Positions 1 to 64,000 of a stretch of DNA of 64,000 nt are shown here, one piece after another. A program made the position numbers and the translations under genes. The DNA is taken from assembly GCF_000253155.1 (NCBI RefSeq), contig NC_015291.1, positions 1,335,001 to 1,399,000 on the forward strand. The letters run 5' to 3'. The DNA comes from Streptococcus oralis Uo5. Lineage in GTDB: Bacteria > Bacillota > Bacilli > Lactobacillales > Streptococcaceae. Every line of letters begins with the position of its first letter. Within the stretch, counting starts at the first letter, position 1. Below the pieces are notes generated by a model. It was not told the origin of the DNA. It saw only the letters and a list, made by a program, of their open reading frames with translations, and made no database searches.

Positions 1-1503
1 TCCCATTCCAGAATATTCCCAATCAATCAAGCTCATTTCGCCTACTTCATTCAACAAAAAATTAGGACTATAGGAATCTCCGTGACAAAGGACAACCTGT
101 TTCGGATCATTCTGTAAATATTTTTTGAGAAGTGAGACAGTTTCATCCAATTCCTCGAGACCATCAAATTCAAATCGATTTCTAGCCTTCAATTTTTCTC
201 TAAAATCATCAATTCCCTCAAATTGGTCAAAGGAATGTCCCGTTTTTTCTCCAGATTGGTGTAACCGTCTCAAGAGGTCCATTGCTTGTGCCACATCATC
301 CCAATTATCATAATCCAGTTGCTTAGCATTGGGAATAAATTCTGAAATTTTCCAGCCCTCATCCTTGTTCATAGCTACAAAGGTACGGTCAATCTTTAAT
401 TTTGCAGCAATTTCCATAGAAGCTGCTTCACTAGCTCGGTCAATATAATTTTCCGTTCCCCTACCTGGATGACGGTAAACATATTTTTTCCCTAGACAGT
501 CAAATGAAAATGATGTGTTGGTTAATCCATCTTTTAGTGGTTTGATATTGACAATATCTGAAGCCACACACTTTAATGTCTTACAGATATTATCAATAAT
601 GGCCGAATCTGCATTTACCAAATAACGTTCATCAAATTGACGGAGTTCATCTAGTGAATCAAATTCTTTAACAATATCCGCTGAATAGTGACGAGCTTCT
701 AAAAGGAGTTCCTTGACATGCCGACTATAATAATCCTCCCAAAGCTGTTCCCGATAAGGTTCGTGCTTAAACTCGTTTTCTAAAATTTCCTTGAATTTCT
801 CGCTAAATGCACGGTCGAAATAAACGTGCCCCACCATTGCCCAAGTATTTTTTCCACCAATCTGGATATCAATGATGGTGTGATTCGAATCCTCTATAGC
901 ACAATATTCGTCTGTTTGACCTTCTGCAAATATCGTCGAGTAGTAACCCCTATAAATATATTGCTCAAACGGATTTTCCACAAAATAATTATCCGATGAA
1001 CAAATATAAGTGTTGGAAAGTTGATCTTTAACCAACATAAGAGACGAACAGTTATTGTATTTGTAGTAATTATTATTCACTACAATTTTTACACCAAACT
1101 TCTCTGCAAGATAGAACATTTTTTCTTGTAGATAGCCTACGATAACGGTTATATCTTCTATTCCTGCTTCTTGAAGTTGTCTGATTTCCCTCTCTATCAA
1201 GCGTTCCCCCTTGACTTGAAGCAATCCTTTAGGAATTTCATAAGACAAAGGAGCAAAACGGCTACTCATGCCAGCAGCCATTATAATAGCATTTTCTACT
1301 CGATAGGGTTCTAAAACTTCCTGGCCTAGTTCTGTTAAGTGATGCTCCTCATCAACCCACTTCTCTTCTTTCAGTTTTTTCAATAATGTGTTAATTGTTC
1401 CCAAAGATAGATCTAACTCTTCAGCTAACTGTCTCTGAGTAAATGTCTTTTCTTTATGTGTCAACATAAAACGCAAAAGTTTAAATTGTTTTTCTGTTAC
1501 CAT
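1..1503 (-). CDS. Winged-helix / LicC-like nucleotidyltransferase / LicA-like kinase fusion (partial, 3' end outside window)
   Basis: At least 501 codons read without a stop from ATG 1503 (AGGAGG eight bases upstream) to the left edge. Residues 1-65 look like a MarR/ArsR-type winged helix (FTQRQLAEELDLSLGTINTL). Residues about 75-300 resemble LicC-type nucleotidyltransferases (IIMAAGMSSRFAPLSYEIPK). Residues about 325 onward resemble LicA/choline kinases: LCHGDSYSPNFLL is the Brenner catalytic loop and LIDWEYSG the metal-binding segment. By family, such enzymes phosphorylate choline or a similar amino-alcohol and activate it as the CDP derivative for wall or lipid decoration. The substrate here is inferred. 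The helix domain suggests self-regulation or substrate sensing. The C-terminus is not in the window. Confidence 0.85.
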   Translation of the reverse strand, partial: MVTEKQFKLLRFMLTHKEKTFTQRQLAEELDLSLGTINTLLKKLKEEKWVDEEHHLTELGQEVLEPYRVENAIIMAAGMSSRFAPLSYEIPKGLLQVKGERLIEREIRQLQEAGIEDITVIVGYLQEKMFYLAEKFGVKIVVNNNYYKYNNCSSLMLVKDQLSNTYICSSDNYFVENPFEQYIYRGYYSTIFAEGQTDEYCAIEDSNHTIIDIQIGGKNTWAMVGHVYFDRAFSEKFKEILENEFKHEPYREQLWEDYYSRHVKELLLEARHYSADIVKEFDSLDELRQFDERYLVNADSAIIDNICKTLKCVASDIVNIKPLKDGLTNTSFSFDCLGKKYVYRHPGRGTENYIDRASEAASMEIAAKLKIDRTFVAMNKDEGWKISEFIPNAKQLDYDNWDDVAQAMDLLRRLHQSGEKTGHSFDQFEGIDDFREKLKARNRFEFDGLEELDETVSLLKKYLQNDPKQVVLCHGDSYSPNFLLNEVGEMSLIDWEYSGMG

Positions 1504-1534
1504 TTCTCAGTCCTCCTGTTCAATTTTTTCTTAC

Positions 1535-1567
1535 TCATATTATAATATGAACAAAAATAACTGTCAA
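1535..1567 (-). promoter_or_regulatory. Promoter with palindrome over the -10 of the fusion gene
   Basis: On the minus strand TTGACA (1567-1562) is followed after exactly 17 bp by TATAAT (1544-1539). The 16-bp perfect palindrome TCATATTATAATATGA (1535-1550) is centred on the -10. A palindrome there is a natural operator for a repressor, and the downstream protein begins with a winged helix, so autoregulation is a reasonable inference. Confidence 0.7.
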
Positions 1568-1689
1568 TTCAAATAGGGAAACAATTAGTAAAAATTAAGA
1601 CCTTCTTCCCCTTTCTCAAAAAACATATACATAAAAGAGCTCCTTATTCTGGAGCCCTGAAATATTTTATATTTTTGATAAGTAGTCGT

Positions 1690-2020
1690 ATTAGGTTTCG
1701 CTTGGTTGCAATCCTTATCTGCCGACTAAAAGGGTCCCCCGGACTATAGAGGGATTGCGTGCGCAATCTCCGTCCGCAACCTAAACTAGGCTCCCAGACT
1801 AGAGGAGAATTTCTTGCGCAATCCTCATCTGGCGACTAAAACAATCCACTGGATTGGATGATTACTTACGTAATCCTTATCTGCCGGCTAAAAAGGTCAC
1901 TCGGACTATAGAGGGATTGCGTGCGCAATCTCCATCCACAACCTAAACTAGTCTTCCAGACTAGAGGAAAATTTCTTGCGCAATCCTTATCTGACGACTA
2001 AAACAATCCACTGGATTGTT
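1690..2020. repeat. Tandem structured repeat, 162-bp period, two units
   Basis: The segment starting ATCCTTATCTGCC at 1711 recurs at 1873, and GGACTATAGAGGGATTGCG at 1741 recurs at 1903, a constant 162-bp offset. Internal hairpins recur in each unit: GATTGCG-TG-CGCAATC, CTAGTCT-TCC-AGACTAG, and CAATCC-ACT-GGATTG. The array abuts the livF stop. It does not look like BOX, and I do not recognise it as RUP or SPRITE. No coding capacity is apparent. The stretch 1568-1689 shows only an AT-rich spacer. Confidence 0.75.
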
Positions 2021-2024
2021 TTAG
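1998..2024 (-). terminator. livF terminator hairpin
   Basis: A perfect 12-bp stem, CTAAAACAATCC / GGATTGTTTTAG with loop ACT, includes the livF stop codon. There is no long U tract, so termination strength is uncertain. It is also the last hairpin of the adjacent repeat array. Confidence 0.55.
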
Positions 2025-2731
2025 CCACCTAGATATGCTTTTCTGACTTCATCTGATGCTGCGAGTTCTTTTCCTGTTCCTGATAGGACAATCTTTCCTG
2101 TTTCAAGTACATAACCACGGTCAGAGATAGCGAGGGCCTTGTTAGCGTTCTGTTCAATTAGGAGAACCGTTGTTCCTTGCTTCTGAATATCTTGAATGAT
2201 ATCAAAAATTTCCTGGATAAAGATTGGGGCAAGTCCCATTGACGGCTCATCCAAGAGAAGGAGCTTAGGTGTAGACATGAGAGCGCGTCCCATAGCCAGC
2301 ATCTGCTGTTCACCACCTGAAAGAGTTGCCGCATCTTGGTTTTTACGTTCTTCCAGACGAGGGAAACGTGAAAAGACTTTTTTCAAGTTGGCTTGATTTT
2401 CTTCACGATTTTTCTTTAAAAAGGCTCCCATTTCTAAGTTTTCCATAACAGTCAAACCTGGGAAAACATGGCGTCCTTCAGGAACTTGTGAAAGGCCACC
2501 TGCTACAATTTTTTGAGCTGGCAACTTTTGAATTTCTTTTCCTAAAAACTGAATTTTACCAGCACTTGGACGAACCAAACCTGAAAGGGTACGAAGAATG
2601 GTTGTTTTACCAGCACCATTGGCACCAATCAAGGAAACAACTTCACCTTCATTAACCTCGAAACTTACATCACGAACTGCTTGGATCATACCGTAATGCA
2701 CAGAGAGGTTTTCAACTTTTAACATAGACAT
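2021..2731 (-). CDS. livF: Branched-chain amino acid ABC transporter ATPase LivF
   Basis: A 236-residue ABC ATPase, one of two that energise uptake of leucine, isoleucine and valine through LivH/LivM. Walker A GANGAGKTT lies near residue 37, the signature LSGGEQQMLAMGRAL near 138, and Walker B LLLLDEPSMGL follows. The EPSMGL variant is typical of LivF. Its ATG overlaps the livG stop (TAATG), with AGGAGG inside the end of livG, so the two are translationally coupled. It is the last gene of livJHMGF. Length and sequence are normal for the family. Confidence 0.95.
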   Translation of the reverse strand: MSMLKVENLSVHYGMIQAVRDVSFEVNEGEVVSLIGANGAGKTTILRTLSGLVRPSAGKIQFLGKEIQKLPAQKIVAGGLSQVPEGRHVFPGLTVMENLEMGAFLKKNREENQANLKKVFSRFPRLEERKNQDAATLSGGEQQMLAMGRALMSTPKLLLLDEPSMGLAPIFIQEIFDIIQDIQKQGTTVLLIEQNANKALAISDRGYVLETGKIVLSGTGKELAASDEVRKAYLGG

Positions 2732-3495
2732 TAGGCTTCACCTCCTAGATAAGCTTCGATAACGCGTTTGTTGTTCTTGATCTCATCCGGAGTCCCATGA
2801 GCAATCAACCGACCATATTCAAGAACATAGATACGCTCAGTGACTTCCATAACCAAATTCATGTCGTGTTCGATGAGCATGATGGTAATTTTAAATTCAT
2901 CTTTGATACGACGGATCAATTCTGTCAATTCAGCTGTTTCTTGAGGATTCATCCCAGCTGCAGGTTCATCCAAAAAGAGGATTTTAGGTTCTGTTGCCAG
3001 AGCACGAACGATTTCCAATCGACGTTGTTGGCCATAGGCTAGATTCTTCGCAAGAGTATCTGCGTCACCATCCAAATCAAAAATCTTCAGCAAGTCCAAA
3101 GCTTTGCTTTTTAATTCTTCCTCATTCTTATAAAAAGCTGGTAAACGTAGAAAGCTTGCAAGGACATGTTGTTTATGATGATTGCTAAACGCAATCAAAA
3201 CATTTTCCAAAACTGTCAGGTCCTTGAACAAACGAATATTTTGGAAAGTACGACTGAGTCCAAGTGAAGCAATCTTATAGGGAGTTTTCCCATTTAGGAG
3301 GTGACCATCTAGTGTCACAGTACCTTCGCTTGGTTCATAAACACCAGTCAAGAGATTGAAAAGGGTTGTTTTACCAGCCCCGTTTGGTCCAATCAGACCA
3401 ACCAATTCTCCCTCGTTCAATTCAAGAGTGACATCTCCAACAGCTGTTAGACCGCCAAAATGTTTGGTTAACTGTTTAACTTCAAGTAATGCCAT
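2731..3495 (-). CDS. livG: Branched-chain amino acid ABC transporter ATPase LivG
   Basis: A 254-residue ABC ATPase, partner of LivF. Walker A GPNGAGKTTLFN lies near residue 36. The signature segment is LAYGQQRRLEIVRAL and Walker B is ILFLDEPAAGMNP; the AYGQQR signature and PAAGMNP after Walker B are LivG hallmarks. The C-terminus carries the extra segment VLEYGRLIAHGTPDEIK seen in this family. Start ATG 3495 overlaps the end of livM by one base. It acts at the cytoplasmic face of the membrane. Confidence 0.95.
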   Translation of the reverse strand: MALLEVKQLTKHFGGLTAVGDVTLELNEGELVGLIGPNGAGKTTLFNLLTGVYEPSEGTVTLDGHLLNGKTPYKIASLGLSRTFQNIRLFKDLTVLENVLIAFSNHHKQHVLASFLRLPAFYKNEEELKSKALDLLKIFDLDGDADTLAKNLAYGQQRRLEIVRALATEPKILFLDEPAAGMNPQETAELTELIRRIKDEFKITIMLIEHDMNLVMEVTERIYVLEYGRLIAHGTPDEIKNNKRVIEAYLGGEA

Positions 3496-4451
3496 TAGTT
3501 TTGTCCCTCCTTCTTCGATTTTTTAAAGAAACGTGATAGACTCAATTCCCATGTCCCAAGAAGTCCACCTGGTCTGAAAATCATCACCAATACAAGAGCC
3601 AAGGCGTAGATGATCATACGTACGCTAGCTACATCTTGAAGGAGCATATTTAAAATTCCTAAAACAATCGCTGAAACGATGGTACCAGTAATAGATCCAA
3701 GTCCACCAAATACAACGATAATCAACACATTGATGGAATTAATAAAGGTGTAATCTTTTGGCACAACAGATCCGATAAAACCAGCCTGAAGTGAACCAGC
3801 AATACTTGCTGTAATGGCACCAAAGACAAAAGCGATAATCTTGATCTTTGTAGTGTTTACTCCAACGGATTCAGCAGCAATCTCATCCTCACGAACAGAT
3901 AGAGTAGAGCGTCCAATTGGACTACGTAAGAAGTTGAGAGTTGCAATAGTTGTGATCACCACAAATAGATAAACCATTTGCCAGTTGGTAAAGTTTGGAA
4001 TACCCAAGATACCAGCGGCACCGTTGGTCAAACTTCCACCATTAATGATAAAGATACGAATGATTTCTGAAACACCTAGTGTCGCAACAGCCAGGTAGTC
4101 ACCCTTTAAACGGAGTGTTGGAATCCCAACGAGCAAGGCGACTGCACCAGAAATCAAGGCGCCCAAGGCCATTGCTCCAAAGAAGGCACCATAGGTTGGT
4201 GATTTTGAACCAATAATCGCTGCTGCATAGGCCCCAATCGCCATAAAACCTGCATGACCAAGTGAGAATTGTCCTGAAAAACCAACGATTAAGTTCAAGC
4301 CTACTGCAAGGATGATATTAATCCCAATTTGTTCTAAAATTTGGACATGGAATAGATTGAGAACACCAGCAGAAACCAGTACACTAATCAATCCATAACC
4401 CGCTAACAGAAGGAATAACCAGAGAATATTTACTTTAAGATTTGTCTTCAT
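3495..4451 (-). CDS. livM: Branched-chain amino acid ABC permease LivM
   Basis: A 318-residue polytopic membrane protein with about nine or ten hydrophobic segments. The conserved permease signature SVREDEIAAESVGVNTTKIK sits near residue 190, where it contacts the ATPases. GLNLIVGFSGQFSLGHAGFM near residue 55 is characteristic of LivM. It forms the channel with LivH. Four bases separate livH from livM, and livM overlaps livG, consistent with one transcript from the livJ promoter. Confidence 0.94.
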   Translation of the reverse strand: MKTNLKVNILWLFLLLAGYGLISVLVSAGVLNLFHVQILEQIGINIILAVGLNLIVGFSGQFSLGHAGFMAIGAYAAAIIGSKSPTYGAFFGAMALGALISGAVALLVGIPTLRLKGDYLAVATLGVSEIIRIFIINGGSLTNGAAGILGIPNFTNWQMVYLFVVITTIATLNFLRSPIGRSTLSVREDEIAAESVGVNTTKIKIIAFVFGAITASIAGSLQAGFIGSVVPKDYTFINSINVLIIVVFGGLGSITGTIVSAIVLGILNMLLQDVASVRMIIYALALVLVMIFRPGGLLGTWELSLSRFFKKSKKEGQN

Positions 4452-4454
4452 TGT

Positions 4455-5333
4455 TTACACCTTCTCTTTCACATTCTTACCAAGGATACCTGCAGGTCGA
4501 ACAATCAGAATCAAAAGCAAGATACCATATACGATAGCATCACGGAAATCAGACATACCGAAGGCAGTAGCAAATGTTTCCAACAAACCAATCACAAATC
4601 CACCTAGAGCTGCACCAGGAATAATCCCGATACCACCAAGTACGGCCGCAACGAATGATTTTAGACCTGGAGTCACACCCATCAAAGGTTCCAGAGAGTT
4701 GTAGTAAAGGGCAATGAGGACACCTGCTGCACCAGCAAGAGCTGAACCCAAAGCAAAGGTAAAGCTGATTGTGCGATTTACATTAATTCCCATCAATTGA
4801 GCTGCGTCACTATCAACTGATACCGCACGCATGGCTTTCCCCATTTTTGTTTTTTGGACGATCAATTGCAATAAAACCATCAAGAATATAGAAACTGCTA
4901 AAATCATCAATTGAACATTTGTCAAGCTAATTGGTCCCAAGTCAAAGCGGACTGTTTCAATTGCTTGAGGAAAGGCACGAGTATTGGCACCTACTAGATA
5001 AACCATTCCGTATTCCAGTAGGAAAGAGACTCCGATGGCAGTAATCAATACAGCAATACGTGTAGAGTGTCGCAAAGGACGGTAGGCAAGAAACTCAATC
5101 ACAACACCAAGTAGTGCAGTTCCAGCCATTGAAATAATTAAAGCTAAAAAGAAATCCATTTGGAAAGAATTAATCAAAAAGTAACCAATAAAGGCACCCA
5201 TCATGTAAATATCGCCATGGGCGAAGTTGATGAGTTTGATAATTCCATAAACCATGGTATAACCCAGAGCTAACAGTGCATAAACACTACCCAGAATTAG
5301 ACCATTCACAAGTTGTTGGAGCATAGCATTCAC
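4455..5333 (-). CDS. livH: Branched-chain amino acid ABC permease LivH
   Basis: A 292-residue permease with eight or so membrane segments. The family motif LINFAHGDIYMMGAF lies near residue 35. The ATPase-contact loop contains MRAVSVDSDAAQLMGINVNR. It pairs with LivM. A 110-bp gap to livJ contains an imperfect hairpin that may make the binding-protein message more abundant than the permease message, a common arrangement in such operons. Start ATG 5333 is the first methionine of the conserved block. Confidence 0.94.
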   Translation of the reverse strand: MNAMLQQLVNGLILGSVYALLALGYTMVYGIIKLINFAHGDIYMMGAFIGYFLINSFQMDFFLALIISMAGTALLGVVIEFLAYRPLRHSTRIAVLITAIGVSFLLEYGMVYLVGANTRAFPQAIETVRFDLGPISLTNVQLMILAVSIFLMVLLQLIVQKTKMGKAMRAVSVDSDAAQLMGINVNRTISFTFALGSALAGAAGVLIALYYNSLEPLMGVTPGLKSFVAAVLGGIGIIPGAALGGFVIGLLETFATAFGMSDFRDAIVYGILLLILIVRPAGILGKNVKEKV

Positions 5334-5396
5334 TCTTTTCTATCGTAATTTTTTAGAAAATTTCATTATTTTCACAAGTTCATAAACACCGAAACA

Positions 5397-5421
5397 GGGA
5401 GTGAGTCAAAGGCTCATTCCC
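5397..5421 (-). terminator. Intra-operon hairpin between livJ and livH
   Basis: GGGAGTGAG (5397-5405) can pair with CTCATTCCC (5413-5421), one mismatch, with no U tract. Such hairpins after a binding-protein gene typically stabilise the upstream message or give partial termination. That role is inferred. Confidence 0.4.
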
Positions 5422-5443
5422 CATTTCAATTACTATTCTAATG

Positions 5444-6604
5444 TTATGGTTTTACAACTTCTGCTTCTTCAACTTTACCATTGTTCATGGTCATCATGTA
5501 AGCAGTTTTCACTGTATTGTGGTCAGCATCAAAGCTTGTTTGACCAGTTACACCATCAAAATCTTTGGTTTTAGCAAGGTTGTCCTTGATTTCACCTGAG
5601 TTTTTAGCACCTTTTGCAGCATTTGCTACTAGGTAAACTGAGTCATAGGCTAAAGCTGAGAATGTTGAAGGCTCTTCGTTGTATTTAGCACGGTATGCTT
5701 CAAGGAAAGCTTTAGCTTTTGCAGAAACATCAACTGTAGTTGAGAATCCTGAGATGAAGTAAATGTTTGATGCTCTTTCAGCAGTTGCTTGTTGAACAAA
5801 TTCTTCACCGTTAAATCCATCACCACCAACGATTGGTTTATCAATTCCCATACCACGTGCTTGGTTTACAATTTTACCAGCTTCAGTGTAGTAACCTGGA
5901 ACAACGATAGCGTCAAACTCTTTCCCTTTCATTTTAGTAAGGGCTGCTTGGAAGTCAGTATCACCTGCTACAAACGTTTCATCTGCTACAATTTCACCCT
6001 TATAGGCTTCGCGGAAAGATTTAGCAATACCTTTAGCATAGTCACTAGCGTTGTCAGTATAAAGAATAACCTTCTTGGCATTCAATTTATTTGTTACATA
6101 GTTAGAAATAATCTTCCCTTGGAAGCTATCTTGGAATGTTCCGATAAATAGGTAATCTTGACCTTTAGTCAAACCGTCTTGAGTAGCACTTGGTGAAATC
6201 AATGGCACTCCAGCTTTAGTAGCATTAGGTACGGCTGCAGCAGTTGCACCAGATGTCGCAGGTCCTACAATAGCTGCTACTTTTGATTGGGTAACAAGGT
6301 TTGTTGTAACAGAAGCTGCTTCAGCAGTTTCTGACTTGTTGTCTTTGTCTACAACTTCGATTTGTTTTCCATCAATTCCACCTGCAGCGTTGATTTCGTC
6401 TACAGCAAGCTGGGCACCTTTTTGTTCAGCTGTACCGTAAGCTGCCACAGCACCTGTCTCCTCAAAGTTAAAACCGATTTTAATTGTTTTTTCGTCTACT
6501 GGATTTCCAGTTGTGTTTGACGCTCCTGACTTGACCTCTCCACATGCAGCAAGAAGAGCCACACTAGCAAGAGCCACAAAAGATAGGGCAAATTTTTTCT
6601 TCAT
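5444..6604 (-). CDS. livJ: Branched-chain amino acid binding lipoprotein LivJ
   Basis: A 386-residue solute-binding lipoprotein. The N-terminus has a lysine-rich start, a hydrophobic core and the lipobox LLAACG, so Cys21 is the lipidated residue. The mature part is a type I periplasmic-binding fold (IKIGFNFEETGAVAAYGTAE; AIVGPATSGATAAAVP) that captures branched-chain amino acids for LivHM. It is the first gene of the liv operon, 40 bases or so from a strong promoter containing a CodY box. No anomalies in length or composition. Confidence 0.95.
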   Translation of the reverse strand: MKKKFALSFVALASVALLAACGEVKSGASNTTGNPVDEKTIKIGFNFEETGAVAAYGTAEQKGAQLAVDEINAAGGIDGKQIEVVDKDNKSETAEAASVTTNLVTQSKVAAIVGPATSGATAAAVPNATKAGVPLISPSATQDGLTKGQDYLFIGTFQDSFQGKIISNYVTNKLNAKKVILYTDNASDYAKGIAKSFREAYKGEIVADETFVAGDTDFQAALTKMKGKEFDAIVVPGYYTEAGKIVNQARGMGIDKPIVGGDGFNGEEFVQQATAERASNIYFISGFSTTVDVSAKAKAFLEAYRAKYNEEPSTFSALAYDSVYLVANAAKGAKNSGEIKDNLAKTKDFDGVTGQTSFDADHNTVKTAYMMTMNNGKVEEAEVVKP

Positions 6605-6645
6605 TTTTAATCTCCTTATAGTTGTTTCAAAAATTGTATGTTAAG

Positions 6646-6674
6646 AATATACCGAATTATCAGAAAATTGTCAA
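6646..6674 (-). promoter_or_regulatory. livJ promoter with CodY box
   Basis: On the minus strand TTGACA (6674-6669), 17-bp spacer and TATATT (6651-6646). The spacer contains AATTATCAGAAAATT (plus 6655-6669), one mismatch from the CodY consensus AATTTTCWGAAAATT. Occupancy would block polymerase, fitting CodY repression of liv genes when branched-chain amino acids are plentiful. codY is encoded in this window. Confidence 0.8.
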
Positions 6675-6695
6675 TGTATTTGTTTAACTTTTTAA

Positions 6696-6709
6696 ATGAT
6701 AACGTTTTC
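6696..6709. promoter_or_regulatory. Possible cre site upstream of livJ
   Basis: TGATAACGTTTTCT differs at one position from the cre consensus TGWAARCGYTWWCW. It lies about 20 bp upstream of the livJ -35 and abuts the ylbG stop. CcpA binding is inferred only. Confidence 0.4.
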
Positions 6710-6961
6710 TTAGTTACGATAGAGATTGCCAACGAAGGGAGTTTCTAGCTCTTGAATATGGCAACGTCTAATTTTCTTGATATATCTTTCCTTACCTAAT
6801 CTCTCAACTAAGTCATCTAACTCCACAGTTTGAACATAGAGCTGCAAATAACGATGTTTTTTGGAATGGTAACAGATATCACCGTATTCCTGAATTTTTT
6901 TTGCATCTCGATTATAGTAGAGATAGATAATTAATCCTGATCGATTTGTTTTTTCAAACAT
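6710..6961 (-). CDS. ylbG: YlbG family protein (DUF2129/UPF0298)
   Basis: An 83-residue soluble protein that I recognise as the YlbG/UPF0298 family by its start ([20 protein letters not shown]), mid segment [17 protein letters not shown] and terminal FVGNLYRN. It is common in Firmicutes. Family members have been connected with regulation of RNA processing, but the role in streptococci is not settled. It lies downstream of clpP on the same strand, separated from it by the clpP terminator. Confidence 0.8.
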
Positions 6962-7000
6962 GAGGAATCCTCTTTCTAAGAAATCTTCCCCTATTATACC

Positions 7001-7030
7001 AAAAAAAGCAAACTCCGTCGAGTTTGCTTT
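7001..7030 (-). terminator. clpP terminator
   Basis: Minus strand AGCAAACTC / GAGTTTGCT with loop GACG, followed by a run of seven T. A strong intrinsic terminator directly after clpP. Confidence 0.85.
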
Positions 7031-7039
7031 CTAAGTTGC

Positions 7040-7630
7040 TTAGCTTAACGAATTGTTGGCCATAATTTCATCAATAAAGCCATATTCAAGCGTTTCTTGG
7101 GCACTCATCCAGTAATCACGTTCCGCATCTGCATGAATTTGCTCAACTGATTTACCAGAGTTATCTGCAAGGATTTGCTCCAAAGTCTTACGAGTTTTAA
7201 GCAAGTGCTCTGCAGCGATTGCCATATCGGTTTGTTGGGTACCACCACCTGTACCACCCATTGGTTGGTGAATCATGTACTCTGCATTTGGAAGCATGAA
7301 ACGTTTGCCTTTTGCACCGCTTGATGCGATGACAGTACCCATAGATGCAGCCATCCCCATAACGATAGTTTGGACATCTGCCTTGATAAAGTTCATGGTA
7401 TCAACGATTGCCAAACCAGCTGAAACAGATCCTCCAGGTGTGTTGACATAAAGATAAATATCTTTTGTGCTATCTTGGGCATCCAAGAAAAGTAATTGGG
7501 CAATAACGGAGTTGGCCATGTTGTCTTCAACTGGACCTGTTAGCATGATAATGCGGTCTTTCAGAAGACGAGAGTAAATATCATAGGAACGTTCTCCACG
7601 GCTTGTTTGTTCAATAACTACAGGAATCAT
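7040..7630 (-). CDS. clpP: ATP-dependent Clp protease proteolytic subunit ClpP
   Basis: A 196-residue serine peptidase that forms the tetradecameric barrel of ClpCP/ClpEP/ClpXP complexes for protein quality control and regulated turnover, including competence control in this group. The nucleophile lies in GMAASMGT (Ser near 96), the catalytic His in YMIHQPMGG (near 121) and the Asp follows in the C-terminal half. The N-terminal [20 protein letters not shown] block is canonical. A CtsR operator overlaps its promoter. Length is normal. Confidence 0.97.
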
Positions 7631-7684
7631 TCATTTCTCCTTTTAATGTTGAATTTTCTTAGTCTTACGACTCAATACAGAACT

Positions 7685-7714
7685 ATTATATCTTTTTGGT
7701 CAAAAAAGGTCAAA
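7685..7714 (-). promoter_or_regulatory. clpP promoter with CtsR operator
   Basis: GGTCAAA-AAA-GGTCAAA on the plus strand (7698-7714) is an exact CtsR heptad direct repeat. On the minus strand TTGACC (7713-7708), 17 bp and TATAAT (7690-7685) form the promoter, so CtsR would cover the -35. Heat-shock derepression of clpP is established for this regulator. Confidence 0.92.
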
Positions 7715-7803
7715 TCTTTGCTCTATTACCTAAACAGAAACAAAAACTCAACCTCCTTTCAAGTCAAAAACGAACTTCTAGTTTCAATATTTACTTTGGA
7801 ATT

Positions 7804-8433
7804 TTATTTCGTACCAAACAAGCGGTCTCCAGCATCTCCAAGACCTGGAACGATATAACCGTGTTCGTTCAAGCGTTCATCCAAGGCCGCAGTAAAAATT
7901 TCTACATCTGGGTGTGCTTCTTGAAGGGCTTTCACTCCTTCCGGAGCAGATACTAGGCAGACAAACTTGATATTTGAAGCACCACGTTTTTTAAGGGAAT
8001 CTACTGCCAAGATTGCTGAGCCACCTGTTGCCAACATTGGATCAACGACAAAAATCTGACGTTGGTCAATATCCTCAGGTAATTTCACCAAGTATTCAAC
8101 TGGTTGAAGGGTTTCTTCATCACGGTACATACCGATATGACCAACTTTGGCTGCAGGAACCAAGCTCAAGAGGCCATCTACCATCCCGATACCTGCACGC
8201 AATATTGGGACAATCGCCAATTTTTTCCCAGCCAATTGTTTTTGAACGGTCTTTGTGATAGGTGTTTCGATTTCCACATCTTCAAGTGGAAGATCACGAA
8301 GTACTTCATATCCCATCAACATTGCGATCTCATCTACTAGCTCACGGAAAGCTTTTGTGGAAGTGTCTGTACGACGCAAAATAGACAACTTGTGTTGAAT
8401 GAGTGGATGATTAATGACTTCAATTTTTCCCAT
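7804..8433 (-). CDS. upp: Uracil phosphoribosyltransferase
   Basis: A 209-residue enzyme converting uracil and PRPP to UMP in pyrimidine salvage. The PRPP-binding loop is [13 protein letters not shown] near residue 130, and the uracil-binding C-terminus contains [19 protein letters not shown] place the start at ATG 8433 ([10 protein letters not shown]), which has GAAGGAA eight bases upstream; a TTG seven codons further out has no ribosome site. It stands alone between clpP and the deaminase gene. Confidence 0.96.
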
Positions 8434-8521
8434 TTTCTGAGTTCCTTCTTTCAATTTATTCTTCTTATTATATCAAAAAACGGTTTAAAAAGCTTTCTAA
8501 ACCATTTATTTTAATTAATTT

Positions 8522-8989
8522 TTAAATCAAATCTGCCTCTTGAAGAGCTGTCTGAACAGTCTCAAGTGGTAAATAAGTTAACTCGATGCCTTTTTCTTGA
8601 TAGAGGTATTTGGCATAGTCGTCCATACGGTACTGGTTGATATAAACCACGCGCTTGCAACCAACTTGAAGCAGTTGTTTGGTGCAGTTCAGACAAGGGA
8701 AATGGGTCACATAGGCTGTAAATCCTCTTGGAACCCCCCGTTCAGCCCCCTGGAGAATAGCATTAACCTCAGCGTGAAGTGTTCGAACACAGTGACCTTC
8801 AATGACTAAACAGTCGTGATCGATACAGTGCTCCGTTCCTGATACGGAACCATTGTAGCCTGTTGAAATCACCTTATTATCCTTAACTAGAACAGCTCCC
8901 ACCTTGGCGCGTTTGCAGGTCGAACGATTGGCAATCAGTAAGGCCTGGGCAGCAAAGTACTCATCCCAAGCCAGTCTTTTTTCTGTCAT
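8522..8989 (-). CDS. comEB: Deoxycytidylate deaminase family protein (ComEB-like)
   Basis: A 155-residue zinc deaminase that by family converts dCMP to dUMP for dTTP synthesis. The catalytic motif HAEVNAI supplies His and Glu. FPCLNCTKQLLQVGCKRVVY supplies the two zinc cysteines. Upstream cysteines and histidines (RSTCKRAKVGAVLV, EHCIDHDC) fit the regulatory zinc site of dCMP deaminases. It is not next to comEA/comEC here, so the comEB name reflects homology only. The ribosome site is GGAG nine bases before ATG. Confidence 0.9.
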   Translation of the reverse strand: MTEKRLAWDEYFAAQALLIANRSTCKRAKVGAVLVKDNKVISTGYNGSVSGTEHCIDHDCLVIEGHCVRTLHAEVNAILQGAERGVPRGFTAYVTHFPCLNCTKQLLQVGCKRVVYINQYRMDDYAKYLYQEKGIELTYLPLETVQTALQEADLI

Positions 8990-9007
8990 AATTCTTCTCC
9001 TTATCTC

Positions 9008-9565
9008 CTATTTTTTGAAAAATGGCAAGCGTAAATCTGCAATCTTTTCAGCCGGAACCTTCATGCCATCCTTGATCCATTTGAGCAAAACCGATACGAT
9101 GGCAGAACTCCAAAAGGAATGAAGGTAGCTGCTAACGCCTTTTGATTTTCCGTGGTATTTTTCCAGAAATTCCTGCATGGCTTGGACGAAAATCTTTTCC
9201 AAGTGGTAGTCCAGGGCAAGTTGGATAACCTTGGCTTCTTTCTTGGCTGCGCGGAAAAGGTGTACCCAGACCAGATAAAGGTCTGTTTTGACATCGTAGT
9301 GGCTCAACTGTTCCATAATGTTATGGACACTGCGTTTAAAGACGCTTTCCAAAATTTCTTCTTTAGAGTCATAGTTACGATAGAAGGCGGCACGAGAGAC
9401 GCCCGCTCGTTTGACCAGCTCCGAAATGCTGATCTTGGCCAAATCTTTTTTCTCTAGAAGTTGCAAAAGAGCCGTCTCGATTGCTTCTCTGGTTAAAAAA
9501 TTGGATTCTTGATTTGATTTTCTGAGATTTTCAAGAGATTTTTCAGATATTTTACGTTCAGACAT
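9008..9565 (-). CDS. TetR/AcrR family regulator
   Basis: A 185-residue regulator with an N-terminal TetR helix-turn-helix (ISISELVKRAGVSRAAFYRNY, residues about 43-62) and an all-helical ligand or dimer domain with a tryptophan-rich segment (LHSFWSSAIVSVLLKWIKDG). It is divergent from the DegV gene, and a perfect 8-bp inverted repeat lies between that gene's promoter and start, so local control of degV is likely. The ligand is unknown; a fatty-acid signal would fit the neighbour but is a guess. Confidence 0.88.
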   Translation of the reverse strand: MSERKISEKSLENLRKSNQESNFLTREAIETALLQLLEKKDLAKISISELVKRAGVSRAAFYRNYDSKEEILESVFKRSVHNIMEQLSHYDVKTDLYLVWVHLFRAAKKEAKVIQLALDYHLEKIFVQAMQEFLEKYHGKSKGVSSYLHSFWSSAIVSVLLKWIKDGMKVPAEKIADLRLPFFKK

Positions 9566-9627
9566 AACAATTTCTTTCTACTTGTGACAACAGAGAGGTG
9601 GTACTTTTGTTTCAAGGGCTTTCATGA

Positions 9628-9676
9628 TATAATTGTAAAAAAAGACAGAACCTTTGTCAATGTATAAGTGACAAAG
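9628..9676 (+). promoter_or_regulatory. degV promoter and candidate TetR operator
   Basis: TATAAT at 9628-9633 is followed by the perfect inverted repeat CTTTGTCA-N9-TGACAAAG (9652-9676), which would lie in the first transcribed bases. A related half site, TTGTGACAA, occurs near 9580 before the tetR start. A repressor there would act as a roadblock. Confidence 0.6.
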
Positions 9677-9689
9677 ATGGAGAATTTCT

Positions 9690-10535
9690 ATGACTTGGAA
9701 GATTGTAGCTGACTCTGGTTGTGATTATCGTCAACTGCCTACCCTTGCTATCGATACTGAATTTGTGAGTGTTCCTTTAACCATTCAAGTAGCTGATCAG
9801 GTCTTTATTGATGATGCCAATCTCGACATTAACCACATGATGGAAACCATGTATGCGACTTCTGAGGCTTCAAAATCAGCCTGTCCTAGCCCTGATGATT
9901 ACCTGCGTGCATTTGAAGGTGCTAAGCATATCTTTGTCGTTACCATTACTGGTACTCTTTCAGGTAGCCATAATAGTGCACAGCTCGCTAAGAATATCTA
10001 TCTTGAAGAACACCCTGACACTCAGATTCATGTGATTGATAGTTTATCTGCTGGTGGGGAAGTTGACCTAATTGTCGAAAAAATCAATGACTTGATTGAT
10101 CAAGGACTTTCTTTTGAGAAAATTGTTGAAGCTATTACTGCCTACCAAGAAAAAACGAAGTTGCTCTTTGTCCTCGCTAAGGTTGATAACTTGGTAAAAA
10201 ATGGTCGTTTAAGCAAGCTTATCGGTACAGTTGTTGGTCTTCTCAACATCCGTATGGTCGGAGAGGCGAGTAATACTGGAACACTAGAACTGCTCCAAAA
10301 GGCTCGTGGACCAAAAAAATCCCTTCAAGCAGCCTATGAAGAAGTCATCAAGGCTGGCTATGCTGGTGGCCGTATCGTCATGGCTCATCGCAGCAATGAA
10401 AAATTCTGTCAGCAATTGTCAGAACGCTTGCAGGAAACCTTCCCACAAGCCAATATCAAAATCATTCCTACGTCTGGTCTCTGCAGTTTCTATGCAGAAG
10501 ATGGCGGCTTGTTGATGGGATATGAAATTAACTAA
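9690..10535 (+). CDS. DegV family fatty-acid-binding protein (FakB type)
   Basis: A 281-residue DegV protein. By family it holds a fatty acid for phosphorylation by the kinase FakA, feeding exogenous fatty acids into phospholipid synthesis. N-terminal WKIVADSGCDY, the loop ITGTLSGSHNSAQLAK and the C-terminal domain with IVMAHRSNEKFCQ are family features. A cysteine pair lies in SACPSPDD. It is divergent from tetR and followed by its own terminator. Which FakB paralogue it is, and its chain preference, cannot be read from the sequence. Confidence 0.88.
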   Translation: MTWKIVADSGCDYRQLPTLAIDTEFVSVPLTIQVADQVFIDDANLDINHMMETMYATSEASKSACPSPDDYLRAFEGAKHIFVVTITGTLSGSHNSAQLAKNIYLEEHPDTQIHVIDSLSAGGEVDLIVEKINDLIDQGLSFEKIVEAITAYQEKTKLLFVLAKVDNLVKNGRLSKLIGTVVGLLNIRMVGEASNTGTLELLQKARGPKKSLQAAYEEVIKAGYAGGRIVMAHRSNEKFCQQLSERLQETFPQANIKIIPTSGLCSFYAEDGGLLMGYEIN

Positions 10536-11768
<1,233 letters not shown>

Positions 11769-11787
11769 AGATCAAAGGTTGTAAAAA

Positions 11788-12243
11788 ATGAATAGAAGAG
11801 AATCAGTTGAATTTGTCAACATGTGTATGATTCAAAACGGAGACAAGGTTCTGGTCCAAGACAGAGTTAGCCCTGACTGGCCTGGTATTACTTTTCCTGG
11901 CGGGCATGTTGAACGTGGCGAATCCTTTGTCGAAGCTGTCATTCGTGAAGTGAAAGAAGAAACTGGTCTGACCATTTCCAAACCCCAACTCTGTGGTATC
12001 AAAAACTGGTATGATGACAAGGATTATCGTTATGTCGTCCTTTTTTACAAGACAAAACACTTTACTGGTGAACTCCAGTCTTCATACGAAGGGAAGGTTT
12101 GGTGGGAAGATTTTGACAATCTATCTCATCTAAAACTTGCTACTGATGATATGTCTGATATGCTTCGTGTTTTTTTAGAAGAGAATCTCAGTGAATTCTT
12201 TTACTATAAAGACGGTGACGACTGGCTTTATGACTTGAAGTAA
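11788..12243 (+). CDS. NUDIX hydrolase (8-oxo-dGTP diphosphatase type)
   Basis: A 151-residue NUDIX protein. The box GGHVERGESFVEAVIREVKE followed by ETGL fits GX5EX7REUXEEXGU at about residues 38-60. It likely cleaves a nucleoside diphosphate derivative; MutT-type cleaning of oxidised dGTP would be useful in a peroxide-producing bacterium, but substrate cannot be fixed by sequence. It follows the flavoprotein gene by 19 bases and is probably cotranscribed. Confidence 0.88.
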   Translation: MNRRESVEFVNMCMIQNGDKVLVQDRVSPDWPGITFPGGHVERGESFVEAVIREVKEETGLTISKPQLCGIKNWYDDKDYRYVVLFYKTKHFTGELQSSYEGKVWWEDFDNLSHLKLATDDMSDMLRVFLEENLSEFFYYKDGDDWLYDLK

Positions 12244-12245
12244 AA

Positions 12246-12272
12246 AATAGGCTAGGAAATTCCTAGCCTATT
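12246..12272. terminator. Bidirectional terminator between NUDIX and MerR genes
   Basis: A 13-bp stem, AATAGGCTAGGAA / TTCCTAGCCTATT with a one-base centre and A- and T-rich flanks, serves both convergent genes. Confidence 0.8.
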
Positions 12273-13012
12273 TATTCTGCATTTATCTGAACGTAAGCAG
12301 CAATGACATCTGATGTGTACTGGGCTGTTCCAGAACCAAACTTGTCAATGTTTTCCTTAAACTCTGGGTTGTAGACGTAACCTTTACCGATATGACCGAA
12401 TACCTCAATAGAGCAGTCAAATCCATAAGTGCGAATGGCTTGCAAGAGCTTAGCTGCTTGCTCTTGGTTTTCAGCTGCTGTTGCAGCTAGTCCATTTTTA
12501 AGGTTTTGAGCTAAAGCTTGAAAAACTTGGTTAAAGGCGGCCGTAGCCTCATCTTCACGACCTTTTTGGCGCTCGAGAGCCTGATCCATGACTTCTTGTC
12601 CATACTCTTCTACCGCCTTTTGATGGTATTTTTGATTGTCTTGATAGCTAAATCCAGTGAATTTTTCCTCAATGGTCATTTTTCTTTCTCCTTTTTGTTC
12701 TTGAATGGTTTTTTGCAAGGTGGAAATCAAGGTATCCAGATGTTGTCTTTCTTGGGTCAAATAGTCCAACTGTCTAGTCAAATGGGGCAATAAATCTGTC
12801 CTTTCTTCCTTTAATAGCTCTGCTATTTTTTCTAAAGAAAAGCCTAGATATTTGTAGTAAAGAATGACCTGAAGGCGTTCCAAATCCTCTTGACTGTAAG
12901 TTCGATAGCCGTTTTCCGACTTTAAGGGGACCAAGAGTCCTATCTTGTCATAGTGGTGCAGGGTCTTGACAGAGACACCTGAAAGCTGCGCAGCTTCTTT
13001 TATATGGTACAT
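12272..13012 (-). CDS. MerR family regulator with TipAS antibiotic-recognition domain
   Basis: A 246-residue two-domain regulator. Residues 1-70 are a MerR helix-turn-helix (YHIKEAAQLSGVSVKTLHHY, then GYRTYSQEDLERLQ). A coiled helix spans about 75-110, and residues 120-246 are a TipAS-like globin-type domain. TipA proteins bind thiopeptides or other amphipathic drugs and activate efflux genes. No cognate exporter is adjacent here, although it is divergent from the SNF transporter. Start ATG 13012 has AGGAGG upstream. Confidence 0.88.
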   Translation of the reverse strand: MYHIKEAAQLSGVSVKTLHHYDKIGLLVPLKSENGYRTYSQEDLERLQVILYYKYLGFSLEKIAELLKEERTDLLPHLTRQLDYLTQERQHLDTLISTLQKTIQEQKGERKMTIEEKFTGFSYQDNQKYHQKAVEEYGQEVMDQALERQKGREDEATAAFNQVFQALAQNLKNGLAATAAENQEQAAKLLQAIRTYGFDCSIEVFGHIGKGYVYNPEFKENIDKFGSGTAQYTSDVIAAYVQINAE

Positions 13013-13124
13013 GATTTCCTCCTTACATAGATAGTATAAACCCTCTCCTTAGGTCAGAGTCAAGTGTTTTTGCGAAAAATTTTTAACTTTTTGAGAAAGG
13101 TGTGAAAACTTGAAAATGGTTTTC

Positions 13125-13264
13125 TTGACAGACCTTAGAAAACATGATAGGATAGTCAAGTCTATCAATCAAACAGAAGGCTCGTAAAGAGCCATTGAGG
13201 GAAGGCTATTTGACAACTCAAGTAGCCTTTTCTTATTTTAAAAAACGAGATTGGAGTTTCAACT
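13125..13264 (+). promoter_or_regulatory. Promoter and structured leader of the SNF transporter gene
   Basis: TTGACA (13125-13130), 17-bp spacer and TAGGAT (13148-13153). The predicted leader of about 100 nt holds hairpin GGCTC/GAGCC (13179-13193), then AAGGCTATTTGA / TCAAGTAGCCTT (13202-13229), then TTCTTATTTT. The second hairpin looks like an intrinsic terminator upstream of the gene. AGCC of the first hairpin could pair with GGCT of the second, so an attenuator is possible. Confidence 0.55.
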
Positions 13265-14605
13265 ATGTCAGAAAAATCACAATGGGGATCGAAACTAGGC
13301 TTTATTCTAGCATCTGCTGGCTCAGCCATCGGGCTTGGTGCCGTTTGGAAGTTTCCCTATATGACTGCTGCTAATGGCGGAGGAGGCTTTTTGTTGGTCT
13401 TTCTCATTTCCACTATTTTAATCGGTTTCCCGCTCCTGCTTGCTGAATTTGCCCTTGGTCGTAGTGCTGGCGTTTCCGCTATCAAAACCTTTGGAAAACT
13501 GGGCAACAATAGCAAATACAATTTTATTGGTTGGATTGGTGCCTTTGCCCTCTTTATCCTCCTATCCTTTTACAGTGTCATTGGAGGATGGATTCTAGTC
13601 TATCTAGGCATTGAGTTTGGAAAATTGTTCCAACTTAGCGGAACGGGTGATTATGCTCAGTTATTTACTTCAATCATTTCAAATCCAGCCATTGCCCTAG
13701 GAGCTCAAGCTGCCTTTATCTTATTGAATATCTTTATTGTATCACGTGGGGTCCAAAAAGGGATCGAAAGAGCTTCGAAAGTCATGATGCCCCTGCTCTT
13801 TATCATTTTTGTCGTGATCATTGGGCGCTCTCTCAGTTTGCCAAATGCCATGGAAGGCGTTCTCTACTTCCTCAAACCAGACTTTTCAAAACTGACCAGT
13901 GCTGGTCTCCTCTATGCTCTGGGACAATCTTTCTTTGCCCTCTCACTAGGGGTTACAGCCATGCTGACCTATGCGTCCTACTTGGACAAGAAAACCAATC
14001 TAGTCCAATCAGGAATCTCCATTGTAGCCATGAACATCTCGGTATCCATCATGGCAGGTCTAGCCATTTTCCCAGCCATGTCAGCCTTCAACATCCAGTC
14101 TGAAGGGGGACCAAGCCTGCTCTTTATCGTCTTGCCTCAACTCTTTGACAAGATGCCTTTTGGAACCATTTTCTATATCCTCTTCCTCTTGCTCTTCCTC
14201 TTTGCGACGGTCACTTCTTCTGTCGTGATGCTGGAGATCAATGTGGGAAATATCACCAATCAGGACAACAGCAAGCGTGCCAAATGGAGTGCCATTTTAG
14301 GAATCTTGACCTTCGCCTTTGGAATTCCTTCAGCCCTATCCTATGGAGTTATGGCAGATATTCATATTTTTGGAAAGACCTTCTTTGATGCCATGGATTT
14401 CTTGGTTTCCAATCTCCTCATGCCATTTGGAGCTCTCTGCCTGTCACTTTTTACAGGCTACATCTTTAAAAAGGCCCTTGCCATGGAGGAACTCCATCTT
14501 GATGAAAGAGTATGGAAACAAGGACTTTTCCAAGTTTGGCTTTTCCTTCTTCGTTTTATCATTCCTATCATCATCATCGTGGTCTTTATCGCCCAATTTA
14601 TGTAA
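13265..14605 (+). CDS. SNF-family sodium-dependent transporter
   Basis: A 446-residue membrane protein of the neurotransmitter:sodium symporter family with eleven to twelve helices. The family signature is SAIGLGAVWKFPYMTAANGG in helix 1, including the unwound segment that binds Na+ and substrate. Bacterial members carry amino acids; the specific substrate is unknown. It is expressed from a promoter with a terminator-like leader. The stop is followed by a terminator that overlaps the 3' end of manA. Confidence 0.9.
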   Translation: MSEKSQWGSKLGFILASAGSAIGLGAVWKFPYMTAANGGGGFLLVFLISTILIGFPLLLAEFALGRSAGVSAIKTFGKLGNNSKYNFIGWIGAFALFILLSFYSVIGGWILVYLGIEFGKLFQLSGTGDYAQLFTSIISNPAIALGAQAAFILLNIFIVSRGVQKGIERASKVMMPLLFIIFVVIIGRSLSLPNAMEGVLYFLKPDFSKLTSAGLLYALGQSFFALSLGVTAMLTYASYLDKKTNLVQSGISIVAMNISVSIMAGLAIFPAMSAFNIQSEGGPSLLFIVLPQLFDKMPFGTIFYILFLLLFLFATVTSSVVMLEINVGNITNQDNSKRAKWSAILGILTFAFGIPSALSYGVMADIHIFGKTFFDAMDFLVSNLLMPFGALCLSLFTGYIFKKALAMEELHLDERVWKQGLFQVWLFLLRFIIPIIIIVVFIAQFM

Positions 14606-15590
14606 TCAAAAAGGACTTGAGTAATGAACTCAGGCCCTTTCTTTTTTTATGGATGGCTACAATCAATTCTAAACCTTTTCCTTCCAAGGTCCAAGATTCA
14701 ACATCACTTGGTAGGATAAAGTGGCTGCCTTTTTGGATTGGATAGTTTTTTTCGTCAACAGTAAGCTGACCTTGACCAGCCAAGACGCTATACAAGCTGT
14801 AGTCAGCTGTCTTTTCAAAATCAACTTTTCCAGTAATTTCCCATTTGTAAACTGCGAAGAAATCATTAGAAACAAGGAGAGTGGAACGTAAATCATCAGC
14901 TTTGATAGTTACAGGACGGCTATTAGCAGGCTCACCAATGTTTAAAACATCGATAGATTTTTCAAGGTGAAGTTCACGCAAGTTGCCCTTGTCGTCCTTG
15001 CGGTCAAAGTCATAGACACGGTAGGTGGTATCGCTAGACTGCTGGGTTTCAAGAATCAAGATACCTGCTCCGATAGCGTGCATAGTTCCACTTGGTACAT
15101 AGAAGAAATCACCAGCTTTGACAGGAACTTTTGTTAATAGACCATCCCAGTCTTTAGCTTCGATTTGCTGGCGGAGTTCTTCTTTTGACTTGGCATTGTG
15201 GCCATAGATAATCTCTGATCCTTCATCTGCAGCGATGATATACCAGCATTCTGTTTTTCCAAGTTCGCCTTCATGCTCGAGCCCGTAAGCATCGTCTGGG
15301 TGAACTTGGACACTGAGCCAGTCGTTGGCATCGAGAATTTTGGTCAACAGTGGAAATACAGGATCTGGACGGTTGCCAAACAACTCACGGTGTTCCGCAT
15401 ACAAAGTAGCAAGGTCTGTTCCCTCGTAGCGTCCATTTGCAACCTTAGAAACTCCATTTGGGTGAGCTGAGATAGCCCAGTATTCTCCGATTTTTTCACT
15501 TGGAATGTCGTAACCAAACTCATCACGTAGCTTGGTACCACCCCAGATTTTTTCTTGCATAACTGATTGTAAAAATAATGGTTCTGACAT
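14598..15590 (-). CDS. manA: Mannose-6-phosphate isomerase, class I
   Basis: A 330-residue zinc enzyme interconverting mannose-6-phosphate and fructose-6-phosphate. The metal site residues lie in QVHPDDAYG, KTECWYI and MHAIGAG. The N-terminal QEKIWGGTKLRDEFGY matches streptococcal ManA. The last 15 or so residues (KKRKGLSSLLKSFLIT) are lysine- and serine-rich, unlike the usual short end, and are encoded by the SNF terminator hairpin. Family members I recall are nearer 314-316 residues, so a small indel may have shifted the natural stop. Confidence 0.93.
   Translation of the reverse strand: MSEPLFLQSVMQEKIWGGTKLRDEFGYDIPSEKIGEYWAISAHPNGVSKVANGRYEGTDLATLYAEHRELFGNRPDPVFPLLTKILDANDWLSVQVHPDDAYGLEHEGELGKTECWYIIAADEGSEIIYGHNAKSKEELRQQIEAKDWDGLLTKVPVKAGDFFYVPSGTMHAIGAGILILETQQSSDTTYRVYDFDRKDDKGNLRELHLEKSIDVLNIGEPANSRPVTIKADDLRSTLLVSNDFFAVYKWEITGKVDFEKTADYSLYSVLAGQGQLTVDEKNYPIQKGSHFILPSDVESWTLEGKGLELIVAIHKKRKGLSSLLKSFLIT
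14609..14648 (+). terminator. SNF transporter terminator
   Basis: An imperfect stem from AAGGACTTGAGT to AACTCAGGCCCTT, followed by TTCTTTTTTT. It lies inside the last codons of the convergent manA reading frame. Confidence 0.7.
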
Positions 15591-15630
15591 GTCAATCTCC
15601 TGTCTGATTTTTCTCCCCTCATTATAGCAA

Positions 15631-15657
15631 AAAAAGAGTTCGAATTGAACTCTTTTT
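15631..15657. terminator. Hairpin between SemiSWEET and manA
   Basis: AAAAAGAGTTC-GAATT-GAACTCTTTTT, symmetrical with T runs on both strands. On the minus strand it lies upstream of manA and downstream of the SemiSWEET gene, so it insulates manA. Confidence 0.75.
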
Positions 15658-15740
15658 CCGATCTTATAAAGTAGGGAGAAGATTTTGTAAAAATAGTAAC
15701 GAAATAATCTTTTACTTGAGAATCTATTTTTATGTACAAA

Positions 15741-15768
15741 AAAAAAAGACTGAAACCAGTCTTCTTTT
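15741..15768 (-). terminator. SemiSWEET terminator
   Basis: AAGACTG-AAAC-CAGTCTT with a long T run on the minus strand, directly after the stop codon. Confidence 0.75.
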
Positions 15769-16028
15769 TAAATCAATGCCGTAATAGCCGTTACTAGACC
15801 AAAAACGATACCCGGTGCATTAGCAGCCGCGAGGGGAATATCTCTTTCCTTTTTGAAAAGACCGTAGTAAACCCAGAGACTACAGTTGATGGCTGCGACT
15901 AAGGGTTGGATAAAGTTCCCTTTTTGACCAGCCAGGTTGTTCATGATTTGTGGGAAGTAAGAGACGTACATCATAACAGACATGAAGGTCGCTACCCAAC
16001 CCAAAACTTTCATTTGTTTTTCAGACAT
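15768..16028 (-). CDS. SemiSWEET family transporter (PQ-loop)
   Basis: An 86-residue membrane protein with three helices and the PQ-loop signature (YVSYFPQIMNN) in helix 1. Bacterial SemiSWEETs dimerise to make a small sugar uniporter; the sugar is not predictable. WVYYGLFKKERDIPLAAAN is the usual end of helix 2. I chose ATG 16028 (MSEKQMKVLG), with AGAGG at the right spacing, over an upstream start six codons earlier. Confidence 0.85.
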   Translation of the reverse strand: MSEKQMKVLGWVATFMSVMMYVSYFPQIMNNLAGQKGNFIQPLVAAINCSLWVYYGLFKKERDIPLAAANAPGIVFGLVTAITALI

Positions 16029-16152
16029 TTTCAAAACCTCTTTCATTTTTATGAATCATATTTTATAATCTTTTTTCAAAACAATCAAGACTTTGAAGCT
16101 TTTGTTATGAAGATGTAAACTATCACAATCTTGTGATAAAAAAAGGAAACAG

Positions 16153-16178
16153 AAAAAGACCGGGTTTCTCCGATCTTT
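16153..16178 (-). terminator. VOC gene terminator
   Basis: The minus strand reads AAAGATCGG then CCGGTCTTTTT with a short loop. It is nearly identical to the hairpin after spxB at 16607-16634. Confidence 0.6.
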
Positions 16179-16244
16179 CAATAGTTCCTATTCTCACATT
16201 CTGTTTTAAGAATGATTAAGATTAACTTCAAATGACTAATCGCT

Positions 16245-16592
16245 CTATTTCATTCGATAAAAATCAATCACTAAACCAGCAGGTCCTCTAACTAATAAGG
16301 ACTCTGTTCCCCAATCCGTTTCACAAGGACCGTGTAAAATCTCGGTACCAAGCTCTTTCAATCGTTGGTAATTCTGGTCGACATCCTCAACCTCAATGTG
16401 TAGAATGATTCCTGACTGAAAATTTTCCAAAGGAATCAAATGTTTCTCTGACAACATGAGACAATGACTGCCAATCGTGAACTGAGCAAAACTGTCATCA
16501 ACATAATCGGCTTTTTTATCCAAAATACGCTCCAAGTCAGCACAGACTTGAGGAACATCTGAAACGATGATATCTAATTGATTTAAATTCAT
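16245..16592 (-). CDS. VOC (glyoxalase/bleomycin-resistance) superfamily protein
   Basis: A 115-residue single-domain VOC protein with the beta-alpha-beta-beta-beta repeats of the superfamily. LNQLDIIVSDVPQVCADLE opens the first module, and IILHIEVEDVDQNYQRLKE opens the second. It ends with the usual DPAG-like strand, here VRGPAGLVIDFYRMK. Catalytic or binding function is unassigned. It lies downstream of spxB behind a terminator, so it is probably expressed separately. Confidence 0.8.
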   Translation of the reverse strand: MNLNQLDIIVSDVPQVCADLERILDKKADYVDDSFAQFTIGSHCLMLSEKHLIPLENFQSGIILHIEVEDVDQNYQRLKELGTEILHGPCETDWGTESLLVRGPAGLVIDFYRMK

Positions 16593-16606
16593 TTACTCTC
16601 CTCCAG

Positions 16607-16634
16607 AAAAAGACCGGATTACTCCGATCTTTTT
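16607..16634 (-). terminator. spxB terminator
   Basis: The minus strand reads AAAAAGATCGGAG, a 4-nt loop, then CCGGTCTTTTT. One imperfect position. A paralogous copy follows the VOC gene. Confidence 0.65.
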
Positions 16635-16679
16635 AAGTTTCTCTCTATGAAAATCAAAGATTAAATTCGACGAGAGAAA

Positions 16680-18455
16680 TTATTTGATTGCGCGTGATTG
16701 CAACCCTTCTTCTTCCAAGAAGAGGCGGAATGGTACAAGCTCTTCAGCTTCGTATTTTTCCTTGAAGGATTTGATTGCTTCTTCTGAGTGTTGTTTTGGA
16801 TCCAACTCAAGTACTTCTACTGGAAGTGGACGATGTGGAGTGATGTGAGCATCGATAACAATAGTTTTACCTTCTTTGTTCAATTTAACAGCTTCTGCAA
16901 CAACTGCATCGATATCTTCGATACGGTCAACTGTAAATCCTACAGCACCTTGCGCTTCAGCGATTTTCGCATAGTCAGCATTAGGGAAGTCACAACCAAA
17001 CAAGTGTTTGTTTGTGTCTTCGTATTTGTCCTTGATGAAGGCATATTTACCATTTGAGAAGACAACGTTGATAACTGGAAGGTCGTATTGAACGTTTGTG
17101 ATAACGTCTGGGTAGCACATGTTGAATGCACCGTCACCCATGATGTTCCATACTTGGCGATCTGGATTGTCTTTCTTAGCAGCGATACCACCAGGAAGGG
17201 CAATACCCATTGTCGCAAAGAGTGGAGATGTACGCCACATGTTCTTAGGTGTCATGTGAAGGTGACGAGTAGATGTTTGAGTAGTGTCACCTACGTCGAT
17301 TGAGTAGATAGCGTCTTGATCAGCATGTTTGTTGATTGCATTGTAAACTTGGTACAATTGCAATTCACCCTCAGTTTTACCTTCGAGTTTGTTCATGTAA
17401 TCACGCCAGTTTTGGTTGTTCTTAACGTTTGCACGCCACCATGGAGTAGATTCTACTGGGTTTACTTTGTCAAGGATTGCTTTCGCTGCTTGACCTGCAT
17501 CACCAAGGATAGAAGCGTCAAGGGCATGACGTTTACCAAGTTTGTAAGGGTCGATATCGACTTGGATGAATTTTTCAGTGTTCTTGAAGGCTTCGTAAAC
17601 TTCAGCAAATGGGAAGTTTGAACCAAGGAAAAGAACTGTGTCTGCTTCAAAGACCACTTCGTTGGCTGGTTTCCAACCAACACGGTAAGCAGAACCTGTC
17701 AAACCTTCGTAGTTCCATTCAAAAGCTTCAAAGTTTTTACCAGTTGTGATGATTGGTGCTTTGATTTTACGTGACAATTCAGTAATGACTTCACCAGCTT
17801 TAACACCACCGTAACCAGCGTAGATAACTGGGCGTTCAGCATTGTTCAAGATTTCAACTGCTTTGTCAATTTCAACTTCGTTCAAAGCAGGAGCGATGAA
17901 TGAACGTTCGTATGAACCTGAACCATAGTATGAGTTTTCATCGATTTCTTGGAAACCGAAGTTTACTGGAATTTCAACAACAGCTGGACCTTTTTTAGAA
18001 ACTGCAGCACGGCAAGCTTCGTCAATTACTTTTGGTAATTGCTCAGCGTAAGCGACACGTTTGTTGTAGACAGCGATACCGTTGTACATTGGGTTTTGGT
18101 TCAATTCTTGGAAGGCATCCATGTTGAGTTCGTTAACAGGACGTGATCCAAGGATAGCAAGGAATGGAGTGTTATCCATAGCTGCATCGTAAACACCGTT
18201 AATCAAGTGAGTCGCACCTGGACCACCTGAACCTACTGCAACCCCGATTGAGCCGCCGAATTTAGCTTGCATGACCGCAGCAAGAGCACCTGTTTCTTCG
18301 TGGCGAACTTGCAAGAAGCGGATATCTTTGTCTTCAGCCAAAGCGTCCATCAATGAGCTGAGTGTTCCTGATGGGATACCGTAGATTGTGTCTACGCCCC
18401 ATGTTTTCAATACGTTGAGCATTGCTGCAGATGCAGTAATTTTCCCTTGAGTCAT
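16680..18455 (-). CDS. spxB: Pyruvate oxidase SpxB
   Basis: A 591-residue flavin- and TPP-dependent enzyme that converts pyruvate, phosphate and O2 to acetyl phosphate, CO2 and H2O2. The N-terminal Pyr domain contains [19 protein letters not shown], the middle domain binds FAD, and the C-terminal PP domain carries the TPP motif [12 protein letters not shown]. Length and sequence are those of streptococcal SpxB. It is the main peroxide source in this group. A cre-like site lies about 60 bp upstream, consistent with reported CcpA control. Confidence 0.97.
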
Positions 18456-18514
18456 AATGATAACTCTCCTTCAAATATTTTTAAAACTTGATAAATCCGT
18501 TTTCATATACTAAT

Positions 18515-18529
18515 TGGAAACGTTTCAGC
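18515..18529. promoter_or_regulatory. cre site upstream of spxB
   Basis: TGGAAACGTTTCAGC closely matches the catabolite response element TGWAARCGYTWWCW read on either strand. It lies 60 bp before the spxB start. CcpA activation of spxB is established in pneumococcus; the exact site use here is inferred. Confidence 0.65.
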
Positions 18530-18644
18530 AAATTTTTACTCTACTACTTTACCACATTTGTTTTGGGTCTCCTAAGAATGTGCTCAGAAGTTTTTATTCT
18601 CTATTACAGTACAGTTCGAAAGCGTTTTTTAGAACTGTTTTATA

Positions 18645-18757
18645 ATACTCAATGAAAATTAAAGAGCACACTAGGAAACTAGCCACAAGTTGCTCAAAAC
18701 ACAGATTTGAGTTTGAAGATAAAGTTGACGTGGTTTGAATAGATTTTCGAAGAGTAT
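18645..18757 (-). repeat. BOX element 1
   Basis: On the minus strand it begins ATACTCTTCGAAAATCTATT (boxA type), contains a degenerate CTCAAA-TCTGTG-TTTGAG middle like boxB, and ends TTTTCATTGAGTAT (boxC type). It is about 113 bp and diverged from the other two copies. With 18530-18644, which shows a second cre-like word near 18618 and little else, it fills the spxB-copA interval. Confidence 0.8.
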
Positions 18758-18781
18758 AAAAAGCGAGCAAGCCCGCTTTTT
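18757..18781 (-). terminator. copA terminator
   Basis: AAAAAGCG / CGCTTTTT on the minus strand with an 8-nt loop, overlapping the copA stop codon. A classical intrinsic terminator for the copper operon. Confidence 0.8.
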
Positions 18782-21002
18782 AGTCTATCTTAGTAACATT
18801 GAGCATGAGTGAACTAATCAAAACAGATACAGAACTAAAGGCCATGGCTAGACCAGCCAGTTCTGGATTGAGAACGAGACCAATTCCTGAAAAAACTCCT
18901 GCTGCAATCGGAATACCAATGAGGTTATAGATAGAAGCCCAGAAAAGATTGAGTAGAATACGATTAAAGGTCTTCTTACTCATATCAAAAGCACGTGCCA
19001 ATCCTAGTAAATTGTTGGTTGTAAGGACAAGATCTGCGGATTCAATGGCAATATCTGTCCCAGAGCCCATGGCAATTCCGACATCCGCTACACTGAGGGC
19101 TGGCGCATCATTGATGCCATCTCCAACAAAGGCAAGTTTACCATTCTTTTGAAGCTTGTGAATTTCATGTGCCTTTTCCTCTGGCAAGACATTTGCAATC
19201 ACTTCTTCAATTCCAATTTGCTCTGCAATCGCATGCGCTACTCCAGCATTATCTCCGGTAAGCATGACCGTTCTAAGACCACGTTTTTTCAATTTAGCAA
19301 TAGCTTCTCGAGCATTTTCCTTAGGGACATCCTGCAAGGCAATTAAGCCTTTTAACTGACCATCCACGGATAGGAAGACAACTGTTTTTGCTTCTTTCTC
19401 AAGCAAATCAAATCGTTCTTGATAATCATGTGGAATAGCAAGGTCAGCTAAGAGCTTAGCATTCCCCAGCAAGACTTGTTTACCATTAATAATCCCAGTC
19501 ACACCTTTTCCATGCAAGGCTTGGAAGTTTTCCACTGGGTAAAGGCTAATTCCTAGTTCAGATGCACGATTAACAATAGCTTGAGCTAGCGGGTGTTGAG
19601 ATACATCTTCCAGTGAAGCAGCCAAGCTGATCACTTCTCCTTCATCTCCGACAACATCTGTCACTACTGGCTTCCCTTCGGTCAAGGTTCCTGTCTTATC
19701 AAAAACAACCGTTTGGACTTTTTGGATTTCCTGTAGAACTGTACCATTTTTGAGAAGAACCCCCATCTTGGCACTTCGTCCTGTTCCAACCATGAGTGCT
19801 GTCGGTGTCGCGAGTCCTAGTGCACAAGGACAGGCAATTATCAAAACTGCTACTCCATAAAGAAGAGAAGTCACAAAGCTATCTCCAAGTAAAACAAACC
19901 AGACCCAAAAAGTAAGAAGTCCTAAAATGACAACTGCTGGTACAAAAATCCCAGAAATCTTGTCGGTCAAATCTTGAATAGGAGCACGACTCGTTTGCGC
20001 TTTCTTCACAAAGTCCACAATCTGAGCCAACATAGTCTCAGAACCAACTTTTTCAGCTCTAAAGATGATCGTACCACTATTATTGATGGTTGAACCAATG
20101 ACAGTATCACCGGCAGACTTATCTACTGGAATACTTTCCCCAGTCACCATTGACTCATCAATACTAGTTTCACCTTCTAAAACAATACCATCAACGGCAA
20201 TTTTTTCACCTGGTCGAACGCGAATGAGATCCCCAACTTTGACTTGTTCTAGAGGTATTTGAACATAAACATCATCACGCAAAACCTCTGCTGTTTTTGC
20301 TTGTAGGTCTAATAATTTTTCGACTGCTTGCGAAGTATTTTTTCGCATTTTTTCCTCAAAAACTGCTCCCAAAAGAATGAAGAAGAGGATAAATGCAGCA
20401 CTTTCAAAGTAAACGGGCAGACCAGTGAAGAGGGCAACTAAGCTATAGAAATAGGCCACTAGGGTTCCCAGAGCAACCAAGGTATCCATGTTGGAATTGT
20501 GCTTTTTAAAACTAGCCCAGGCGCTTCTGATATATGGAACTCCAGCTACTAGCATAATCGGTGTTGTGGCTAAAAAGGTTCCCCAACGCATGACTTGGTG
20601 ACTAATTCCTCCTGTAGACATCCCAATCATGAGAATCACAAGAGGCACAGTAAAGATACTAGTAATCCAAAAACGCTGTAAAAGTGATAGAGATTTTCGA
20701 GTCTTCTCAACTACGGTATAACTCCCCTTTTGCATCTTCATGCCACATGAAAATTCATGCTCACCCAATTCTTGAGGAGTAAAGCGAATGACTTTCTCCT
20801 CATCTACGCCGATTGGTTCTAGGATCCCTTCTTCTTCGAAGAGAACTTCTTTATAACAGTTTGATGGTGTCACACGATGAAAGGTAATCTCAGCAGGAAT
20901 CCCTTTTTGCAGTTGAATGTGGGCTGGATGGTAGCCTTTGTCTGCCGTGATACGGATTTTTTGAACACCATTTTCAAGGCTTGCTTTTACAATTTCAGTC
21001 AT
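18780..21002 (-). CDS. copA: Copper-exporting P1B-type ATPase with cupredoxin-like N-terminus
   Basis: A 740-residue Cu(I) efflux ATPase. Instead of the usual CXXC heavy-metal domain, residues 1-100 form a cupredoxin-like module (FTPQELGEHEFSCGMKMQKG) related to CupA. Eight membrane helices follow. Key motifs are the actuator TGES, the membrane CPC in IIACPCALGLATP, the phosphorylation site FDKTGTLTEGKP, the HP locus SQHPLAQA and the hinge GDGINDAPAL. CupA is thought to hand Cu(I) to this domain. It is the last gene of the copY-cupA-copA operon. Confidence 0.97.
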   Translation of the reverse strand: MTEIVKASLENGVQKIRITADKGYHPAHIQLQKGIPAEITFHRVTPSNCYKEVLFEEEGILEPIGVDEEKVIRFTPQELGEHEFSCGMKMQKGSYTVVEKTRKSLSLLQRFWITSIFTVPLVILMIGMSTGGISHQVMRWGTFLATTPIMLVAGVPYIRSAWASFKKHNSNMDTLVALGTLVAYFYSLVALFTGLPVYFESAAFILFFILLGAVFEEKMRKNTSQAVEKLLDLQAKTAEVLRDDVYVQIPLEQVKVGDLIRVRPGEKIAVDGIVLEGETSIDESMVTGESIPVDKSAGDTVIGSTINNSGTIIFRAEKVGSETMLAQIVDFVKKAQTSRAPIQDLTDKISGIFVPAVVILGLLTFWVWFVLLGDSFVTSLLYGVAVLIIACPCALGLATPTALMVGTGRSAKMGVLLKNGTVLQEIQKVQTVVFDKTGTLTEGKPVVTDVVGDEGEVISLAASLEDVSQHPLAQAIVNRASELGISLYPVENFQALHGKGVTGIINGKQVLLGNAKLLADLAIPHDYQERFDLLEKEAKTVVFLSVDGQLKGLIALQDVPKENAREAIAKLKKRGLRTVMLTGDNAGVAHAIAEQIGIEEVIANVLPEEKAHEIHKLQKNGKLAFVGDGINDAPALSVADVGIAMGSGTDIAIESADLVLTTNNLLGLARAFDMSKKTFNRILLNLFWASIYNLIGIPIAAGVFSGIGLVLNPELAGLAMAFSSVSVLISSLMLNVTKID

Positions 21003-21011
21003 AATATTCTC

Positions 21012-21383
21012 CTATTCTACAATCATCTTACCGTGCATCATATTCATGCCACAAGAGAAACCATACTCACCTGCTTCTTCAGGTGTGATTTCAACCACAT
21101 ATTGGTCTCCCATAGGCAGATCTGCATGCACTCCAAAGTCTGGAAAAACGATTTGATCCAAGCAAGGTGAAGGATCTTTTCGATCAAAAATAATGCGAGC
21201 AGGTTGCGATTTTTTGAGGATAATGGTTTCTGGAGTATATCCTCCCATGACCTCCACTCGAATTTCTTGATAGCCATTCTTTTGCTGAGCTCTCTTAGCA
21301 TCTTCTTGCGGTTTTTTGAAAAACCAAAAGAGGATAAAAGCAATCATTCCTAAAACAACAATAGATACAAATAGATTTAACAT
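21012..21383 (-). CDS. cupA: Membrane-anchored copper chaperone CupA
   Basis: A 123-residue protein with one N-terminal membrane helix (residues 3-21) and an extracellular or surface cupredoxin-like domain. Cu(I) ligands lie in DPSPCLDQIVFPDFG and the C-terminal YGFSCGMNMMHGKM, a Cys-Met-rich loop. CupA buffers Cu(I) and passes it to CopA in pneumococcus. Nine bases separate it from copA and eleven from copY. The matching FSCGM motif in CopA's N-terminus shows common origin. Confidence 0.95.
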   Translation of the reverse strand: MLNLFVSIVVLGMIAFILFWFFKKPQEDAKRAQQKNGYQEIRVEVMGGYTPETIILKKSQPARIIFDRKDPSPCLDQIVFPDFGVHADLPMGDQYVVEITPEEAGEYGFSCGMNMMHGKMIVE

Positions 21384-21393
21384 AGCGTCTCCT

Positions 21394-21789
21394 TTACATA
21401 CAATTACATCTTACTTCTGTTACAGCGCTTGATTTCTTCTTAGAAATCACTTCTTCCAAGCCTTCCAAGTCAGCCTGAGTGAAATCACATTCCACAATCA
21501 AATCAGCCAACAAGTTCTTAATCCTACGAGAACAAACCTTGTCTTTGATATCTTGGACAAGCAAGTCTCGGCTTTGGTCTAGAGTTAAAAGGGCTGAATA
21601 AATAAAGGACTTGCCCTCTTTTTTCCTTGTCAGACACTCTTTCTCAACCAAACGAGCCAAAAGAGTTTGAATGGTTGACTTGGACCAGTCGAACCGCTCC
21701 GCCAGAACCCTGATCAAATCGCTACTGGTCTGCTCTCCTTGCATCCAAATAATCTTCATGACCTGCCATTCTGCATCTGAAATCTGCAT
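21394..21789 (-). CDS. copY: Copper-responsive repressor CopY
   Basis: A 131-residue BlaI/CopY-type winged-helix repressor. Zn(II) supports DNA binding and Cu(I) releases it. With the start at ATG 21789 (MQISDAEWQVM, AGGAGG at good spacing) the N-terminal metal cysteine is residue 52 (EKECLTRKKE) and the C-terminal CNC pair is 128/130, matching the numbering I recall for pneumococcal CopY. The enterococcal CXCX4CXC tail is shortened to one CXC, as in streptococci. An upstream GTG two codons earlier is less likely. Confidence 0.93.
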   Translation of the reverse strand: MQISDAEWQVMKIIWMQGEQTSSDLIRVLAERFDWSKSTIQTLLARLVEKECLTRKKEGKSFIYSALLTLDQSRDLLVQDIKDKVCSRRIKNLLADLIVECDFTQADLEGLEEVISKKKSSAVTEVRCNCM

Positions 21790-21807
21790 AATCACACCTC
21801 CTAAATC

Positions 21808-21858
21808 TACATTTGTCGATTACAGTTATTAGTATACTCCGAAAATCTACATTTGTCA
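21808..21858 (-). promoter_or_regulatory. cop promoter with two CopY operators
   Basis: TACATTTGTC occurs at 21808-21817 and 21848-21857, 40 bp apart, each fitting the cop box KACANNTGTM. On the minus strand TTGACA (21858-21853) overlaps the distal box and TATACT (21837-21832) follows after 17 bp. The proximal box lies downstream of the -10. Confidence 0.92.
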
Positions 21859-21949
21859 ACTATAATTTTTATTATTTTTCGAAAAATAGAATTTTAATCC
21901 TGTAACGAGAGATTTGCAATCAAATTTTACTATATAAACTATAAAAATA

Positions 21950-22085
21950 TGCTATACTGAAGAAAAAAGAAAACAACCACTAGGGGTGCGTAAAGCTGAG
22001 ATTAACGACTGTTAGATCCCTTTGACTCAATCTAGGTAATGCTGGCTGATGGAAGTGGAAAATAGTGAGGACTACCCAGTCTTCT
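21950..22085 (+). promoter_or_regulatory. TPP riboswitch upstream of thiD
   Basis: Extended -10 TGCTATACT at 21950-21958 precedes a THI element: CTAGGGGTGCG, GCTGAGATTA, a variable arm, GATCCCTTTGAC, then TCTAGGTAATGCTGGC and GGAAG. Core 21974-22060. The downstream sequence pairs GGAAAATAG with CTATTTCC but lacks a U tract, so control may be at translation rather than termination. The remaining bases to the thiD start hold only the ribosome site GGGAGG. Confidence 0.92.
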
Positions 22086-22152
22086 ATTTCCTTCCTAAAA
22101 CAGACTTGCTTGTTCTTAAGAATACAAACTTCAGTTGGTTGGGAGGTTTTAG

Positions 22153-22944
22153 ATGACTTATTTACCCGTTGCTCTAACCATTGCTGGGACAGACCCTAGT
22201 GGCGGTGCTGGCATTATGGCTGATTTGAAGTCGTTCCAAGCTAGAGATGTCTATGGAATGGCCGTTGTGACCAGCCTTGTCGCTCAAAATACCAGAGGTG
22301 TTCAATTAATCGAGCACGTCTCTAACCAAATGCTGAAAGCTCAATTGGAGAGTGTCTTTTCGGATATCAAACCTCAGGCTGTAAAAACTGGTATGTTGGC
22401 AACTACTGAAATCATGGAAATCATCCAACCCTATCTTAAAAAGCTGGACTGTCCCTACGTGCTGGACCCTGTTATGGTCGCAACAAGCGGTGATACCCTG
22501 ATAGATACTAGTGCGAGAAGCTACCTAAAAACAAACCTGCTTCCTCTTGCAAGCATCATTACACCCAATCTTCCTGAGGCAGAAGAGATTGTTGGTTTTT
22601 CAATCCATGATCCAGAAGACATGCAACGTGCTGGTCGCCTGATTTTAAAAGAATTTGGTCCTCAGTCTGTGGTAATCAAAGGTGGCCATCTCGAAGGCGG
22701 TGCCAAGGATTTCCTCTTTACTAAGGAGGAGCAATTTGTCTGGGAAAGTCCTAGAATTCAAACCTGTCACACCCATGGCACTGGATGTACTTTTGCTGCA
22801 GTGATTACGGCTGAACTAGCCAAGGGGAAAACCCTTTATCAGGCAGTCGATAAGGCCAAGGCCTTTATCACAAAAGCCATCCAAGAAGCTCCTCAACTCG
22901 GTCATGGTTCTGGCCCAGTCAACCATACAAGCTTTAAAGATTAA
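22153..22944 (+). CDS. thiD: Hydroxymethylpyrimidine (phosphate) kinase ThiD
   Basis: A 263-residue ribokinase-fold enzyme phosphorylating HMP to HMP-PP for thiamine synthesis. N-terminal ALTIAGTDPSGGAGIMADLK and the C-terminal anion hole with catalytic Asp-equivalent region HTHGTGCTFAAV are family marks. It lies alone on the plus strand behind its own TPP riboswitch, convergent with the thiE end of the main thi operon, with which it shares a terminator. Length is typical. Confidence 0.95.
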   Translation: MTYLPVALTIAGTDPSGGAGIMADLKSFQARDVYGMAVVTSLVAQNTRGVQLIEHVSNQMLKAQLESVFSDIKPQAVKTGMLATTEIMEIIQPYLKKLDCPYVLDPVMVATSGDTLIDTSARSYLKTNLLPLASIITPNLPEAEEIVGFSIHDPEDMQRAGRLILKEFGPQSVVIKGGHLEGGAKDFLFTKEEQFVWESPRIQTCHTHGTGCTFAAVITAELAKGKTLYQAVDKAKAFITKAIQEAPQLGHGSGPVNHTSFKD

Positions 22945-22945
22945 G

Positions 22946-22989
22946 AAAAAACTCTCTAGTTCCCACTTTAAGGGAATTAGAGAGTTTTT
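22946..22989. terminator. Shared terminator of thiD and thiE
   Basis: A long stem, AAAAACTCTCTAGTTCCC / AGGGAATTAGAGAGTTTTT with one mismatch and a 6-nt loop, gives A- and T-tracts on both strands for the convergent genes. Confidence 0.88.
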
Positions 22990-22991
22990 GA

Positions 22992-23624
22992 TTAGAAAAT
23001 AATGTCATCCAGCTTTGTTAAAAATGCTTGCGTTTTTGCTTCAATATCTTCTGCCTGCATCAAATCACGGACTACAGCTACACCAGCTATGCCAGTTGCA
23101 GCAAGTTGGTCAATGTTCTCTGACGTCAAGCCTCCAATAGCAACTACTGGAATGGCGACCGTTTGGCAAATTGTTTTCAAGGTTGAAATCAAGGTGATAG
23201 GTGCATTTTCTTTGGTCGTAGTCGGGAAAATGGCTCCTGTTCCCAAGTAATCCGCACCCCATGTTTCCGCCTCAAGAGCCCTTTTTACTGTTTTAGCAGT
23301 AACACCGAGGATTTTTTCAGGCCCCAAGACTTTGCGGGCAACCGAAACCGGTAGTTCATCGTCGCCTATATGCAACCCAGCAGCATCGACTGCTAGACAA
23401 ACATCCAAACGATCATCGATAATCAAGGGCACCTGATAGGCGTCTGTTATTTCCTTGACTTGTTTGGCCAGTTGATAGTATTGATTGGTAGTGAGATTTT
23501 TTTCTCGTAATTGGACAATGGTAACACCTGAACGGCAGGCCGTCTCGACTTTTTCAAGAAAGTTTTCCAAGGAATCTTGGTAGCGATTGGTTACTAGATA
23601 CAGTCTAAGTGCTTCTCTATTCAT
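22992..23624 (-). CDS. thiE: Thiamine phosphate synthase ThiE
   Basis: A 210-residue TIM-barrel enzyme joining HMP-PP and thiazole phosphate to thiamine phosphate. Conserved segments include [46 protein letters not shown] and [12 protein letters not shown]. It is the last gene of the seven-gene ykoE operon, overlapping thiM by eight bases. No de novo HMP or thiazole genes are visible, so the strain probably salvages precursors. Confidence 0.95.
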
Positions 23625-24420
23625 AAAAGTCTCCTTTGATGGCTTCTAGCCAATTTTCGTCTCTTTTTAGAAGAGAGAGCTGATTGAGAGTTTGAAAGCG
23701 GAAATCTTCCAATCCCATTCCTTGAACAAGAATTCTCTCAGCAGAGATATTGAGATAAGAAACTGCTAGGCAAGAAGCTTCAAATGCGATCTTTCCTTGA
23801 CTGAGAAAAACGGCGGTCAAGGCTCCAACCAAGTCTCCTGTCCCTGTTATCCAGTCTAATTCGTCACAGCCATTTCCCAATATTGCAACCTGATTCTCCG
23901 AAACAATGAGGTCCTTGGGGCCAGTGACTAAAAATGACATACCAGGATAGGTCTGACACCAGTCTTTCAAGGCTTGAAGCAGGTCCTCAGTTTCTTGATC
24001 CTTATGGCTAGCATCAACTCCAACTCCGTGGTGCTTTAAACCAACAAGACTTCGGATTTCCGACATATTTCCTTTAAGGACCGTGGGCTTGTATTCAAAA
24101 AGATCTCTGACTAGATCCTTACGAATGGGGGAAGCCGCTACGCCAACTGCATCTACTACCATTGGGAGACAAGCTTGAGCTGCATAAGTAGCTGCCATGC
24201 GGATTGCTTTCTCCTTCTCAGCAAACAAATGCCCCAAATTGATGAAGAGAGCCTGGCTTTGTTTGGTAAAATCAAGGACCTCACGGGGATCATCTGCCAT
24301 GACAGGTTTAGATCCCAGAGCTAGAATGCCATTGGCTAACATCTCACAGGAAATCTCATTGGTAATGCAGTGAATCAAGGAGCTAGAGCCTAGAGGAAAG
24401 GGATTTGTAAATTCCTGCAT
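23617..24420 (-). CDS. thiM: Hydroxyethylthiazole kinase ThiM
   Basis: A 267-residue ribokinase-fold enzyme phosphorylating 4-methyl-5-hydroxyethylthiazole. Marks: [48 protein letters not shown], and the ATP/catalytic loop [16 protein letters not shown]. ThiM with ThiW suggests thiazole salvage. It overlaps thiE, and its ATG is immediately next to the thiW stop, so the genes are coupled. Confidence 0.95.
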
Positions 24421-24944
24421 CAGTCTATCCTTTCACCAAAGAAATATCCTTGTACTTTTTTAAAGAATTCCTGCTTGATTAAAAATCGAAAGGCGAGAAA
24501 AGCTATGGCTGTACCGATCAAGGTCGCTCCGAAAAATCGCGGAGTATAGATAAACCAACTAAGCTTGGCCGCAGATCCTGTAAAGAGAACCATGACAGGA
24601 TAGGAAACAATGGAACCGATTATACCCGTTCCCAAGATTTCTCCTAGGGCAGAATAGTGAAATTTTCTACCATACTTATAAAAGAGACCTGCAAGGAGGG
24701 CTCCGAAAGTAGCTCCTGTGAGGGCCAAAGGAGGAATCCCCTGAGTTGACATACGGATAAAGGCTGTGGCTGTAGCCATGATCAAGGCATAAACAGGCCC
24801 CATCAAAATTCCTGCTAGGATATTGACTACACTGGACATCGGTGCCATTCCCTCAATTCGAAAGATGGGTGTAAGAACTACGTCAAGGGCAATCATCATG
24901 GATAAAATAGTTAATTTGTGAACTTGTAGTTGGTGGTTTCTCAT
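24420..24944 (-). CDS. thiW: ECF transporter S component ThiW (thiazole uptake)
   Basis: A 174-residue membrane protein with five or six helices. The motif [28 protein letters not shown] is the ThiW signature, quoted here as positions 19-46, with key residues Arg-Ile-Glu-Gly-Met-Ala-Pro. ThiW is the predicted thiazole-binding S component of energy-coupling-factor transporters. It can use the local YkoC/YkoD module or the housekeeping EcfT/EcfA. It sits between thiM and tenA, three bases from the latter. Confidence 0.9.
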
Positions 24945-24947
24945 TTT

Positions 24948-25640
24948 CTATTTCTTCTCTTTTCCTAAGGACTGCAAATCACTCGTCCAGGTTTGATGTT
25001 GGTAAGCCATCTCCCAAAACTTGGCTTCCATGTGGACACTTCGGTGGAATGCCTCTAGCATTTTTTGTTTGTCCGTCTCGTCGCTTTCGCGATAGAGCTG
25101 ATTAACTAGGGCTTCTTCTTCTTTAATCTGCTGTTCTAATTCATCGGTGATATAGGTTTCAATCCACTGTTGATAAAGAGGATTCGGGGATGGTTTGCGA
25201 TTAAGTGCCTTGCCCAAATCATGGTATAACCACGGACATGGGAGCAAACTAGCAAAAGCAATGCCCAAGTTTGGCTCTGCAAACTGGCGATAAATATGAG
25301 AAATGTAATGATAACAGGTTGGAGCAATCGGTTGCTCCTCCATTTCCTGGTCGCTGATTCCTAATTCCTTGAAAAATTGTTGGCGGATAAACAACTCACC
25401 CTCCACTAGACTCTGGGCATTTTGTTTCAAGAGTCTTTTCATCTCTTGATTCGAAGTCTTATCAGCCAAGAGGTGATAGATTTCTGAGAAGGCCTTCAGA
25501 TAGTAGGCATCTTGAATCAGGTAATAGCGGAAAATATCAGGTTCTAAATTTCCCTCTTGTAATTGTAAAATAAAGGGATGATGAAAAGAAGCCTGCCAAG
25601 CTTCCTTGGATAATTCCATCGCAATATCTGTAAATTCCAT
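24948..25640 (-). CDS. tenA: Thiaminase II TenA, cysteine (TenA_C) type
   Basis: A 230-residue all-helical TenA/THI-4 protein. The segment FASLLPCPWLYHDLG contains the catalytic cysteine of the TenA_C subtype, which hydrolyses aminomethyl-HMP to HMP in thiamine salvage. SLVEGELFIRQQFFKELGI and QWIETYITDELEQQ match the family. It lies in the ykoE operon, whose S component is predicted to import pyrimidine precursors. The second TenA at 28620-29288 lacks this cysteine. Confidence 0.93.
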   Translation of the reverse strand: MEFTDIAMELSKEAWQASFHHPFILQLQEGNLEPDIFRYYLIQDAYYLKAFSEIYHLLADKTSNQEMKRLLKQNAQSLVEGELFIRQQFFKELGISDQEMEEQPIAPTCYHYISHIYRQFAEPNLGIAFASLLPCPWLYHDLGKALNRKPSPNPLYQQWIETYITDELEQQIKEEEALVNQLYRESDETDKQKMLEAFHRSVHMEAKFWEMAYQHQTWTSDLQSLGKEKK

Positions 25641-25650
25641 AATAACTCCT

Positions 25651-26301
25651 TTATAAAAATAGACTGATTTGAAGCAATAAAAAGAAAAGCAGGTAGATTA
25701 ATTTTGTTTTTTTAGGAATATAAAAAGTCCGATAGCTATTCTCCACCTGTGCATGTTCGTCATATCCATGCGCCGACAGAGCTCTCAGATAAAGATGGCG
25801 CCACCTAAAGACTGTCATCAGAACCTTGCTGTAAATCAAGGGAGACCAAACATGCAGTTCTTGACCACGTAATAGGCAAGCTTCTTTGAGGGACTTGATT
25901 TCTTTCTGAATAAGGGGAAAGGAATTAAATACCACAATTAAGGCATAGGCCCAAGAACGCGATAACCCCTTTTGAGCCAAGTACAAGAGAAGCTCTTTTA
26001 GGGAAATACTGGAAACAAAGACAAGGCCGATACAAACCGTCACAAAAGCCCTCGTCCCAAGTATCACTGCCTGCGAAGCATCCCCATGTAACTGAACTGC
26101 CCAGTAATTAGCCAAAGATGGTAAAATGGCGAGCAAGAGCATCCAAGCCAACATTTTAAATCGACGATAATAGAGCATGAAGAGGATGCAAAATGCGGCT
26201 ACCGAAAGATTCAGAGCAATCGAAGGAATGAAAGATGTTTCCAAGGATAAAATCAGCAAGAAAAGACTGATAACCGGTGTCTTGGTTGCTACTTTGATCA
26301 T
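25651..26301 (-). CDS. ykoC: ECF transporter transmembrane T component (YkoC-like)
   Basis: A 216-residue CbiQ/EcfT-family protein with about five helices and the cytoplasmic coupling region after residue 150. The motif ACLLRGQELHVWSPL and the later arginine-rich helix (MTVFRWRHLYLRALSAHGYDE) fit the T-component coupling motifs. It joins the YkoE S component to the double ATPase YkoD. It starts one base after the ykoD stop in the same transcript. Confidence 0.88.
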   Translation of the reverse strand: MIKVATKTPVISLFLLILSLETSFIPSIALNLSVAAFCILFMLYYRRFKMLAWMLLLAILPSLANYWAVQLHGDASQAVILGTRAFVTVCIGLVFVSSISLKELLLYLAQKGLSRSWAYALIVVFNSFPLIQKEIKSLKEACLLRGQELHVWSPLIYSKVLMTVFRWRHLYLRALSAHGYDEHAQVENSYRTFYIPKKTKLIYLLFFLLLQISLFL

Positions 26302-26302
26302 A

Positions 26303-27688
26303 CTACCTCACCTCCCCTAAAGTATCATTTTTCAGAGATGGGAGTGGTTTGCTGATGGTCACGTCTTTGAGATGACTGAGCCCCTCACTCGTCATCTCAA
26401 TCCAATAATCAACCACAGAGATCAAGGGATCTAAACGATGGCTAATGATCAAAAAACTTCTTCCTTGATTTCTATCCTCCAACATCCACTGACAAAAATA
26501 ATGGCATGCTCTATCATCCAAACCAGCAAATGGCTCATCTAGCAAGATCACAGAAGCCTTGCTGGTCAAGATGGTCAAAAGCTGAAGAATCTTTTGTTGG
26601 CCACCACTTAATTGATAGGGACTCTTATCAAGCGCCTGCTCCAGATCAAAATATCGTAAAGCTTGGAGTATCCGCTGATTTCTTTCAGAGTCTGGACTAT
26701 CTAATTGTAGTTCCTCTCGCAGACTGACTCGGATAAATTGCTTTTCAGCTTCCTGAACAACACCCGTCAGATCACGATACAAACTCTTTTTCTTTTTCAG
26801 AACCCAACCCTTCCAAGTAATTCTCCCCTTATACTTCTGAAATTGAAGAATAGACCGAAAGAGGGTTGATTTCCCGACACCATTGTCACCCAAGATACAG
26901 GAAATTCCTTGGTAGAATGTAAAATCCGCAATGGAAAAGAGGGGGCGATGATCCAGCTCACAAGTCACACGGTCCATATGGAATAGTCCTTGGCTAGAAG
27001 CAACTTCCTTTGAAGCGACCTGTATCATCTCAGAGGAAGGGATTTGAAACACTTCTCTTAGTTGACCGTCTCTTAGCTCCACCATATGGTCGATATAGGC
27101 TTCATAGTCTGATAAATCATGGTCGCACAGGATGACTGTCTTCCCATCAAGAGCCAACTCTTTTAGAATCTCCAATATCTCTAACCTGCTCTTGCGGTCA
27201 ATGGAAGCAAAAGGCTCATCCAAGAGATAGACCCTAGGATTCATGGCAAAGAGAACAGCCAAAGCAGCCTTTTGCTTTTCCCCACCTGATAAGTGATGTA
27301 TGGGACGGTGCAAGATTTTCTCACAGCGACATTGCTGGACCACCTCTGCTATTTTAGCATCAATCTCTTGCACGGGATGGCCGATATTCTCCAAGGTAAA
27401 AATCAGTTCCTCAAACAAGTTCTCCATGGTAAATTGATGATTGGGATTTTGAAAGAGAATGCCAACCGTCTGGACACGTTCAACGATAGAAAGCTGACTG
27501 ACCTCGCTTCCATCTATCTGGACTTGACCACTATAGGGAAGAGAACTGACTTGGGCAATGACTTGAAAGAGACTGGATTTTCCTGAACCACTACTCCCAA
27601 CTAACAAGGTAAAGGCTTGATCATGAAAAGTAAAATCAATTGGCTCTGAGAAGATTGGGGACTGAATCCCTCTTAATTCCAGGCCCAT
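26303..27688 (-). CDS. ykoD: ECF transporter double ATPase (YkoD-like)
   Basis: A 461-residue protein with two ABC domains in tandem. Domain 1 has Walker A VGSSGSGKSSLFQ near 31, signature HLSGGEKQKAALAVL and Walker B VYLLDEPFASID. Domain 2 has Walker A LGDNGVGKSTLFR near 269, signature QLSGGQQKILQLL and Walker B VILLDEPFAGLDD. Fused ATPases of this kind power YkoEDC-type HMP/thiamine-precursor uptake. Adjacent to ykoE and ykoC without gaps. Confidence 0.93.
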   Translation of the reverse strand: MGLELRGIQSPIFSEPIDFTFHDQAFTLLVGSSGSGKSSLFQVIAQVSSLPYSGQVQIDGSEVSQLSIVERVQTVGILFQNPNHQFTMENLFEELIFTLENIGHPVQEIDAKIAEVVQQCRCEKILHRPIHHLSGGEKQKAALAVLFAMNPRVYLLDEPFASIDRKSRLEILEILKELALDGKTVILCDHDLSDYEAYIDHMVELRDGQLREVFQIPSSEMIQVASKEVASSQGLFHMDRVTCELDHRPLFSIADFTFYQGISCILGDNGVGKSTLFRSILQFQKYKGRITWKGWVLKKKKSLYRDLTGVVQEAEKQFIRVSLREELQLDSPDSERNQRILQALRYFDLEQALDKSPYQLSGGQQKILQLLTILTSKASVILLDEPFAGLDDRACHYFCQWMLEDRNQGRSFLIISHRLDPLISVVDYWIEMTSEGLSHLKDVTISKPLPSLKNDTLGEVR

Positions 27689-28249
27689 CTATGCCTTTCC
27701 TCCAGCTGCAAACTGATGATAGAGTTTGACAATGGCACGAACCAAGATGGTACAGAAGAAAAAGACGGAAATAAAACGAACCACAAGCAAGGAAAGGACA
27801 AAAGGAAGGGAAAAGGCGTAATAACCTAATTTAATGTATTCATAGACAAAGCTAAAAAGGGTAATCCCAATACTATTAGCAGTTAGAGAGAGCCAACTTT
27901 CATAGCGATTCTTGGTTACGATAAAACCAAATTCACTTCCCAAACCTTGAACCAAGCCGGACAAAAGAGCGCCTAGACCGAATTGGCTACCATAAAGAAC
28001 TTCAGCAAGCGCAGCGAGCACTTCTCCAATCGTTGCACTTCCGACTCTTGGAACAAAGATGGCCGCAATGGGCGCAGCCATACACCAGAGACCAAAGAGG
28101 ATTTCATTGGCAAAAGCCTGTAAACCAAGAGGGGCCAAGATCAGGGTGAGAATATCAAACAGATAGCCTGAACCCACAAAAACGCCACCAAAAAAGATAG
28201 ACAAGAAAGCAAGCAAGATAACATCTTTTAACTGCCATTTTTTCAACAT
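27689..28249 (-). CDS. ykoE: ECF transporter S component YkoE (thiamine pyrimidine precursor)
   Basis: A 186-residue membrane protein with five to six helices. LKDVILLAFLSIFFGGVFV and the motif EVLAALAEVLYGSQFGLGAL mark the YkoE family of HMP/thiamine-related S components. The start at ATG 28249 (MLKKWQLKD) has AAGGAG at good spacing; an upstream start 11 codons earlier lacks one. First gene of the operon behind TPP riboswitch 2. Confidence 0.9.
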   Translation of the reverse strand: MLKKWQLKDVILLAFLSIFFGGVFVGSGYLFDILTLILAPLGLQAFANEILFGLWCMAAPIAAIFVPRVGSATIGEVLAALAEVLYGSQFGLGALLSGLVQGLGSEFGFIVTKNRYESWLSLTANSIGITLFSFVYEYIKLGYYAFSLPFVLSLLVVRFISVFFFCTILVRAIVKLYHQFAAGGKA

Positions 28250-28331
28250 AAAAAACTCCTTTTTTAAAGAAAAGTGGGGCATTCAAGAAGAGCTACCAAA
28301 AGGCTTGCCGTCAAGCCTATCCTCTTTTGAT

Positions 28332-28576
28332 AAACAAAAAAACTCCAATTACAAACGAGAATTAGAGTTTACCTTACAAGATTAGACAGTTCTTTTCGAC
28401 ATACGAAAAAAACCTTTTCACATTTCCCTTCGCCAGTCTTAACTGTATCAGGTTCAATGGGTATCATCTCAGCCTAAAGCACCCCAAATGTCTTTATTAT
28501 TTTATTACTGGACCAGTATAACAGAAATTGAAAGCCCTAGCAAGATATTTGACTGGAAAATATATTTATATAGTTT
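28332..28576. repeat. Duplicated promoter-riboswitch cassette, copy 1
   Basis: About 245 bp nearly identical to 29431-29675 at an offset of 1099. Differences I can see are a few bases in the terminator loop, GTCTT versus GTATT, TAAAG versus TAAGG, AAATTG versus AATTTG and CTGG versus CTGA. The copy covers terminator, TPP aptamer, promoter and some upstream sequence. Confidence 0.9.
28337..28543 (-). promoter_or_regulatory. TPP riboswitch 2 with promoter and terminator, upstream of ykoE
   Basis: Promoter TTGCTA (28543-28538), 17 bp, TATACT (28520-28515). Aptamer at 28493-28412 with GGGGTGC, GGCTGAGATGATACCC, GAACCTGATACAGTT and GGCGAAGGGAAA. An 11-bp terminator stem (28340-28350 with 28360-28370) and T tract follow. 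Ligand binding should stop transcription of the ykoE operon. The gap 28250-28336 contains a second weak hairpin, AGGCTTG-CCGT-CAAGCCT. Confidence 0.95.
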
Positions 28577-28619
28577 GTTTGTTCATTCTTTTAATCTACA
28601 TAAAAGGATTGAATTTATC

Positions 28620-29288
28620 CTATAATTCATAACCAATATCAAAAAAGGCTAATTCCAAAGCAACTGCTTGATTCCAGCGTTGCTGAAGTTCTGTCAAATC
28701 TTCTCGATTTTTCCCGACACGATTGAGTTCGTCAACCAGAAATTGAACCCACTCTGTAAAGAAAGGACCTCTGTGGAGATTGATCCATTCCGAATGAATA
28801 TAGGCTTCAGGTAGTGCCAAATCTTTAGAACCCCAGTCTAAATAGAGACCTTCTGCAATGACCAGCATGACCAAAAGATGAGCATAGTCTGATGAAGCCA
28901 CAGCCGAATACATTAGCTCCTGAAACGCTTTTGTTACAGGGTGCAAGGTCACTTCTAGATAGTCATTCTCTGCTACTTTTAACTCTTTGAAAGCCTTTTG
29001 GAAATAACCATCTTCATCTGCTTCAAGAAAGCCTAGTTGCTTGGCAAAACGAAGTTTGGATTCAAGCTGATCTGCGTGAGCTACACAAGCACCCAGCATG
29101 GATAAGAAAGCATCAAAGAAATGATAATCTTGAATCAGGTAGTCTTTTAAGACCTTATTCTCAATTGTCCCCGCAAAAAGTTCCTTAATAAAACGATGAT
29201 TGATTGCAGCCTGCCAATCCTTCTGACTGCTTTTTAATAATTCTCCAACGGTCAAACCTGGCTGAAATGCATAGTCTTGTATTTCCAT
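28620..29288 (-). CDS. tenA: TenA family protein, TenA_E-like (no catalytic cysteine)
   Basis: A 222-residue TenA/THI-4 homologue (AAINHRFIKELFAGTIENK; LIQDYHFFDAFLSMLG; ELQQRWNQAVALELAFFDIG). At the position of the TenA_C cysteine it reads VASSDYAHLLVMLVIAEGLY, so the nucleophile is missing and it fits the TenA_E subtype. Family work links TenA_E to salvage of formylamino-pyrimidines. It has its own TPP riboswitch, a duplicate of the ykoE one, so it is a separate transcription unit. Confidence 0.9.
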   Translation of the reverse strand: MEIQDYAFQPGLTVGELLKSSQKDWQAAINHRFIKELFAGTIENKVLKDYLIQDYHFFDAFLSMLGACVAHADQLESKLRFAKQLGFLEADEDGYFQKAFKELKVAENDYLEVTLHPVTKAFQELMYSAVASSDYAHLLVMLVIAEGLYLDWGSKDLALPEAYIHSEWINLHRGPFFTEWVQFLVDELNRVGKNREDLTELQQRWNQAVALELAFFDIGYEL

Positions 29289-29430
29289 ATTTATTTTTCC
29301 TTTCTTTACTCCTTAGTAATCAATAAAGTATCAAGAAATACCAAGCAAAATCGTAATTCCACTTGATACTTTTTAAGAACATCGAGGGCATTTGCAGAGA
29401 GCTACCTAAACAAGCCTATCCAGTTTGTAT

Positions 29431-29675
29431 AAACAAAAAAACTCCAATTACAATTAAGAATTAGAGTTTACCTTACAAGATTAGACAGTTCTTTTCGACA
29501 TACGAAAAAAACCTTTTCACATTTCCCTTCGCCAGTATTAACTGTATCAGGTTCAATGGGTATCATCTCAGCCTAAGGCACCCCAAATGTCTTTATTATT
29601 TTATTACTGGACCAGTATAACAGAATTTGAAAGCCCTAGCAAGATATTTGACTGAAAAATATATTTATATAGTTT
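29431..29675. repeat. Duplicated promoter-riboswitch cassette, copy 2
   Basis: Partner of 28332-28576 (offset 1099). The similarity fades at both edges: AGAGCTACC...CAAGCCTATCC recurs more loosely downstream toward each gene. Confidence 0.9.
29439..29642 (-). promoter_or_regulatory. TPP riboswitch 3 with promoter and terminator, upstream of second tenA
   Basis: Same arrangement as copy 2 by duplication: TTGCTA / 17 bp / TATACT (29642-29614), aptamer 29592-29511 and terminator stem 29439-29449 with 29459-29469 then T tract. The interval 29289-29430 holds only weakly structured leader. Confidence 0.94.
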
Positions 29676-29716
29676 TTTCCTCCTTTGTTATGATATGTCA
29701 CCCTTCCTCAAGACGA

Positions 29717-29740
29717 GAAAAACCTCCACATCAAATGGAG
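29717..29740 (-). terminator. lctO terminator
   Basis: CTCCA-N7-TGGAG followed by GTTTTTC on the minus strand, 14 bases after the lctO stop. Short stem, moderate strength. Confidence 0.6.
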
Positions 29741-29753
29741 ACTTTCTACTTTA

Positions 29754-30890
29754 TCAATACAACTTCAAATCACGTGAATCAACTGGGAAGGATGGATTGT
29801 ATGGGTTATGACGGAGTTTGAAGTGTTTGACATCCTCAATAGTCTGAGTTCCAGATAACTGCATGACTGTCTTCAATTCCGCGTTCAAGTGTTCAAAGAC
29901 TTGACGTACACCCACACTACCACCAAGAGCCAAGCCATAGATCACAGGGCGGCCAATAGCTACCAAGTCTGCTCCTGAAGCCAAGGCTTTAAAGACATGC
30001 TGACCGCGACGAACACCAGAGTCAAAGACAATCGGCACACGTTTATCAACTGCTTCAGCCACTTCTTGAAGCGAATCAAAGGATGCTGGTCCACCGTCGA
30101 TTTGGCGGCCACCGTGGTTGGTTACCCAGATACCAGAAGCACCTGCGGCAAGAGAGCGTTCAACGTCCTCACGGCATTGTGGCCCCTTGACATACACAGG
30201 AAGTCCTGAGTATGTAGAGATAAATTCTACATCGCGTGGAGACAAGCGTTGTTTGGCTGACTTGTAAACAAAGTCCATTGATTTACCAGCACCTTCTGGC
30301 AGGTATTCCTCAACAATAGGCATACCAACGGGGAAGACAAAACCATTGCGCTTGTCGACCTCACGATTGCCCCCTACAGTAGCATCTGCTGTCAAGACAA
30401 TCGCTTTGTAACCTTCAGCCTTCACACGGTCCATGATATGGCGGTTGATACCGTCATCCTTACTAAAATAAAATTGGAACCAATGAGGTGTCCCTTGAAG
30501 GGCTTCTGTAATTTCTGGAAGATCTACAGTAGAGTAAGAGCTAGTTGTGTAAAGAGAACCAAACTCATGCACACCACGCGCAGTAGCCACTTCACCCTGC
30601 TCATTCGCCAATTTATGAGCCGCAACAGGCGCCATAATGATTGGTGAAGATAATTTTTCACCTGCAAATTCAATCTCTGTACTTGGATTTTCAACATCAC
30701 AAAGCGTATGTGGAACGATGAGTTTGTGGTTAAAGGCACGGATGTTCTCGCGTAAAGTGAAAGTATCCTCTGCTCCACTAGCGATATAACCAAAGGCAGC
30801 TTTAGGAATGACTTGTTGTGCCATTGGCTCCAAATCATAAGTGTTAATAAAATCTACAGGTCCTTCTGCATTGCTTGTTTTATATGACAT
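29754..30890 (-). CDS. lctO: L-lactate oxidase LctO
   Basis: A 378-residue FMN enzyme of the alpha-hydroxy-acid oxidase family, converting lactate and O2 to pyruvate and H2O2. The C-terminal catalytic segment is WVTNHGGRQIDGGPASFDSL, with catalytic His and substrate Arg. The following VFDSGVRRGQHVFKALASGA binds FMN phosphate. The N-terminal LEPMAQQVIPKAAFGYIASGA is typical. With SpxB it recycles lactate to acetyl phosphate with two peroxides made. A cre-like site lies about 20 bp upstream. Confidence 0.96.
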   Translation of the reverse strand: MSYKTSNAEGPVDFINTYDLEPMAQQVIPKAAFGYIASGAEDTFTLRENIRAFNHKLIVPHTLCDVENPSTEIEFAGEKLSSPIIMAPVAAHKLANEQGEVATARGVHEFGSLYTTSSYSTVDLPEITEALQGTPHWFQFYFSKDDGINRHIMDRVKAEGYKAIVLTADATVGGNREVDKRNGFVFPVGMPIVEEYLPEGAGKSMDFVYKSAKQRLSPRDVEFISTYSGLPVYVKGPQCREDVERSLAAGASGIWVTNHGGRQIDGGPASFDSLQEVAEAVDKRVPIVFDSGVRRGQHVFKALASGADLVAIGRPVIYGLALGGSVGVRQVFEHLNAELKTVMQLSGTQTIEDVKHFKLRHNPYNPSFPVDSRDLKLY

Positions 30891-30907
30891 AAAATGTCCT
30901 CCTTGTT

Positions 30908-30923
30908 AAGTAAGCGTTTACTT
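30908..30923. promoter_or_regulatory. cre-like site upstream of lctO
   Basis: Minus strand AAGTAAACGCTTACTT is a near-perfect palindrome around the cre core AACGCTT, 18 bp before the lctO ATG. That position suits repression by CcpA. The interval to 31091 shows a poor CodY-like word near 30975 and nothing else. Confidence 0.6.
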
Positions 30924-31091
30924 TTTCTTACATTAACTATCTTACCTCTTTTTCAAAATCCTTTCAAAAATTTTGTCTGAAAATTTCAAACTGATTATCT
31001 GAATATGCCGCAAAAAAAGAAGGTCTCTCATTCTACCATTATCCTATATTCATCTTTACCTTTAGGAATCATAGTTTTATTGCCCACATAT

Positions 31092-31125
31092 AAAAAATCA
31101 GGCAATCCTAGTGACTACCTGATTT
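31092..31125 (-). terminator. pyrE terminator
   Basis: AAATCAGG / CCTGATTT with internal bases AGTCACTAGGATTG forming the top, then TTTTTT on the minus strand, just after the pyrE stop. Confidence 0.75.
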
Positions 31126-31133
31126 TCTATGTT

Positions 31134-31766
31134 TTAGGCATTTTGCCAATTTTCTTGGTCTTCTTTAAAGCGTTTTAGGAGGTCGAGCCCTTCTGGAGTG
31201 ATGTAACCTTCTTCTTGGGCTAAGTGGATTAGTTCACTGTAGTTAGAAAGCGTCACAAGTTTGACACCTGCGTCTGAGAAGTTCTTATCTGCTTTTGGCA
31301 ATTGATAACTGAAAATCGCTACGACACCAAGAACATCGGCTCCTTCGTGTTTAGCAGCTGCTACGGCTTCAAGAACAGACCCACCCGTTGAAATGAGGTC
31401 TTCAACAACAACCATCTTTTGCCCCTGAGCTACGCGACCTTCGATTTGATTACCAGCTCCGTGGTCTTTTGGTTTGCTGCGGATGTAGGCAAAAGGCAAG
31501 TTCATCTTGTCAGCGATGATAGCTCCGTGAGGAATTCCTGCTGTCGCAGTTCCTGCAATCACTTCTACCTCTGGAAAGGCTGTCTTGATAGCATCTACAA
31601 AACCATTTTCAATTAGGGTACGAGTCTCTGGATAGGCTAGCGTCACACGGTTATCAGTATAAATCGGCGATTTGATACCAGATGCCCAAGTAAAAGGCTC
31701 CTCTGGTTTGAGGTAAACTGCTTGAATTTTCAAGAGGTGGCTAGCGATATCTTTAGCAAGTGTCAT
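31134..31766 (-). CDS. pyrE: Orotate phosphoribosyltransferase
   Basis: A 210-residue type I phosphoribosyltransferase making OMP from orotate and PRPP. The PRPP motif is [18 protein letters not shown]. The N-terminal [20 protein letters not shown] and the flexible loop [17 protein letters not shown] are conserved. It follows pyrF by 33 bases in the same PyrR-attenuated transcript and completes UMP synthesis with PyrF. Confidence 0.97.
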
Positions 31767-31799
31767 AGTATTCTCCTTTTATTTTTAAAATCTATTTCT

Positions 31800-32501
31800 T
31801 TAATTTCTGTCTTGGTTCCATTCATCTTTGATAGCATGATAAGCTGCAACAGGATCCTCAACTTGGGTAATGGGACGTCCCACTACGATATAGTCACTAC
31901 CGATTTGATAAGCATCCGCTGGCGTCATGACGCGCTTTTGATCTCCAACCGCAGCTCCCGCAGAACGAATTCCTGGCGTCAGACAGATAAAATCTGGATT
32001 GGTGGCCTGCTTGATGAGTTGCACTTCCTGAGCCGAGCAAACGACACCGTCCAAGCCTGCTTCAGCTGTCTTTTTGGCATAGTGAATCACAGACTCTTGC
32101 AGACTGGTTTGGATATTTTGAAAATCTTGCATCTGGCTTTCCGACGTTGATGTAAGCTGGGTCACAGCGATCAATTTGGCTTGTGTCCCAAGACCTTCAC
32201 GTGCAGCCTTCATCATCTCCACACCACCAGCAGCATGAACATTGGTCATGTCTACACCAAGCTGAGATAAGACCTTCATGGCAGATTTAACTGTATTGGG
32301 AATGTCATGTAGCTTGAGGTCCAAAAAGACACTATGCCCCAGTGACTTCAAATAACGGACAACTTCTGGACCTTCCGCATAATAAAGCTCCATCCCTACT
32401 TTTAGATAAAGACTTTCTTCTGCCGGGAAAAGAGATAAAAATTCCTTGACCGCCTCAAAACTAGGAAAATCAAGAGCAATAACTGGACGATGTTCACGCA
32501 T
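31800..32501 (-). CDS. pyrF: Orotidine 5'-phosphate decarboxylase
   Basis: A 233-residue TIM-barrel decarboxylase converting OMP to UMP. The catalytic Asp-Lys-Asp tetrad lies in [17 protein letters not shown] near residue 60; the phosphate loop is VVGRPITQ near the C-terminus. Length is normal. It is the first gene of pyrFE, with GGAG upstream, behind a leader that contains a PyrR-binding sequence and terminator. Confidence 0.97.
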
Positions 32502-32561
32502 ACCTTTCTCCTTTTACCTTAGCTAGCAAGAGAGTATGGTTAAAAATAAACCACGAAAAAA

Positions 32562-32692
32562 GGAACCTTCCAACAGCAAGGTTCCACGAAAAATGGGTAG
32601 TCTCCACCCTTTCACCGTCTAACCTTAGCTGCCTCTCTGGACTGCTTTTAAAGGTTTTTTTCTATTCTATTATTTATAGTAGGACTTGTCAA
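32562..32692 (-). promoter_or_regulatory. pyrFE promoter and PyrR attenuator leader
   Basis: TTGACA (32692-32687), 17 bp, TAGAAT (32669-32664). The leader then reads AGTCCAGAGAGGCAGCTAAGG near 32650-32622, the PyrR RNA-binding element. It ends in terminator GGAACCTT-N8-AAGGTTCC (32585-32562) with six T. High UMP would let PyrR favour the terminator, as established for Gram-positive pyr genes. Confidence 0.9.
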
Positions 32693-32747
32693 GCAAAAAC
32701 TCGAAACTGGACTTTTATACCATTCAAAATCAAGAGGAAAAGTTAAT

Positions 32748-33902
32748 CTAACGACTCTGTGATTGCTGGCTCGTTTGGCTTTGATTTCCTTGTTCTTCTT
32801 GTTTTTTCTTTTCTTCTTCCTGTTTTTTCTTCTCAGCTTCCTTGGCCTCTTGTTTGGCTTTTTCCTCAGCCTCTTCTATCAGTTTATCCGCTATCGTGTA
32901 GCTGTATACTCCAGCTTCCATATCGACTACACTCGGCTCTGACAATTGTGGCTTAATTTTGCTGTAATAAGGCAATTTCTTGCTCAATTCTGATAGGGGA
33001 ACCAAAATCTCATCTGTATCCAGCATGGTAATTTTTAAAAGATCTGCTGTTGCCTTGCTCGGCGCTAATTCGATTTTCTGGATTTGGCTCTTGATATCCT
33101 CACTGATGGTAGACAATCCTTTGATCAGTTCTTTCACCTGCTGCTCATCGTTAAAGGTAACTGTCAGATAAGTCTCAGGCAAGTTTAAGCGATCAATAGG
33201 AGTTGACTCTACTGTACCACTAGAAAGAATAGGATAATGTTCTTCACCAGACACATAATAACCGACAATATCAAACTCCTTAACCTCAATCGTAAAGTTA
33301 GTCGGAAATTGATAGTCAATCTTCGCCGATTCTATCCAATGATTGGACTTGATTCGCTCAGCGTATGTTTCCTTATCCAACAATAGGGCTAAGGTATAGT
33401 CGCTATCTTGAATTCCAGAAGCCTGTTTGATATCATCAACCTGGGTGTTACTATTTCCCTTAACTTCGATATTTTTGATGGTCGAAAATGGAGTCAATAG
33501 ATAGACTGAAAGAAGGAGGACCAGGACACTGGGGACCAAGATACTCACAGCTCTCCAAATATGAACAGGCGCAATTTTAGGCTTGGCAGGTTTTTCTGGT
33601 TTCTCTTTTTTCTTCTTCTCTTTTTCCTCTTTGACTTTATGGGCATCCTTTTGAGATTTTTCTTCTTTTTCGGATGGTTCCTTGCTTGGACTTGAGGCTT
33701 CCTCATCTGACTCACTCGATGATTTCTTGGATTCCTCCAATAGTTTCGAGTTGGCTTCCTTACGAGCTTGTTTTTCCTTTTCCTTCTCTTCAGCTAGGGC
33801 AGCTTCTTCCTCAGCCTTCTTCTTCAGATATTCCTGGTTTCGTTTCTGCCATTCAGACAATTCTTGCTTCTGGTTTGATTCTTTTTTCTTATCCTTTGAC
33901 AT
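32748..33902 (-). CDS. divIB: Cell division protein DivIB/FtsQ
   Basis: A 384-residue bitopic division protein. Residues 1-110 are a highly charged Lys/Glu-rich cytoplasmic tail with coiled-coil character. A membrane helix spans about 117-137 (VSILVPSVLVLLLSVYLL). A POTRA domain starts IKNIEVKGNSNTQVDDIKQA, and a second beta domain and a charged Gln/Lys tail follow. It forms the FtsQ-FtsL-FtsB complex that gates septal wall synthesis. It follows murD and murG, the usual dcw fragment in streptococci. Confidence 0.94.
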   Translation of the reverse strand: MSKDKKKESNQKQELSEWQKRNQEYLKKKAEEEAALAEEKEKEKQARKEANSKLLEESKKSSSESDEEASSPSKEPSEKEEKSQKDAHKVKEEKEKKKKEKPEKPAKPKIAPVHIWRAVSILVPSVLVLLLSVYLLTPFSTIKNIEVKGNSNTQVDDIKQASGIQDSDYTLALLLDKETYAERIKSNHWIESAKIDYQFPTNFTIEVKEFDIVGYYVSGEEHYPILSSGTVESTPIDRLNLPETYLTVTFNDEQQVKELIKGLSTISEDIKSQIQKIELAPSKATADLLKITMLDTDEILVPLSELSKKLPYYSKIKPQLSEPSVVDMEAGVYSYTIADKLIEEAEEKAKQEAKEAEKKKQEEEKKKQEEQGNQSQTSQQSQSR

Positions 33903-33911
33903 TGATATTCC

Positions 33912-34970
33912 TTATGCTAGGTCTTTTCTTAATAGATCGTAAAAATCTGCAAGAGATTTCAATTCAGTCGAAGCTTTCATGCTAGCTTGGTATTGGTCCT
34001 TGTGACTAAGCAAGTGACTGAGTTTCTCCTCCAAGCTTTCCAATGTCAAGTCACTTTCTTGAAGTTCTTCTGCATAGCCTTTCTTAACAAAGTAGGCTGC
34101 ATTTTCAATCTGGTCTCCTCGACTTGCTTCACGACCCAATGGTACGATGAGTTGGAGTTTCGTCATGGCCAAGAGCTCGAAAATCGTATTGGCACCACCA
34201 CGCGTCACCACCATATCTGCCATCTTCATCAAGGGTTGATAGAGATCCGTCACATAATCAACACGAAAGAGATTTTGACTCAACTCATTGAGGCTAGAAT
34301 CTCCAGTGAGATTGATAATATTGTAGCGTTCGGTCAGTTCTTGCTTATGATCTGTCACCAATTGGTTAAATACACGAGCTCCTGCAGAACCTCCGACAAA
34401 TAATACGGTTGGCAATTTAGGATCAAAGTGGGTTTGGATATCCACCAACTCGTCTGGTTCTGGCGTCTCTTGACCTGTTACCTTGGTCACTGCCCCCACA
34501 TGCTCGACTTTTGTGAGACCAGCAGGCTGCTCAAAGGTTGAGTACATCTTGGTTGCGAATTTATAGGCAATTTTATTGGCCAAGCCCATAGATAGGTCCG
34601 ATTCGTGGATAAAGACAGGAACTCTAGAAACTCGCGCTGCGATAACCGGCGGTACTGAGACAAAGCCCCCCTTAGAAAAAAGAGCCTGTGGACGCAGTCG
34701 TAACATGATAAAGAGGGATTGGACAATTCCCCAACCAACTTTGAAGACATCCAGCATATTTTGCCAAGAAAAATAGCGACGCAACTTCCCAGTCGCAATA
34801 GAATGGAAAGTAACATCCAAACCTGACTTGAGGATTTCTTGGTGTTCGATTCCGTGTTTATCACCAATGTAGTGAACTTCCCAGCCGTCTTCGATGAACT
34901 TAGGCATTAACAAAAGGTTGAGGGTGACGTGTCCAACCGTCCCCCCACCTGTAAAGACAATTTTTTTCAT
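33912..34970 (-). CDS. murG: UDP-GlcNAc:lipid I transferase MurG
   Basis: A 352-residue GT28 glycosyltransferase adding GlcNAc to lipid I at the inner membrane face. N-terminal glycine loop [20 protein letters not shown] (TVGH replaces the TGGH of many bacteria, as in streptococci). The C-terminal donor site includes [20 protein letters not shown]. Its ATG follows the murD stop by one base, with AAGGAA inside murD. Length is normal for streptococcal MurG. Confidence 0.95.
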
Positions 34971-34971
34971 A

Positions 34972-36324
34972 TTATTCCTTTAACTCCGCTACTGTGTCGA
35001 TAAAGAGGTCGCCACGTACTTCAAAGTTAGCATACATATCCCAGCTAGCATTAGCAGGGCTGAGAAGAACCACATCTCCTTGAGTCGCTAGCTCATAGGC
35101 CTTGCGGGTCGCATCAGCAATATCTGTCGCATCTACATAAGTCACACCAGCCTTCTCTGCTGCCCGTTTGACACGTTCTGCAGACTGACCGAGGATGACC
35201 ATCTTCTTGAGCCCTGTGATATCTGGTACCAATTCGTCAAACTCATTCCCACGGTCCAAACCACCTGCAATTAAGATGACCTTGCTGTTGTCAAATCCTG
35301 ATAAGGCTTTTTGAGTAGCCAAGATATTGGTTGATTTGCTATCGTTATAGAATTTGACCCCCTTGATTTCATCCACAAACTGGAGACGGTGTTTGACACC
35401 ACCAAAGGCTGAAAGAATTTCCTTGATGATTTGGTTGTCCACACCACGGAGCTTGGCTACTGCAATGGTCGCAAGGGCATTTTCCACATTGTGGCTACCT
35501 GGAACTCCGATTTCATCAGCTGCCATGACCACTTCCCCACGGAAGTAGAGTTGACCATCTTCCAGATAAGCTCCATCAACCTTCTCAAGTGTTGAAAATG
35601 GAACAACAGTGGCTTGTGTTTTAGTAGCCAATTCTTTTGCCAAGTCTTGGTTAAAGTTCAAGACAAGGAAATCATCCGCTGTCATCTTGTTCTGGATATT
35701 CCACTTAGCCGCCACATACTCCTCAAAAGAACCATGATAGTCGATATGAGTTGGCATGAGGTTGGTAATAACCGCAATCTCAGGATGGAATTCTTGGACA
35801 CCCATCAGTTGGAAAGAAGAAAGTTCCATGACAAGCGTGTCCTGAGCTGTCGCAGTTTGAGCCACTTGACTAGCAGGATAGCCGATGTTCCCTGACAAGA
35901 GACCGCGTTGACCAGCAGCAGTTAAAACTTCCCCAATCATCGTCGTTGTGGTTGTTTTCCCATTTGAACCAGTGATGCCGATAATCGGCGCATCTGAAAT
36001 CAAGTAGGCCAACTCTACCTCAGTCAAGACTGGAATCCCCTTTGCCAAAGCCTTTTCAATCATGGGATTGCTATACGGGATACCTGGATTTTTCACCATC
36101 AGAGCGAAATCTTCATCCAATAATTCCAAAGGATGACCACCAGTGACAACCTTGATTCCATCTTCTAGCAAACTTTGTGCAGCAGGATTTTCCTCAAAAG
36201 GTTTGCCGTCATTTACCGTCACAATGGCACCCAGCTTGTCCAGCAAACGAGCTGCAGACTCACCAGACTTAGCCAAACCTAAAACAAGAACTTTCTTATT
36301 TTTAAATTGATCGATTACTTTCAT
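34972..36324 (-). CDS. murD: UDP-MurNAc-L-alanine:D-glutamate ligase MurD
   Basis: A 450-residue Mur ligase adding D-Glu to UDP-MurNAc-L-Ala. N-terminal Rossmann [20 protein letters not shown] loop [17 protein letters not shown] near 117, and the C-terminal ligase segment [23 protein letters not shown]-type end motifs are replaced by usual streptococcal sequence. First gene of murD-murG-divIB. Its promoter region (36325-36413) shows only AT-rich sequence. Confidence 0.96.
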
Positions 36325-36413
36325 GTCTCAAACTCCATTTCTACTTCTACTATTTTACCATTTTTATGGAAATAATACTAAACGAAAATGCTCTAGTCCT
36401 CATTCTAGCATAG

Positions 36414-36438
36414 AAAAAGAGAGCCATAGCTCTCTTTC
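36414..36438 (-). terminator. Terminator after the DUF3165-like gene
   Basis: AAAGAGAGC-CATA-GCTCTCTTT, 8-9 bp, followed by T-rich sequence on the minus strand. Confidence 0.7.
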
Positions 36439-36441
36439 TAT

Positions 36442-36696
36442 TTATCTTCTTTTGCTCTTTTTTACTGGCATGAGCGTAATGTCTCTCAAGCTAAAGTAGG
36501 CTAGGGCCAGCATGGCGATTGTGACAAAGAATTCTGTCGGTAATTGGAAGATTTGCAAGATGGACAACATCAGCAAAATCAAGAGTGCAACAACTACAAA
36601 GACCAAGATAACGATGTTGACTGTTCCTTTGATACTTTGGGGTGTCGCAAATACATAGAGTAGTAATAAGAGTATCCCTATGATTAAATAGACCAT
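36442..36696 (-). CDS. Small membrane protein, DUF3165-like
   Basis: An 84-residue protein of three hydrophobic helices (IIGILLLLLYVFA; IVILVFVVVALLILLMLSIL; FFVTIAMLALAYFSL) and a basic tail VKKSKRR. It resembles the streptococcal DUF3165 family that commonly follows typA. Function unknown. It begins 19 bases after the typA stop and ends at a terminator, so it is likely cotranscribed with typA. Confidence 0.7.
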   Translation of the reverse strand: MVYLIIGILLLLLYVFATPQSIKGTVNIVILVFVVVALLILLMLSILQIFQLPTEFFVTIAMLALAYFSLRDITLMPVKKSKRR

Positions 36697-36715
36697 CTTT
36701 ATCTCTTTCTAGCTC

Positions 36716-38557
36716 TTATTCAGCTGATTTTTTCTTTTTGTTGGCTTTCTCGCGCTCTGCCTTGTTGAGGATTTGCTTACGCAAACGGATAGACTCAGGC
36801 GTTACTTCCATGTACTCATCGTCATTCAAGAACTCAAGAGACTCTTCAAGGGTCAAGATACGAGGTGTCTTGATAACCGCTGTTTGATCCTTGGTAGCTG
36901 AACGGACGTTGGTCATTTGTTTTGCTTTCGTGATATTAACAGTCAAGTCGTTCTCACGAGAGTTTTCACCGATGATCATTCCTTCGTAAACCTCAGTACC
37001 TGGGTTGACAAAGATGGTACCACGTTCTTCGATAGACATGATTGAGTAAGTTGTAGCCTTACCAGCATCGATAGAAACAAGGGCACCACGGTGACGTCCA
37101 CCAATTTCACCTGGGATGAGTGGCAAGTATTGGTCAAAGGTATGGTTCATGATACCGTAACCACGAGTCATAGATAAGAACTCAGTTGAGTAACCAATCA
37201 ATCCACGCGCTGGAACTAGGAAGACCAAACGAGTTTGACCATTACCAGTTGAAATCATATCCAACATTTCACCCTTACGTTCAGAAAGGCTTTGGATAAC
37301 AGATCCTTGGTATTCTTCTGGAGTATCGATTTGCACACGTTCAAATGGCTCACATTTAACACCGTCGATTTCTTTTACGATAACTTCTGGACGAGATACT
37401 TGAAGTTCATAACCCTCACGACGCATAGTTTCGATAAGGATTGACAAGTGCAATTCTCCACGTCCTGAGACAGTCCATTTATCTGGTGAATCCGTTGGGT
37501 CAACACGAAGGGAAACGTCTGTTTGCAATTCTGCTTGCAAGCGTTCTTCCACCTTACGAGAAGTTACCCATTTACCTTCTTTACCAGCAAATGGTGAGTT
37601 GTTGACCAAGAAAGTCATTTGAAGAGTTGGCTCATCGATGTGTAGGATTGGAAGAGCTTCAACTGCGTCTGTCGGAGTGATCGTTTCACCGACAAAGATG
37701 TCTTCCATACCTGATACGGCAATCAAGTCACCCGCTTTGGCTTCTTGAATTTCACGACGTTCCAAACCAAAGAAACCGAAGAGTTTTGTGACACGGAAGT
37801 TCTTCGTTGTACCATCTAGTTTAGAAAGGGTAACTTGGTCCCCAACCTTAACAGTACCACGGAAGACACGACCGATACCGATACGACCAACGAAGTCATT
37901 GTAGTCCAAAAGTGACACTTGGAACTGCAAAGGCTCATCTGAGTTGTCTACTGGAGCTGGGATATGGTCGATAATCGTGTCAAAGATTGGCGCCATCGTA
38001 GCTTCTTGGTCAGCTGGATCATCTGACAATGAAGATGTTCCGTTGATAGCTGAAGCATACACCACTGGGAAGTCAAGCTGATCATCATCTGCACCAAGCT
38101 CAATGAAAAGTTCCAAGACTTCGTCCACTACTTCTGCTGGACGAGCTGATGGTTTATCGATTTTGTTGACAACCACGATTGGAACAAGGTCTTGTTCCAA
38201 GGCTTTTTTCAATACGAAACGAGTTTGTGGCATGGTTCCTTCGTAAGCATCTACGACCAAGACAACACCGTCAACCATTTTCATGATACGCTCAACTTCT
38301 CCACCGAAGTCCGCGTGTCCTGGTGTATCCATGATATTGATACGAGTTCCGTTGTAGGCAACGGCAGTGTTTTTCGCAAGGATGGTAATTCCACGCTCTT
38401 TTTCGATATCGTTTGAGTCCATAGCGCGCTCTGCCAATTCAGTACGTGCATCAAGCGTTTCTGATTGTTTCAATAATTCGTCAACGAGGGTTGTTTTACC
38501 GTGGTCAACGTGGGCGATAATCGCAATGTTACGGATATCTTCTCTTAATTTTGTCAT
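36716..38557 (-). CDS. typA: Ribosome-associated GTPase TypA/BipA
   Basis: A 613-residue translational GTPase that aids ribosome assembly and stress growth. G1 [17 protein letters not shown]2 region [14 protein letters not shown]3 [12 protein letters not shown] and G4 VNKIDKP lie in residues 15-135. EF-G-like domains and the TypA-specific C-terminal domain follow. The tail is Lys-rich ([18 protein letters not shown]). Length is typical. Confidence 0.97.
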
Positions 38558-38715
38558 GATTTCCTCTAATATTTAAATTTTTATTTCTAACTGAACAATT
38601 ATACCACAGTCTCATTCAAAAATCACAGTTCAGCTAAGTGTAAATGTTTTCACTCTGCTTTTCTAGTCAAGGCAACTCTTTTCAAAGTCAGAGACTTATG
38701 ATAAGATAGGCTGGT

Positions 38716-39441
38716 ATGCGTTTAGATAGATTATTAGCCCAAGAAAAGGTCAGTCGCAAGGCTATGAAACAGGCTCTATTAAAAAAAGAAATCCTAGTGG
38801 ACAATTGTCCAGCCAGCTCCCTGTCTCAAAATGTCGACACTGGGTTGCAGAAATTAGTCTTTCAAGGACGGCAAATCCAAGGCTACGAGCACACCTACCT
38901 CCTGCTTCATAAGCCAAACGGAGTCGTTACAGCGAGCAAGGATAAGAAACTGCCAACCGTAATGGACCTCCTTCCACCTGACATCAAGTCTTACCAGCTC
39001 TATGCTGTCGGCAGGTTAGACCGCGATACGACAGGACTGCTCCTTTTGACAGACAATGGACCTTTAGGCTTCCAGCTCCTTCATCCCCAGTACCATGTCG
39101 ATAAATCCTATCAAATGGTAGTAAACGGACCGCTCACGTCAGAACATATCCAAAAATTCAAGGATGGAATCGTCTTTTTAGATGGGACCACTTGTAAACC
39201 AGCTCAGCTCGAAATTCTGTCCTCAAGCCCAACAGAGAGCCATGCCTCCATCACCATTTCAGAAGGGAAATTTCATCAGATTAAGAAAATGTTCCTCTCA
39301 GTAGGAGTCAAGGTGACCTCTCTCAAACGAGTTCAGTTCGGTGATTTCACTTTAGACCCAGAACTATCAGAAGGTCAATTCCGTTCCTTGAATCCAGAAG
39401 AATTAGAGTTGATTAAAAAACACTTAGAAAAAAGTGGATAA
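38716..39441 (+). CDS. 16S rRNA pseudouridine synthase, RsuA family
   Basis: A 241-residue pseudouridine synthase. An S4 RNA-binding domain starts MRLDRLLAQEKVSRKAMKQA, and the catalytic motif is AVGRLDRDTTGLLLLTDNG with the essential Asp near residue 103. EGKFHQIKKMFLSVG is the C-terminal family block. RsuA modifies 16S U516, while close paralogues act on 23S rRNA, so the target is inferred. A -10-like TAAGAT ends just before the ATG, so its message may have a very short leader. Confidence 0.9.
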   Translation: MRLDRLLAQEKVSRKAMKQALLKKEILVDNCPASSLSQNVDTGLQKLVFQGRQIQGYEHTYLLLHKPNGVVTASKDKKLPTVMDLLPPDIKSYQLYAVGRLDRDTTGLLLLTDNGPLGFQLLHPQYHVDKSYQMVVNGPLTSEHIQKFKDGIVFLDGTTCKPAQLEILSSSPTESHASITISEGKFHQIKKMFLSVGVKVTSLKRVQFGDFTLDPELSEGQFRSLNPEELELIKKHLEKSG

Positions 39442-39444
39442 AAC

Positions 39445-39472
39445 AAAAAAGCTTTATGTTTAAAGCTTTTTT
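39445..39472. terminator. Terminator after rRNA pseudouridine synthase gene
   Basis: AAAAAAGCTTTA-TGTT-TAAAGCTTTTTT, symmetrical, usable by the convergent gene at 39485-39724. Confidence 0.88.
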
Positions 39473-39484
39473 ATCTTTACTTAT

Positions 39485-39724
39485 CTAAGAAATTCTAAGA
39501 AATATCGCGATGGCTAGAATCCAGTTAAGAACAGAAACTACAAGACCTACGATGTTGAGAATTTTTTCTGTTTTATAGTCCAGTCCAGATTCTTTTTGGT
39601 ATGAAAAAGCCAAGACCAATCCTATGATCCCCAAAATCAGACCAACTATTGGAAATAGCAAACCAAGGACGATAGATAAGATACCTAAAATAAGTGAAGA
39701 TTTTTTCTTTTGTTGTGAATTCAT
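39485..39724 (-). CDS. Small two-helix membrane protein (DUF4190-like)
   Basis: A 79-residue protein. It has a Lys-Ser polar N-terminus, a long glycine-spaced hydrophobic hairpin (LGILSIVLGLLFPIVGLILG), a polar loop with ESGLDYKTEK, and a last helix. It resembles DUF4190 proteins, which are often fused to surface domains but here stand alone. The ribosome site is GGAGG before ATG. Function unknown. Confidence 0.6.
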   Translation of the reverse strand: MNSQQKKKSSLILGILSIVLGLLFPIVGLILGIIGLVLAFSYQKESGLDYKTEKILNIVGLVVSVLNWILAIAIFLRIS

Positions 39725-39810
39725 ATTATAAAACCTCCTTAAATTTATTATAAATGATAATACCTTAAAATGCTAGCTTTATCTATCATTCGACAGGTTT
39801 TAATAGAATA

Positions 39811-40191
39811 TTAGCTCGTCTTGACCTTCCCGTTCCAAGAATCCAACCCATAAGAAAGGATATAAATCTCAGAGAAACCTTGTTTTTTCAAATAAAGTGC
39901 TGCATTGGTCACTCCTTGTCCGCGTTGGTTTTCGTAGAGAAGGACAGGTTTATCCTTACGAAGGGCTGCAAGGCTTGACTTCAACTGATTTGAAGGAATA
40001 TTACGGGCTCCGAGGATATGTTTCCTGTGAAATTCTGCTGGTTCACGGACATCAATCAATTGCCCTTTCCGAATCAAGGCTTCAAATTCTGCATTGTCCA
40101 CAATCTTAGCCGCACGACGAATACGAAGGTAGTTATACCCCATCCATGCCACTATCGCCAATACGATTCCCCAAACAATCCAAATTGTCAT
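39811..40191 (-). CDS. Membrane-anchored rhodanese-like protein lacking the catalytic cysteine
   Basis: A 126-residue protein with one N-terminal membrane helix (residues 2-18) and a rhodanese domain (GQLIDVREPAEFHRKHILGARN). The active-site loop that normally reads C-x-x-G-x-R is KPVLLYENQRGQG here. The cysteine is absent, so sulfur transfer is not expected and it may be a binding or scaffolding rhodanese. It overlaps the next gene by four bases. Sulfurtransferase annotation would be misleading. Confidence 0.85.
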   Translation of the reverse strand: MTIWIVWGIVLAIVAWMGYNYLRIRRAAKIVDNAEFEALIRKGQLIDVREPAEFHRKHILGARNIPSNQLKSSLAALRKDKPVLLYENQRGQGVTNAALYLKKQGFSEIYILSYGLDSWNGKVKTS

Positions 40192-40412
40192 AAGTTCTTA
40201 TCTCCATTTTTCTCTATGTAGTCTAATTCTATCTTGTGCTCCCTGCGGAGAACAGCTTCCGCTTCTAGGTAATCTAGCTTGTCCATGAGACCTGCATCAT
40301 AGATCCGAGAGAGTTCGAGCTTCATCAGTTCAATATCATACAAACGCTTCCCCATGTAAACAATAATACCAAACTGTTTGAGAAATTGCTGCACATCATA
40401 GAATGTTTTCAT
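40188..40412 (-). CDS. yqgQ: YqgQ family protein (DUF910)
   Basis: A 74-residue helical protein. MKTFYDVQQFLKQFGIIVYM, then YDIELMKLELSRIYDAGLMD matches the YqgQ/DUF910 family, often next to glucokinase or rhodanese genes in Firmicutes. Function unknown. I start at 40412 (MKTFYDVQ), the family start; an alternative ATG three codons earlier is possible. It is coupled to the rhodanese gene by a 4-bp overlap. Confidence 0.75.
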   Translation of the reverse strand: MKTFYDVQQFLKQFGIIVYMGKRLYDIELMKLELSRIYDAGLMDKLDYLEAEAVLRREHKIELDYIEKNGDKNL

Positions 40413-40507
40413 AGCTTTCATTCTAACAGATTTTAGACTTTTTTTCAATACTGGACCGGCTCTTTCCCCCTATTTTCTTCGTCTTCATTGCCCATTCTTC
40501 CGCAAGT

Positions 40508-40523
40508 GTGGTACAATAAAAAC
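40508..40523 (+). promoter_or_regulatory. Extended -10 promoter giving a leaderless LysR start
   Basis: TGTGGTACAAT with TACAAT at 40511-40516, then seven bases and ATG 40524. No ribosome site. Same design as 10581-10593. Confidence 0.6.
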
Positions 40524-41432
40524 ATGAGAATTCAACAACTACACTATATTATCAAAATTGTCGAAACTGGCTCTATGAACGAGGCAGCCAAGCAGCTCTT
40601 TATCACCCAACCCAGTCTCTCCAATGCCGTTCGAGATTTGGAAAATGAAATGGGGATTGAAATTTTTATTCGTAATCCCAAGGGCATTACCTTGACCCGT
40701 GATGGGATGGAGTTTCTCTCCTATGCCCGTCAAGTTGTCGAGCAAACCCAGCTTCTGGAGGAACGCTATAAAAATCCTGTCGCCCATCGTGAACTCTTTA
40801 GCGTTTCTTCTCAACACTATGCCTTTGTAGTCAATGCCTTTGTCTCTCTGCTCAAGAAAAGTGATATGGAAAAATACGAGCTCTTCCTTCGTGAAACTCG
40901 GACTTGGGAGATTATCGATGACGTCAAGAACTTCCGCAGTGAGGTCGGTGTCCTCTTTTTAAACAGCTACAATCGCGATGTTTTAACAAAAATGCTAGAT
41001 GACAACCACCTCTTAGCCCACCATCTCTTTACAGCTCAGCCCCATATCTTCGTCAGCAAGACCAACCCTCTAGCTAAAAAAGATAAGGTCAAACTGGCTG
41101 ATTTGGAAGACTTTCCTTATCTGAGTTATGACCAGGGGACGCACAACTCCTTCTACTTTTCAGAGGAGATTCTTTCACAAGAGCACCACAAGAAATCCAT
41201 CGTAGTCAGTGACCGCGCCACCCTCTTTAACCTCTTGATTGGTTTGGATGGTTACACCATTGCAACAGGGATTTTGAACAGTAACCTCAACGGAGACAAT
41301 ATCGTTTCCATTCCGCTGGACATTGACGACCCGATTGAACTAGTCTATATCCAACATGAAAAAACTAGCCTATCTAAGATGGGCGAACGCTTTATCGAAT
41401 ACTTACTAGAAGAAGTTCAATTCGATAATTAA
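40524..41432 (+). CDS. LysR family regulator (CpsY/MetR-like)
   Basis: A 302-residue LysR regulator. The winged helix is residues 1-60 (RIQQLHYIIKIVETGSMNEA, then TQPSLSNAVRDLENEMG), followed by a two-lobed effector domain. It resembles the streptococcal CpsY type, which controls surface and methionine-related functions; the exact orthology is from memory. The start at 40524 avoids a 12-codon extension through the promoter. No terminator separates it from the choline-binding amidase gene 44 bases downstream, so cotranscription is plausible. Confidence 0.87.
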   Translation: MRIQQLHYIIKIVETGSMNEAAKQLFITQPSLSNAVRDLENEMGIEIFIRNPKGITLTRDGMEFLSYARQVVEQTQLLEERYKNPVAHRELFSVSSQHYAFVVNAFVSLLKKSDMEKYELFLRETRTWEIIDDVKNFRSEVGVLFLNSYNRDVLTKMLDDNHLLAHHLFTAQPHIFVSKTNPLAKKDKVKLADLEDFPYLSYDQGTHNSFYFSEEILSQEHHKKSIVVSDRATLFNLLIGLDGYTIATGILNSNLNGDNIVSIPLDIDDPIELVYIQHEKTSLSKMGERFIEYLLEEVQFDN

Positions 41433-41476
41433 TAGAAAAATGAAAAAGGGAAAAAGAAAAAGTTAGGAAATAGAAA

Positions 41477-43276
41477 GTGAAAAAGATACTACTGACCAGT
41501 GCTTTAATCCTTTCAATCGCAGGATTAGCACCCGCATCCGTCTTAGGAGAAGAAAACACAACTCAATCCACATCTGCTGTCAAGGAAGCAATTGCCAAAG
41601 AAGAAAAGAAAGAGTCGAGTGTTGAGGAAAACTCTAAATCAGAAGTTCTTCCGAAAGTAGATGTGCAAGAAGACAAGCCCAAAAAAGAAGGATGGCACCA
41701 AGAAAATCACCACTGGCGCTTTTACCAAGATGATAAGCCTGCTTTGAACTGGAAACAAATCCAAGGCAAATGGTACTACTTCGATCAAGATGGTAATCGT
41801 CTTCATTCTACTATCTACAAAGGCTATGCCTTTGACCAAGATGGTGTCATGATAGAAAATAGTTGGACCAAACTGGACAATCAATGGTATTATGCTGATT
41901 CCTCTGGACGACTAGCTCAGAACACCTGGAAAAAAATTAACGGCTCTTGGTACTATTTTGACCAAATTGGAAGTATGCTCAGCAACACTGCCGTTGACGG
42001 CTATCTTCTCACAAAAAGCGGAGCTATGGCAGAAAAGGGCTGGACTAAATTAGACCAAATTTGGTACTATGTCGCTCCTTCTGGAAAGATCTCACAGGAT
42101 AAATGGGAGAAAATCAACGGTTCTTGGTATTACTTTGACAAAGACGGTGGAATGCTGAGTGCGACAACCTTCAAGGGCTACCTCTTCAACCAGAGTGGAG
42201 CTATGGCAGAAAACAACTGGGTCAAAATTAAGGATACTTGGTTCTATGCGAACGGGTCAGGGAGATATGTCCAAGAAAACTGGCAAAAGATTCAGGGTTC
42301 CTGGTACTCATTTGACCAAAATGGTGGAATGCTAGCAGACAAATGGAAAGAAAGCTACTACCTTAAAACCAGTGGAGCCATGGCGGAGAATGAGTGGATC
42401 TTCGATAAAGCCTACAAGAGCTGGTTCTATCTAAAAGCGGATGGTCGTTATGCAAATCAGGAGTGGATTGGAGCATACTACCTCAAGTCAGGTGGTTACA
42501 TGGCAAAGAGCGAATGGATTTACGATAACTCTGACAAAGCACGCTACTACCTAGATGATAATGGCCATTATGTTTCAGGAACTTACAAGATAGACGGTAA
42601 GGAACACCTGTTCCAAAAATACGGCCAATGGATTTCTGAAGTTTCAACTGAAGGCGGATTTACAAAAGGACTATACAGCAATACCATCTTCCTAGATCCT
42701 GGGCATGGTGGTCGAGATTCAGGAGCTTTTTACTACAATGTAGCTGAAAAAGATCTCAACATGCAGATTTACCGTAAGCTTCGTACTAAGTTAGAAGAAC
42801 TAGGCTACAAGGTCCTCACTTCTCGTGATAGTGATATTGACGTTGATTTTGTTACCGAACGTTCTCGTATGGTTAATAAGACCAACTCTGATATTTTTAT
42901 CAGTATTCACTTCAACGCTACTGGTAATACCTACTCAAAAGCGAGCGGTATTCAAACCTACTCCTATAGCGATGAACCTGATTATCCAAGTAAGATTAAT
43001 AAATACTGGCACAATCACCCAGATCGTATGAGTGAAAGCAAACGCCTCGCCGCTGCCATCCACTCCTCTCTTCTAGCAGAAACAGGGGCCAAGGATGCTG
43101 GCTTATTGGAAAGCAGCTATGCAGTACTACGCGAAACAGCCAAACCAGCCGTTCTCCTAGAACTTGGTTATATGGATAATTTCTCCGAAAACCAACAAAT
43201 CAGAGATAGCCACTACCAAGATAAACTGGTCGCAGGCATCGTGAAAGGGATCCAAAAATATTATGCTGGTCGATAA
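41477..43276 (+). CDS. Choline-binding N-acetylmuramoyl-L-alanine amidase (Amidase_3)
   Basis: A 599-residue secreted protein starting at GTG 41477 (AGGA upstream). Residues 1-25 are a signal peptide ending near VLGEEN. Residues 26-65 are a Glu/Lys/Ser linker. About ten choline-binding repeats (W-YYF-D-G type) span residues 70-385, and the Amidase_3 catalytic domain is 405-599. Zinc and catalytic residues are intact: FLDPGHGGRDSG, the Glu in VAEKDLN, ISIHFNA and LLELGYMDN. It should attach to phosphocholine teichoic acid and cut the MurNAc-L-Ala bond. Repeats precede the enzyme, the reverse of LytA, and the amidase fold differs from LytA's. Confidence 0.93.
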   Translation: MKKILLTSALILSIAGLAPASVLGEENTTQSTSAVKEAIAKEEKKESSVEENSKSEVLPKVDVQEDKPKKEGWHQENHHWRFYQDDKPALNWKQIQGKWYYFDQDGNRLHSTIYKGYAFDQDGVMIENSWTKLDNQWYYADSSGRLAQNTWKKINGSWYYFDQIGSMLSNTAVDGYLLTKSGAMAEKGWTKLDQIWYYVAPSGKISQDKWEKINGSWYYFDKDGGMLSATTFKGYLFNQSGAMAENNWVKIKDTWFYANGSGRYVQENWQKIQGSWYSFDQNGGMLADKWKESYYLKTSGAMAENEWIFDKAYKSWFYLKADGRYANQEWIGAYYLKSGGYMAKSEWIYDNSDKARYYLDDNGHYVSGTYKIDGKEHLFQKYGQWISEVSTEGGFTKGLYSNTIFLDPGHGGRDSGAFYYNVAEKDLNMQIYRKLRTKLEELGYKVLTSRDSDIDVDFVTERSRMVNKTNSDIFISIHFNATGNTYSKASGIQTYSYSDEPDYPSKINKYWHNHPDRMSESKRLAAAIHSSLLAETGAKDAGLLESSYAVLRETAKPAVLLELGYMDNFSENQQIRDSHYQDKLVAGIVKGIQKYYAGR

Positions 43277-43308
43277 AAAAGTCTCGAGAAATCTCGAGAC
43301 TTTTTTTT
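43275..43308. terminator. Terminator of the choline-binding amidase gene
   Basis: AAAAAAGTCTCGAGA-AA-TCTCGAGACTTTTTT, a near-perfect palindrome shared with the convergent membrane gene. Confidence 0.9.
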
Positions 43309-43624
43309 ATTTATCTTCTTTTTTATCCTTATCAGGAAAGAGGTAGCCAAGTCCTACACAAGCTAGCACACCGGCACCAATCACCAAACCACTTGAAATG
43401 GGCAAGAGATCAAAAATAGCATTTGCAATGATAAAGGCAATGATCAAGCACATCAGACTACCCTTGTAGTCTTTTTTCAAAAAGTTTTCTAGCGTGAAAT
43501 AAAGGAACAATCCTACCGGAATGAGTGACCAGAGGTTAACATCCAAACTTGGCCATCCAACAGAACCGAAATACAATACTAGCGCTGCTGCTACTAAAAA
43601 TACAAGGCCCAATAATTTTTTCAT
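43307..43624 (-). CDS. Small membrane protein, LiaI/LiaF N-terminal-like
   Basis: A 105-residue protein with four hydrophobic segments (LLGLVFLVAAALVLYFG; LWSLIPVGLFLYF; GSLMCLIIAFIIANAIF; LVIGAGVLACVGLGYLF) and a charged tail PDKDKKEDK. The pattern resembles the transmembrane part of LiaF-type proteins. Function not assigned. Start ATG 43624 has GGAG upstream; the longer open frame has no support. Confidence 0.65.
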   Translation of the reverse strand: MKKLLGLVFLVAAALVLYFGSVGWPSLDVNLWSLIPVGLFLYFTLENFLKKDYKGSLMCLIIAFIIANAIFDLLPISSGLVIGAGVLACVGLGYLFPDKDKKEDK

Positions 43625-43785
43625 TTTTTTGTCTCCATTTTCTTTTTTAGGTTCTTGAGTTGTCTGATATTGACCCCTCACGTCCCTTACATGAACCATT
43701 ATAGCAGAGGAATTTTTCAAGAACAAGCCCTTTTGCCTATCTGGTCAATATCTCTGTCTAAGTGGTTGAATAGTAGTGATAAAAG

Positions 43786-43826
43786 AAAAAGAAGCCCGTT
43801 TGGGCTTCTTGATTCTGCCGATTGCA
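43786..43826 (-). repeat. Duplicate of tRNA-Thr 3' end plus terminator
   Basis: Minus strand TGCAATCGGCAGAATCAAGA, then AGCCCAAACGGGCTTCTTTT. Compare 45053-45012, where the true tRNA-Thr 3' end and its terminator read the same apart from the loop. The copy lies at the end of the 43850-44749 gene and acts as its terminator. It looks like an attachment-site remnant. Confidence 0.8.
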
Positions 43827-43849
43827 ACAGTATTTTGAACGAATACCAT

Positions 43850-44749
43850 CTAGTTTTTCTTTTCCTTTGACTCTAGAGAAGATTTGATTGATTCACGGTC
43901 TGCTTGTAGTTGAGCTAAGTTCTTTTCTGCCTCCTCAAGTTTACTGGTATCTGGTTTCACACGATAATAAACATTTTCTGGTTTCATTAACATAGACCCA
44001 TAATCTTGTCCTGAAAGTAGTCTTTCCTCAGCATGATTGCTTTTATCCGTAATCTTTCCGTCATCAGCAGGTTGCATAACAACTCCACTTGGTACAGCTA
44101 CTACTACAAATCCTCCAGCAACAGAATCTTTTACCCACGCACTGATAGACGCTGTCTCAGGGTTACGACTATCTTGTCCTTTTGATACCTTTAATCCAAC
44201 TACAGATTCGTACTTTTGATCATTTGTAAACCAAGTCGCACGTACTTCTCCAGAATCATTAATAATGTATTCATTACCAGATTGACTACGCCAAGTACCT
44301 TCTAAACTAGACAAATCATTGTTCTTGATTGCTTCAATATCTAGTTTTGGAACGGTAGTTTCTTTCTTCAACTTGCTAACAAGTGCTTCTGCTTCAGTAA
44401 TTTTGGTATCTAAAGCAGTCAGTTGATCCTTGAGTTTCTGAATTTCCTCTTGTTTATCCTTATCAGTCTCATCTGTTTTTCCTTGGCTTGTAGACGATTG
44501 ACTTGTTGACTCTGTAGTTGAAACCGAAGACGATGCTTGATTTGACTCTTTCTTTCCAATCAGAGAATGCGAGAAAACACTTACTAGGATTATAGCAACC
44601 AAAATACAGAGGACTATCCCAATATAGATTTTGATATTTCTAGCTCCTCTCGCAAACTTTTTAGTTGACTGCGCCTCTGCTAATTCTGATGCAGTCGGCT
44701 TGCGGCCATTCGTCTCCTCAAATTGTTTTACCCATTCTTTCTTGTTCAT
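43850..44749 (-). CDS. Membrane-anchored protein with coiled coil, DUF6287-like
   Basis: A 299-residue protein. Residues 1-36 are cytoplasmic (KEWVKQFEETNGRKPTASEL), and 38-60 form a membrane helix. A Ser/Thr linker follows at 65-95, then a coiled coil (KDQLTALDTKITEAEALVSK) and a beta-rich domain around SLEGTWRSQSGNEYIINDSG. A final coiled coil closes it. The GTWR-type domain resembles DUF6287 lipocalin-like surface domains of streptococci. Function unknown. It lies between the tRNA-Thr 3' end and a duplicate of that end, so it may have been inserted. An extended -10 (TGGTATAAT) lies near 44920. Confidence 0.75.
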   Translation of the reverse strand: MNKKEWVKQFEETNGRKPTASELAEAQSTKKFARGARNIKIYIGIVLCILVAIILVSVFSHSLIGKKESNQASSSVSTTESTSQSSTSQGKTDETDKDKQEEIQKLKDQLTALDTKITEAEALVSKLKKETTVPKLDIEAIKNNDLSSLEGTWRSQSGNEYIINDSGEVRATWFTNDQKYESVVGLKVSKGQDSRNPETASISAWVKDSVAGGFVVVAVPSGVVMQPADDGKITDKSNHAEERLLSGQDYGSMLMKPENVYYRVKPDTSKLEEAEKNLAQLQADRESIKSSLESKEKKN

Positions 44750-45011
44750 AATTTTCTCCTTTTTGATTTATATTCAGTCAAGCTTACGAGACTTCATCCG
44801 TTATTATCCATGGATTTTTATAATTTTTAGAAAATCTATGTAAAAATTTCTAGAATGACTAACAGCCTATAGTCCTCTAAAACGGAACGAAAACAAGTGC
44901 TTATTAATATATATTATACCACAAAATATAAATTTTAGTTTTTATTTATAAGCAGGAGTTTCAGACGTTAAATAGAACCTATCTCAAACGTTCTACCTTT
45001 CCTATAGTTAC

Positions 45012-45040
45012 AAAAAAAGAAGCCCTAATAGGCTTCTTAA
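45012..45040 (-). terminator. tRNA-Thr terminator
   Basis: AAGAAGCC-TATTA-GGGCTTCTT followed by a T run on the minus strand, five bases past the tRNA. Confidence 0.85.
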
Positions 45041-45043
45041 TTC

Positions 45044-45116
45044 TGCCGATTGCAGGGCTTGAACCTGTGACCTACGCGTTACGAGTGCGTTGCTCTACCA
45101 ACTGAGCTAAATCGGC
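45044..45116 (-). tRNA. tRNA-Thr (anticodon CGU)
   Basis: The minus strand reads GCCGATTTAGCTCAGTTGGT at the acceptor and D arm. The anticodon loop is CTCGTAA (CGT), the T arm GGTTCAAGCC and the acceptor 3' strand AATCGGC with discriminator A. CCA is not encoded. 73 nt, all four stems pair. It decodes ACG. Confidence 0.95.
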
Positions 45117-45176
45117 GATTACCCTTTTAGTATAGCACTCTGAAAATAGATGTCAAGAAATTTTCATCACCATTAG

Positions 45177-45202
45177 AAAAGCCTGTCCTGAGACGAGGCT
45201 TT
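45177..45202 (-). terminator. ABC-2 operon terminator
   Basis: AAAGCCT / AGGCTTT with loop CGTCTCAGGAC and short T run on the minus strand, just after the last permease gene. Confidence 0.6.
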
Positions 45203-45215
45203 GAGTTTCTTCCTT

Positions 45216-46001
45216 TTACGAACCTGCACTTTCGTAAGCATCCAGGCCCCTGTCCCAGAGTTTTAAAGAAATAACAAAGAAGACAAGAGAAATCACAATT
45301 AATCCACCAATATTAAAGAGCCCGTCTTTGTCCTGCAAGAAATAGCTGGCAGGATAGTAGGCTGTAAATGCGAAAGGTACGATAAAGCTAATCAACCAAC
45401 GAAGAAGCGAATTGTAAATGGAAATCGGATACTTGGCAAAGTCATTAAACATATAAAAAATATAAATCATGGCTCCTGACTGCTTGGTCCAAAAGGCGAT
45501 ACTGGCTGTCGCGATTTTCAAGGAAGTATAGATCAAGGTCGCAAAGGGAATACAAACTAGAAAAAGCAGAAATTTAGGAAGAGTCCAAGCAATACTAGAT
45601 ACTGTTGTCGCTAGTAAAATTCCACCGACCAAAAGTTCACCTAAGGCATCAATCTGAAAGGTCTCAACAAGGATGTGAAAGAGAGGATTGATGGGACGCG
45701 TCAGGTACTTGTCAAACTCCCCTTTTCGAACTAGTCGTTGACCTAAAGCCCAGAGATTGTCAAAAAAGAGATGGTCCAATCCCTTGGGAATCAAAGAAAA
45801 TCCATAGATAAATGCAATCTCTTGAAAGGTCCAACCCTCTAGCGAAGGGATGTGTTGAAAGATGACATTGAGAAACAAGAGGTTCAAGCCTTGGGTCAGA
45901 AAGACTCCCAAGACACCAACCACAAAATCAACCTTGTACTCCATGATTTGCTTGATGTATTGTCTGATAAAAATCAAATGCATGCGTTGATATTTTTTCA
46001 T
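45216..46001 (-). CDS. ABC-2 type transporter permease 2
   Basis: A 261-residue membrane protein with six helices, of the DUF990/ABC-2 type. Near residue 100 it reads RKGEFDKYLTRPINPLFHIL, which is conserved in this exporter family. It pairs with the permease encoded upstream and the ATPase at 46823. Substrate unknown; such three-gene sets move lipids, polysaccharide parts or antimicrobial compounds outward. It begins one base after the previous stop. Confidence 0.85.
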   Translation of the reverse strand: MKKYQRMHLIFIRQYIKQIMEYKVDFVVGVLGVFLTQGLNLLFLNVIFQHIPSLEGWTFQEIAFIYGFSLIPKGLDHLFFDNLWALGQRLVRKGEFDKYLTRPINPLFHILVETFQIDALGELLVGGILLATTVSSIAWTLPKFLLFLVCIPFATLIYTSLKIATASIAFWTKQSGAMIYIFYMFNDFAKYPISIYNSLLRWLISFIVPFAFTAYYPASYFLQDKDGLFNIGGLIVISLVFFVISLKLWDRGLDAYESAGS

Positions 46002-46002
46002 A

Positions 46003-46821
46003 CTAACCTCCCTGAATGGTGATGAATGTCTGGACCCGTTTCCAAATCAACTGAGACAAGCCCACCATCACTATGAGCCAGAAGAACTGTAGCAAGATGG
46101 CCTGAAGAATCTGACTGGCATCGTATTTCCCAACAATGATCATAACCGGAGTGTAAATCAAGGATGAAAAAGGCAGGAAGGACAGGATATCTGAAACAAT
46201 CTTTGGAAAGAAAGCCAAGGGAATCAAACTTCCAGACATAAAGGCCACTATGGAAGTCTTGAGTAGATTGGAACCCCATAGATTTTTAAACACAAAGGCT
46301 GAAAATCCAAAGCAGATATTAAAGAAAAAGTTGATCAGGTAGGCTAGGGTTAAGCTAAAGAGATAAAGGACAGTTAAGCCCAGCACTTCTACAATCCCTT
46401 GCCCCGATAAGATTTTCATCAAGACAATGACACTTAAAAATGGCAGTCCAACAGAGATAAAAATCAACCACTTGGATCCAAGCTCTGTAAAGAGGTAAGA
46501 GGCCGCAAAATGCACTGGTCGCAACAAGCGCATGATAATGGAACCATCCTTGACCTCCTCCCCAATCATAAAGGACGAATCTGACCTAGTCAGAAGATTA
46601 GTCACAAAACTCATAATGATGTAGAGGGTGATATCTGCCATGCTGAAGCCCTGAATCAAAGAATCTTGCGAAGAATCAAAGACCGCCTTCCAGAGATAGA
46701 AAGCGACAAAAGCTCCCATAACATCCCCAATCCGATAGAGAATAAAGTTGACTCGATAGGTGATCAACTCCTGAACACCTGCATTGATAAAGGGTTTATA
46801 ACGTCTCCACAATTTGACCAT
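46003..46821 (-). CDS. ABC-2 type transporter permease 1
   Basis: A 272-residue membrane protein with six helices. The sequence GEEVKDGSIIMRLLRPVHFA near residue 88 matches the equivalent RPxxP segment of its partner. It forms a heterodimeric exporter channel with the neighbour. Coupled to the ATPase gene by a single base. No signal peptide. Confidence 0.85.
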   Translation of the reverse strand: MVKLWRRYKPFINAGVQELITYRVNFILYRIGDVMGAFVAFYLWKAVFDSSQDSLIQGFSMADITLYIIMSFVTNLLTRSDSSFMIGEEVKDGSIIMRLLRPVHFAASYLFTELGSKWLIFISVGLPFLSVIVLMKILSGQGIVEVLGLTVLYLFSLTLAYLINFFFNICFGFSAFVFKNLWGSNLLKTSIVAFMSGSLIPLAFFPKIVSDILSFLPFSSLIYTPVMIIVGKYDASQILQAILLQFFWLIVMVGLSQLIWKRVQTFITIQGG

Positions 46822-46822
46822 C

Positions 46823-47815
46823 TTAGAGCTCCTTTCGATAGAAGCGACGGATAATATCCTCGATATCCGTATCCACCATCTTCAAATCGCGGATTTCAAA
46901 ATCAGACAGGGTTTGCTTGATAATCTCAGCCGACTGGTAGCGAGAACTGTCGAATTCAATACTGAGGCTGTTTCCTTGTCTATCAATGGTCATATCCGAA
47001 GAGCCTTCATAGTGAGAGACAAGATGACTTTGCCCTGGTAGCAGTTCAAAGGAAAGAGTCTTCATCTTGCCAAAGGTTTCCTTGAGCTGGCTAACCGTTC
47101 CATCAAAAATCTCTTGCCCCTTATCAATCATAAAAATTCGATCACAGAGTTGCTCAATGTCGCTCAGGTCGTGAGTGGTCAAGAGGATAGTTGTTTCTTC
47201 CTCCTGATTGATCTGGGTAATAGCCCGGCGAATATTGTCCTTGACGGAAACATCCAGACCAATGGTCGGTTCATCTAAAAAGAGAACCTTGGGATTGTGG
47301 AGCAAGGAAGCCGCAATATCCGCCCGCATCCGTTGCCCCAGTGAAAGAGTCCGCACGGGGTCCTTGATAAATTCCTTCAAATCCAAGACTTCATTCAAAA
47401 AATCCATGCGCTTATGAAAGAGCGAGTCTGGCACATCGTAAATCTCTTTCAAGACCGTGTAGGTCTCTTGCAGGGCCAGATCCCACCATAGCTGGGTTCG
47501 TTGTCCAAAGACAACTCCAATATCCTTGACATAATCTTGGCGATTGTCCTGAGGAATCTTGCCATTGATTCGACAATAACCCGATGTCGGCTTCAAAATT
47601 CCTGTCAGCATTTTAATGGTTGTCGACTTCCCAGCACCATTTGCTCCGATAAAGCCTAAAATTTGGCCTTTTGGAACTTCAAAGGTCAAATCCTTGACCG
47701 CTTCAAAGGTCTGCTTTTCAGGATGAATAAAGGAGCGCAAAGCCCCCTTCAAGCCTGGTTCCTTTACTGTCTTCACAAAATTTTTCTGAAGATGTTCCAC
47801 TTCTATCATTGCCAT
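46823..47815 (-). CDS. ABC-2 type transporter ATPase
   Basis: A 330-residue ATPase. Walker A is GANGAGKSTTIKML near residue 54, the signature SLGQRMRADIAASLL near 157, and Walker B VLFLDEPTIGLD. A C-terminal extension of about 85 residues follows the ABC domain, as in DrrA/NatA-type exporters. First gene of a three-gene operon with a strong promoter (47927-47955). It resembles the DUF990-linked ATPases of streptococci; the exported substrate is unknown. Confidence 0.9.
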   Translation of the reverse strand: MAMIEVEHLQKNFVKTVKEPGLKGALRSFIHPEKQTFEAVKDLTFEVPKGQILGFIGANGAGKSTTIKMLTGILKPTSGYCRINGKIPQDNRQDYVKDIGVVFGQRTQLWWDLALQETYTVLKEIYDVPDSLFHKRMDFLNEVLDLKEFIKDPVRTLSLGQRMRADIAASLLHNPKVLFLDEPTIGLDVSVKDNIRRAITQINQEEETTILLTTHDLSDIEQLCDRIFMIDKGQEIFDGTVSQLKETFGKMKTLSFELLPGQSHLVSHYEGSSDMTIDRQGNSLSIEFDSSRYQSAEIIKQTLSDFEIRDLKMVDTDIEDIIRRFYRKEL

Positions 47816-47926
47816 AAATCTCTCCCTATCGCAAGGAATTGCAACATTGTATTTTTGATTACAAATATCTAAATCCTTACTTTCTACACCTTCTCAATAT
47901 TATTACAGAAGGCTTTATACCAACCT

Positions 47927-47964
47927 ATTATAGTCCAATAAAAAATAGAATGCAAGCGTTTGCC
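47927..47964 (-). promoter_or_regulatory. ABC-2 operon promoter with cre-like word
   Basis: TTGCAT (47955-47950), 17 bp, TATAAT (47932-47927). Overlapping the -35 is GGCAAACGCTTGCAT (47964-47950), a cre-like palindrome with two mismatches. The rest of 47816-48044 is featureless AT-rich sequence. Confidence 0.6.
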
Positions 47965-48044
47965 TATAGATTATGAAATTAGAGATTTCTCTCTTAAAAT
48001 AATACTTTTAAACAAAAATTCTGGTTTAGTAGTTTCCTTAAAAC

Positions 48045-48072
48045 ACCAAAAAACCTGCCCAATGGGCAGGTT
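48045..48072 (-). repeat. fba-type terminator, distal copy (left border of accessory cassette)
   Basis: 28 bases match 49773-49800 except two positions in the stem. AACCTGCCC-ATT-GGGCAGGTT with T run on the minus strand terminates the cassette's three-gene operon. With the copy at fba it flanks 1.7 kb. Confidence 0.85.
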
Positions 48073-48129
48073 GGTTGATTAAATTAATTAAAAATATATC
48101 TAATGTAGTAAATCAAAACTCACAAAAAT

Positions 48130-48336
48130 CTAAAAACCTAAACGTTCTTGATCCCAATTGCCATACTCATCATATCCAAATCCATCAGGATCCATTGCAT
48201 CAATACCACATTGTTCTAGAAATCTTGAACAGTCATGACAGCAGTAATCTTCATATCTTTCATCACTAGCTTCCCAATCAATTTCCTTTTTTGTAAACTG
48301 TTGTAAACACTCTTTACATTCGTATAGTTTTGCCAT
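48130..48336 (-). CDS. Small Cys-rich acidic protein of unknown function
   Basis: A 68-residue protein with four zinc-ribbon-like cysteines (YECKECLQQF and DYCCHDCSRF) and an acidic, Tyr/Gly-rich tail (DAMDPDGFGYDEYGNWDQE). Not recognised. Ribosome site GAGG before ATG 48336. It is the last gene of the divergent three-gene minus-strand operon of the accessory cassette. The base composition is AT-rich like its neighbours. Confidence 0.65.
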   Translation of the reverse strand: MAKLYECKECLQQFTKKEIDWEASDERYEDYCCHDCSRFLEQCGIDAMDPDGFGYDEYGNWDQERLGF

Positions 48337-48350
48337 AATATTACCTCTTT

Positions 48351-48701
48351 TTAATTTTCATTAAAATTTTCAATATAATCAATAATTTTTAATTTCATAG
48401 ATTTTGTGATTAGAGATTTTTTTACCAATTCAACGAGTTCTTCTTTCGAAGTTGTTTTAAGATGTTCTTTAAGAACAAGTTTTGTAATATTTTCAATACC
48501 AAACTCAGTTATTTTATCAGCTAATAAACCTATAGTTCCTAAAAGAACTAATCCTCCAACCATACCAAATGCTCCAAGTCCAAGAGCAGCTAAGGCTGTT
48601 GTTAGCGCTGCCCCACCTGCTAACCCTGTCGCACTCATAGCTATCATTAGTATTACAGATGGAAAACCAAAAGCTGCTATTTTTCTAACAAGTTCATCCA
48701 T
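48351..48701 (-). CDS. Small Gly/Ala-rich membrane hairpin protein of unknown function
   Basis: A 116-residue protein. Residues 10-60 are two hydrophobic segments rich in Gly and Ala (FPSVILMIAMSATGLAGGAA; ALGLGAFGMVGGLVLLGTIG). Residues 65-116 form a basic amphipathic helical tail (KEELVELVKKSLITKSMKLK). No family recognised with confidence. The GG-spaced hairpin resembles small pore- or channel-type proteins, which is inference only. Ribosome site GGGGAG. Middle gene of the operon. Confidence 0.7.
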   Translation of the reverse strand: MDELVRKIAAFGFPSVILMIAMSATGLAGGAALTTALAALGLGAFGMVGGLVLLGTIGLLADKITEFGIENITKLVLKEHLKTTSKEELVELVKKSLITKSMKLKIIDYIENFNEN

Positions 48702-48760
48702 TATAACTCCCCTTTATTTTATATTACCCTACTTTTAATGAATTAACCACAATATATGAA

Positions 48761-48964
48761 TTAATCAATCCAATTTTGGTATTTTTTGTTTAGTATTTTT
48801 GCACATTCTAAAACACTGAAGTCACTAGATTCTAAAAAATCTAGTTCTGGTCCTTTATTGTTTATCAAAAAGTCCGTAAACTTTTTAGTAATTATGTTCT
48901 TTCTAACCAATAGAAAGAAACACAAACAAATTAACAATAAGATAAACGTCAATTGAATATCCAT
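48761..48964 (-). CDS. Small single-helix membrane protein of unknown function
   Basis: A 67-residue protein with an N-terminal membrane helix (IQLTFILLLICLCFFLLV) and a polar C-terminal part (KFTDFLINNKGPELDFLESS). Not recognised. AGAGGAG precedes ATG 48964. First gene of the operon; its leader is about 130 nt, with no clear structure. Confidence 0.65.
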   Translation of the reverse strand: MDIQLTFILLLICLCFFLLVRKNIITKKFTDFLINNKGPELDFLESSDFSVLECAKILNKKYQNWID

Positions 48965-49100
48965 AAAAACACTCCTCTTAATTTTTAATAAATAGTTTTA
49001 CTGTTAATCATAAAGAAGATAATATTAAAAATTCCTCTTTATTTTATCCTTTGTAATAATCAATCTTATAATTCAAATCCCTTCTACTTTTAGTATATAT

Positions 49101-49129
49101 AGTATAATATAAAATATTATACTTGTCAA
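49101..49129 (-). promoter_or_regulatory. Cassette promoter with perfect inverted-repeat operator
   Basis: TTGACA (49129-49124), 17 bp, TATACT (49106-49101). The inverted repeat AGTATAATAT-AAA-ATATTATACT (49101-49123) fills the whole spacer and the -10. A dimeric regulator bound here would exclude polymerase. The adjacent divergent XRE gene is the obvious candidate. Confidence 0.75.
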
Positions 49130-49226
49130 TTATTTTTTATAAGGTATATAATTTTAGTGTGGTCAACTATTTAAATTTTATTGTATTTTTGTTATAATAG
49201 AAGTAGAAAATTATAGGTAAGAAGAT

Positions 49227-49688
49227 ATGTTAAAAGAAAAATATCCATCAACAGAAGATACAAGAGCAATTCTACAAAATAACCTAAAAGCTATTCGTGA
49301 GATTTTAAATTGGACAAGTTTAGATCTTAGCAATCTTATAGGAGTTACTAAACAAACCATCAGTAATCTTGAAACTCAAAAAAGTAGATTAACAAAACTT
49401 CACTATATTGCATTACGTACCGTAATAGATTTCGAAATTGAAAATTTAAAAACAACAGATCAAGACAGAGCTGATAGAGCAGAGTTGTTGCTAAATTTTT
49501 TTGATGAATCAGAAAAATATGCAGTATCTGAGAAAAAATCTATAGATTTAGAACAAATTAGTGAAGCATCTTCATTAATTGCAACTACTTCTACTGTTAA
49601 AAATGCTTCTAGAATCATTGCCTCGCTTGCACCAATTATTGGGGCAACAGTCGTTGCAGCCTTAATGAACTCAAAAGATAAGAAATAA
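49227..49688 (+). CDS. XRE-family regulator with hydrophobic C-terminal tail
   Basis: A 153-residue protein. The N-terminal helix-turn-helix (LDLSNLIGVTKQTISNLETQ, residues about 32-51) is typical XRE. A helical linker with acidic residues follows. The C-terminus (NASRIIASLAPIIGATVVAA) is hydrophobic enough to insert in or lie on the membrane. TATAAT at 49193-49198 and GGTAAGAAG precede ATG. It is divergent from the three small genes, whose promoter carries the inverted repeat. Confidence 0.82.
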   Translation: MLKEKYPSTEDTRAILQNNLKAIREILNWTSLDLSNLIGVTKQTISNLETQKSRLTKLHYIALRTVIDFEIENLKTTDQDRADRAELLLNFFDESEKYAVSEKKSIDLEQISEASSLIATTSTVKNASRIIASLAPIIGATVVAALMNSKDKK

Positions 49689-49772
49689 AATTTATTTCGT
49701 AAAAATAAAACAAAAAGTAAAAACTTCTAGTCGTTTTTGCTTTTTTATCTACAACAAAAAACTTTTCTATAA

Positions 49773-49800
49773 ACCAAAAAACCCACCCAATGGGCAGGTT
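49773..49800 (-). terminator. fba terminator (right border of accessory cassette)
   Basis: AACCTGCCC-ATT-GGGTGGGTT then TTTTTT on the minus strand, 22 bases after the fba stop. It is repeated at 48045-48072. Confidence 0.88.
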
Positions 49801-49822
49801 TCATCTGTATTGTTCAGCTAGA

Positions 49823-50704
49823 TTAAGCTTTACCTTCTGAACCGAATACGTCGATACGTTCTTCAACTGATGCTTGGATAGCTTTTACACCGTCAGCCAA
49901 GAATTTACGTGGGTCGAAGAGTTTCTTCTTGTCGTATTCAGCTTCGTTTGCTTCGTAGTCACGAGCAAATTTACGAGTTGCGTTAGCGAATGCGATTTGG
50001 CATTCAGTGTTAACGTTAACTTTCGCAACACCAAGTTTGATAGCTGCTTGGATTTGGTCATCAGGGATACCTGAACCACCGTGCAATACGATTGGGAAGC
50101 CTGGAAGAGCTTCTGTCAATTTCTTCAAGTGGTCAAGGTCAAGACCTTCCCAGTTTGCTGGGTAAGGACCGTGGATGTTACCGATACCAGCTGCCAAGAA
50201 GTCGATACCAGTTGCAACCATTGCTTTAGCGTCTTCGATTGGAGCCAACTCACCTTTACCGATGATACCGTCTTCTTCACCACCGATAGTACCAACTTCA
50301 GCTTCTACTGAGATACCTTTAGCGTGTGCTTTTTCAACAACGTCTTTAGCCAACTTAAGGTTTTCTTCAACTGGAAGGTGTGAACCGTCAAACATGATTG
50401 AAGTGTAACCAACTTCGATACACTCAAGTGCATCTTCGTAGTGACCGTGGTCAAGGTGGATAGCTACTGGTACAGTGATACCCATTGACTCAACAAGGTT
50501 AGCGATCAAGTTGCGAGCAACTTTGTAACCACCCATGTATTTAGCAGCACCCATTGAAGTTTGGATCAAAACTGGAGCTTTTTTAGCTTCTGCTGCACGC
50601 AAGATAGCTTGAGTCCACTCAAGGTTGTTTGTGTTAAATCCACCAACTGCATAACCGTTGTCACGAGCTGCTTGGACAAATTTTTCTGCTGAAACGATTG
50701 CCAT
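49823..50704 (-). CDS. fba: Class II fructose-1,6-bisphosphate aldolase
   Basis: A 293-residue zinc aldolase of glycolysis, splitting fructose-1,6-bisphosphate to DHAP and G3P. Zinc and catalytic residues lie in VPVAIHLDHGHYEDALECIE, EAEVGTIGGEEDGIIG, GIGNIHGPYPANW and the phosphate loop VLHGGSGIPDD. Length and codon use (highly biased) are typical of a highly expressed glycolytic gene. It lies downstream of vncS. The ribosome site GGAGG is strong. Confidence 0.97.
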   Translation of the reverse strand: MAIVSAEKFVQAARDNGYAVGGFNTNNLEWTQAILRAAEAKKAPVLIQTSMGAAKYMGGYKVARNLIANLVESMGITVPVAIHLDHGHYEDALECIEVGYTSIMFDGSHLPVEENLKLAKDVVEKAHAKGISVEAEVGTIGGEEDGIIGKGELAPIEDAKAMVATGIDFLAAGIGNIHGPYPANWEGLDLDHLKKLTEALPGFPIVLHGGSGIPDDQIQAAIKLGVAKVNVNTECQIAFANATRKFARDYEANEAEYDKKKLFDPRKFLADGVKAIQASVEERIDVFGSEGKA

Positions 50705-50843
50705 TTGTCAGGCCTCCTATATATTTTTTGGGACATCCCATTTACATTGTTCATTTTATCACTTTTTGACAAAAAAAGCTAGTTTTTCCCATACTTTAGA
50801 TTGAATTTCTTCCAACTCAATCAATGTAAACCCTTTCTTTCTT

Positions 50844-52172
50844 TTAGTCTTGAGCGACTTTAGGATAAGACATGAAGAAGGTCAAACGATCATCTTGCAT
50901 CTCAAAATGATAAGCTAATTTCTCGTGTTCTAATAAACTTTTGACCACAAAAATCCCCATCCCTGAACCCTTGGCATTGCGACTAGCATTTTCAGAAAAA
51001 GACTGGGCCAGTTTTTCTTGTTCTTCAGGACTACAGTTATTCTCGATAAAGAGCTCCCCTTCTCTCTCTCCGATACGGACCAAGCCGCCTGGAGCGGAGT
51101 GCTTGATAGCATTGCTGATGAGATTAGATAGAATCAACTTCATCACAGAAGGATTTATGTAAGCCTGCTGACGGGTAAGGCTAATGTCTACCTGGAGTTC
51201 TCTCTCCTTGGCGAGCAAAGCATAATCATTGACCAGACTTTGCGTCATCTGAAGAAGGTCGACCTCTTCTTTCTCGTCTCGCAATTCCTGAACAGAAGAA
51301 AGAGACAGTATCTGGAGAACGTGGTGGCTGAGGTCATCCACAATCCCCAAGGCAACTCCAAGATAATGGTCTCTATCCTTATAACGGCCGACATTTTCTT
51401 TCATATTTTCGATTAGGATTTTGAGACTGGCCAGAGGTGTTTTCAATTCATGAGAAGCCCCTCGTAGGAACTCAACCTTCATCTTCTCCAGCTGGAGAAT
51501 AGCTTCATTCTTGTCATGCAAGTCCGCAATGACAGTCAAGAGATGCTGGTAAAGGCTATTGATTTGTTCCTTGAGATCACCAATCTCATCCTTAGAATCC
51601 ACACGCAATCGCACTTGGGCATCTAATTCCATCATTCGACGGGTCACCCGCTTGATTTCCAAAATCGGTGCAACAATGGTCCGAGCGTAGATGTATGCTA
51701 CCAAAAGGGAAATCAGAAAGGATGCCAACAAAGTATAGGGAAGAAACTGGAGACTGATCTGCTCCGCTTCCTTTTGCAAATCCATGGAAGCTAGAAACTG
51801 AAGAGTCATAGTGCTACCATCTTGCGTTTTCACCTCACGCTCCTCAATAAAGAGAGAGGTGGTCTGGCGGTCCGTATCCAGAGGAAGATTGTCCTTGACC
51901 TCTAACTTGTCCTCGGTCATCTCTCCCTTGACAGCTCCTTTGATATCACTGCTCTGGGAATACAAGTCCAACACTCGCTCGATGCTTTGCCTATCTTTCC
52001 CTTCTAGGGACTGGGCAATGGCTGTCGCTTTCTGGCCAATGGTTTCCTGACGATGGCTCAGATAAGTAGAGGGAAAGAGAAAATAAATGGCTAAATGAAG
52101 ACAAATAACCAGAACACTAAAAATAGAGAAGGTATAGATAAAAATCTTTGTAAATAAACCTGTTCGTTTCAT
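50844..52172 (-). CDS. vncS: Sensor histidine kinase VncS
   Basis: A 442-residue sensor with two membrane helices (about 8-30 and 145-165) enclosing an extracellular domain. A HAMP-like linker follows (MMELDAQVRLRVDSKDEIGD). The H-box is GASHELKTPLASLKILIENM, and the ATPase boxes are LILSNLISNAIKHS and GSGMGIFVVKSLLEH. It pairs with VncR, which it overlaps by four bases. In pneumococcus this pair was reported near vex exporters; its claimed role in vancomycin tolerance is disputed. Confidence 0.93.
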   Translation of the reverse strand: MKRTGLFTKIFIYTFSIFSVLVICLHLAIYFLFPSTYLSHRQETIGQKATAIAQSLEGKDRQSIERVLDLYSQSSDIKGAVKGEMTEDKLEVKDNLPLDTDRQTTSLFIEEREVKTQDGSTMTLQFLASMDLQKEAEQISLQFLPYTLLASFLISLLVAYIYARTIVAPILEIKRVTRRMMELDAQVRLRVDSKDEIGDLKEQINSLYQHLLTVIADLHDKNEAILQLEKMKVEFLRGASHELKTPLASLKILIENMKENVGRYKDRDHYLGVALGIVDDLSHHVLQILSLSSVQELRDEKEEVDLLQMTQSLVNDYALLAKERELQVDISLTRQQAYINPSVMKLILSNLISNAIKHSAPGGLVRIGEREGELFIENNCSPEEQEKLAQSFSENASRNAKGSGMGIFVVKSLLEHEKLAYHFEMQDDRLTFFMSYPKVAQD

Positions 52173-52825
52173 TTTCTCTCCAATTTATAACCAACATTGC
52201 GCACAGTGAGGATGCAATCCAAGTCTAGCTTTTTCCGCAGTTCTTTGATATAGACATCAATGACACGGTCAAAGGGAACCTCATCTGTCGCCTTCCAGAC
52301 CGCATCAATTATCTGAGAACGAGTCAAGGCCCGGCCTTCATTTTTCACCAGATAGTCCAGAATTTCCAACTCTTTGGCATTGATGGCCACTTCTTGACCT
52401 GCTAGGCTTGCACTGTAACTCTCAAAGTCCACCTTGGTATCCTTATAGGAGAAGACTCGTCCTGTATCGTAGTAGCGCTTGAAAATCGCGTCTACCCTCA
52501 CTTTTAAGAGGGAGAGGGAGAAGGGTTTTTCCAGATAGCCGTCTGCTAGAGAAGCAAAAGCGCTCATCTTGTATTCCTCATCCTGAAAGGCGGTCAGCAT
52601 CAGGACAGGAACTTGACTGCTTTTACGAATCTCCGCTAGGACTTCTAGGCCATTAAACTTGGGCATCTGGATATCCAGTAGTACTAGAGCAACTTCATAG
52701 CTGGAAAATTTTTCCAGAGCTTCTTGACCATCTGCTGCCTCAATGGTTTCATAACCACAATCCGTCAAATAGTCACTGATCCCCTCACGGATCATCTCCT
52801 CATCTTCTACAATTAAAATTTTCAT
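52169..52825 (-). CDS. vncR: Response regulator VncR (OmpR family)
   Basis: A 218-residue regulator. The receiver has ILIVEDEEMIREGISDYLTD, the phospho-Asp in VLLDIQMPKF (about residue 50) and Lys in LEKPFSLSLL. The OmpR winged helix ends DRVIDVYIKELRKKLDLD. I take ATG 52825 (MKILIVEDEE); a GTG five codons earlier is also open, but AAAGGA lies only two bases before it, so the start is uncertain. It is probably the activator for the direct repeats upstream of vex1. Confidence 0.92.
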   Translation of the reverse strand: MKILIVEDEEMIREGISDYLTDCGYETIEAADGQEALEKFSSYEVALVLLDIQMPKFNGLEVLAEIRKSSQVPVLMLTAFQDEEYKMSAFASLADGYLEKPFSLSLLKVRVDAIFKRYYDTGRVFSYKDTKVDFESYSASLAGQEVAINAKELEILDYLVKNEGRALTRSQIIDAVWKATDEVPFDRVIDVYIKELRKKLDLDCILTVRNVGYKLERK

Positions 52826-52896
52826 AGAAAAACGTTTCACATTCCTTTAAATTTCTTGTAAATCTTCTCTGTTTCATCCTGATAGGAAGAGTCCTT

Positions 52897-53000
52897 ATAC
52901 TCAATGAAAATCAAAGAGCAAACTAGGAAGCTAGCCGCAGGCTGTACTTGAGTACGGCAAGGTGAAGCTGACGTGGTTTGAAGAGATTTTCGAAGAGTAT
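52897..53000 (-). repeat. BOX element 2
   Basis: A 104-bp A-C type BOX: boxA ATACTCTTCGAAAATCTCTT at 53000, CCACGTCAGCTTCACCTTGC, a short joining piece, and boxC GCGGCTAGCTTCCTAGTTTG to ATTGAGTAT. It lies between vex3 and vncR. Almost identical to 63831-63935. Confidence 0.95.
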
Positions 53001-53017
53001 TATCAAGATGAAATAGA

Positions 53018-53064
53018 TAAAAATGCTACCTATATTATACCCCATTTAGGGGAGAATAGGTAGC
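53018..53064 (-). terminator. vex3 terminator
   Basis: GCTACCTAT (53064-53056) pairs with ATAGGTAGC (53033-53025), with an inner CCCC-TAAA-TGGGG hairpin, and then ATTTTTAT. A TATAAT in the descending arm could also act as a promoter for vncRS. Confidence 0.7.
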
Positions 53065-53071
53065 AAGTTTT

Positions 53072-54451
53072 TTATTCGCTATCGAGCAAGAGCTCTTTTG
53101 GTTGTTTTCTGAGGAGATTGCTTGAAGCAAGCGCCATAACGAGAACCACTAGAACCAAGGCAAGGACAAAGACGATGATAAAGTCTGATGTCTGAATGGA
53201 AATGTCTAGGCTCGACAAGGTCTTGCTAAAGCCATCTACTTCTGCACCACCACCAAGGTTAGAGGCTTGAGCTGCCTTGCTGGCTTGCTTGGCAACACCT
53301 GAAGTAACATTGGCAAGGACGGTGTTTCCGATTGCACGAGCTGTATAGTTAGCTAGGAAGTAAGCAGAAACAAGAGCAGGGATGGCAATCAAGATCGATT
53401 CAGTGATGAATTGACCCAAGATACTTGCCTGCTTGAGACCAATAGAGAGGAGAATTCCCACTTCCTTGCGACGGGCGTTGATCCAAAGACTGAGCAAGAG
53501 GGCAAGGAGAAGGACTGAGAAGCTCAAGCTACCCCAGAAGAGGAGGTTGGCCATCTTGTACATACCAGAGATGGATTGCTCAAGAGCTGGGTAGTTAGAT
53601 GAGCTCTTAACAAGTGTATAGCTCTTCCAGTTGATACCGCTGATGCCATTCAACTCTTTCATAACATCATCCAAGTTCTTGTCTGCTGTTACAAAGAAGG
53701 TTGCATCCCCATAAATAGCTGTGTCTTCTGTGTATCCATAAAGTTTTGCAGCAGTGTGAATGTCTGTGATAGCTGTATTTTCATAGAGTTCTTGTGAGTA
53801 GGTTACTGCTGACTTATTGTGACCATCAAAGAGTCCCTTGATTGTCACTTCAACTGTTTCCTTGGCTCCTTTTTCATTGTCTGCATCGTAGATATTGGAG
53901 TCTAGTTTGACCTTATCTCCGACTTTCCAACCGTGTTTAGCAGCCAAGTCCTTGTGCATGAGGATCTTGTCTTTGTCGTCGTTGGTTAGGTGCTCACCTT
54001 CAACCAGCTTATATGAGCCAGAGACAAACTTATCTTCTTTTGAGGAGTCATTAACACCTGTAATCATCAAACTGCTTCCAAACCGTTTGGCACGGTCTGC
54101 AGTGAGATTTTTCTTGGTTTCTGGCGTTTCGATAAGGTCATATCCAGTTAAATCTCCGATAGCGTTGATACGTTTAACATAAGACTCGATGGCCTTATTT
54201 TCGGTGATTTTTTTGATATCCTCACCCTTGATATTCCCTGAACCACGTGGTGTTCCTTGGTTGACGCGACGATTGATTTGCATGGAGAAGCTATTGGTGA
54301 TATTTTTAAATGTCTCCTGAGAAGCCTTGGCAGTAGCTCCCTTGATCGACAAGCCGACCAAACTCAAGCTCGCCATGAGGAGAATAATCAGGAAGATAAC
54401 AATCGATTTGAAAAACTTCCTTGTAACATAGGCAAATGCGTTGTGTAACAT
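53072..54451 (-). CDS. vex3: ABC transporter permease Vex3
   Basis: A 459-residue FtsX/MacB-type permease. It has one N-terminal helix (SIVIFLIILLMASLSLVGL), a large extracellular MacB-like domain (residues 50-300) and three C-terminal helices, ending SSNLLRKQPKELLLDSE. Start ATG 54451 (MLHNAFAYVTRKFFKS) has AAGGGA; a nine-codon longer frame is unlikely. With Vex1 and Vex2 it forms an exporter often linked to peptide export or sensing. Confidence 0.93.
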   Translation of the reverse strand: MLHNAFAYVTRKFFKSIVIFLIILLMASLSLVGLSIKGATAKASQETFKNITNSFSMQINRRVNQGTPRGSGNIKGEDIKKITENKAIESYVKRINAIGDLTGYDLIETPETKKNLTADRAKRFGSSLMITGVNDSSKEDKFVSGSYKLVEGEHLTNDDKDKILMHKDLAAKHGWKVGDKVKLDSNIYDADNEKGAKETVEVTIKGLFDGHNKSAVTYSQELYENTAITDIHTAAKLYGYTEDTAIYGDATFFVTADKNLDDVMKELNGISGINWKSYTLVKSSSNYPALEQSISGMYKMANLLFWGSLSFSVLLLALLLSLWINARRKEVGILLSIGLKQASILGQFITESILIAIPALVSAYFLANYTARAIGNTVLANVTSGVAKQASKAAQASNLGGGAEVDGFSKTLSSLDISIQTSDFIIVFVLALVLVVLVMALASSNLLRKQPKELLLDSE

Positions 54452-54501
54452 AGGTTCCCTTTCTAGATTTGATTTCATAATTCTATCAAAACAAGCTCAT
54501 C

Positions 54502-55149
54502 TTATTTTGTAGTGTTGCGAGTTTCAGTCAGTTTCTTATCCTTCAATTCAAGTGTAATATCTGACGCTTGTGCCACTTCTTTACTGTGGGTGACGACAAT
54601 CACACATTTACCTGTTTTCTCAGCAAGTGACTTGAGCAGTTCGATAATATCTCCAGCAGTTTTAGGGTCCAGATTTCCTGTTGGCTCATCAGCTAGAATA
54701 ACTGGAGCTTCTGAAACCAAACTGCGAGCAATAGCAACACGTTGCTGTTGACCACCTGATAACTGGAGAACGTTCCGCTTGATCTGACTTTCATCCAAAC
54801 CAAGTTCAAGAAGCGTATCCTTGCTGGCTTTTTTGTTGACCAAGCGGATATTTTCCAGCGGAGAAAGATAATCTATCAAGTTATAATTTTGAAAGACCAG
54901 AGAAATATGGTGCATGCGATGGTAAGAATATCCCTTATTCCGAATGTCCTCTCCTTGGAAAAGGATAGAACCTTCAACAGGACTATCTAGGCCAGCGAGT
55001 AGGGACAAGAGAGTGGATTTTCCTGCTCCTGACTCACCAATGATACTATAAAACTTTCCGGGTTCAAAATTATACTTGATCTGATATAAAACTGCCTCAG
55101 CAGTGTTCTTATAACGGTAGGTAACATCTTGCAATTGTAATAAAGTCAT
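54502..55149 (-). CDS. vex2: ABC transporter ATPase Vex2
   Basis: A 215-residue MacB/LolD-type ATPase. Walker A is GESGAGKSTLLSLLAG near residue 38, signature LSGGQQQRVAIARSLV and Walker B PVILADEPTGNLDP. The NLDPKTAGDIIELLK segment is characteristic of the family. It powers Vex1/Vex3. The gene lies between the two permease genes, with 12-50-base gaps. Confidence 0.95.
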   Translation of the reverse strand: MTLLQLQDVTYRYKNTAEAVLYQIKYNFEPGKFYSIIGESGAGKSTLLSLLAGLDSPVEGSILFQGEDIRNKGYSYHRMHHISLVFQNYNLIDYLSPLENIRLVNKKASKDTLLELGLDESQIKRNVLQLSGGQQQRVAIARSLVSEAPVILADEPTGNLDPKTAGDIIELLKSLAEKTGKCVIVVTHSKEVAQASDITLELKDKKLTETRNTTK

Positions 55150-55161
55150 GATTTCTCCTTC

Positions 55162-56439
55162 TTAACTAATAGATGATAAAATTTCTTTCGGCGATTTTCT
55201 AAATAAGAATAGGAAACAAAGGGCTACGGACAAGCAACCAATCAAGAGCAGAAAGACATAGGATTCTGCAAAGGATAGGAGACTGGTTGATAGACCGCTT
55301 GCTTTGGCCAGCGTGTCCTGTAAGCTTGCCTGATCTCCACTGGCTAGTACAGTTTGGAGCAGATAGGATGTGATGGCGTTTCCTGCAACAAATGCTGGAA
55401 GCAAAGCTCCGATTGATACCAAAACTACCTCTAAACAGAATTGTAGGAAGATTGAACTCTTGCCTTTTCCTAGTGCCAGAAGAATCCCTACTTCGTAGAT
55501 CCTTTCTCTCAACCAGAGAGACAAGACCAAAATTAAGGCTCCTGCTCCTGCTATCAACATCCCATAAAGGAAGATGGTGAGGAAGGTTTGGAAGGTTGCC
55601 ACTGAGTCTTTGATTTGTTCAAAGGCCTTGTTTTCCTTCTCGACTTGGTAGCCTTGACTTTCTAAAGCCAAGTTTTCCACCTGCTTCATGAGTCCGTCCA
55701 TTTCCTTAGGATTTTCTACATAGAAGCGCGCTGCACTGACCTGCGGTTCACTATTTCCCAAAAGGGTTTGGCTGCTTTCATAGTCTGTAAAGACTTGGTT
55801 TTCACTGAAGTCAGAAGACAAGCCTGTGAACTTCTCTTGTTTTTTTCCAGAAAAGATGCCGACAATTTCAAACTCAACTGTCTGCCCTTTACCAGATTCT
55901 GACTGACCAGCATCCAAGCGAATCTTATCATGAAGCGAAAGACCGTTCTTCTTGACCAACTCTTCGTGGATAAGGATTTTCTTGGAGTCCCCTTTTTGAA
56001 GGTGTCGCCCTTCTTTTAGATTGAAAGCCGAACTGGTAAAGGTGACATCTTTGGATGAATCCTCGAGAGCCGTTAAGCTAACTAAATTCTTGTCCGCAGC
56101 TGACAAGTCATCACGTTCGACGCTCTGCTCACCACTCACTGCTTCCTTGTCTTTTAGTTTTGCGACCGTCTCGAGTTCAGGAGAGACATTTTCCAGTCCC
56201 TTAATCTTGCTCACGGATGCTAGGTCCGATAACTTGAAGGTCTGTCCATTTTCTATCTTTTTGATAGAAAAAGAGGTATTGAGTGATTTGTAAAGATTGC
56301 TTTCCACTGTTTTGTTGGACTTCATCAGCGTCAAACAGGCTGAAATTCCTGCTAAAAGGACAAATAAAATCAGAAATAAAATAAAACTTCTCAGTCGTTT
56401 TCTGCTGACATAAGCCCAAGCTCTTTGGATTGGATTCAT
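55162..56439 (-). CDS. vex1: ABC transporter permease Vex1
   Basis: A 425-residue FtsX/MacB-type permease similar to Vex3. The N-terminal helix is SFILFLILFVLLAGISACL, the extracellular domain covers residues 45-280, and three C-terminal helices end LFLFRKSPKEILSSIS. First gene of vex1-vex2-vex3, with GGAGG before the ATG and an upstream promoter with VncR-like direct repeats. The two permeases probably form a heterodimer. Confidence 0.94.
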   Translation of the reverse strand: MNPIQRAWAYVSRKRLRSFILFLILFVLLAGISACLTLMKSNKTVESNLYKSLNTSFSIKKIENGQTFKLSDLASVSKIKGLENVSPELETVAKLKDKEAVSGEQSVERDDLSAADKNLVSLTALEDSSKDVTFTSSAFNLKEGRHLQKGDSKKILIHEELVKKNGLSLHDKIRLDAGQSESGKGQTVEFEIVGIFSGKKQEKFTGLSSDFSENQVFTDYESSQTLLGNSEPQVSAARFYVENPKEMDGLMKQVENLALESQGYQVEKENKAFEQIKDSVATFQTFLTIFLYGMLIAGAGALILVLSLWLRERIYEVGILLALGKGKSSIFLQFCLEVVLVSIGALLPAFVAGNAITSYLLQTVLASGDQASLQDTLAKASGLSTSLLSFAESYVFLLLIGCLSVALCFLFLFRKSPKEILSSIS

Positions 56440-56464
56440 TTGTCACCTCCATATTTGTAAGACT

Positions 56465-56498
56465 ATTATAAAATCTAAATATGAAATGTTTATGAAAT
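56465..56498 (-). promoter_or_regulatory. vex1 promoter with direct repeats (OmpR-type box)
   Basis: TATAAT (56470-56465) lacks a good -35. Instead perfect direct repeats TATGAAAT at 56480-56487 and 56491-56498 (11-bp period) cover the -35 region. This is the usual geometry for activation by an OmpR-family regulator such as VncR. Confidence 0.6.
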
Positions 56499-56524
56499 CG
56501 AAAAAACTTTTTGATTTATTTTTT

Positions 56525-56552
56525 GAAAAAAAGCTGGTATTTCTACCAGCTC
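56525..56552 (-). terminator. CPBP gene terminator
   Basis: GAGCTGGTA-GAAA-TACCAGCTTTTTTTC on the minus strand, strong, ahead of the vex promoter. Confidence 0.88.
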
Positions 56553-56573
56553 CATTTTTATAACTGCATCCAC

Positions 56574-57185
56574 TCAAAGCAAAGAAAATGCAGAAACTAA
56601 ACCAGAGAGGATGTTAGCTGTGGCATGCATTAGCCAACTTGGTAAAATTGATCCTCCTGCTATCTTTTCATTAACAAAACCAAGATAAGCTGCTATTGCT
56701 CCAGTAAAAAATACAATGAAAAAAGTGACTCCCAAACTCACTACTGAAGCAAACAATACTCCATGAAGCAATCCAAAAGCGAAGGCCTGTATGGTATTTG
56801 CAAAGACAAACGGCATGTGATTTGCCATTCGTTTCAGTAGAAAACCTCTAAATAATAGTTCCTCTGGTAAAGATGTTTGCAAAATACTGTAAATTAGAAT
56901 ACTTGGTAAAGCCTTAGAACCCATAGCAGAAAAAGCCGAAGTAGCTGTTTCTAGACCACTAGTAAGAGGAAAGATAAGGATAGAAAAAATAGTAAATAAG
57001 GAAAATCCCCCCACCATCCATAAAATCAGATGCAAAGTTTTTACTCTTTTGATAGCTTTTAGTCCGATCCATTCCATAAATGGAACTTTCCCCCTCGTAG
57101 TCATAAACCACCAGATAGAAGGTAGTAAAATAATAAAGAGAATTTGAATAAAGGCGCTCATTATTCGTTGAAGTTCATTAACCAT
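56574..57185 (-). CDS. CPBP family intramembrane metalloprotease (Abi-like)
   Basis: A 203-residue membrane protein with six or so helices. The motifs TSLPEELLFRGFLLKRM (EExxxR type) and FAFGLLHGVLFA (HxxxB) carry the presumed zinc ligands. CPBP proteins are prenyl-protease relatives, often near bacteriocin loci as immunity factors. No bacteriocin gene is visible next to it. The interval 57186-57466 shows only AT-rich promoter-like sequence. Confidence 0.88.
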   Translation of the reverse strand: MVNELQRIMSAFIQILFIILLPSIWWFMTTRGKVPFMEWIGLKAIKRVKTLHLILWMVGGFSLFTIFSILIFPLTSGLETATSAFSAMGSKALPSILIYSILQTSLPEELLFRGFLLKRMANHMPFVFANTIQAFAFGLLHGVLFASVVSLGVTFFIVFFTGAIAAYLGFVNEKIAGGSILPSWLMHATANILSGLVSAFSLL

Positions 57186-57425
57186 CGTAATCCTCCTTTA
57201 AACTTTTGAAATACTCATTTCAAATACCAAATGACTATCTACTCCTCCTTTCCTACCTTATATATATCCGTTTTAACCAAGCCTATTAGTATCCATTACT
57301 CGATGATCTTTCATATAAGACTTTTTGCAGTTACTTTCTATCTATATTATAGCACTATTTAAAAGAAAAGAAAAAAACAAGAAAGGTAGACCTCTCTTGT
57401 TGAATAATCACTATGCGTGCTAACA

Positions 57426-57463
57426 AAAAAAAAAAAAAGAGCTAGCAAAAGCTAACTCTTACC
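57426..57463 (-). terminator. tRNA-Leu terminator with long T tract
   Basis: AAGAGTTAGC-TTT-TGCTAGCTCTT-type hairpin followed by about 15 T on the minus strand. The homopolymer (57426-57440) is a likely site of length error. Confidence 0.8.
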
Positions 57464-57466
57464 CTA

Positions 57467-57552
57467 TGCGGAGAGAGGGACTTGAACCCTCACGACCTAA
57501 AGCGGTCACAGGATCCTTAGTCCTGCGCGTCTGCCAATTCCGCCATCCCCGC
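57467..57552 (-). tRNA. tRNA-Leu (anticodon AAG)
   Basis: The minus strand begins GCGGGGATGGCGGAATTGGC, has anticodon loop CTAAGGA (AAG), a long variable arm (GACCGCTTTAGGTC) as in class II tRNAs, T arm GGTTCAAGTCC and acceptor CTCCGCA. 86 nt including the discriminator. It decodes CUU/CUC. CCA is not encoded. Confidence 0.94.
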
Positions 57553-57632
57553 GTCGATTACTTTACTAGTATATCAACTTTCAAAATCTTTGTCAACACT
57601 TTTTTCAGATTTTTTTCATTTTTCCAACAGGC

Positions 57633-58208
57633 TTATAGTTCAATTTCAGCAAGGTTTTCATCCAGTAATTTTGCTCCCAATGTGTTCTTAAAATGCCCAA
57701 GAGCAAACTGATGATTTTCTGGCCAAATAGAGGCAACTGCAGGCTTAACAATCTCAATTTGATAACCTAAATTATAAGCATCAATAGCCGTATGAAGGAC
57801 GCAAATGTCAGTCAGGACTCCAGTTAAGATAACAGTATCAACCCGACGTTCCCGCAAACGGATATCTAAGTCCGTTCCTGAAAAAGCTGAATAGTGACGC
57901 TTGTCCATCCAAAAGACACGACTATCCGCCCCATGCTCAGCATAAAAATCAGCTAGGGAGCCATAAAGGTTACGCCCACTAGTTCCAATGATGTTGTGCG
58001 GTGGAAAGAGCTTGCTTTCTGGGTGGAATGTATCCTTCTCTTCATGAGCATCAATGGTAAAAAAGACATAGTCTCCACGATCAAAAGCTAATCTAGTTAC
58101 CTGATCAATGGCTTTTGATATTGCTTGAGCGGGTGCGCCAGAAGTTAGCTTTCCATGGTCTGCTACAAAATCCTCTGTATAGTCAATCGAAATTAAAGCC
58201 TTTGCCAT
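57633..58208 (-). CDS. pncA: Isochorismatase-family hydrolase (nicotinamidase-like)
   Basis: A 191-residue cysteine hydrolase. The catalytic Asp lies in ALISIDYTEDFV, the Lys in FWMDKRHYSAFSGTDL and the nucleophile Cys in LTGVLTDICVLHTAIDAY near residue 136. HPES- and Asp/His-rich metal sites fit nicotinamidase, which makes nicotinate for NAD salvage. The assignment to PncA is by similarity. It overlaps codY by one base (TAATG), so the two are cotranscribed. Confidence 0.85.
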   Translation of the reverse strand: MAKALISIDYTEDFVADHGKLTSGAPAQAISKAIDQVTRLAFDRGDYVFFTIDAHEEKDTFHPESKLFPPHNIIGTSGRNLYGSLADFYAEHGADSRVFWMDKRHYSAFSGTDLDIRLRERRVDTVILTGVLTDICVLHTAIDAYNLGYQIEIVKPAVASIWPENHQFALGHFKNTLGAKLLDENLAEIEL

Positions 58209-58996
58209 TAGTAGTCCCTCTTTTTCACTTCCTCAAAAATATCACCAATTAGAACTTTGAGATAAGTCCCCTTCATTCCGAGTGAACGGCTCTCAATAAT
58301 TCCCGCCGACTCCAATTTACGAAGCGCATTGACAATCACTGAGCGCGTAATGCCAATACGATCTGCAATAACTGATGCAGTCAGCTGCCCTTCATTCCCA
58401 TCCAACTCAGCTAAAATAGCTGATACGGCACGAAGTTCTGAATAGGAAAGGGTATTGACCGCCATGGTAACAGCCGTACGACGGCGAATATTTTTCTCAT
58501 CTTCTTCACGTTGGAAGTTCAATAGTTGAATCCCTACTACCGTGCTGGCAATCTCGACAAGGATCAAATCTTCATCTTCAAACTTCTTATCATTGCGCCA
58601 AATGATCAAGGAACCTAGGCGAATCCCTGATACATGAATCGGAGCAATCGTTGTCAACCCATCTGGAAAGTCCGCACGGCTCTCCACAGGGAAAATGGTC
58701 AAATCATGTTCAACAGGAAGATTGGCTTCCGTATCATAGATCATGTTTGCCCCTTGTACATAGACGTCAGGGAAGGTTTTGGTTTGGAAGAATTGTTCTA
58801 CACGGTCATTATTGGTCTTATAACGCATAAAGTAACCCAAGAGACGTCCCTTGTTATTCACAATACAAGCGTTACAGTCAATAATATCTGCTAACTGGCG
58901 TGTGATCGCATTGTAAGGAAGTTCATCTTGGAGTTGCTCCTCAGAGCGCTTTAGAATAGACGTGATTTTTCTTGTTTTTTCTAATAAATGTGCCAT
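58208..58996 (-). CDS. codY: Global transcriptional repressor CodY
   Basis: A 262-residue regulator that represses amino-acid uptake and synthesis genes when branched-chain amino acids (and in some species GTP) are high. The N-terminal GAF domain carries the ligand site (about residues 1-155). The C-terminal winged helix is [24 protein letters not shown] precedes ATG. A CodY box upstream of its promoter suggests autoregulation, and another lies in livJ. Confidence 0.97.
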
Positions 58997-59021
58997 TTTT
59001 TACCTCGCATATAATCGCTTC

Positions 59022-59067
59022 CATTATAACATAGAAAAGTCTTTATTTCAATAATTATCTGAAAATT
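59022..59067 (-). promoter_or_regulatory. codY promoter with CodY box
   Basis: TTGAAA, 17 bp and TATAAT (59027-59022). Immediately upstream of the -35 is AATTTTCAGATAATT on the minus strand (59067-59053), one mismatch from the CodY consensus. This is nearly the same word as at livJ. The remaining 59068-59228 includes an imperfect inverted repeat (AAGAAGATG ... CATCTTCTT, 59141-59203) of unknown use. Confidence 0.75.
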
Positions 59068-59228
59068 GCTTATTTAATTGCAATTTTGAACAGCAAAAAT
59101 ATTTTAGAAAAAAAGCAATTTTATTTTTGATATCATAACATTATAAGAAGATGACATGATAAATCCCTTTCCGTTTCACCTATCCTTTACTATCACCATC
59201 TTCTTTTACTATCGGTCTCCTTATATAT

Positions 59229-59259
59229 AAAAGCGATTCACAGTGTGAATCGCTTTTTT
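59229..59259 (-). terminator. DEAD-box helicase gene terminator
   Basis: AAAAAAGCGATTCAC-ACT-GTGAATCGC with flanking T/A tracts, near-perfect palindrome, just after the helicase stop. Confidence 0.9.
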
Positions 59260-60837
59260 CTATTTGTCTCCTTTGTTACGAATAACAAAGCCAGTCTTCT
59301 TTTCGCTTGAAGTGTTGCGAGGTTTTCTATTGTCTTTATTACGGTAACGTCTGTCTTTATCAAAACGATCGTTCCCACGACTGCCTTTCTTGAAATCATC
59401 ACGGTGACCATTGCCACGGCGATCACGATCTCGACGGTCATCTCCACGACGGTCTCCTCGACCTCCCTTGCCTTTGCCACCAAAGCCATTACCTGATGGT
59501 TTAAATGGCAGTGGTTTTTCACGCGCAATCTCCACTTCAGGAAGGCTGTCTGGATCTTGGACTGTCAGACTCAAGATATACATAGCCAATTCTTCTGGAC
59601 TAAATTCTGCAGCTAACTTACGAGCATCTTTAGCAAATTTCTCGAAGTTCCCACGAATGGCTTCGTCTGCGAAGTCTCGTTCGATTTTCTTGAGCGCTAC
59701 TTGTTTCTTAGCTTGGAAGGCTTCTTCTGCTGTCGCTGGTTTCAAGCCTTTCATGCGCTTCTTAGTCAAGTTTTCAATAATTTGAAGGTAGCCCATTTCA
59801 TTTGGAGAAACAAAGGTAATAGATTGACCTGACTTACCAGCACGACCTGTACGACCGATACGGTGAACATAACTTTCAGGATCTTGTGGAATATCGTAGT
59901 TGTAGACGTGGGTCACACCTGAGATATCCAAACCACGTGCTGCTACGTCTGTCGCAACTAGAACATCAAGATTCCCATTTTTAAAATCACGAAGGACACG
60001 AAGACGTTTGTTTTGGTCCAAATCACCATGAATCCCTTCTGCACGGAAGCCACGGATTTTAAGACCACGAGTCAATTCATCTACACGGCGTTTGGTACGA
60101 CCAAATACGATAGCAAGTTCTGGTTGTTCCACATCCATGAGACGTGTCATGGTATCAAATTTCTCTTGTTCCTTGACACGGATATAGTACTGGTCCACCA
60201 GCTCTGTTGTCAATTCCTTGGCAGCAATTTTGACATGCTCAGGGTCTTTCATAAACTGAACACCAATACGTTTGATAGCATCTGGCATGGTTGCTGAAAA
60301 GAGCAAGGTTTGACGATTTTCAGGGACACGGGAAATGATGGCTTCAATGTCTTCAAGGAAGCCCATATTGAGCATTTCATCCGCTTCGTCAAGGATGAGG
60401 GTTTCAATATCTTGTAATTTCAAGGCCTTGCGTTTAATCAAGTCCAAGAGACGGCCTGGTGTTCCTACCACGATATGGGCACCAGATTTAAGGGCCTTGA
60501 TTTGTTTTTCAATGCTGGAACCACCGTAAACTGAGCGAACTTTCACTCCCTTGCTACGGCCAAATCGGAAGAGTTCTTCTTGGCTTTGAACTGCGAGTTC
60601 ACGAGTTGGAGCGATGACCAAGGCTTGGATGGTCGCTTCTTCTGTACGGATTTTTTCAAGGGTTGGCAAGCCAAAGGCTGCAGTTTTTCCTGTACCAGTC
60701 TGAGCTTGACCGATAACGTCTTTTCCTTCGAGAGCCAAGGGAATGGTCTGTTCTTGGATGGGACTGGCTTCTACAAATCCAGCTTTTTCAATCTCTGCTA
60801 GCAATTCAGCAGACAAGTTAAATTCATTAAATTTCAC
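59260..60837 (-). CDS. cshA: DEAD-box RNA helicase (CshA-like)
   Basis: A 525-residue RNA helicase. Q motif FVEASPIQEQTIPLALEG, Walker A AQTGTGKTAAFGLP, Ia PTRELAVQ, DEAD in LILDEADEMLNMGF, SAT, and the C-terminal YVHRIGRTGRAGKSG. A basic Arg/Gly/Asp-rich tail (residues about 440-510, repeated RGDRR-type units) binds RNA. CshA-type helicases work in RNA turnover and cold ribosome assembly. The leader is about 120 nt with a GGTGG-CTTCG-hairpin at 60855-60875. Confidence 0.94.
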   Translation of the reverse strand: MKFNEFNLSAELLAEIEKAGFVEASPIQEQTIPLALEGKDVIGQAQTGTGKTAAFGLPTLEKIRTEEATIQALVIAPTRELAVQSQEELFRFGRSKGVKVRSVYGGSSIEKQIKALKSGAHIVVGTPGRLLDLIKRKALKLQDIETLILDEADEMLNMGFLEDIEAIISRVPENRQTLLFSATMPDAIKRIGVQFMKDPEHVKIAAKELTTELVDQYYIRVKEQEKFDTMTRLMDVEQPELAIVFGRTKRRVDELTRGLKIRGFRAEGIHGDLDQNKRLRVLRDFKNGNLDVLVATDVAARGLDISGVTHVYNYDIPQDPESYVHRIGRTGRAGKSGQSITFVSPNEMGYLQIIENLTKKRMKGLKPATAEEAFQAKKQVALKKIERDFADEAIRGNFEKFAKDARKLAAEFSPEELAMYILSLTVQDPDSLPEVEIAREKPLPFKPSGNGFGGKGKGGRGDRRGDDRRDRDRRGNGHRDDFKKGSRGNDRFDKDRRYRNKDNRKPRNTSSEKKTGFVIRNKGDK

Positions 60838-60954
60838 GTTATTCTTCTTTCTAAAGGTGGTGCGAAGCCACCCTATAGGGCTTTAGTTTATACTTTTCTT
60901 TTCATGACGTATCTTCTACAAAAAAGAGATACCGTGTTGCTTCTTTTCCACGAA

Positions 60955-61012
60955 AGAAAAGTACGAGTTTCTTTGCAACCTATCTAGTATAACACAAGAG
61001 AGAAGCAAAAGA
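60955..61012 (-). promoter_or_regulatory. Helicase gene promoter inside the MFS 3' end
   Basis: Extended -10 TGTTATACT near 60997-60989 lies over the stop region of the MFS gene. The 5' leader to the cshA ATG is then about 145 nt with two hairpins. Confidence 0.5.
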
Positions 61013-62261
61013 TAGTAGAATCCTTAAGGAAAATCATGTAAGCGGTTTTTGGATTTCCTTTTTTGATTGAACGACCTAGATAATAAGACAAAGCCAAGGC
61101 TATACTATATAAAATGAGAAAAACGAACAAGGTTTGTGTGTATGAATGAGCTATTTTATAAGTCTCTGCTAATAAAATAGGCCCTGCTAAACCAGCCATT
61201 GCCCAAGCTGTTAAAATATATCCATGCAGTGCGGCCAATTCCTTGGTTCCAAAAATATCACTGAGATAAGCCGGAATCAATGAAAAACCAGCTCCATAGC
61301 AAGTCATCAAAATAGACATAGCGACTACAAATAAAACGGAATCTGTAAAGAGCCAAAGTGAGAGAGAAAAGAAAAGATTGACAAGCAGTAATATACTAAA
61401 GGTTAGAGGGCGACCGATATAGTCAGATAAACTAGCCCAGAGCAAACGACCAAACCCATTGAAAATCCCTAAAACGCCCACCATTACTGCTGCATGACTT
61501 GTAGACAAACCAGCCATCTCCTGTGCCATTGGCGATGCCGCTGAAATTAAACCTAAACCACAAGCTATGTTGATAAAGAAAATAATCCAAAGTATATAAA
61601 ACCGATTGCTTTTCAGGGCCTGATTCGCAGCCATTCCTTGCGTCAAAGAGGCTGTTTTTTCTTTCCCTGAAACAGATAAAATTGCAAGCTCTTGCTCATT
61701 TGGACGCTTAATGAATTGTGAAGCTAGGAGCATGATAATAAAGTAACTTGCACCTAAAATATAAAAAGTTTCTACAAGCCCTACCCCTGCGATGAGATGT
61801 TGCGCTATGGGACTAGTCAATAAAGAAGCAAAACCAAACCCCATAATCGCTAAACCTGTTGCGAGACCACGTTTATCAGGAAACCATTTTATAATCGTTG
61901 ACACAGGGGTAATATAGCCTGCTCCCAAACCAAGCCCACCTAAAATGCCATAAGCGAGATACAACAACCACAGCTCCTGACGTTCTATTGCAAATCCTGT
62001 TAAGATATTTCCACCTGCGTATAGAAAAGCAGATAGACTCCCCATGACTCTCGGACCAAATTTTTCTACCAAACGCCCCATAAATGCAGCCGATAATCCC
62101 AAACAAAAGATTGCTAGACTAAAGGCAAAGGCAACAGAAGCCTGATCCCATCCCGTTTTTTCAATAATAGGGTTGCGATAAACACTCCAAGCATAAGTCG
62201 AACCCAGCATTAAGTGTAAAATGACCCCAGCAAAGGCAATAATATAACGATTCGATTTCAT
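60984..62261 (-). CDS. MFS transporter, oxalate/formate antiporter (OFA) family
   Basis: A 425-residue twelve-helix transporter. It starts MKSNRYIIAFAGVILHLMLG, then STYAWSVYRNPI is typical of OFA proteins; AFSLAIFCLGLSAAFMGRLV and GIFNGFGRLLWASLSDYIGR are family motifs. Natural substrates in streptococci are not known. The last 20 residues are less usual. Divergent from the har gene, with which it may share oxidant or metabolic control. Confidence 0.88.
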   Translation of the reverse strand: MKSNRYIIAFAGVILHLMLGSTYAWSVYRNPIIEKTGWDQASVAFAFSLAIFCLGLSAAFMGRLVEKFGPRVMGSLSAFLYAGGNILTGFAIERQELWLLYLAYGILGGLGLGAGYITPVSTIIKWFPDKRGLATGLAIMGFGFASLLTSPIAQHLIAGVGLVETFYILGASYFIIMLLASQFIKRPNEQELAILSVSGKEKTASLTQGMAANQALKSNRFYILWIIFFINIACGLGLISAASPMAQEMAGLSTSHAAVMVGVLGIFNGFGRLLWASLSDYIGRPLTFSILLLVNLFFSLSLWLFTDSVLFVVAMSILMTCYGAGFSLIPAYLSDIFGTKELAALHGYILTAWAMAGLAGPILLAETYKIAHSYTQTLFVFLILYSIALALSYYLGRSIKKGNPKTAYMIFLKDSTIFCFSLVLY

Positions 62262-62356
62262 AAAACCTCCTATTTTCGAACATTTATTCTATTTTACATA
62301 AAAATAGATAGGATTTTAGTCTATCAAGCTTGTCAAAAAATTACTAGTTTTTTGTC

Positions 62357-62371
62357 TGGAAAGCGTTTTTA
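62357..62371. promoter_or_regulatory. cre-like site upstream of har
   Basis: TGGAAAGCGTTTTTA between divergent genes, about 95 bp before the har ATG. Fits cre with one or two mismatches. The har promoter has extended -10 TGCTAGAAT near 62420 and GGAGG before ATG. Confidence 0.45.
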
Positions 62372-62452
62372 TCTTTTCTGTCTTTTTCGTAGCAGATTTG
62401 TGCAAAAAGTGTTTTCTTATGCTAGAATGAAAATCGAATAGGAGGACTATAA

Positions 62453-63769
62453 ATGTTAACATATGATTTAATCGTTATTGGATTTGGTAAAGCTGGGAAA
62501 ACACTAGCTGGTAAATTGGCTTCAGCTGGCAAAAAAGTTGCCCTGGTTGAACGTAGCAAAGCTATGTACGGTGGAACTTGTATCAACATCGGATGTATCC
62601 CAACTAAAACCTTGCTAGTTGCTGCTGAGAAAGACTTATCTTTTGAAGAAGTCATTGCTACCAAAAATACTATCACTAGTCGCCTCAACGGCAAAAACTA
62701 TGCTACTGTTGCGGGAACAGGTGTAGATATCTTTGATGCGGAAGCTCACTTCCTTTCAAACAAAGTCATCGAAATCCAGGCTGGTGATGAAAAACAAGAA
62801 CTGACTGCTGAAACTATCGTTATCAACACTGGTGCTGTTTCAAACGTCTTGCCAATCCCTGGACTTGCTACAAGCAAAAACGTCTTTGACTCAACAGGTA
62901 TCCAAAACTTGGACAAATTGCCTGAAAAACTTGGTGTCCTTGGTGGCGGAAATATCGGTCTTGAATTTGCAGGCCTTTACAACAAACTTGGCAGCAAAGT
63001 TACAGTCCTAGATGCCTTGGATACTTTTCTACCTCGAGCAGAACCTTCCATCGCAGCTCTTGCTAAACAGTACATGGAAGAAGACGGTATTGAATTGCTT
63101 CAAAACATCCGTACTACTGAAATCAAAAACGACAGTGATCAAGTCCTTGTCGTAACTGAAAATGAAACCTACCGTTTCGACGCCCTTCTCTACGCAACTG
63201 GACGTAAGCCAAACGTAGAACCACTTCAACTTGAGAATACTGATATTGAACTAACAGAGCGTGGTGCTATCAAGGTCGACAAACATTGTCAAACAAACGT
63301 TCCTGGTGTCTTTGCAGTTGGAGACGTCAATGGTGGACCTCAATTTACCTACATTTCACTTGATGACTTCCGTGTTGTCTATAGTTACCTTGCTGGAGAT
63401 GGCAGCTACACTCTTGAAGACCGTCTCAATGTGCCAAACACCATGTTCATCACACCTGCACTTTCACAAGTTGGTTTGACTGAAAACCAAGCAGCTGATT
63501 TGAAACTTCCATACGCTGTTAAGGAAATCCCTGTTGCTGCGATGCCTCGTGGTCATGTAAATGGCGACCTTCGAGGTGCCTTCAAAGCTGTTGTGAATAC
63601 TGAAACCAAAGAAATTCTCGGTGCAACTATCTTCTCAGAAGGTTCACAAGAAATCATCAACATCATCACTGTTGCCATGGACAACAAGATTCCTTACACT
63701 TACTTCACAAAACAAATCTTCACTCACCCAACCTTGGCTGAGAACTTGAATGACTTGTTTGCGATTTAA
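62453..63769 (+). CDS. har: Flavoprotein disulfide reductase, likely hypothiocyanous acid reductase Har
   Basis: A 438-residue pyridine nucleotide-disulfide oxidoreductase, RclA/MerA-like without an N-terminal metal domain. FAD fold DLIVIGFGKAGKTLAGKLAS, redox Cys pair in GGTCINIGCIPTKTLL, NAD(P)H fold GVLGGGNIGLEFAGLY and the second FAD motif VPGVFAVGDVNGGPQF. The dimer domain ends in IFTHPTLAENLNDLF. It closely resembles the pneumococcal enzyme reported to reduce hypothiocyanous acid from lactoperoxidase. Function assigned from memory of that work. Confidence 0.85.
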   Translation: MLTYDLIVIGFGKAGKTLAGKLASAGKKVALVERSKAMYGGTCINIGCIPTKTLLVAAEKDLSFEEVIATKNTITSRLNGKNYATVAGTGVDIFDAEAHFLSNKVIEIQAGDEKQELTAETIVINTGAVSNVLPIPGLATSKNVFDSTGIQNLDKLPEKLGVLGGGNIGLEFAGLYNKLGSKVTVLDALDTFLPRAEPSIAALAKQYMEEDGIELLQNIRTTEIKNDSDQVLVVTENETYRFDALLYATGRKPNVEPLQLENTDIELTERGAIKVDKHCQTNVPGVFAVGDVNGGPQFTYISLDDFRVVYSYLAGDGSYTLEDRLNVPNTMFITPALSQVGLTENQAADLKLPYAVKEIPVAAMPRGHVNGDLRGAFKAVVNTETKEILGATIFSEGSQEIINIITVAMDNKIPYTYFTKQIFTHPTLAENLNDLFAI

Positions 63770-63790
63770 GTTGAGACTGATTTGTTAGCT

Positions 63791-63812
63791 AACAGCCCTC
63801 GTCGGGCTGTTT
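63791..63812 (+). terminator. har terminator
   Basis: AACAGCCC-TCGTC-GGGCTGTT followed by TTTTGTTT, 22 bases after the stop. Confidence 0.88.
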
Positions 63813-63830
63813 TTGTTTCTGCGAAATCTC

Positions 63831-63935
63831 ATACTCTTCGAAAATCAAATTCAAACTACGTCAGCTTCACCTTGCCGTACTCAAGTACAGCCTGCGGCTA
63901 GCTTCCTAGTTTGCTCTTTGATTTTCATTGAGTAT
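63831..63935 (+). repeat. BOX element 3
   Basis: A 105-bp BOX in plus orientation: ATACTCTTCGAAAATCAAAT (boxA), CTACGTCAGCTTCACCTTGC, then GCGGCTAGCTTCCTAGTTTG and ATTTTCATTGAGTAT (boxC). Almost identical in length and joiner to element 2. Confidence 0.95.
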
Positions 63936-63961
63936 CAAATCTGTCTTTTCCCTCTTTTATG

Positions 63962-63975
63962 ATATAATAGAAACA
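63962..63975 (+). promoter_or_regulatory. -10 promoter with leaderless-type spacing
   Basis: TATGATATAATAGAAACATG: TATAAT ends six bases before ATG 63976. No ribosome site can fit. Confidence 0.6.
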
Positions 63976-64000
63976 TGAAATTAAAAACTACTTTGGGTCT
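63976..64000 (+). CDS. murT: Start of a gene, probably MurT (Mur ligase-like), partial
   Basis: Only eight codons are in the window (MKLKTTLG). That start and the position next to har fit the pneumococcal MurT that amidates lipid II with GatD, but eight residues cannot prove it. The start follows a -10 element by six bases, so the message would be leaderless. Confidence 0.5.

Follow-up and report, generated by a model that had tools for sequence, protein, structure and literature searches.

A four-gene cassette at a probable exchange hotspot downstream of fba in Streptococcus oralis Uo5, with a possible role in phage defence

The cassette and its four genes

We analysed a 64,000-nucleotide window of the Streptococcus oralis Uo5 genome (contig NC_015291.1, positions 1,335,001 to 1,399,000). 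The ORF list of this window placed four genes, A to D, at positions 48130-49688, with the XRE regulator gene A divergent from B-C-D (Table 1). The GC content was 0.273 over 48080-49770, compared with 0.446 in fba and 0.409 over the whole window, and the block is flanked by two copies of a direct repeat identical at 26 of 28 positions, both of which score as terminators. The four-gene AT-rich block between two terminator copies described in an earlier note on this DNA was thus recovered in full. Comparing the 100-nt sequences at the two ends of the block gave 26 as the highest 28-mer identity, whereas 200 mononucleotide shuffles reached at most 20 (mean 16.5), so the two terminators resemble each other more than random sequence would, a point on which the earlier proposal had been made to depend. 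A search of the whole 1.96-Mb genome with the terminator pattern (at most 3 mismatches) returned these two sites and a third match, produced by the distal palindrome read on its other strand, and the backward control of the pattern returned 0 matches genome-wide. An Rfam search of 47800-49900 gave no match at E <= 0.1.

Table 1. Features of the cassette and its flanks, in window coordinates
Feature	Position	Strand	Basis or remark
ABC transporter ATPase gene	46823..47815	-	right anchor of hotspot
Distal terminator	48052..48072 (repeat copy 48045-48072)	-	constant part of ABC-side flank
Gene D, acidic zinc-ribbon-like protein, 68 aa	48130..48336	-	CxxC...CxxC; putative zinc binding, from the Cys pattern
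Gene C, Gly/Ala-rich helical-hairpin membrane protein with helical C-terminal part, 116 aa	48351..48701	-	exchangeable slot
Gene B, one transmembrane helix and soluble tail, 67 aa	48761..48964	-	
Candidate operator, 23-bp palindrome	49101..49123	.	sole mismatch at centre; overlaps B promoter; putative operator role
B promoter-like site, TTGACA-17-TATACT	49129-49101	-	
Candidate gene A promoter, TTTAAA-17-TATAAT with TG	49170..49198	+	
Gene A, XRE/HTH regulator with hydrophobic C-terminal tail, 153 aa	49227..49688	+	HTH_3 (E 5.7e-6); tail hydropathy
fba (proximal) terminator	49778..49802 (repeat copy 49773-49800)	-	same single terminator at empty sites
fba	49823..50704	-	left anchor of hotspot

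The AlphaFold model of A (mean pLDDT 89) consists of an HTH domain followed by helices and the hydrophobic tail, in which the peak hydropathy window starts at residue 130. Peak 19-residue tail hydropathy was 1.80-2.23 in 14 of the 15 A-family members examined and 1.26 in the remaining one (L112). By sequence against the PDB, the HTH of A resembles HipB (5.3e-7). Foldseek returned nothing for A at E <= 0.001; the best match (0.026) was a repressor of a phage-inducible island, and HipB and restriction-controller proteins followed among the lower matches. In the alignment of A-B intergenic regions, a TTGACAA stretch corresponding to the B -35 element was kept in 9/9 sequences, as was a TTATAAT stretch (9/9), and the 23-bp palindrome of the window was not kept in a more distant subtype. 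A may autoregulate, with the divergent promoters serving as a shared control region.

The membrane helix of B is strong (hydropathy 2.6), in agreement with the single-helix protein of the earlier note; the length of 67 aa given there turned out to be the product of a frameshift near the C-terminus, with relatives measuring 79-83 aa. Since the lost end is conserved in relatives, the window's copy of the cassette may have lost some of its function, or else the end of B may be dispensable. The frameshift itself could be a sequencing error or real decay. An apparent likeness of the B tail to ribosomal L7/L12 was dropped, as two full-length B relatives gave no such Pfam match. Among 20 hand-picked genomes, B was present in 10/10 that carry D and in 0/10 that lack it, and no B relative was found in plasmids.

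The first ~65 residues of C are hydrophobic and contain invariant glycines, and its end is soluble and helical. C gave no match by sequence against the PDB, and its structural model was poor (pLDDT 67), with all Foldseek matches at meaningless E values above 3. D contains 6 Cys, including two CxxC pairs, and 18 Asp/Glu against 7 Lys/Arg; PDB matches of D to C2H2 fingers and other cysteine-rich proteins (E 0.00067 or worse) were taken as chance. Profiles of Pfam, NCBIfam, PADLOC and PHROGs identified the HTH of A; B, C and D gave no convincing match. The earlier note had recognised no family for the three small proteins and had called for profile and structure searches on B and C; these searches left its assessment standing, and the cassette has no name in any of the four profile libraries. 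B, C and D would act at the membrane.

Exchange at the fba 3' end and within the cassette

We sought fba in 59 relatives, of which 42 matched, and fetched 30 loci, the window's own included. Directly comparable were the 11 of these 30 with the same type of upstream kinase gene, which we take to be vncS. These comprised one cassette (the window), three sites empty before the ABC gene, six with a hydrolase gene and one with an AbiTii block. At the empty sites (G001, G029 and G031), the ABC gene begins 234-480 bases past fba, and one fba-type terminator is joined straight to the sequence that follows the distal terminator in the window; the block is therefore absent as a unit with one terminator left, as the earlier note had anticipated for such a comparison. 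At the AbiTii locus (G019; L102/L115), the AbiTii protein (Pfam 8.8e-26) is accompanied by an XRE gene and by three proteins that have strongly hydrophobic segments. A transposase, presumably of the IS30 type, also lies at this locus. In G169, the order A-B-C-D occurs within the same flanking genes, other genes being present as well; the cassette DNA is 68% identical to that of the window, and the cargo includes a NOV_C protein (1.8e-15). In two genomes taken as S. infantis (G166, L015; G222, L014), A, B, C and D occupy the same site in this order and are followed by the hydrolase.

The distal terminator also bounds the hydrolase cargo, which in G007, G032 and G034 lies between proximal and distal copies, and the variant cassettes of G062 and G162, in which a 134-aa protein (C134) stands in for C; this makes it a constant element of the ABC side. 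Accordingly, the accessory cassette that the earlier note placed at the fba 3' end was upheld, and its proposal of insertion by recombination needed refinement, the distal terminator belonging to the ABC-side flank. Because the same flanks enclose empty, cassette, hydrolase, AbiTii and variant-cassette states, the fba 3' end is a cassette hotspot. We consider it very probable that the four genes form a cassette that is exchanged horizontally, in a hotspot bounded by terminators between fba and the ABC-transporter operon. The states found are compatible with gain by exchange as well as with loss between the repeats. No recombinase was found among the window's four cassette genes (ORF list, Pfam, NCBIfam), though homologous exchange would suffice for mobility.

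How much the repeat contributes to this exchange is a separate matter, compatible with any function of the cassette. The terminator repeat may be incidental: fba and the hydrolase gene would have similar terminators, and transformation with homologous flanks would have swapped the DNA between them. The constancy of the distal terminator on the ABC side, where it bounds hydrolase cargo (G007, G032, G034), argues for such a course, and so does competence, mitis-group streptococci being naturally competent. However, the fba-type terminator joined to the ABC-side flank at the empty sites fits a cross-over inside the repeat. We regard an incidental repeat as a serious candidate, at a confidence somewhat short of even.

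The cassette genes are far from universal in streptococci, and their constant presence, which would have spoken against an accessory block, was not observed. C was found in 6/197 genomes of the genus at E <= 1e-3, including the window's own genome and two orphan copies, in 6/395 genomes of the order at E <= 1e-8, and at phylum level in 1/398, the own genome only. D was found in 10/284 genus genomes, at 12 places. In a genome taken as S. australis (G024, L019), the order A-B-C-D lies at another site. The orphan C-family genes of two other streptococci (L012 7755-8162; L013 6584-6928) are flanked by polC-like and marR-like genes, and A, B and D were absent from the ORFs read around them.

Exchange also reached individual genes. 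In G062, identity to the window is 91% over the stretch running from vncS by way of fba, A and B to position 48712; homology is lost over C, and from 48351 onwards, across D as far as the ABC gene, the two sequences align again (89%). An unrelated 134-aa gene occupies the place of C between the conserved B and D. In G162, homology ends at 49763, beside the proximal terminator; a 297-aa HTH protein takes the place of A, and B, the 134-aa protein and D follow in that order. In the B of this genome (L050 6586-6825), the first half is divergent and the end resembles that of the window's relatives, pointing to recombination inside B. A protein resembling by eye the 134-aa one is fused to D in G248. 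Cassettes of A, B and D without C occur at three places in G170 and one in G249 (L045-L048), where they adjoin proteins of 471, 571, 570 and 577 aa with an RNGYFHKH motif. RX4-6H is the HEPN ribonuclease motif; profile searches gave no support for HEPN in these RNGYFHKH proteins.

Pairwise dN/dS between relatives was below 0.4 except for the sole C134 pair (0.50) and a nearly identical D pair (0.41), among computable pairs only, with five pairs saturated or at zero dS and the window's own B left out. For A, dN/dS was 0.08 against G166 and 0.24 against G062. These results indicate that the cassette genes are mostly under purifying selection.

Relatives, their neighbourhoods and named defence systems

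One scan of named genome contigs yielded 19 loci with C relatives, in Streptococcus, Enterococcus, Clostridium, Peptostreptococcaceae and Moorena and in metagenome-assembled genomes labelled Bacillota, Oscillospiraceae, Brevinema and Poribacteria; further C relatives lie on Lactococcus and Leuconostoc plasmids. The earlier note had suggested looking at neighbourhoods in other genera, and some relatives there lie beside or fused to defence genes (Mrr, Gabija, type I RM, Hachiman, IetAS). A 319-aa Moorena protein (L020 5983-6942) combines an N-terminal hairpin with an Mrr_cat domain (2.5e-34). On a Leuconostoc plasmid, C lies directly downstream of GajA/GajB (1.2e-187 / 1.8e-105), and in Clostridium it lies between the type I M/S genes and the R gene, inside the restriction operon. 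Relatives of A were found beside IetS (1.9e-297), beside a glycine-zipper protein and a PDC-M40B protein (L057; 6e-88), beside PDC-M09A/B (L111; 5.9e-102, 6.8e-178) and beside the Hachiman genes HamA/HamB (1.9e-107, 0). After the Hachiman-side relative come a 118-aa membrane protein and an 86-aa cysteine-rich protein, an arrangement that repeats the three-part plan of the cassette, and contig L016 carries, one after another, A, a membrane protein, C and a zinc-ribbon-like protein. Two relatives of A occur in viral contigs, one of them (L054) with a membrane/zinc-ribbon partner among tail-like genes. No relatives of C or D were found in phage records or viral contigs.

Several further observations were made among these loci. 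On Moorena contigs L020 and L023, several hairpin proteins are encoded one after another, and some of them are extended at the C-terminus, the Mrr_cat match coming from the one protein tested. In L058 (Fusobacterium) and L114, an A-type HTH runs into a protein of ~300 aa with a PIN-like look, followed in L058 by kinase-like and VWA-like proteins. Matches of D in Enterococcus and Lactococcus plasmids were weak (35-40% identity, E 1e-3 to 1e-2) and were set aside, the cassette being absent in the two contexts opened. One such Lactococcus plasmid ORF of 62 aa, weakly like D (L056 5004-5192), carries the label tet(X4), at 100% identity, in the resistance prediction of the plasmid database; given the size of the ORF, this looks like a labelling artefact.

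To guard against hindsight, we counted defence neighbours among 108 mechanically called ORFs of at least 120 aa within 3 kb of 26 relative loci (24 plus the two viral-contig loci), using PADLOC at 1e-30. Near the relatives 57 families matched, and the 25 listed ones, assigned to proteins as far as possible (the IetA protein by position only), correspond to 12/108 proteins among the matches listed. Six of the 26 loci (L007, L030, L053, L057, L111 and L112) had a PADLOC neighbour among the matches listed, and 20/26 had none at this threshold. Control ORFs from the rest of the window matched in 2/55 cases (mads_3) at 1e-30, so that the excess of 12/108 among the matches listed was not significant (Fisher p 0.14), in a comparison of loci that are not independent (several Moorena, Poribacteria and near-duplicate contigs) with a control from one region. 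The neighbourhood evidence for a defence role is taken as suggestive.

No cassette member matched a full defence-family model, and the comparison with named systems gave partial likenesses. With PDC-M09 and PDC-M40 the cassette shares the plan of a regulator plus membrane proteins, and it belongs to neither: the window has no M09B (no match of M09B to A-D at E <= 1), C matches PDC-M09A at 0.011 over 45 residues only, and A-D gave no M40B match at E <= 1. C aligns to positions 305-413 of the 544-position BnzA model of Bunzi (3e-5), about a fifth of that model, and the window contains no full BnzA, BnzB or TerB match. A TerB domain is listed for Bunzi in PMC10952713. The hairpin module is the one found in the Moorena Mrr-type protein, but neither the window protein nor the cassette has a recognised nuclease domain. 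Hachiman and IetAS adjoin A relatives and Gabija adjoins a C relative, whereas the streptococcal cassettes read do not lie beside these systems, as judged by eye from ORF lists. In a literature search whose scope lay outside most subscription journals and all preprints, no paper was recognised from its title or the start of its abstract as describing the cassette or the hotspot.

Function of the cassette

The observed cassette and hotspot, the exchange of modules, the purifying selection and the occurrence of some relatives beside or fused to defence genes are best read as those of a regulated, membrane-associated, defence-type cassette, which probably acts against phages. A would repress the shared divergent control region until a trigger, for example phage infection, allowed B, C and D to assemble at the membrane as a single-helix protein, a glycine-rich hairpin and a cytosolic zinc ribbon. 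The occupant of slot C would then act there, the hairpin being either a membrane-perturbing effector or a membrane tether or sensor for a nucleic-acid-targeting partner. The net outcome would be phage restriction, probably by abortive infection. This reading is favoured by the AbiTii (G019) and NOV_C (G169) cargo of the hotspot elsewhere, by C relatives at the Mrr fusion, GajA/GajB and type I RM, and by A relatives at Hachiman, IetS, PDC-M09 and PDC-M40. It is weakened by the lack of a full defence-family match, by the neighbour count (p 0.14), by the search of phage records and viral contigs, which found no C or D relative, and by the truncated B. We put the explanation as a whole, an exchanged hotspot cassette acting in phage restriction, at about an even chance, the doubt lying in its defence part.

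The association of C with nucleases admits another explanation, in which C is a general accessory for membrane tethering that accompanies nucleases and other defence proteins, and the cassette is a helper or maintenance module without antiviral action of its own. The fusion of C to Mrr in Moorena, its place as an extra gene beside GajA/GajB and in the type I RM operon, and the solitary C genes of L012 and L013 are all in keeping with this. The streptococcal A-B-C-D cassettes, however, contain no recognised nuclease, and an unrelated protein can take the slot of C; we hold a purely accessory role to be unlikely.

The earlier note had offered three functions, of which phage defence is favoured by the neighbourhoods of some relatives; toxin-antitoxin and bacteriocin/immunity found no family support. 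A toxin-antitoxin-like or plasmid/ICE maintenance module, in which A regulates, C is a small membrane toxin and B or D counteracts it, would account for the HipB-like HTH, the compact regulated operon and the presence of A or C relatives on Lactococcus and Leuconostoc plasmids typed as conjugative. Yet A falls far under the NCBIfam toxin-antitoxin cut-offs (best 24.7 vs 71.65 bits), B, C and D match no toxin family in Pfam, NCBIfam, PADLOC or PHROGs, and A differs from type II regulators in its hydrophobic tail and its divergent position outside any toxin operon; we consider such a module quite improbable. Bacteriocin production or immunity, with C as an immunity protein or bacteriocin-like membrane peptide, is very improbable: small membrane proteins at an exchangeable locus next to an ABC transporter operon, and a trace C match to halocin C8 (E 0.16), would suit it, but that match is at chance level, the ABC operon is a constant flank that also occurs where the cassette is missing, one C relative is fused to a nuclease, and Pfam and NCBIfam showed among A-D no precursor with leader, leader-processing family, dedicated exporter or known immunity family.

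Returning to phage defence, we tentatively propose a wider reading, that the cassette represents an undescribed modular anti-phage family. The HTH regulator with its hydrophobic tail, the single-pass protein and the acidic zinc ribbon would form a chassis around an exchangeable effector slot, holding the glycine-rich hairpin or the 134-aa protein, or standing empty beside large HEPN-like RNGYFHKH proteins. Such a family would circulate through the terminator-bounded hotspot in oral streptococci, with the hairpin re-used in cyanobacteria as the membrane part of a nuclease and also placed next to Gabija and type I restriction.

If the defence reading is true, the cassette would be a new small, regulated, membrane-based type of defence, and the fba 3' end a hotspot for the exchange of such cassettes among mitis-group streptococci. 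The hotspot lends itself to direct testing, since strains in the empty, cassette or AbiTii state are distinguished by a single short interval. The hairpin common to Gabija, type I restriction loci and the Mrr fusion would, if the reading is true, offer a handle on the membrane partners of some nuclease defences.
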